From an uncultured Planctomycetaceae bacterium (lineage in GTDB: Bacteria; Planctomycetota; Planctomycetia; Planctomycetales; Planctomycetaceae), in assembly GCA_903921605.1 (NCBI GenBank), contig CAIXQV010000412.1:1-19370 (forward strand): DNA of 19,370 nucleotides, given 5' to 3'. The first letter of the stretch is position 1. Each line of letters opens with the position of its first letter. Under the pieces are notes generated by a model. That model had not been told where the DNA came from, ran no database searches, and saw only the letters and a list, made by a program, of their open reading frames with translations. Positions 1 through 19,370 of this stretch are shown here, piece after piece. The translations under genes and the position numbers were made by a program.

Positions 1-1230
1 CAGTCGTCCGCGGAAGTAATCGAACGGCAGATTGATCAGCAGGTCGAAGATCGCATGGCTCAGATAAGGAGCCAGAATCTGGGTCTGCTGGTTAAGCATT
101 CCATAAGGACACAGAGCAAGTTCTCGACGAACACGGTTGTAGAAGAAGAATGGAGCGGCAGGATTCGGCAGATCCGCATATTGATCCAGCTCACGTGACA
201 GGCGAGTCACCGCGAGATCTCGATTCCATCGCTCACGATAGGTCGGCGTCAGACTCGTTGTCAGATAGCCATCGTCCGCCAGCAGCCAGTCGGACAATTC
301 TGCCAGCTCACGTTTACGAAACTGATCCAGCATCCTGGTGTCGTTGTAAACGCCGCAGGAGAAAATATCGCCGGCGATACCGTCCCACGAAGCCGCAAAC
401 TTCTGTTCATCCAGCCAGCGCGCGACGGGAACCATTTGAGCATGCTCATCGGCGCAGAAGCTGGTGAGCAGATCCTTCTGCATTTCGTCAGCGAATCGAT
501 CGTCTGATTGTTCAATAATCATGTGCGGCAGTTTCAACGCAGCCGTGATGCGCGATGCGATTTCAGCGTCTGTGCTTGGCCGCGGCGGTGCTGATCGTGC
601 TGTCACGACCATCGACGGATTTCGGCCTGCTCGCACCAGGGCGTAGAGAATGTGGCGAGAATCTCGCCCGGCGGACAGAGGTACGCACATCCGTTCGGAG
701 GCAGCCGGAACCATTGCTTCGACGACTTCCTGAAATCGAACGCCGTACTCATGAACGGCTTGTTCCCGGCTGAGCGTCGAAACAGTCTCGGAGATCGGTG
801 GTGCCAATGTTCGAATCGAAGGACTTCCGTCCGACCATGTCAGTTCGCTTCCGGCAGGGAGCAGACCAACTGCCTTGAAAGGAGTGTCGTTGCCAATGTA
901 GTAGCCCAGACGAATGAAGACCGCAACCGCTGCGTCGTCCAGGTCCGTCGCCGCGCCCGCTCGAATCAGTTCGAGAGCAGAAGTGCTGACGCCAAAACCG
1001 GAAGGAAGTTGAGCATAATAGACAGGCAGAAAACCAAAGCGATCGTTGCGGACAGTCAGCTTGCGACCGTCCCAATTCCATTCGGCCCAGACGCCTTCGC
1101 CTTCGCTGACGCCGGATCCTGAATAGCGGTACCCCAGTGATGCAGACGATTTTCCGTTGACCGTGAATGCCCCTGCAGGCTGACGAGAAAGGATCAGGGT
1201 CGCCTGACGGTCGGGATTGGGGTGCAGCAT
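1..1230 (-). CDS. Asparagine synthase-related protein, incomplete at left edge
   Basis: The minus strand is open from an ATG at 1230 to the left edge, giving 410 residues with no stop; the C-terminus is outside the window. Residues 1 to about 150 resemble a class-II glutamine amidotransferase (GATase_7) fold, with NDRFGFLPVYY near residue 62 and a later LLPAGSEL, matching the end of that domain in AsnB-like proteins. The protein begins MLHPNPDR rather than Met-Cys-Gly, so the usual Cys nucleophile is missing and glutamine hydrolysis is doubtful. Residues 186-191 read SAGRDS, a variant of the SGGxDS pyrophosphate loop that binds ATP, and DGIAGDIF follows at 283-290. The family adenylates a carboxylate and transfers ammonia; in bacteria many such homologues act in polysaccharide or peptide tailoring rather than asparagine supply. 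An in-frame stop at 1282-1284 and no other ATG between support the start. The Shine-Dalgarno is weak. Family assignment is firm; substrate unknown. Confidence 0.82.
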   Translation of the reverse strand, partial: MLHPNPDRQATLILSRQPAGAFTVNGKSSASLGYRYSGSGVSEGEGVWAEWNWDGRKLTVRNDRFGFLPVYYAQLPSGFGVSTSALELIRAGAATDLDDAAVAVFIRLGYYIGNDTPFKAVGLLPAGSELTWSDGSPSIRTLAPPISETVSTLSREQAVHEYGVRFQEVVEAMVPAASERMCVPLSAGRDSRHILYALVRAGRNPSMVVTARSAPPRPSTDAEIASRITAALKLPHMIIEQSDDRFADEMQKDLLTSFCADEHAQMVPVARWLDEQKFAASWDGIAGDIFSCGVYNDTRMLDQFRKRELAELSDWLLADDGYLTTSLTPTYRERWNRDLAVTRLSRELDQYADLPNPAAPFFFYNRVRRELALCPYGMLNQQTQILAPYLSHAIFDLLINLPFDYFRGRL

Positions 1231-1724
1231 GGTTGTTGGCTCAGTTCCGGGGGCGTTGACACAGAATGTCTCTGGGGGACGTCACGAAGTGTCCCACTTA
1301 CAGAGATACGACCGGAATTGAGCAGATTTGGCTCTTTTTGTTGCCAGCTGTGGAAACGGGTGTTGCCGAACGACATCACTCCGTCACAGACCGGAGCTTT
1401 GATCACATAACCGTCCGGGGTAAAAGTAGGACTCTGGAGGACTTGTCGATTTTTGGCATCTCAGAAAACATCCCAAATGTCGCATATTGCCAGCACGTCG
1501 CATTTGCCCGAGCATATTCTTCTTCACCAGCCGGACATCTGCTTCCTTTCGGGAAGGAAAACGACATTGGGAAGGGTTTGCCTTTGAGTCGTGGAATCCG
1601 GTATGGGTAACCTGTTTGCATGGTGGCATGAGCCCGATCGAATTGTCGAATCGGGTGGAGTCAAGCAACTGAGAAGTCTGCGAACGGACGCGCGGCTCTC
1701 CGGATATTTCGGAGTTCTATCGTC
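1231..1724. other. Divergent intergenic region
   Basis: This gap separates the minus-strand asparagine-synthase homologue from the plus-strand YTV gene and must hold both promoters. I find no convincing gene: short open frames here on both strands overlap one another and match no family I recognise. Visible structure is a nested inverted repeat at 1270-1305, an imperfect direct repeat (TCGCATATTGCC at 1480-1491 and TCGCATTTGCC at 1498-1508), and a 6-bp hairpin TTCCTT/AAGGAA at 1543-1559 with no T-run. No clear -35/-10 pair could be assigned by eye. The Shine-Dalgarno of the YTV gene (GGAG, 1711-1714) lies at the right end. Confidence 0.6.
1270..1305. repeat. Nested inverted repeat upstream of asparagine-synthase homologue
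   Basis: Outer arms CTCTG (1270-1274) and CAGAG (1301-1305) enclose inner arms GGGAC (1276-1280) and GTCCC (1291-1295), with a 10-nt loop. It lies 40-75 nt upstream of the minus-strand start at 1230, where an operator or 5'-leader hairpin could sit. The arms are short and asymmetrically spaced, so chance is possible. Confidence 0.3.
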
Positions 1725-3032
1725 ATGCGTTTCAAAAGCGTTCTTGCAGCCATTGCTGCCGTCGTTTCATTCCCGAGCCTTGGCTTAGCGGGATTGTGTG
1801 GCGTTCCTTCCTACAACTGTTGCCCAACCGTCGCGTGTGCTCCGGCTTCGTGCTACACGACATGCCGCGTCGCGACGGAGACCTGTTACCGCACGGTCTG
1901 CGAAACAGTTTATGAGCCACAGGAATACACCTCGACTCGCACTGTTTGCGAAAACGTTTTCGAAGACGTGCAGCAGACCTGCTATCGCACAGTGACTGAA
2001 ACAGCTTACCGCGAAGAAGCGTACACGGTTTGTCGTCCGGTCACCGAAACCGCTGTCCGCCAGGAAACCTATTGCGTTCAGCGACCTGTTGTGGAAACGC
2101 TCTATCGCACCTGCAACTACACTGTTCAGCGTCCTGTCTGGGAAGAACAGGTTCGTGAGTGCCGCTACACGATTCAGCAGCCAGTCTGTGAAACTATTCA
2201 GCAGGAATGTCGCCAGACGGTCATGAAGTGCGTGACGGATACAATTCAGCAGGAACGCTGCTACACGGTGATGCGTCCTGAAACTCGCACTCGCTGCGTT
2301 CAGCGGAACGTTGGTCAATGGGTGACGCAGACTCAGTGCATTCCCGGCCCTCGAATTCCCCGAGTTGTCTGCGGTCCCTGTGGTCCTCAGGTCTGCATGA
2401 CTCAGTGCCCACCTCGTCAGGTCTGTCGACGCGTTTGGTGCCCGCAGGTTGTTCAGGAACAGGTTCCTTACACCGTCATGGTTCCTCAGGTTGTGCGTCA
2501 GCAGTGCCCGGTTCAGGTCACTCGGTATGTGCCTGAAGTTGTCGTAAAGACAGTTCCGGTTCAGGTCACTCGTATGGTGGCCAAAGAAGTGGTCCAGAAG
2601 ATTCCATACCGAGTATGCCGGATGGAATGCGAAACGAAGACTCAGCAGATTCCTTATCAGGTCTGCAAGATGGTTTCAGAACAGAAAACTCGCGACATTC
2701 AGTATTCTGTCTGCAAGATGGTCAGCGAAACCTGTACTCGCAAAGTTCCTTACTGCGTGAATCGTCAGGTTCCTTACACGACGACTCGCCGAGTTTGTCG
2801 ACAGGTGTCAAAAGAAGTTCCTGTTACCTGCACTCGAATGGTGGCTCGTCAGGTCATGCGTCAGGTGCCATACACTCGATGCGTGCTGATTCCTGAAACC
2901 GTTTGCTGTACCTCAACGTGTGCTCCAGGGGCAAACGGAGTCATGGGCAGCTGCGGAACCGGCAACTGTGCTGGAACTCCAGTCGAAGCCGGTAAGCCAA
3001 TCGCACCGGTTGCTGATCCTGCTGCTAACTAG
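1725..3032 (+). CDS. Secreted Cys-rich YTV-repeat cell-wall protein
   Basis: This 435-residue protein carries the planctomycete YTV repeat (Pfam YTV family), known from cell-wall proteins of Rhodopirellula-type bacteria. The start is set by GGAG at 1711-1714, 10 nt before the ATG. Residues 1-22 form a signal peptide: MRFK, a hydrophobic core, and a likely signal peptidase I site after LGLA. The sequence LAGLC is not a lipobox. Mature residues 53-180 are eight uninterrupted 16-residue units ending in (Y/Q)TV-type junctions. Residues 191-246 are an irregular Pro/Cys/Gln-rich middle. Residues 261-380 resume the 16-residue register with units of the form (V/I)PYxVCxMVxExxTR. By hand count about 41 of 435 residues are Cys, consistent with a disulfide-linked wall outside the cytoplasm. 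It is rich in Arg, Gln, Thr and Val and has no enzymatic motif. It stands alone and is closed by a strong hairpin terminator. The role is inferred from family membership as structural. Confidence 0.88.
   Translation: MRFKSVLAAIAAVVSFPSLGLAGLCGVPSYNCCPTVACAPASCYTTCRVATETCYRTVCETVYEPQEYTSTRTVCENVFEDVQQTCYRTVTETAYREEAYTVCRPVTETAVRQETYCVQRPVVETLYRTCNYTVQRPVWEEQVRECRYTIQQPVCETIQQECRQTVMKCVTDTIQQERCYTVMRPETRTRCVQRNVGQWVTQTQCIPGPRIPRVVCGPCGPQVCMTQCPPRQVCRRVWCPQVVQEQVPYTVMVPQVVRQQCPVQVTRYVPEVVVKTVPVQVTRMVAKEVVQKIPYRVCRMECETKTQQIPYQVCKMVSEQKTRDIQYSVCKMVSETCTRKVPYCVNRQVPYTTTRRVCRQVSKEVPVTCTRMVARQVMRQVPYTRCVLIPETVCCTSTCAPGANGVMGSCGTGNCAGTPVEAGKPIAPVADPAAN
1881..2264 (+). repeat. Eight tandem 16-residue (48-bp) coding repeats
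   Basis: Residues 53-180 of the YTV protein divide exactly into eight 16-residue units with no insertion or deletion, for example TCYRTVCETVYEPQEY, TCYRTVTETAYREEAY and TVQRPVWEEQVRECRY. Position 1 is usually T, position 4 R or Q, position 6 V, position 8 E or D, and the last position Y or Q. The DNA has diverged well beyond simple tandem identity, so the register is kept by protein structure rather than recent duplication. Confidence 0.85.
2505..2864 (+). repeat. C-terminal 16-residue coding repeats with one half unit
   Basis: Residues 261-380 continue a 16-residue period: CPVQVTRYVPEVVVKT, VPVQVTRMVAKEVVQK, IPYRVCRMECETKTQQ, IPYQVCKMVSEQKTRD, IQYSVCKMVSETCTRK, then an 8-residue half unit VPYCVNRQ (341-348), then VPYTTTRRVCRQVSKE and VPVTCTRMVARQVMRQ. 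The half unit suggests that the basic structural element is 8 residues, two per turn or hairpin. Confidence 0.8.
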
Positions 3033-3057
3033 TTCTCAATAAACCACAATCATTTCA

Positions 3058-3092
3058 AAAGCCCGACTGCTTCTGCAGCTCGGGCTTTCTTC
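3058..3092. terminator. Bidirectional intrinsic terminator
   Basis: Arms AAAGCCCGA (3058-3066) and TCGGGCTTT (3080-3088) pair perfectly. An inner stem CTGC/GCAG closes a TTCT tetraloop, with one unpaired C at 3079. The plus-strand side ends in TTTCTTC and the minus-strand side in a T-run, so it can stop both the YTV gene (26 nt after its stop codon) and the convergent methyltransferase (about 85 nt after its stop). Confidence 0.85.
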
Positions 3093-3177
3093 ATTTCGTA
3101 TGGGCCGACTTAACCGCAGAGGAAATGCCTTCTTGCTGTCGATCAGCTGCGGTGTCCCGGAGTTAATGGCTGGCGGT

Positions 3178-4146
<969 letters not shown>

Positions 4147-4355
4147 GAAACAATCATTCTATAGACAGATAAGATCGGCGAAACAATCGCATATTCGCGA
4201 GAAGCAGTGCTCGCGCAGCCCTGTCCCCGGGTGGTCAACTGCCCTGGATGGCATATCATGCACCGAGAAGGGAGGATTGCGATTCAACCGGTCAGTATTC
4301 GCATGATATCTCGCTTTTGCCTCAATCCAAGTCAGTGTCTTCGGAGTCGATTTTC
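4147..4355. promoter_or_regulatory. Divergent promoter region between methyltransferase and UbiD genes
   Basis: These 209 bp must contain the start signals of both divergent genes. Visible elements are a 9-bp direct repeat GAAACAATC at 4147-4155 and 4180-4188 (33 bp apart, near three helical turns) and an inverted repeat CGCGAG/CTCGCG at 4196-4201 and 4210-4215 with an 8-nt spacer. Both are plausible protein-binding sites, but neither is proven, and I could not fix promoter boxes by eye. Confidence 0.4.
4343..4346 (+). promoter_or_regulatory. Ribosome-binding site deciding the UbiD start
   Basis: GGAG sits 9 nt before the ATG at 4356. The reading frame is open upstream to 4248, but the extra 36 codons are Ser/Arg/His-rich and unlike any UbiD N-terminus. 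The sequence from 4356 (MGYRNLQECVRDLERHGQL) matches the usual UbiD beginning. Confidence 0.75.
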
Positions 4356-6203
4356 ATGGGTTACCGCAACCTTCAGGAATGTGTACGTGATCTGGAACGT
4401 CACGGACAACTCATTCGCCTGAAGTGTGAAGTCAGCGCGAATCTGGAAGCGGCTGAGATTCATCGCCGAGTCTGTGAACGCGGTGGCCCGGCGATTCTGT
4501 TTGAGAACGTCGCGGGTTGTCGCTTTCCGATGGTCAGTAATCTATTCGGGACAATCGAACGTGCGAGGTTTATTTTTCGCGATGCCATGAAAGGCGTGGA
4601 GACGCTTGTTCAACTCAAAAAGGATCCAGCCTGGCTGCTCAAGCATCCGGAGCACATTCCCGCAGCCCTGCGAACATTGATCTCCATGCGCTGCGCGACT
4701 CGCAGCACTGGTCCGGTGATGGAATGCCGGACGACTCTTCAGGAGTTGCCTCAACTGAAATGCTGGCCGAAAGATGGCGGAGCTTTCGTGACCTTGCCGG
4801 AAGTGTATTCTGAACATCCGGATCGTCCTGGCTACATCCATTCCAATCTGGGGATGTATCGAGTTCAGATCAGTGGCAATGAATATCAACCCAACAAAGA
4901 AGTCGGGCTGCATTATCAGATTCATCGCAGCATCGGGTTTCATCATGCTGCGGCCATCGCCAAAGGAAAGCCTCTGCGAGTCAACATTCTTGTTGGTGGC
5001 CCGCCATCAATGGCCGTGGCCGCCGTGATGCCGCTGCCCGATGGCATCCCTGAAGTCGCCTTTGCCGGCGCGCTGTCTCGTCATGCTGTGCGAATGGTGC
5101 GTCAGGGAGCCAACCCCATGATCTGTGCAGAAGCAGATTTCTGCATCAGCGGTACGATCGATCCGGATCGTCGTTTGCCCGAGGGACCTTTTGGCGACCA
5201 TCTTGGCTACTATAGCCTGACACACGATTTTCCCGTTGTGAATGTCGACGCAGTGTATCATCGCAAAGATGCTATTTGGCCATTTACGGTGGTTGGTCGT
5301 CCGCCGCAGGAAGACACAATCTTTGGGGCGTTGATTCATGATCTCACGGGCCCAGCGATTCCAGCCGTGTTGCCCGGTGTTCATGCTGTGCACGCCGTCG
5401 ACGCCGCCGGAGTTCATCCGTTGCTTCTGGCGATCGGCAGCGAACGATACGTGCCGTATGCTTCAGAACGACAGCCTCAGGAATTGTTGACGAATGCCAA
5501 TGCGATCCTTGGGCAGGGACAATTGTCGCTCGCTAAGTATCTGCTGATCGTCGCGAAGGAAGATAATCCGAAACTGGACATTCACGACATCGGAGAGTTC
5601 CTGCAGCATCTTCTGCAGCGAGTCGACTGGACTCGCGACCTGCATTTTCAGACGCGAACAACCATCGATACTCTGGACTACACCGGCAGCGGATTCAACG
5701 CTGGCTCAAAGCTGGTCATCGCGGCCGCAGGCAATGCCAAACGAACGCTGGCGACAAACATTTCTTCCGACCTTAAGTTGCCGGATGGCTTTTCGAAACC
5801 TCATGTCTGTTTGCCCGGGATCATGGCCATTCAGGGACCAAAACATAACGGAAAGCCGTACGAGGATGATGGCCACGTCGAGCGGTTCTGTAAGGAACTC
5901 TCCGAGGCCCATACTTCGACTCTTGACGGCTGGCCATTAATCGTCGTTGTGGATGACAGCGAGTTCTGTGCGAACACGCTGAATAATTTTCTGTGGATGA
6001 CGTTTACGCGAAGCAATCCTGCGTCAGACGTTTACGGAATCCACTCATTCACGGAAGCGAAGCATTGGGGCTGTCGCAGCTCGCTGGTCATCGATGCCCG
6101 AGTGAAACCGCATATGGCTCCGCCTTTGGAAACGGACCCCGAGATTACTCGGCGAGTCGCCAAATTGGCGGCTCCTGGCGGACCTTTGCACGGGCTGATT
6201 TAG
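4356..6203 (+). CDS. UbiD-family prenyl-FMN-dependent decarboxylase
   Basis: The 615-residue product is a UbiD-type reversible decarboxylase, which uses prenylated FMN and a divalent metal to remove a carboxylate from an aromatic or unsaturated acid. The family signature EGPFGDHLGYYS lies at 276-287; E276 and D281 correspond to the two acidic residues flanking GPFG that act in catalysis in characterised members. Other family landmarks are HSNLGMYRVQ near 162-171, GGPPS near 214-218 and EADFCISG near 259-266. The length exceeds the roughly 490 residues of E. coli UbiD; longer forms are common outside Proteobacteria. No UbiX-type prenyltransferase for cofactor synthesis lies in the window. Planctomycetes usually make menaquinone by the futalosine route, where a UbiD homologue (MqnL) decarboxylates an intermediate, so a quinone role is plausible but not shown; aromatic acid metabolism is the alternative. 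The gene appears monocistronic. Confidence 0.88.
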   Translation: MGYRNLQECVRDLERHGQLIRLKCEVSANLEAAEIHRRVCERGGPAILFENVAGCRFPMVSNLFGTIERARFIFRDAMKGVETLVQLKKDPAWLLKHPEHIPAALRTLISMRCATRSTGPVMECRTTLQELPQLKCWPKDGGAFVTLPEVYSEHPDRPGYIHSNLGMYRVQISGNEYQPNKEVGLHYQIHRSIGFHHAAAIAKGKPLRVNILVGGPPSMAVAAVMPLPDGIPEVAFAGALSRHAVRMVRQGANPMICAEADFCISGTIDPDRRLPEGPFGDHLGYYSLTHDFPVVNVDAVYHRKDAIWPFTVVGRPPQEDTIFGALIHDLTGPAIPAVLPGVHAVHAVDAAGVHPLLLAIGSERYVPYASERQPQELLTNANAILGQGQLSLAKYLLIVAKEDNPKLDIHDIGEFLQHLLQRVDWTRDLHFQTRTTIDTLDYTGSGFNAGSKLVIAAAGNAKRTLATNISSDLKLPDGFSKPHVCLPGIMAIQGPKHNGKPYEDDGHVERFCKELSEAHTSTLDGWPLIVVVDDSEFCANTLNNFLWMTFTRSNPASDVYGIHSFTEAKHWGCRSSLVIDARVKPHMAPPLETDPEITRRVAKLAAPGGPLHGLI

Positions 6204-6354
6204 AGTCGCAAGCGATCCCGGCCTTGAAGGTTTTGAAGTTGCGAGTTTGCGTCCATCCCAACCCGAAACGTAAGTGAGGGATTGCGGTTTCGCGTTTGAC
6301 CGGTTTCTCAGTAAATGCCTGGCAGACGCGTTCTGAAATTGCGCGTTTTCGTTA

Positions 6355-6510
6355 GGGCTGGAAGCCCGGCACATCCTCTGCCGGTGGCGTGAGCCACCGG
6401 ACTGGAAAAGACACAGCGATTCAGGCCTGAAGGGCCGAAACATGCGCCCTTGTGTCGACCCTCCGGGCCTGAAAAAACGCAACTTCAAAAGTTGAAAGGC
6501 CGGGCTACCA
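6355..6510. repeat. Cluster of short GC-rich palindromes (REP-like)
   Basis: In order: GGGCT-GGA-AGCCC at 6355-6367; the perfect CCGGTGGC/GCCACCGG with a GTGA loop at 6381-6400; TTCAGGCCTGAA at 6420-6431 overlapping GGCC-TGAAG-GGCC at 6424-6436; and AACTT-CAA-AAGTT at 6481-6493, nested inside GGCCT/AGGCC (6466-6470 and 6497-6501). Four hairpins in 150 bp far exceeds background. The cluster resembles dispersed extragenic palindromes of planctomycetes. No RAYT transposase is in the window. Confidence 0.7.
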
Positions 6511-6716
6511 TCAAGTGCCGCTCTGCGGCAAACCGCCCTTCACTGATCCGTACGACCGTTGCAGCCCTGCCTTGTCGAATATTCCTCATAGTCATCGCTA
6601 AGCATCGAGTGTGGTGTTGGCTTAAGGCAACACGTCCCCCGGGTTCTCCTGATCGGCACGGTCCCCCAATTCGTGGTGTACGTTTCCATCGAGGTTGACT
6701 GCGCTGATATTGCGTC

Positions 6717-6738
6717 CAGAGTTCTTGTTAGAACTCTG
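6717..6738. promoter_or_regulatory. Perfect 8-bp inverted repeat before the leader ORF
   Basis: CAGAGTTC (6717-6724) and GAACTCTG (6731-6738) pair perfectly around a 6-nt spacer TTGTTA. The element ends 26 nt before the ATG at 6765. It could be an operator for a dimeric regulator or a hairpin in the 5' leader that affects translation. There is no T-run, so it is not an intrinsic terminator. Confidence 0.5.
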
Positions 6739-6764
6739 CAGCGACCTCGCTGGGGTAATCCGGG

Positions 6765-6959
6765 ATGTCGTTACGAGATTTCATCCGCCAGACCAAAATG
6801 CTGATCGAGCATGGTCTGTACGTGACGCGGGGAACAGCGAATGGGGGCGTCTATGAACGCCCACTGGAAGCTGCGCGGCTCGAAGAACGCATTCTGTTCA
6901 GCGCTTCTGCGATGGCTCCGGTTGCAGCCGCGAGCTTGCTGATGCCGGAGATGCATTGA
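6765..6959 (+). CDS. LEPR-XLL-like leader peptide ORF of the giant protein
   Basis: This short ORF encodes 64 residues: a basic, amphipathic start (MSLRDFIRQTKMLIEHGLYV), then RLEERILFSAS at about 39-49 followed by an Ala-rich stretch. The LEERILFSA core matches the LEPR-XLL-type motif found at the N-terminus of very large planctomycete surface proteins, where it is presumed to be a sorting or export signal. Normally the motif is fused to the big protein. Here the frame stops at 6957-6959, and the giant ORF begins in the -1 (equivalently +2) frame at 6956. Either a single-base indel split one gene, or the leader is translated separately and coupled to the next ORF through the TTGA overlap. 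GGGG at about 6752-6755 is a possible weak Shine-Dalgarno. Calling it genuine coding sequence is well supported by the motif; its relation to the next ORF is the open point. Confidence 0.72.
   Translation: MSLRDFIRQTKMLIEHGLYVTRGTANGGVYERPLEAARLEERILFSASAMAPVAAASLLMPEMH
6947..6950 (+). promoter_or_regulatory. Possible ribosome-binding site for TTG start of the giant ORF
   Basis: GGAG lies 5 nt before the TTG at 6956, inside the end of the leader ORF. It would permit translation restart at the overlap and argues that the giant ORF might be translated even if the leader frame is truly broken. Other in-frame starts follow at TTG 6968 and GTG 6971. Confidence 0.4.
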
Positions 6960-9900
6960 CGTCGGCCTTGGTGTCGATCGGCGATGGTGCGACAATCCAG
7001 ACAGACCAGGGAGGGCTCACGGACCAGCAGTTTCTTGATCTTGTGGCCGACACATTGTTGCCGGGGCCGTCATTATCTCCAGGAGCTCAGGGTGGCGACT
7101 CGCCGACGGTTGATGATCCCGCCACGGTCGATGACGCTGCGACGAATACTCAGAACTCCATAGTGAGTCTGACTCAGGATTCAAAAACCGAACTGGTTTT
7201 TGTGGATACGGGGATCGCGGATTACGAAGCCATCGTCAACGACATACGTTCGTCAGCCAGGCAAACGCGTGCCGTTCAGGTCGTCCTGCTGGATGCCACT
7301 CAGGACGGGTTGAAGCAAATCAGCCTCTACATGTCCGGCGTCACGCAAACCGTCGATACGGTGCATTTCATCACTCAAGGTACAGATCGAGCCCTGACGC
7401 TGGGTTCGACATGGATCGACGTGAACTCGCTGGCGTCAAACCAGAACGAGTTTGAACAATGGCGAGATGTCTTGTCACCGGATGCGGACCTGGTGTTCTA
7501 CGGTTCTGACCTTCAGGATTCGGTCGATGGTCAGCGATTGCTGACAGAATTGAGCAGTCTCACCCGGAGTCATGTGTCGGTCAGTGGAAATCCGAGCGAC
7601 TTCTCAGATCCTGATCTGAGTACCGCTTCCAATGCTTTGAATGCCAGAAATGTGATTCTGGTTGACCGTAACCTTGATGACAGTGATCTTCTTATTGATG
7701 CGGCTCGGTCCGGTTCCGTCGTCTTCGCGTATGATGGGACGTCTGAATCTGCTTTGAGCGTCCTCGATCGAGTTGCTCAGTGGGCTCAACAAAACCAAAC
7801 AGAGATCCAGTCACTTTCGATTCTGTCGCATGGTACTTCGGGCGGATTCGAGCTTGGTAATCAGTGGATTACAACATCATCTCTTATCAGCACAGCGGAT
7901 GACTGGAAGCAGATCTCCCAATACTTCGTTGAGGATGCCGACATCTACATCCTGGGCTGTAACGTTGGCGCCGAAATTCGCCAGGGTCAGCAACTGGTTG
8001 ATCAGCTGGCTATTCTGACAAGGACCGACGTTTTTGCCTCAAGCGATATCACCGGCGTAGGCGGCGACTGGCTGCTGGAGCTTGGTTCTGCCGGGAATCC
8101 GGCCCCGGAGAATGCTGTCCTTGCGAACGTCTTCAATGTGGATCAACTCAAGTCCGCGAATGTCAGCCTGGCTTGGTACAACGCCAACTGGAATTATCGT
8201 CAGACTGTGACTATCAATGAATCGATGGTGACCGGGACCTCGAACCTGAGCAACTTCGCGGTTCTCGTCAGCGTTACAGACCCCGGGCTGAAGACGACAG
8301 CCAACGGAGGAAATGTGGGACAGGCCGACGGTGGCGATTTTGTCTTCACATCCTCAGACGGGACGACAAAACTGGATTACCAGATCGAAAGCTATGATGC
8401 CACCACGGGGACTTTGTTGGCCTGGGTTGAAGTCCCGACACTCAGTCACAATGTCAATACATCTCTGTACCTTTACTACGGAAATGCAGCCGCTGCCAAC
8501 CAGTGGAACGCTGCAGGCACGTGGGAAACAAACTACAAGGGAGTCTGGCACCTGGGCTCCGATTATCTGGACAGTACTGCTACAAGAAACGACGGCACCA
8601 ATTCCGGTAGTACAAATTTTGCCACCGCGAAAATTGGTTCCGGAGATAACTTCGATGGCATCAGCGATTATGTCTCTACGACCAGCAGCGAAGCGAAGAC
8701 TGCTGATGATTTCACGATTTCCCTGTGGTTCAACGCCGATGCCACGGACTATGCTCACCATCTGATCTGGCAGGGGGAAACAGGCGGAAACGGATTTGGG
8801 GATCCAGGGTTCGGCGGACATCCTGAGATGAATATTTCCTTAGGAAGCGTAAATACGGCCGGTACCACATTCTCGAATAACCTATCCTTTTTTCTCGGGA
8901 GGGACGCAGCAGATTCAAACGCGATAAATATCTCAACCGCGTTTACAGATACCGCTGGCTGGCATCACGTCGTGGTTATCGTCAGTAACATGAGCACTTC
9001 GCCAACCGCCACGATGTACCTCGACGGATCAAGCCTGGGTACAGACACTGGGACAACGACTGAGACCAGTCGAACGTCCTGGAATACCGACATGAGATTT
9101 GGGCGGCCAGGAGCCGCAGAACGCTATTACGACGGTGGCCTCGATGAGGTAAGGCTTGCGACCACCACTCGCACCGCCGATTGGGTGCTAACGGAATACA
9201 ACAACCAAAACAATCCAGGCACATACGTCACGCTGACCTCTGAAGAAGGTGCCCCGCTAATCACCAGCAACGGCGGCGGGGCGACCGCTTCCGTCTCCGT
9301 CTCCGAAAATTCAACGGCCGTCACGACAGTGACCGCCGCCGATCCTGGTGCACCTCCGCAGACACTGGTCTACTCAATCAGTGGTGGTATGGATGCCGCG
9401 AAATTCACAATTGACTCTGGTACAGGCTTGCTGACATTTGGCTCAGCTCCGGATTACGAATCTCCGACGGATTCCGGGGCGAATAATGTTTACGAAGTGA
9501 TTGTGCAGGTGTCCGATGGAACGCTGACGGACGCTCAATTCATTGCGGTGACGGTCACGAACGTCAACGAAAATCCTATCGCAGTCGCTGATAGTTACAG
9601 CGGGTTCTACCAAGGTGATACCAGTGCATCGGGCGCGCCGGGTGTTCTGATCAATGATAGTGATCCGGATGGAGATGTACTCACCGTCTCGCTTGTCAGT
9701 GGCCCTGCGTACGCGACGACATTTACGCTGAACGCTGACGGATCGTTCACGTATCTTCACGACGGCTCAGAGAACTTTTCAGACAGTTTTGTGTACAGCG
9801 TGAGCGACGGTCTGGGCGGCACAGCCACCGCAACGGTCTCCATTGTCATCACGCCGGTCAACGATGATCCGGTTCTGATCGACGGTGGTACCGAGTCACT

Positions 9901-12900
9901 CAGCGAGGGCGGCACGACGACTCCGTTTCTCGGTGTCGGCACAGTCACAGACCCCGACAGTCCTGACTTTGATGGCGGAGAATTACTCGCAACGATCACA
10001 AGTGGCATTGAATCGGGAGATGTGCTGGCTCTTGCCAATGTTGGCGGCGTAACGACATCGGGAACGGATGTGTTGGTGGGTGGAATTACGGTTGGCACGG
10101 TGTTCGGCGGAGCGGCCGGAGTCCCGCTGACAATTACTTTCAATTCCGATGCCACGCTGGCTCGAGTTCAATCCGTTTACGAGTCGGTCGCGCTGACTTC
10201 GAACGTCGATGTCCCGGTGTTAGGCATTCGAACGATCTCGGTGACATTGACTGACGGAGACGGCGGCACCAGCAACACCGCAACAGGAATCGTTGATTTT
10301 GACACCGCGATTAATGATACACCGGTCGTCACGCCTTCAGCACCGCTGATTGTTCTCGAAGACACCTCCGGAGTTATCAGCCTTTTCGTGACCGATCCCG
10401 ACGCAGGATCAGGGAGCCTGAAGGTCACTTTGAATCTCAGCAATGCTTCCGGAACAATCACGCTGGGATCGACAACAGGCTTATCGTTCAGTATTGGCGA
10501 CGGCACGTTGGACACGTCGATGTCCTTCACGGGGACTTTGACCGATCTGAATAACGCTCTGGCTTCGATCACTTATGCGCCCACGACAGGATTCAATGGA
10601 GCGGATGCTCTTCAGTATGCGATCGACGATCAGGGTAACTCAGGAAGCGGCGGAGCGCAGACGGCGAATGGTAATGTCTCCCTGACCGTGGATTCTGAAA
10701 ATGATGCCCCTGCACTGTCCGGAGCGAATAATCTCACGGCCATCGACGAAGACAATGTCTTCAACAACGGAACATTGATCTCAGATCTGATCACTGGCCA
10801 CGTGACAGACCCTGATCCCGGCACTTCGTATGGAATCGCTGTTACGGCAGTGAACAATTCGAATGGGGCCTGGCAGTATACGATCGACAACGGATCAAAC
10901 TGGCTCAGCTTTGGGGGCGTCTCCGCGTCGACCGCGCGATTGCTGACCGCTGACGCAATGACGCGGGTTCGTTTTGTTCCGAACGCCAACTACAACGGAA
11001 CTATCAACAACGGAATTACGTTTGCCGCGTGGGACGGCACTAGCGGTGTGGCCGGCAGCACGGCGAATATTGCTCCGACGACTTATCAAGATCAATTCAA
11101 CACAAACTCTTATTCGAATAACAACGGAACAGGCAACTGGACGGGATCCTGGGTTGAAACCGACAACAATGGCGGTGGTGCGTCCAACGGGCTGATTCGC
11201 ATCAACAGTGGCGTTCTGGAAGTCAAATCTGACCGCAACAACGACAATGTGTATCGTGAGGTGGATCTAAGTTCCGCGACGTCGGCAAGTGTTTCGTTTT
11301 CCTATCAAAATTCGATTGGCGGCGGTGCCGGAGATGTCGTTCGATTTCAGGTTTCGAGCAACGGTGGTGCCTCGTATACCGATCTGGCGACGTTTGATTC
11401 CGGAACAAATACGGGCTCAGGAGATCTGAGTTTTGACATCGCTAGTTACATCAGCAGTAACACTCGGGTTCGCATGATCGTCACGAGTACCGACCAGACC
11501 AGAATGGTCGCGTTTGATAACATTCAGATTGCGGCAACGTCCTTGACCGGCGGCACAACGGCGTTCAGCACTGCAACAGCCAGTAGTTCGCTGATTGTAA
11601 ATTCTGTCAATGACGAGCAGGTCTTTGTCGCGGGCCCGGGACAGAACTTTGCGGAAGGTTCCACAGGCGACGTTGTCACCACGGACACACTGCTCACGAC
11701 TGATGTTGATAATTCCAACAACGAGTTGGTCTATACTCTTAGCATTCTGCCGGCCCAGGGCGTGCTGAAGCTTAACGGGATCACGCTCGGTTCCGGCGAT
11801 ACATTTACGCAGACTCAGGTCAATGCCGGGCAATTGACATACGATCACGACGGAACAGAGGGAGCGACCGATAGCTTTTCCTTCTCAGTCGATGACGGCC
11901 TGGGAACAGACACCGGAGTTCTCGTTAATTTTCAAATCAACGGCATTAACGATAATAGCCCGGTGATCACCAGCAATGGGGCTGGCCCAGCGACAGGGAT
12001 CAGCGTGTCGGAAAACTCCACCGCGGTCACAATAGTTCAGGCTACGGACACCGATCTGCCTGCGGAGACGATCACTTACAGCATCGTGAGTGATGTAGAT
12101 TCACCGGACGCCGCCAGGTTTGTGATTGACAGTGCCACAGGTGTTCTGAAATTTACTGCTAATCCCGACTTTGAATCTCCGACGGACTCCAACGGCGACA
12201 ATGTCTATGTGGTGAAAGTACAGGCCTCAGACGGTACGAACACGGACACGCAGTTGATCTCCGTCACGGTCACGGATGTGACTTCCCTGTTCGAGGTCAC
12301 GACGATATCGGACCTTGACGACAGCGGGCTGGGAGCCAGCTACACGATCGAACAACTGCATGCCGCCGGAGGTGGTGCCGACGGTAAAATCTCACTGCGT
12401 GAAGCCATCGTTGCGGCTAACTCAACCGTCGGACTCGATACGATAACATTCAGCATTGCCGGATCTGGTCCGCACTCGATTTCACTGGCATCCGCTCTGC
12501 CCGAGATTACTCAGGCCATCGTTATTGACGGCTGGTCAGAACCGGACTTCGCCGACACACCGGTGATTCAGCTCGATGGTTCCGCGGCTCCTGCGGGTGC
12601 TGATGGACTTTGGATCAGCAGTGGCGGTTCGACGGTTCGAGGATTGATCATCAGCGGCTTCAATGATCGAGGAATCTCCCTGACGGGCGGCGGCGGTAAC
12701 ACCATTGTCGGCAACTGGATCGGTGTGAATGCTGACGGAACGACGGCGAATGGCAACGGTAACGGGATCTTTATTTCGTCGACGGGTAACCTGATTGGCG
12801 GTACGACGACGGCGACACGCAACGTGATCTCCGGGAACACAGTAGGAAATATCGCGATCTCGGGCGCCTCGGCGGTCAGCAATGTGATCTCCGGAAACTA

Positions 12901-15900
12901 CATCGGAACGTCAGCCGATGGAATGGCGTCGATTGCATCCGCTGGAAATGGAATCACCCTGTCTGGAGGTGCGATAGGCAATCAGGTCGGTGGTACAGGT
13001 GCTGCCGGAAACGTGATTGCAGGCTTCGGTAACATCGGAATTGAACTGACGTTCGGCTCTCATGGTAACGCCATTCAAGGCAACCTGCTGGGAGTCAATA
13101 CGACGGCATCAGGAGTACTGACTTCAGGAGCCGTCGGCATCACACTCAACGGTGTCAGCAACACACTGATTGGTGGAACCGCGGCTGATGAGGGGAACAC
13201 ATTTGGTGGCTTTGCCAACACGGCCATCTGGATCCTGGGCGGTGGAACCAGCATATCGGTTCAAGGGAACTTTTTTGGCACCGATGCGACTCAGACCGCG
13301 TCCTATGCCAACGGCGCGGCGATTGACATTTGGAATGCCACCTCTTCAACGATTGGCGGAACAGTTGCCGGGGCGGGAAACATCATCGCTCACAGCACCG
13401 GCAGCGCAATCAAGGTTCTATCGCCGTCAACAGGGATTTCGATCCTTGGAAATTCGCTCTATTCCAACTCCGGCATTGGCATCGATCTTACGGCAGATGG
13501 CGTCACAGTAAACGACGCGGATGACAGCGACACAGGAGCTAACCGCCTCAGCAACTTTCCTGTCATTACGATGGCGGCTCGTAGTGGAGCCACCGTTCGA
13601 GTCGAAGGAACATTGCAGGCAGAAGCTTCCACAGCCTATCGAATTGAGATCTTTGTGAACTCGATTGGCCAGGAACACTCCTCTGGCTACGGAGCCGGGC
13701 AGCGTTATCTGGGCTTTGTCACAGTAACGACCGATGCCGCCGGAAGTGCGTCGTTCAGCACAGATATCACCGCCGCAGTTCTTGTGGGAGAAACCGTTTC
13801 TGCAACTGCGACAGATGCTGCCGGCAATACATCGGAGTTCGGTGCAAATCGAGCCATCGTAATGCCAGTTCCAGTGATTGACCTGGATGCGGATGACAGC
13901 AGCGGCGAAACCGGAGCAGATTTCATCGCCAGCTTTGTCGAGGATGGTAGTCCCGTCAATGTGGTGGATGCTGATGCGATCGCATTCGATACGGACACAT
14001 CAAATCTCAATAAGTTGACGGTCACGATCACAAACTTGATTGACGGCTCCAACGAAATTCTGACCGCCGACACCAGTGGTACGTCGTTAAACGCCAGTTA
14101 CGCAGGCGGCGTGCTGACGATCACCGGAACGGCCAGCGAAAGCGATTATCAGCAGGTCCTGCGGACAATCACATACGACAACACGTCACAGAATGCGGAC
14201 AACACAACTCGCATTCTGACCATCACAGTTGAAGATGGTGTCTTTGCCAGCAACACGGCCACATCACGCATTCAGATTCTGACATCCAACGATGCTCCGA
14301 CGATTCAGGTTAATGCTTTAACAATCGCTGAAGGTGGTACGGTCATTCTCACCGCCGCTGATCTGCTGTCGACGGACGCTGAACAGTCTGCCGCACAGCT
14401 CACGTACACAATCAGTGGCGTTTCGGGTGGACAGTTCGAGCTCGTCGCCATCGCCGGCATTGCAATCACCAGCTTTACTCAGGCGGACATCAACAGTGGA
14501 GCTGTCCGGTTCGTGCACGACGGAAATGAAGCCGCCCCATCTTATGACGTCACGGTCAGCGATGGACTCTTGAGCAACGGCCCACAATCGGTTCTTGTCA
14601 CGTTCACGGGAGTGAATGATTCGCCGGTCATGAATTCCGCGACGTTCTCGGTCGTTGAGAATTCCACTTTGGGAACAACCGTGGGTTTCGCAACATCGAC
14701 GGATTCCGATGCTGGCGATACTCGGAACTATTCGATTCTGTCCGGCAATATCAGCGGAGCGTTTGGCATCAATGCGGGTTCAGGTGAGATCGTTGTGCTG
14801 AACTCCGCCGCTCTCGATTATGAAACGATCACATCATTCAGCCTGACGATTCAGGTTTCAGACGCTGCTGGTGCCTCCAGCACTGCAATTATTACGATCA
14901 ACGTCACGAACGTCAGCGACAATTCGGTATCGGCACTCTCTGATACTGATGCAACGAACGAGATCATCGCCGAGAATTCCACCAACGGAGCGAATGTCGG
15001 CATCACGGCTCTGGCCACCGATGCAGATGCTGCGGACTCGATCAGTTACTCGCTGACGGATGATGCTGGCGGGCGATTTGCGATCGATAGCGTCACCGGA
15101 GTTGTCACGGTTGCCAACGGTGCGGCTCTGGATTACGAAACCGGCACATCGCACAATATCACGGTCCGCGCGACGTCAACAGATGGCAGCTTCTCGACGC
15201 GAACATTCCTGATTCAGCTGACAGATGTCAACGAGAGTGGCGTCTCCGCGATCAGTGATATGAATGCCTCGGCCAACACTGTCGCCGAGAACAGCAGCAA
15301 TGCAACCACTGTCGGCTATACCGCATTTGCAGCGGATCCTGACAGCACTGACACCATTTTCTATACACTGGACGACAATGCTGGCGGGCGTTTCGCGATC
15401 GATACCTTCACAGGGATTGTCACCGTGGCGAACGGGCTGCTGCTGGATCGAGAAGCCGCAGCCGCGCACACGATTATTGTCCGAGCAACCAGCACTGACG
15501 GTTCGATCGCTGTGCTTTCGGTCGATATCAGTCTGATCGATGTCAACGAGTTCGCGATCAGCACCCCGGCAGATCTTGATGCAGCAGCCAATACCGTGGC
15601 GGAACTGTCTCTGCAGGGAACGTTGACAGGCATCACCGTTTCCGCCAGCGATGCGGATGCGACAACAAATGCCATCGCCTATACACTGGATGACAACGCC
15701 GGAGGACGATTCCAGATCGATTCTGTTACTGGTGTGATCACGGTCGGGGCCACCGCTATCGATTATGAAGCCGCGACCAGCTACTCCGTGACTGCTCGAG
15801 CCTCCAGTGCGGATGGATCTTCAAGAACATTGTTGATTACGATCAACGTGACTGACGTCAATGAGTCCGGCGCGTCAGCGGTTACGGATACGAATGCGGC

Positions 15901-18433
15901 CGTGAATCAGGTTCTGGAGAATGCCGTCTCGGGAACTCTGACGGGTATTACAGCTCACGCCACCGATCCGGACGGAACAGACACGATCACTTACTCGTTA
16001 GACAACAATGCTGGCGGACGATTCCAGGTTGATTCCGTAAGTGGTGTTGTCAGTGTTGCCGATGGCACGCTGCTGGATTGTGAACTGGCGGCTTCGCATT
16101 CGATTATCATTCGAGCAACGTCGACAGACAGCTCGTTCTCGACTCAAACATTTATCGTAAACCTTGGTGATGTCGATGAATTCGACGTCTCAGCGATTAC
16201 TGACTCGAACGTCAGCGTCGATGGCGTCAATGAAAATTCAGCCAACGGCACGATCGTGGGCATTACGGCCAACGCCTTCGACAGTGACGTTTCCAGCAAT
16301 ACCATCACTTGGTCGTTGGATGACAATGCCGGCGGTCGATTCCAGATCGATGCCAGTACAGGAATCGTGACTGTCGCCAACGGAGCATTGCTCGACTTCG
16401 AAACCTCCGCAAATCACACAATTATCGTTCGAGCCACTTCAGCGGATAGATCTGCGAGCACTCAGACATTCCTGATTTCGCTGCTGGATACGAACGATGC
16501 TCCGCCAGTGATCACTCCCGGTCAGCAGTTCAACGTCTCTGAACTGGCTGGCGTTGGGACAGTCTTCGGCACAGTCGCAGCGGTCGATCCGGACGGAGTT
16601 GGAACACTTCAGGACTGGACGATTTTTTCCGGTAACACGGATGGCATCTTTGCGATCAATCCAACGACAGGTGCTTTGCGAATCACCAACAGCGCTATGT
16701 TGAATTTCGAAACGACGGCGACGTATACCCTGACATTGTCAGTGGGTGACGGCACCGCCACGTCGCTGCCACAGACTGTTCTTATTCGCATCATGGACGG
16801 GAACGAAGCTCCTGTTTCGATTGTACCAACTCCTCTGTCGATTGATGAAAATACAGCAGCCGGAACAATCGTGGGCTCAGTTTCAGCCTCAGATGTCGAT
16901 GCCGGCGATGTGCTCTCGTATGCCATCATGGGAAGTATCACCGCTTCACCGTTTGCGATTGATGCAGCAACCGGAGTTATTCGAGTTGCTGATTCATCGT
17001 TGCTGGATTTTGAAGCTCGCCAGTCGATCACTTTGCAGATTCAGGTCACAGACGTCGGCGGTTTGACAGCAACAACGTCAGTGGTCATTTCTCTGAATGA
17101 CGTGAATGAAACCCCGTCTCTGATCAATCTCGCAGGTGGTACGGTTCAGGAGAATCGCGGTGCCGGAACATTCGTCGGGCAACTCAGCGCTGTTGATCCT
17201 GATGCCGGAGAAGTTCTGACCTGGGAACTTGTTGATGATGCCAACGGGACATTCGTGGTCAACTCCTTAACAGGCCGTATCGATGTAGCAGCTGGAGCAG
17301 TTCTGAATTTTGAACAGATGGCTACGTACCGTATCGCTGTCGATGTCACCGACAGCGGGGGCCTGACGCATCAGCAGACCTTCACCATTCGTCTTCTTGA
17401 TGTCAATGATGCTCCGATTGCGGCGAGCGATCTGATTCCCGGGATCCAGTTGACCTGGATTGAAGTCCTGACGCCCGGATTACTCCTGAACGACTTCGAT
17501 GAAGACGGAGATGCATTACAGGCCGTGCTGGTATCGACGACAGCCAATGGCGTTCTGGTTCTGCGAGCAGACGGTTCTCTACTTTACTCTCCAAACGGTG
17601 TTTTCTCCGGCATCGACACGTTCGTCTATTACGTGACTGACGGTTTCGCAAACAGCGCACCGGTAACGGTGACAATCAACGTGGCTGCTGCTGTGGGTGG
17701 TTCGTCTGGTGGTAGTTCTGGAAGTTCAGGAGAAACCAGCGATTCGACATCAGGCGCTTCAGGCGGCGATACCACGACTGACTCTACGGATTCGAGTGCA
17801 GATGGTGGGGACGAGATCACTGTCGTAACGACGACTCAGTTTTTCGCGGCACCAGCAGTACCCGCGGATCGCTCCGACAAAGCGGCAACACCAACGGCTC
17901 CCGTCGCTGAGCCAATTACAGAAAGCGGTCCTTCAGCGTCCAATAACGAAAACGTCGCGATTACCGGCGAACTCATCGCGTCAGTCTTTGTGAGCGACTT
18001 CTTTGTGAATACTCGCAGCGAACGCATTAAGTCGGTAACCAGCGAATTCGCTCAGGCGGCTGTCTTTGGCGGTATGATGATGGATACCGGTGTGCACAAT
18101 GCGCTGGTATCTCTCAATCTCTTTACGATTGATCGACTGATTCAGCGAGTTGACGAACCGACAATTTCGGAACGCGAGGAGTTGGCTGGCAAGGTTGCTG
18201 TTGGCAGTGCCGCCGTTGTCACAACCTCGTTATCTGTGGGTTATGTGATCTGGATTCTTCGCGGCGGCTCACTGCTGACAACATTTATGTCAGCCTTGCC
18301 AGCGTGGCAGGCCTTTGACCCTCTGCCGGTCCTGCAATCATTCCACAAGGCGACAGAGGAGGATGATGACACGTTGCTGTCCATCGCAACTCGCAAAACG
18401 GTTGATAGCCTGAAGAAAATACGCAAGAGCTGA
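6956..18433 (+). CDS. Giant multidomain cadherin-like surface protein
   Basis: The product is 3825 residues from a TTG; the true N-terminus may be the leader ORF at 6765. Approximate modules are: two DUF4347 copies (79-225 and 232-385); DUF2341 (405-530, beginning WYNANWNYR); LamG-like concanavalin fold (535-760); a cadherin-like domain (766-874); a VCBS/Ig-like domain (875-974); further Ig/cadherin-like domains (975-1550, one interrupted at 1373-1530); a CSPG-type repeat (1552-1668); a cadherin-like domain (1669-1777); a CSLREA-like segment (SLREA at 1813-1817) with a beta-helix of NxIxGN and IGG turns (1778-2305); cadherin-like domains (2306-3490), including five repeats of 105-106 residues; and a final VCBS-like domain with DEDGDAL. 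A Ser/Gly/Thr/Asp linker (about 3580-3621) leads to a C-terminal module with one predicted membrane segment (3747-3767), then RGG and PAW...DPLPVL. Many DxDxD-type calcium motifs are present. I find only two Cys (335, 3042). It is probably exported, anchored at the C-terminus and involved in adhesion or matrix. No LPXTG or PEP-CTERM signal is seen. Confidence 0.85.
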   Translation: MTSALVSIGDGATIQTDQGGLTDQQFLDLVADTLLPGPSLSPGAQGGDSPTVDDPATVDDAATNTQNSIVSLTQDSKTELVFVDTGIADYEAIVNDIRSSARQTRAVQVVLLDATQDGLKQISLYMSGVTQTVDTVHFITQGTDRALTLGSTWIDVNSLASNQNEFEQWRDVLSPDADLVFYGSDLQDSVDGQRLLTELSSLTRSHVSVSGNPSDFSDPDLSTASNALNARNVILVDRNLDDSDLLIDAARSGSVVFAYDGTSESALSVLDRVAQWAQQNQTEIQSLSILSHGTSGGFELGNQWITTSSLISTADDWKQISQYFVEDADIYILGCNVGAEIRQGQQLVDQLAILTRTDVFASSDITGVGGDWLLELGSAGNPAPENAVLANVFNVDQLKSANVSLAWYNANWNYRQTVTINESMVTGTSNLSNFAVLVSVTDPGLKTTANGGNVGQADGGDFVFTSSDGTTKLDYQIESYDATTGTLLAWVEVPTLSHNVNTSLYLYYGNAAAANQWNAAGTWETNYKGVWHLGSDYLDSTATRNDGTNSGSTNFATAKIGSGDNFDGISDYVSTTSSEAKTADDFTISLWFNADATDYAHHLIWQGETGGNGFGDPGFGGHPEMNISLGSVNTAGTTFSNNLSFFLGRDAADSNAINISTAFTDTAGWHHVVVIVSNMSTSPTATMYLDGSSLGTDTGTTTETSRTSWNTDMRFGRPGAAERYYDGGLDEVRLATTTRTADWVLTEYNNQNNPGTYVTLTSEEGAPLITSNGGGATASVSVSENSTAVTTVTAADPGAPPQTLVYSISGGMDAAKFTIDSGTGLLTFGSAPDYESPTDSGANNVYEVIVQVSDGTLTDAQFIAVTVTNVNENPIAVADSYSGFYQGDTSASGAPGVLINDSDPDGDVLTVSLVSGPAYATTFTLNADGSFTYLHDGSENFSDSFVYSVSDGLGGTATATVSIVITPVNDDPVLIDGGTESLSEGGTTTPFLGVGTVTDPDSPDFDGGELLATITSGIESGDVLALANVGGVTTSGTDVLVGGITVGTVFGGAAGVPLTITFNSDATLARVQSVYESVALTSNVDVPVLGIRTISVTLTDGDGGTSNTATGIVDFDTAINDTPVVTPSAPLIVLEDTSGVISLFVTDPDAGSGSLKVTLNLSNASGTITLGSTTGLSFSIGDGTLDTSMSFTGTLTDLNNALASITYAPTTGFNGADALQYAIDDQGNSGSGGAQTANGNVSLTVDSENDAPALSGANNLTAIDEDNVFNNGTLISDLITGHVTDPDPGTSYGIAVTAVNNSNGAWQYTIDNGSNWLSFGGVSASTARLLTADAMTRVRFVPNANYNGTINNGITFAAWDGTSGVAGSTANIAPTTYQDQFNTNSYSNNNGTGNWTGSWVETDNNGGGASNGLIRINSGVLEVKSDRNNDNVYREVDLSSATSASVSFSYQNSIGGGAGDVVRFQVSSNGGASYTDLATFDSGTNTGSGDLSFDIASYISSNTRVRMIVTSTDQTRMVAFDNIQIAATSLTGGTTAFSTATASSSLIVNSVNDEQVFVAGPGQNFAEGSTGDVVTTDTLLTTDVDNSNNELVYTLSILPAQGVLKLNGITLGSGDTFTQTQVNAGQLTYDHDGTEGATDSFSFSVDDGLGTDTGVLVNFQINGINDNSPVITSNGAGPATGISVSENSTAVTIVQATDTDLPAETITYSIVSDVDSPDAARFVIDSATGVLKFTANPDFESPTDSNGDNVYVVKVQASDGTNTDTQLISVTVTDVTSLFEVTTISDLDDSGLGASYTIEQLHAAGGGADGKISLREAIVAANSTVGLDTITFSIAGSGPHSISLASALPEITQAIVIDGWSEPDFADTPVIQLDGSAAPAGADGLWISSGGSTVRGLIISGFNDRGISLTGGGGNTIVGNWIGVNADGTTANGNGNGIFISSTGNLIGGTTTATRNVISGNTVGNIAISGASAVSNVISGNYIGTSADGMASIASAGNGITLSGGAIGNQVGGTGAAGNVIAGFGNIGIELTFGSHGNAIQGNLLGVNTTASGVLTSGAVGITLNGVSNTLIGGTAADEGNTFGGFANTAIWILGGGTSISVQGNFFGTDATQTASYANGAAIDIWNATSSTIGGTVAGAGNIIAHSTGSAIKVLSPSTGISILGNSLYSNSGIGIDLTADGVTVNDADDSDTGANRLSNFPVITMAARSGATVRVEGTLQAEASTAYRIEIFVNSIGQEHSSGYGAGQRYLGFVTVTTDAAGSASFSTDITAAVLVGETVSATATDAAGNTSEFGANRAIVMPVPVIDLDADDSSGETGADFIASFVEDGSPVNVVDADAIAFDTDTSNLNKLTVTITNLIDGSNEILTADTSGTSLNASYAGGVLTITGTASESDYQQVLRTITYDNTSQNADNTTRILTITVEDGVFASNTATSRIQILTSNDAPTIQVNALTIAEGGTVILTAADLLSTDAEQSAAQLTYTISGVSGGQFELVAIAGIAITSFTQADINSGAVRFVHDGNEAAPSYDVTVSDGLLSNGPQSVLVTFTGVNDSPVMNSATFSVVENSTLGTTVGFATSTDSDAGDTRNYSILSGNISGAFGINAGSGEIVVLNSAALDYETITSFSLTIQVSDAAGASSTAIITINVTNVSDNSVSALSDTDATNEIIAENSTNGANVGITALATDADAADSISYSLTDDAGGRFAIDSVTGVVTVANGAALDYETGTSHNITVRATSTDGSFSTRTFLIQLTDVNESGVSAISDMNASANTVAENSSNATTVGYTAFAADPDSTDTIFYTLDDNAGGRFAIDTFTGIVTVANGLLLDREAAAAHTIIVRATSTDGSIAVLSVDISLIDVNEFAISTPADLDAAANTVAELSLQGTLTGITVSASDADATTNAIAYTLDDNAGGRFQIDSVTGVITVGATAIDYEAATSYSVTARASSADGSSRTLLITINVTDVNESGASAVTDTNAAVNQVLENAVSGTLTGITAHATDPDGTDTITYSLDNNAGGRFQVDSVSGVVSVADGTLLDCELAASHSIIIRATSTDSSFSTQTFIVNLGDVDEFDVSAITDSNVSVDGVNENSANGTIVGITANAFDSDVSSNTITWSLDDNAGGRFQIDASTGIVTVANGALLDFETSANHTIIVRATSADRSASTQTFLISLLDTNDAPPVITPGQQFNVSELAGVGTVFGTVAAVDPDGVGTLQDWTIFSGNTDGIFAINPTTGALRITNSAMLNFETTATYTLTLSVGDGTATSLPQTVLIRIMDGNEAPVSIVPTPLSIDENTAAGTIVGSVSASDVDAGDVLSYAIMGSITASPFAIDAATGVIRVADSSLLDFEARQSITLQIQVTDVGGLTATTSVVISLNDVNETPSLINLAGGTVQENRGAGTFVGQLSAVDPDAGEVLTWELVDDANGTFVVNSLTGRIDVAAGAVLNFEQMATYRIAVDVTDSGGLTHQQTFTIRLLDVNDAPIAASDLIPGIQLTWIEVLTPGLLLNDFDEDGDALQAVLVSTTANGVLVLRADGSLLYSPNGVFSGIDTFVYYVTDGFANSAPVTVTINVAAAVGGSSGGSSGSSGETSDSTSGASGGDTTTDSTDSSADGGDEITVVTTTQFFAAPAVPADRSDKAATPTAPVAEPITESGPSASNNENVAITGELIASVFVSDFFVNTRSERIKSVTSEFAQAAVFGGMMMDTGVHNALVSLNLFTIDRLIQRVDEPTISEREELAGKVAVGSAAVVTTSLSVGYVIWILRGGSLLTTFMSALPAWQAFDPLPVLQSFHKATEEDDDTLLSIATRKTVDSLKKIRKS
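7191..8110 (+). other. Tandem DUF4347 modules within the giant protein
   Basis: Two homologous modules lie head to tail. The second has LSHGTSGG with H292 and LGCNVG with C335, then the family's closing GGDWLLELG. The first aligns column by column but reads ITQGTDR (Q141) and YGSDLQ (S184), so both conserved residues are replaced while the 43-residue spacing is identical. The first copy also lacks the GGDW ending. Copy one therefore looks like a degenerate duplicate. Confidence 0.75.
11072..11545 (+). other. Beta-sandwich-like module inserted in an Ig-like domain
   Basis: Residues 1373-1530 (from PTTYQDQF to AFDNIQIAATS) interrupt a domain whose two halves, WDGTSGVAGSTANI before and TGGTTAFSTATASSSLIV after, are normally contiguous in this repeat family. 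The insert is Asn/Ser/Gly-rich, has alternating hydrophobic strands and ends FDNIQI, a common close of jelly-roll or carbohydrate-binding-like modules. I do not recognise a specific family. Confidence 0.55.
12287..13870 (+). other. CSLREA-like segment and parallel beta-helix in the giant protein
   Basis: Residues 1778-2305 start with a CSLREA-type entry (KISLREAIVAANS; the Cys of the name is absent here). Many short turns follow with recurring NVISGN, GNYIG, GNLLG, GNFFG and IGGT phrases, typical of right-handed parallel beta-helices (PbH1). An Ig-like cap with SATATDAAGNTSEF closes it. Such helices in other proteins bind or cleave polysaccharides; no catalytic residues can be assigned here. 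Confidence 0.75.
14921..16498 (+). repeat. Five tandem 105-106-residue cadherin-like repeats
   Basis: The units are 14921-15235, 15236-15550, 15551-15865, 15866-16180 and 16181-16498: four of 315 bp and a last of 318 bp. Each has an AENS-type start, a DxD motif, DDNAGGRFxID at about positions 46-56, TGVVTVANG, LDYE, an RATSTDGS phrase and a closing (T/I)DVNE. Protein similarity is high, but the DNA has diverged, so the duplications are not recent. Confidence 0.85.
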
Positions 18434-18816
18434 GCAGTATCAGCCGCCGGGCGTTACAGCGTGTTGGTTCCATCCCAACCCGCGATTCCGCCCCGAATGG
18501 GGCAACCACAACTCAGCCTGGGGCAACGCCCCAGGAAAACGTTTTACGTCGAATCCAAAGCCCCAACGGGGCGGCACAAATTCATGATAGACGCACGATT
18601 GAGATCATAAACACCATTTGTTCCGCCCTTTCAGGGCTCAATCATTCGCGTGCATCTCATTCCCCGGGGCGTTGCCCCGGGCTGACATGTTAATGGCCCG
18701 TTGGGCCGAATTACAAAAAGACCAAAGCTCACGCACTGTTGTTGTTCACCCGGCCGATGAGTAGCCTACGGGCTCGCATTGTCACGCATTGATGCTCAAC
18801 AGGCTGATGAAACTCC
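18434..18816. other. Intergenic region with palindrome array
   Basis: No gene is seen in these 383 bp. The left part repeats the 14-mer TCCATCCCAACCCG at 18469-18482 that also occurs at 6252-6265. The centre (18487-18710) is an inverted pair of palindrome units. The right 100 bp before the sigma factor show no clear promoter or strong Shine-Dalgarno. There is no T-tailed terminator after the giant gene; the palindromes may stop transcription instead. Confidence 0.6.
18487..18710. repeat. Two inverted copies of a three-palindrome unit (REP/BIME-like)
   Basis: Left copy: GCCCC-GAAT-GGGGC (18490-18503), CCTGGGGC-AAC-GCCCCAGG (18517-18535) and GCCCC-AAC-GGGGC (18560-18572). Right copy, reversed: GCCCT-TTC-AGGGC (18625-18637), CCCGGGGC-GTT-GCCCCGGG (18663-18681) and GGCCC-GTT-GGGCC (18695-18707). 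Reading the right copy in reverse complement gives the same order of palindromes, the same TCAGCC lead into the central hairpin, and the same GGCACAAAT/GGAACAAAT tail. The two copies meet near 18582-18609, where ATGAT and ATCAT also face each other. The perfect palindrome AAAACGTTTT sits at 18536-18545. Confidence 0.8.
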
Positions 18817-19370
18817 ATGGCTACTGAAGACGATAATCTGATTCGCAGGATTCGCACCGGTGATCAGAATGCTCTGGCAGAACTGATGGAGCGATATCGC
18901 GGACAGTTGCTGGCCACCGCTTCTCGCAAGATGAGTGATCTGCTGAAACGCAGCGTCGAACCAGATGATGTTGTGCAGGAAGCGGTTACCTATTGCCTGA
19001 AAACTTTCACAGAGATCGACTGCAAAGCTCTGGATCCGATGCCGTGGGTTCATCAAGTGCTCGAACGCAAGATCGTGGATGCTCATCGCCATCATGCGGC
19101 TCAAAAGCGAGCAGCCGACAAAGGCGTGCCGCTCAGTGGAGCAACGGACTCCAGCCCCGGCCTGATTGATCTGCTCATCGCCAGCATCACCTCCGCCAGC
19201 CAGGCGTTTGCTCGCAATCGTCGCGAAGAACGATTGATGATCGCCATGCAGCAACTCACACAGGAACAACAGGACGCCCTGCGTATGCGTTATGTGGAGA
19301 ATCTGCCGTCCAAAGAAATCGCCGACAAGCTCGGCAAATCCGACGGCGCGATTCGAGTCATGCTGACTCG
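18817..19370 (+). CDS. ECF-type RNA polymerase sigma factor, incomplete at right edge
   Basis: The open frame gives 184 complete codons and runs off the right end. Residues 1 to about 75 form sigma region 2: LIRRIRTGDQNALAELMERY, then EPDDVVQEAVTYCLKTF, which corresponds to the core-binding and -10 recognition helices. Residues 136 to the edge form region 4 (LTQEQQDALRMRYVENL, then SKEIADKLGKSDGAIRVMLTR), the -35 helix-turn-helix. There is no region 3 or 1.1, so it is an extracytoplasmic-function type. The segment between (about 90-135) is polar and longer than in minimal ECF factors. No anti-sigma gene is visible, although one could follow off the edge. The first ATG of the frame begins with MATEDDNLIRRI, typical for the family; the Shine-Dalgarno is weak. 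It lies 383 bp after the giant gene and reads in the same direction. The target regulon cannot be told. Confidence 0.88.
   Translation, partial: MATEDDNLIRRIRTGDQNALAELMERYRGQLLATASRKMSDLLKRSVEPDDVVQEAVTYCLKTFTEIDCKALDPMPWVHQVLERKIVDAHRHHAAQKRAADKGVPLSGATDSSPGLIDLLIASITSASQAFARNRREERLMIAMQQLTQEQQDALRMRYVENLPSKEIADKLGKSDGAIRVMLT

What the first reader, a model, noticed from the sequence alone, without database searches (positions are those of the whole stretch)
6765..6990. Leader with LEPR-XLL-like motif is out of frame with the giant protein it should belong to
RLEERILFSAS is encoded in the 6765 frame, which ends at TGA 6957-6959. The giant body starts at TTG 6956 in the -1 frame, overlapping as TTGA. 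In related giant planctomycete proteins this motif is the N-terminus of the same polypeptide. Reading the giant frame backwards gives plausible protein only to about 6932 (ELADAGDALTSAL), and a stop lies at 6854-6856, so the break falls near 6915-6945. I see no X-XXY-YYZ slippery heptamer there, which favours an indel (natural or assembly error) or translational restart (GGAG 5 nt before the TTG) over programmed -1 shifting. If natural, the protein may be silenced, or its sorting leader may be separate.
Basis: partly seen in the sequence, partly recalled or inferred. Interest (0 to 1): 0.7.

Follow-up and report, generated by a model that had tools for sequence, protein, structure and literature searches.

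The report
Frameshift beheads a giant surface protein
A small, probably natural frameshift has cut the short targeting-type leader off an otherwise intact 3,825-residue adhesin-like protein of a planctomycete; relatives have the two parts fused, so this looks like an ordinary, recently broken gene copy.

Summary
A 64-aa ORF (6765-6959) contains a LEPR-XLL-like motif; the 3,825-aa body (TTG 6956-18433) lies in the -1 frame. All eight fetched database proteins that carry this N-terminal segment have leader and body in one frame. The break lies within about ten bases (6924-6934), as a net two-base gain. In a family survey, 79 of 80 readable genes have the leader in frame; the exception breaks at a C5 run. 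So this is no conserved two-ORF layout. No slippery heptamer, homopolymer or unusually stable RNA structure lies at the break. The GGAG and TTG behind the restart idea are coding positions in the fused relatives. A private assembly error is less likely: database clusters whose representatives equal the broken leader stand for 6 and 2 other, shorter contigs, and flanks and body show no other net frameshift. At the same site two congeneric genomes keep only a 140-160-bp relic with a stop inside the motif. Best reading: a recent natural, leader-removing and probably inactivating frameshift. Restart at the TTGA overlap is possible but untested. Ordinary in kind.

The parts
6765..6959 (+). Leader ORF, 64 aa, cut off by the frameshift; the last ~9 codons are out-of-frame read-through
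   Evidence: first 55 residues 55/55 identical to P0004
6876..6908 (+). LEPR-XLL-like motif RLEERILFSAS
   Evidence: NF012209 15.4 bits, below cut-off 17
6924..6934 (+). Interval of the frame break (net +2 bases, equivalent to -1)
   Evidence: relatives run through this point in one frame; codons listed
6947..6950 (+). GGAG, SD-like; part of coding positions in the fused relatives
6956..18433 (+). Giant body ORF, 3,825 aa; its TTG is a possible restart overlapping the leader's TGA
7184..7633 (+). First DUF4347 copy, lacking the His and Cys of the SHG/GC[DN] pair (TQG, YGSD)
7637..8125 (+). Second DUF4347 copy (Pfam stretch 7652-8089), caspase-like fold, keeps SHG and GCN
8327..8527 (+). DUF2341
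9542..17683 (+). Region of cadherin, cadherin-like and Big_9 repeats (11 stretches of PF00028)
4248..6203 (+). Upstream neighbour, UbiD-family decarboxylase (synteny anchor)
18817..19368 (+). Downstream neighbour, ECF sigma factor (synteny anchor, runs off the window)

Best explanation
A single giant adhesin-like gene (LEPR-XLL-like leader, two DUF4347, DUF2341, cadherin repeats) has taken a small frameshifting insertion just after its leader, recently and probably in nature. Ribosomes that start at the normal ATG stop after 64 aa. Any body made by restart at the overlapping TTG lacks the leader, so the copy is most likely silent, or its product is mis-sorted. Shown: the break, the fused relatives, the otherwise open and colinear body, the relics at the same site in two congeners. 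Inferred: natural origin, recency, loss of function, and that the leader is needed for sorting.
For: Of 75 database proteins fetched, the eight that carry this N-terminal segment (P0002, P0003, P0004, P0043, P0046, P0061, P0063, P0071) all have leader and body in one frame, and none begins at the window's restart; the more distant P0007 is fused too. 79 of 80 readable family genes have the leader in frame. Database clusters whose representatives are 100% identical to the broken leader, P0060 and P0062, stand for 6 contigs (longest 2,464 bp) and 2 contigs (longest 10,860 bp), all shorter than this 19,370-base window, hence other contigs. No indels against L001 and L002 in three flanking genes, nor against L002 in a fourth. 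Body colinear with P0004 over 3,826 columns at 92.4% with 3 gap openings and 98-100% identical to P0003 in the 200-residue blocks from 201 to 2400. At the same site in L001 and L002, between UbiD and the sigma gene, only a relic remains, with a stop inside the motif.
Against: No reads could be seen. The clusters pool sequences of 90% identity and more, P0060 has 2 member sequences, the two contig lists may overlap, and their sources are not shown, so the number of contigs with exactly this break and their independence are unknown; at least one other contig has it. Translation across the junction is untested. No DNA of the fused homologues was available, so no dN/dS and no DNA-level proof of the exact change. 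L100 shows that a frame break at this place can sit on a homopolymer, where errors are common.
Confidence: 0.75

Rival explanations
1. Assembly or sequencing error: the strain has one intact fused gene.
For: The body shows no decay; a second family case, L100, breaks at a C5 run, which is where errors occur; no genome is held for the window, so its source cannot be checked.
Against: Database clusters represented by the same broken leader stand for other contigs; no homopolymer of 4 or more at the window's break; no indels in flanking genes against relatives, apart from a compensating one-base pair in the sigma gene against L002.
Confidence: 0.13
2. Translational restart: leader and leaderless body are both made through the TTGA stop/start overlap, and the body still works.
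For: 4-base overlap and GGAG 5 nt upstream; the 11.5-kb ORF is kept open.
Against: GGAG and TTG are coding positions in the fused relatives: the glycine is kept in 8 of 8 and the leucine in 7 of 8 (P0071 has valine), so they need not be an evolved start. None of the 75 fetched database proteins begins at this start. The layout is not conserved (79 of 80 in frame).
Confidence: 0.09
3. Programmed -1 frameshifting joins the two ORFs.
For: The relative frame is -1 in both this window and L100.
Against: No slippery heptamer in 6857-6965; predicted downstream RNA structure is weaker than shuffles (z +1.26; pseudoknots not modelled); relatives need no shift.
Confidence: 0.02
4. Leader and body are two genuine separate genes.
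For: The 64-aa leader is in the database as a predicted protein.
Against: 79 of 80 readable relatives are fused.
Confidence: 0.01

Closest known systems
Frameshift pseudogene / indel mutation class of reading-frame transitions (PMC3711429, passages read)
   Same: Frame transition without a conserved site, homologues encoded in one frame, no recoding signal
   Different: Body ORF is still complete and the break removes only the leader; the same broken leader is also in other contigs
Planctomycete giant genes for adhesin-like cadherin proteins (PMC7717043 and PMC5177795, passages read)
   Same: Great length, cadherin and tandem-95 type repeats, several copies per genome
   Different: This copy has its N-terminal leader out of frame; its 11.5 kb is under the 15 kb that PMC7717043 uses for 'giant' but over the 5 kb of PMC5177795
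LEPR-XLL domain, NCBIfam NF012209
   Same: N-terminal position before a very large protein; LE-x-R-x-L-[LF] core
   Different: Scores below the model's cut-off here (15.4 vs 17); fused relatives match weakly or not at all

Membership tests
Inactivating frameshift (pseudogene class) | Homologues encode the same protein in one frame | tested here: met
   8 of 8 fetched database proteins with this N-terminal segment
Inactivating frameshift (pseudogene class) | Frameshift site not conserved across genera | tested here: met
   79 of 80 readable family genes in frame
Inactivating frameshift (pseudogene class) | Loss of function of the product | not testable with these tools
   needs protein data
Programmed -1 frameshifting | Slippery heptamer X-XXY-YYZ | tested here: not met
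   none in 6857-6965
Programmed -1 frameshifting | Downstream stimulatory structure | tested here: inconclusive
   window 6931-7030: z +1.26, 178 of 200 shuffles fold at least as well; pseudoknots not modelled
Phase variation by slipped strands | Tandem repeat or long homopolymer at the switch | tested here: not met
   no homopolymer of 4 or more; only a two-unit dinucleotide, by eye
Phase variation by slipped strands | Reversible switching in one population | not testable with these tools
   no reads or strain series
Translational coupling | Downstream start close to upstream stop | tested here: met
   TTGA overlap
Translational coupling | Conserved two-ORF arrangement | tested here: not met
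   relatives fused
LEPR-XLL domain NF012209 | Score at or above the curated cut-off | tested here: not met
   15.4 vs 17 bits
Caspase-like fold of DUF4347 | Fold match to solved caspase-like structures | tested here: met
Caspase-like fold of DUF4347 | His/Cys pair | tested here: met
   second copy keeps SHG and GCN; first copy does not. That these are the catalytic residues is recalled; activity not tested

The most novel reading that the evidence does not exclude
The break is an off state of a giant surface protein that circulates alongside intact alleles: the same broken leader recurs in other contigs, a distant relative (L100) breaks at the same place after the motif, and the leader-linker segment looks swapped between alleles. 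Removing the leader could be a repeated way to take such costly proteins off the cell surface, with recombination putting them back.
Probability: 0.06. Interest if true: 0.5.

Novelty: new member of a known kind. Interest (0 to 1): 0.2.

Why it matters
It is a small natural test case for what the LEPR-XLL-like leader does: a near-intact giant protein that can only be made without it. It also shows that this giant gene has decayed at the same site in two congeners, and that orphan leaders enter databases as predicted proteins. If the leader is needed for export, this allele should leave its protein unexported, which is testable.

Tried and rejected
Own-genome search: none held. Scans of GTDB contigs and of IMG/VR with the fused N-terminal profile gave no relative; the UbiD neighbour found the congeners instead. 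A pattern across the break in viral contigs gave 0 matches. A plasmid search gave one weak match in the cadherin part, in a Bradyrhizobium plasmid. Phage records were not searched. A programmed shift was tested and rejected for lack of a slippery site; the RNA fold gave no support either. A search aimed at database proteins beginning near the TTG (only proteins of 330-1,050 aa) gave 14 hits; none of them, nor of the other fetched proteins, begins there. A sequence search of the PDB with the DUF4347 alignment gave two weak hits, one of them 9qpe_G, E 0.016.

Paper searches. Their listings show no description of out-of-frame LEPR-XLL leaders; only passages of PMC9611531, PMC7717043, PMC3711429, PMC6461901 and PMC5177795 were read, and the other listed papers, including PMC10868602 with one mention of LEPR-XLL, were not opened.

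A first, cruder frame survey took the longest open segment of each locus, which was sometimes the wrong ORF; it was replaced and is not counted. Two regular-expression scripts for DUF4347 segments were needed: the first found nothing because its spacing was wrong; the second found 18, of which 16 went into alignment A3 with the two window copies (L094 and L103 left out).

Full report
What is there. A leader ORF of 64 codons (6765-6959) contains RLEERILFSAS. It is followed, with a TTGA overlap, by a 3,825-codon ORF in the -1 frame (6956-18433). The body carries two DUF4347 stretches, DUF2341, 11 cadherin stretches and other cadherin-like domains. NCBIfam's LEPR-XLL model matches the leader at 15.4 bits, under its cut-off of 17. 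Of six fused N-terminal fragments scanned, four match at E up to 1 (best E 0.064; the one score shown is 12.7 bits) and two do not.

Relatives are fused. Three protein searches fetched 75 database proteins (58, 3 and 14). Eight of them carry the segment that follows the break in the window (pattern [TA]SALVS in the first 120 residues): P0002, P0003, P0004, P0043, P0046, P0061, P0063 and P0071. All eight begin with the leader and run into that segment in one frame, and none of the 75 begins at the window's restart. The more distant P0007 is fused as well. The two database entries that equal the broken leader itself, P0060 and P0062, are discussed below. The window agrees with the fused proteins in the leader frame up to 6929 and in the body frame from 6932, so the break is a net gain of two bases in a stretch of about ten.

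The two-ORF layout is not conserved. A profile of the fused N-terminus (A2) was searched in 170 genomes of the family of G001, the genome of the Lake Pavin relative L001; 54 had matches, 89 places in all. 35 of the 89 span motif and DUF4347 in one frame (counted). Of the other 54, 13 were read: 11 in frame (7 by pattern; 4 by eye, of which L113, HDDRLMISA, is marginal), L100 out of frame, L108 at a contig edge. Another 35 were read: 33 in frame (25 by pattern, 8 by eye), L161 and L168 not readable. The remaining 6 were not fetched: four are second DUF4347 copies of a gene already counted, two lie at contig edges. So 79 of 80 readable genes have the leader in frame. L100 is a second, separate break, at a run of five C. 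One of the 35 spanning genes, L091, has a stop inside DUF4347. The profile was built from fused proteins, so the 35 spanning hits are biased towards fusion; the 45 readable genes whose match did not include the motif (44 in frame) are less so.

Natural or artefact. Database entries P0060 (64 aa) and P0062 (53 aa, from an internal start) are 100% identical to the broken leader; their clusters stand for 6 contigs (longest 2,464 bp) and 2 contigs (longest 10,860 bp). All are shorter than this window, so they are other contigs. Limits: clusters pool sequences of 90% identity and more, P0060 has two member sequences, the two lists may overlap, and no sources are shown; at least one other contig must carry this exact break, and their independence is unknown. 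Against L001 and L002 there are no indels in the YTV protein, the methylase or UbiD, and none against L002 in the first ORF (L001 does not reach it). The sigma gene has a compensating one-base pair against L002, and L001 itself lacks about 80 bp of it. The body is colinear with P0004 (92.4% over 3,826 columns, 3 gap openings). One isolated change in otherwise clean sequence, seen again elsewhere, fits a natural allele better than an error.

The same site in congeners. L001 (Lake Pavin MAG) and L002 (titled Candidatus Kuenenia stuttgartiensis, isolate ME-08apr19-56) carry the same UbiD and sigma genes around the site, most of the longer aligned pieces at 87-93% DNA identity, and their genomes fall in one genus group of 18. 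Between UbiD and sigma lies only a relic, 8762 to about 8902 in L002 and 12102 to about 12258 in L001: a leader piece with TGA inside the motif, then a scrap of DUF4347, then, clearly in L002, the last codons of the giant gene. tblastn E-values in a small hand-made set are 3e-8 (L002) and 2.5e-7 (L001) for the leader, 2.4e-4 (L002) and 0.025 (L001) for the DUF4347 scrap; blastn gives 5e-6 for the C-terminal scrap of L002 and no hit for that of L001. The ancestor therefore most likely had the gene here and it decayed in these relatives. L001's genome keeps, elsewhere, two gene starts with leader and DUF4347 in one frame, L081 and L083; both contigs end soon after, so the rest is unseen.

Restart and recoding. 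In the eight fused relatives the glycine coded by the GGAG stretch is kept in 8 of 8 and the leucine coded by the TTG in 7 of 8 (valine in P0071), so these need not be an evolved start. No slippery heptamer; no unusual structure in the 100 nt from 6931. Restart at low level remains possible; its product would lack the leader.

Age. Up to the break the leader is 55/55 identical to P0004 and 44/44 to P0002. The body's first ~120 residues are nearest P0002 (98, 90 and 92% in blocks of 40, against 58, 30 and 78% for P0003); from about 201 to 2400 it is 98-100% identical to P0003, against 68-97% for P0002. Both halves look undecayed, so the break is probably recent, and the mosaic suggests recombination among alleles or copies (inference).

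Verdict. A probably recent frameshifted copy of a known kind of giant planctomycete gene, at a site where the gene has decayed in two congeners.

Noticed in passing
window 7184-8125: Tandem DUF4347: first copy without the His/Cys pair, second copy with it and with a caspase-like fold.
   Followed up: partly
L100 (G049:C12), 1431-1435: A second giant gene with its LEPR-like leader out of frame, breaking at a CCCCC run; natural or sequencing error not decided.
   Followed up: partly
L091 (G020:C39): Fused giant gene with an in-frame TAG inside DUF4347.
   Followed up: no
window 6956-7316 against P0002 and P0003: N-terminal linker is nearest P0002, the following body nearest P0003: mosaic alleles.
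   Followed up: partly
L001 12608-12618: The ECF sigma gene beside the relic has lost about 80 bp in L001 but not in L002.
   Followed up: no
L002: Record titled Candidatus Kuenenia stuttgartiensis lies in the same genus group as a Planctomycetales MAG; the title looks wrong.
   Followed up: no
45 readable loci whose match did not include the motif: By pattern or by eye all 45 have a LEPR-like motif upstream of DUF4347 (44 in frame; L113 marginal): DUF4347 giants of this family nearly always have this leader.
   Followed up: partly
L081 and L083 (G001:C67, G001:C4): Two near-identical giant-gene starts near contig ends with different upstream DNA: probably a multicopy family that breaks assemblies.
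   Followed up: no
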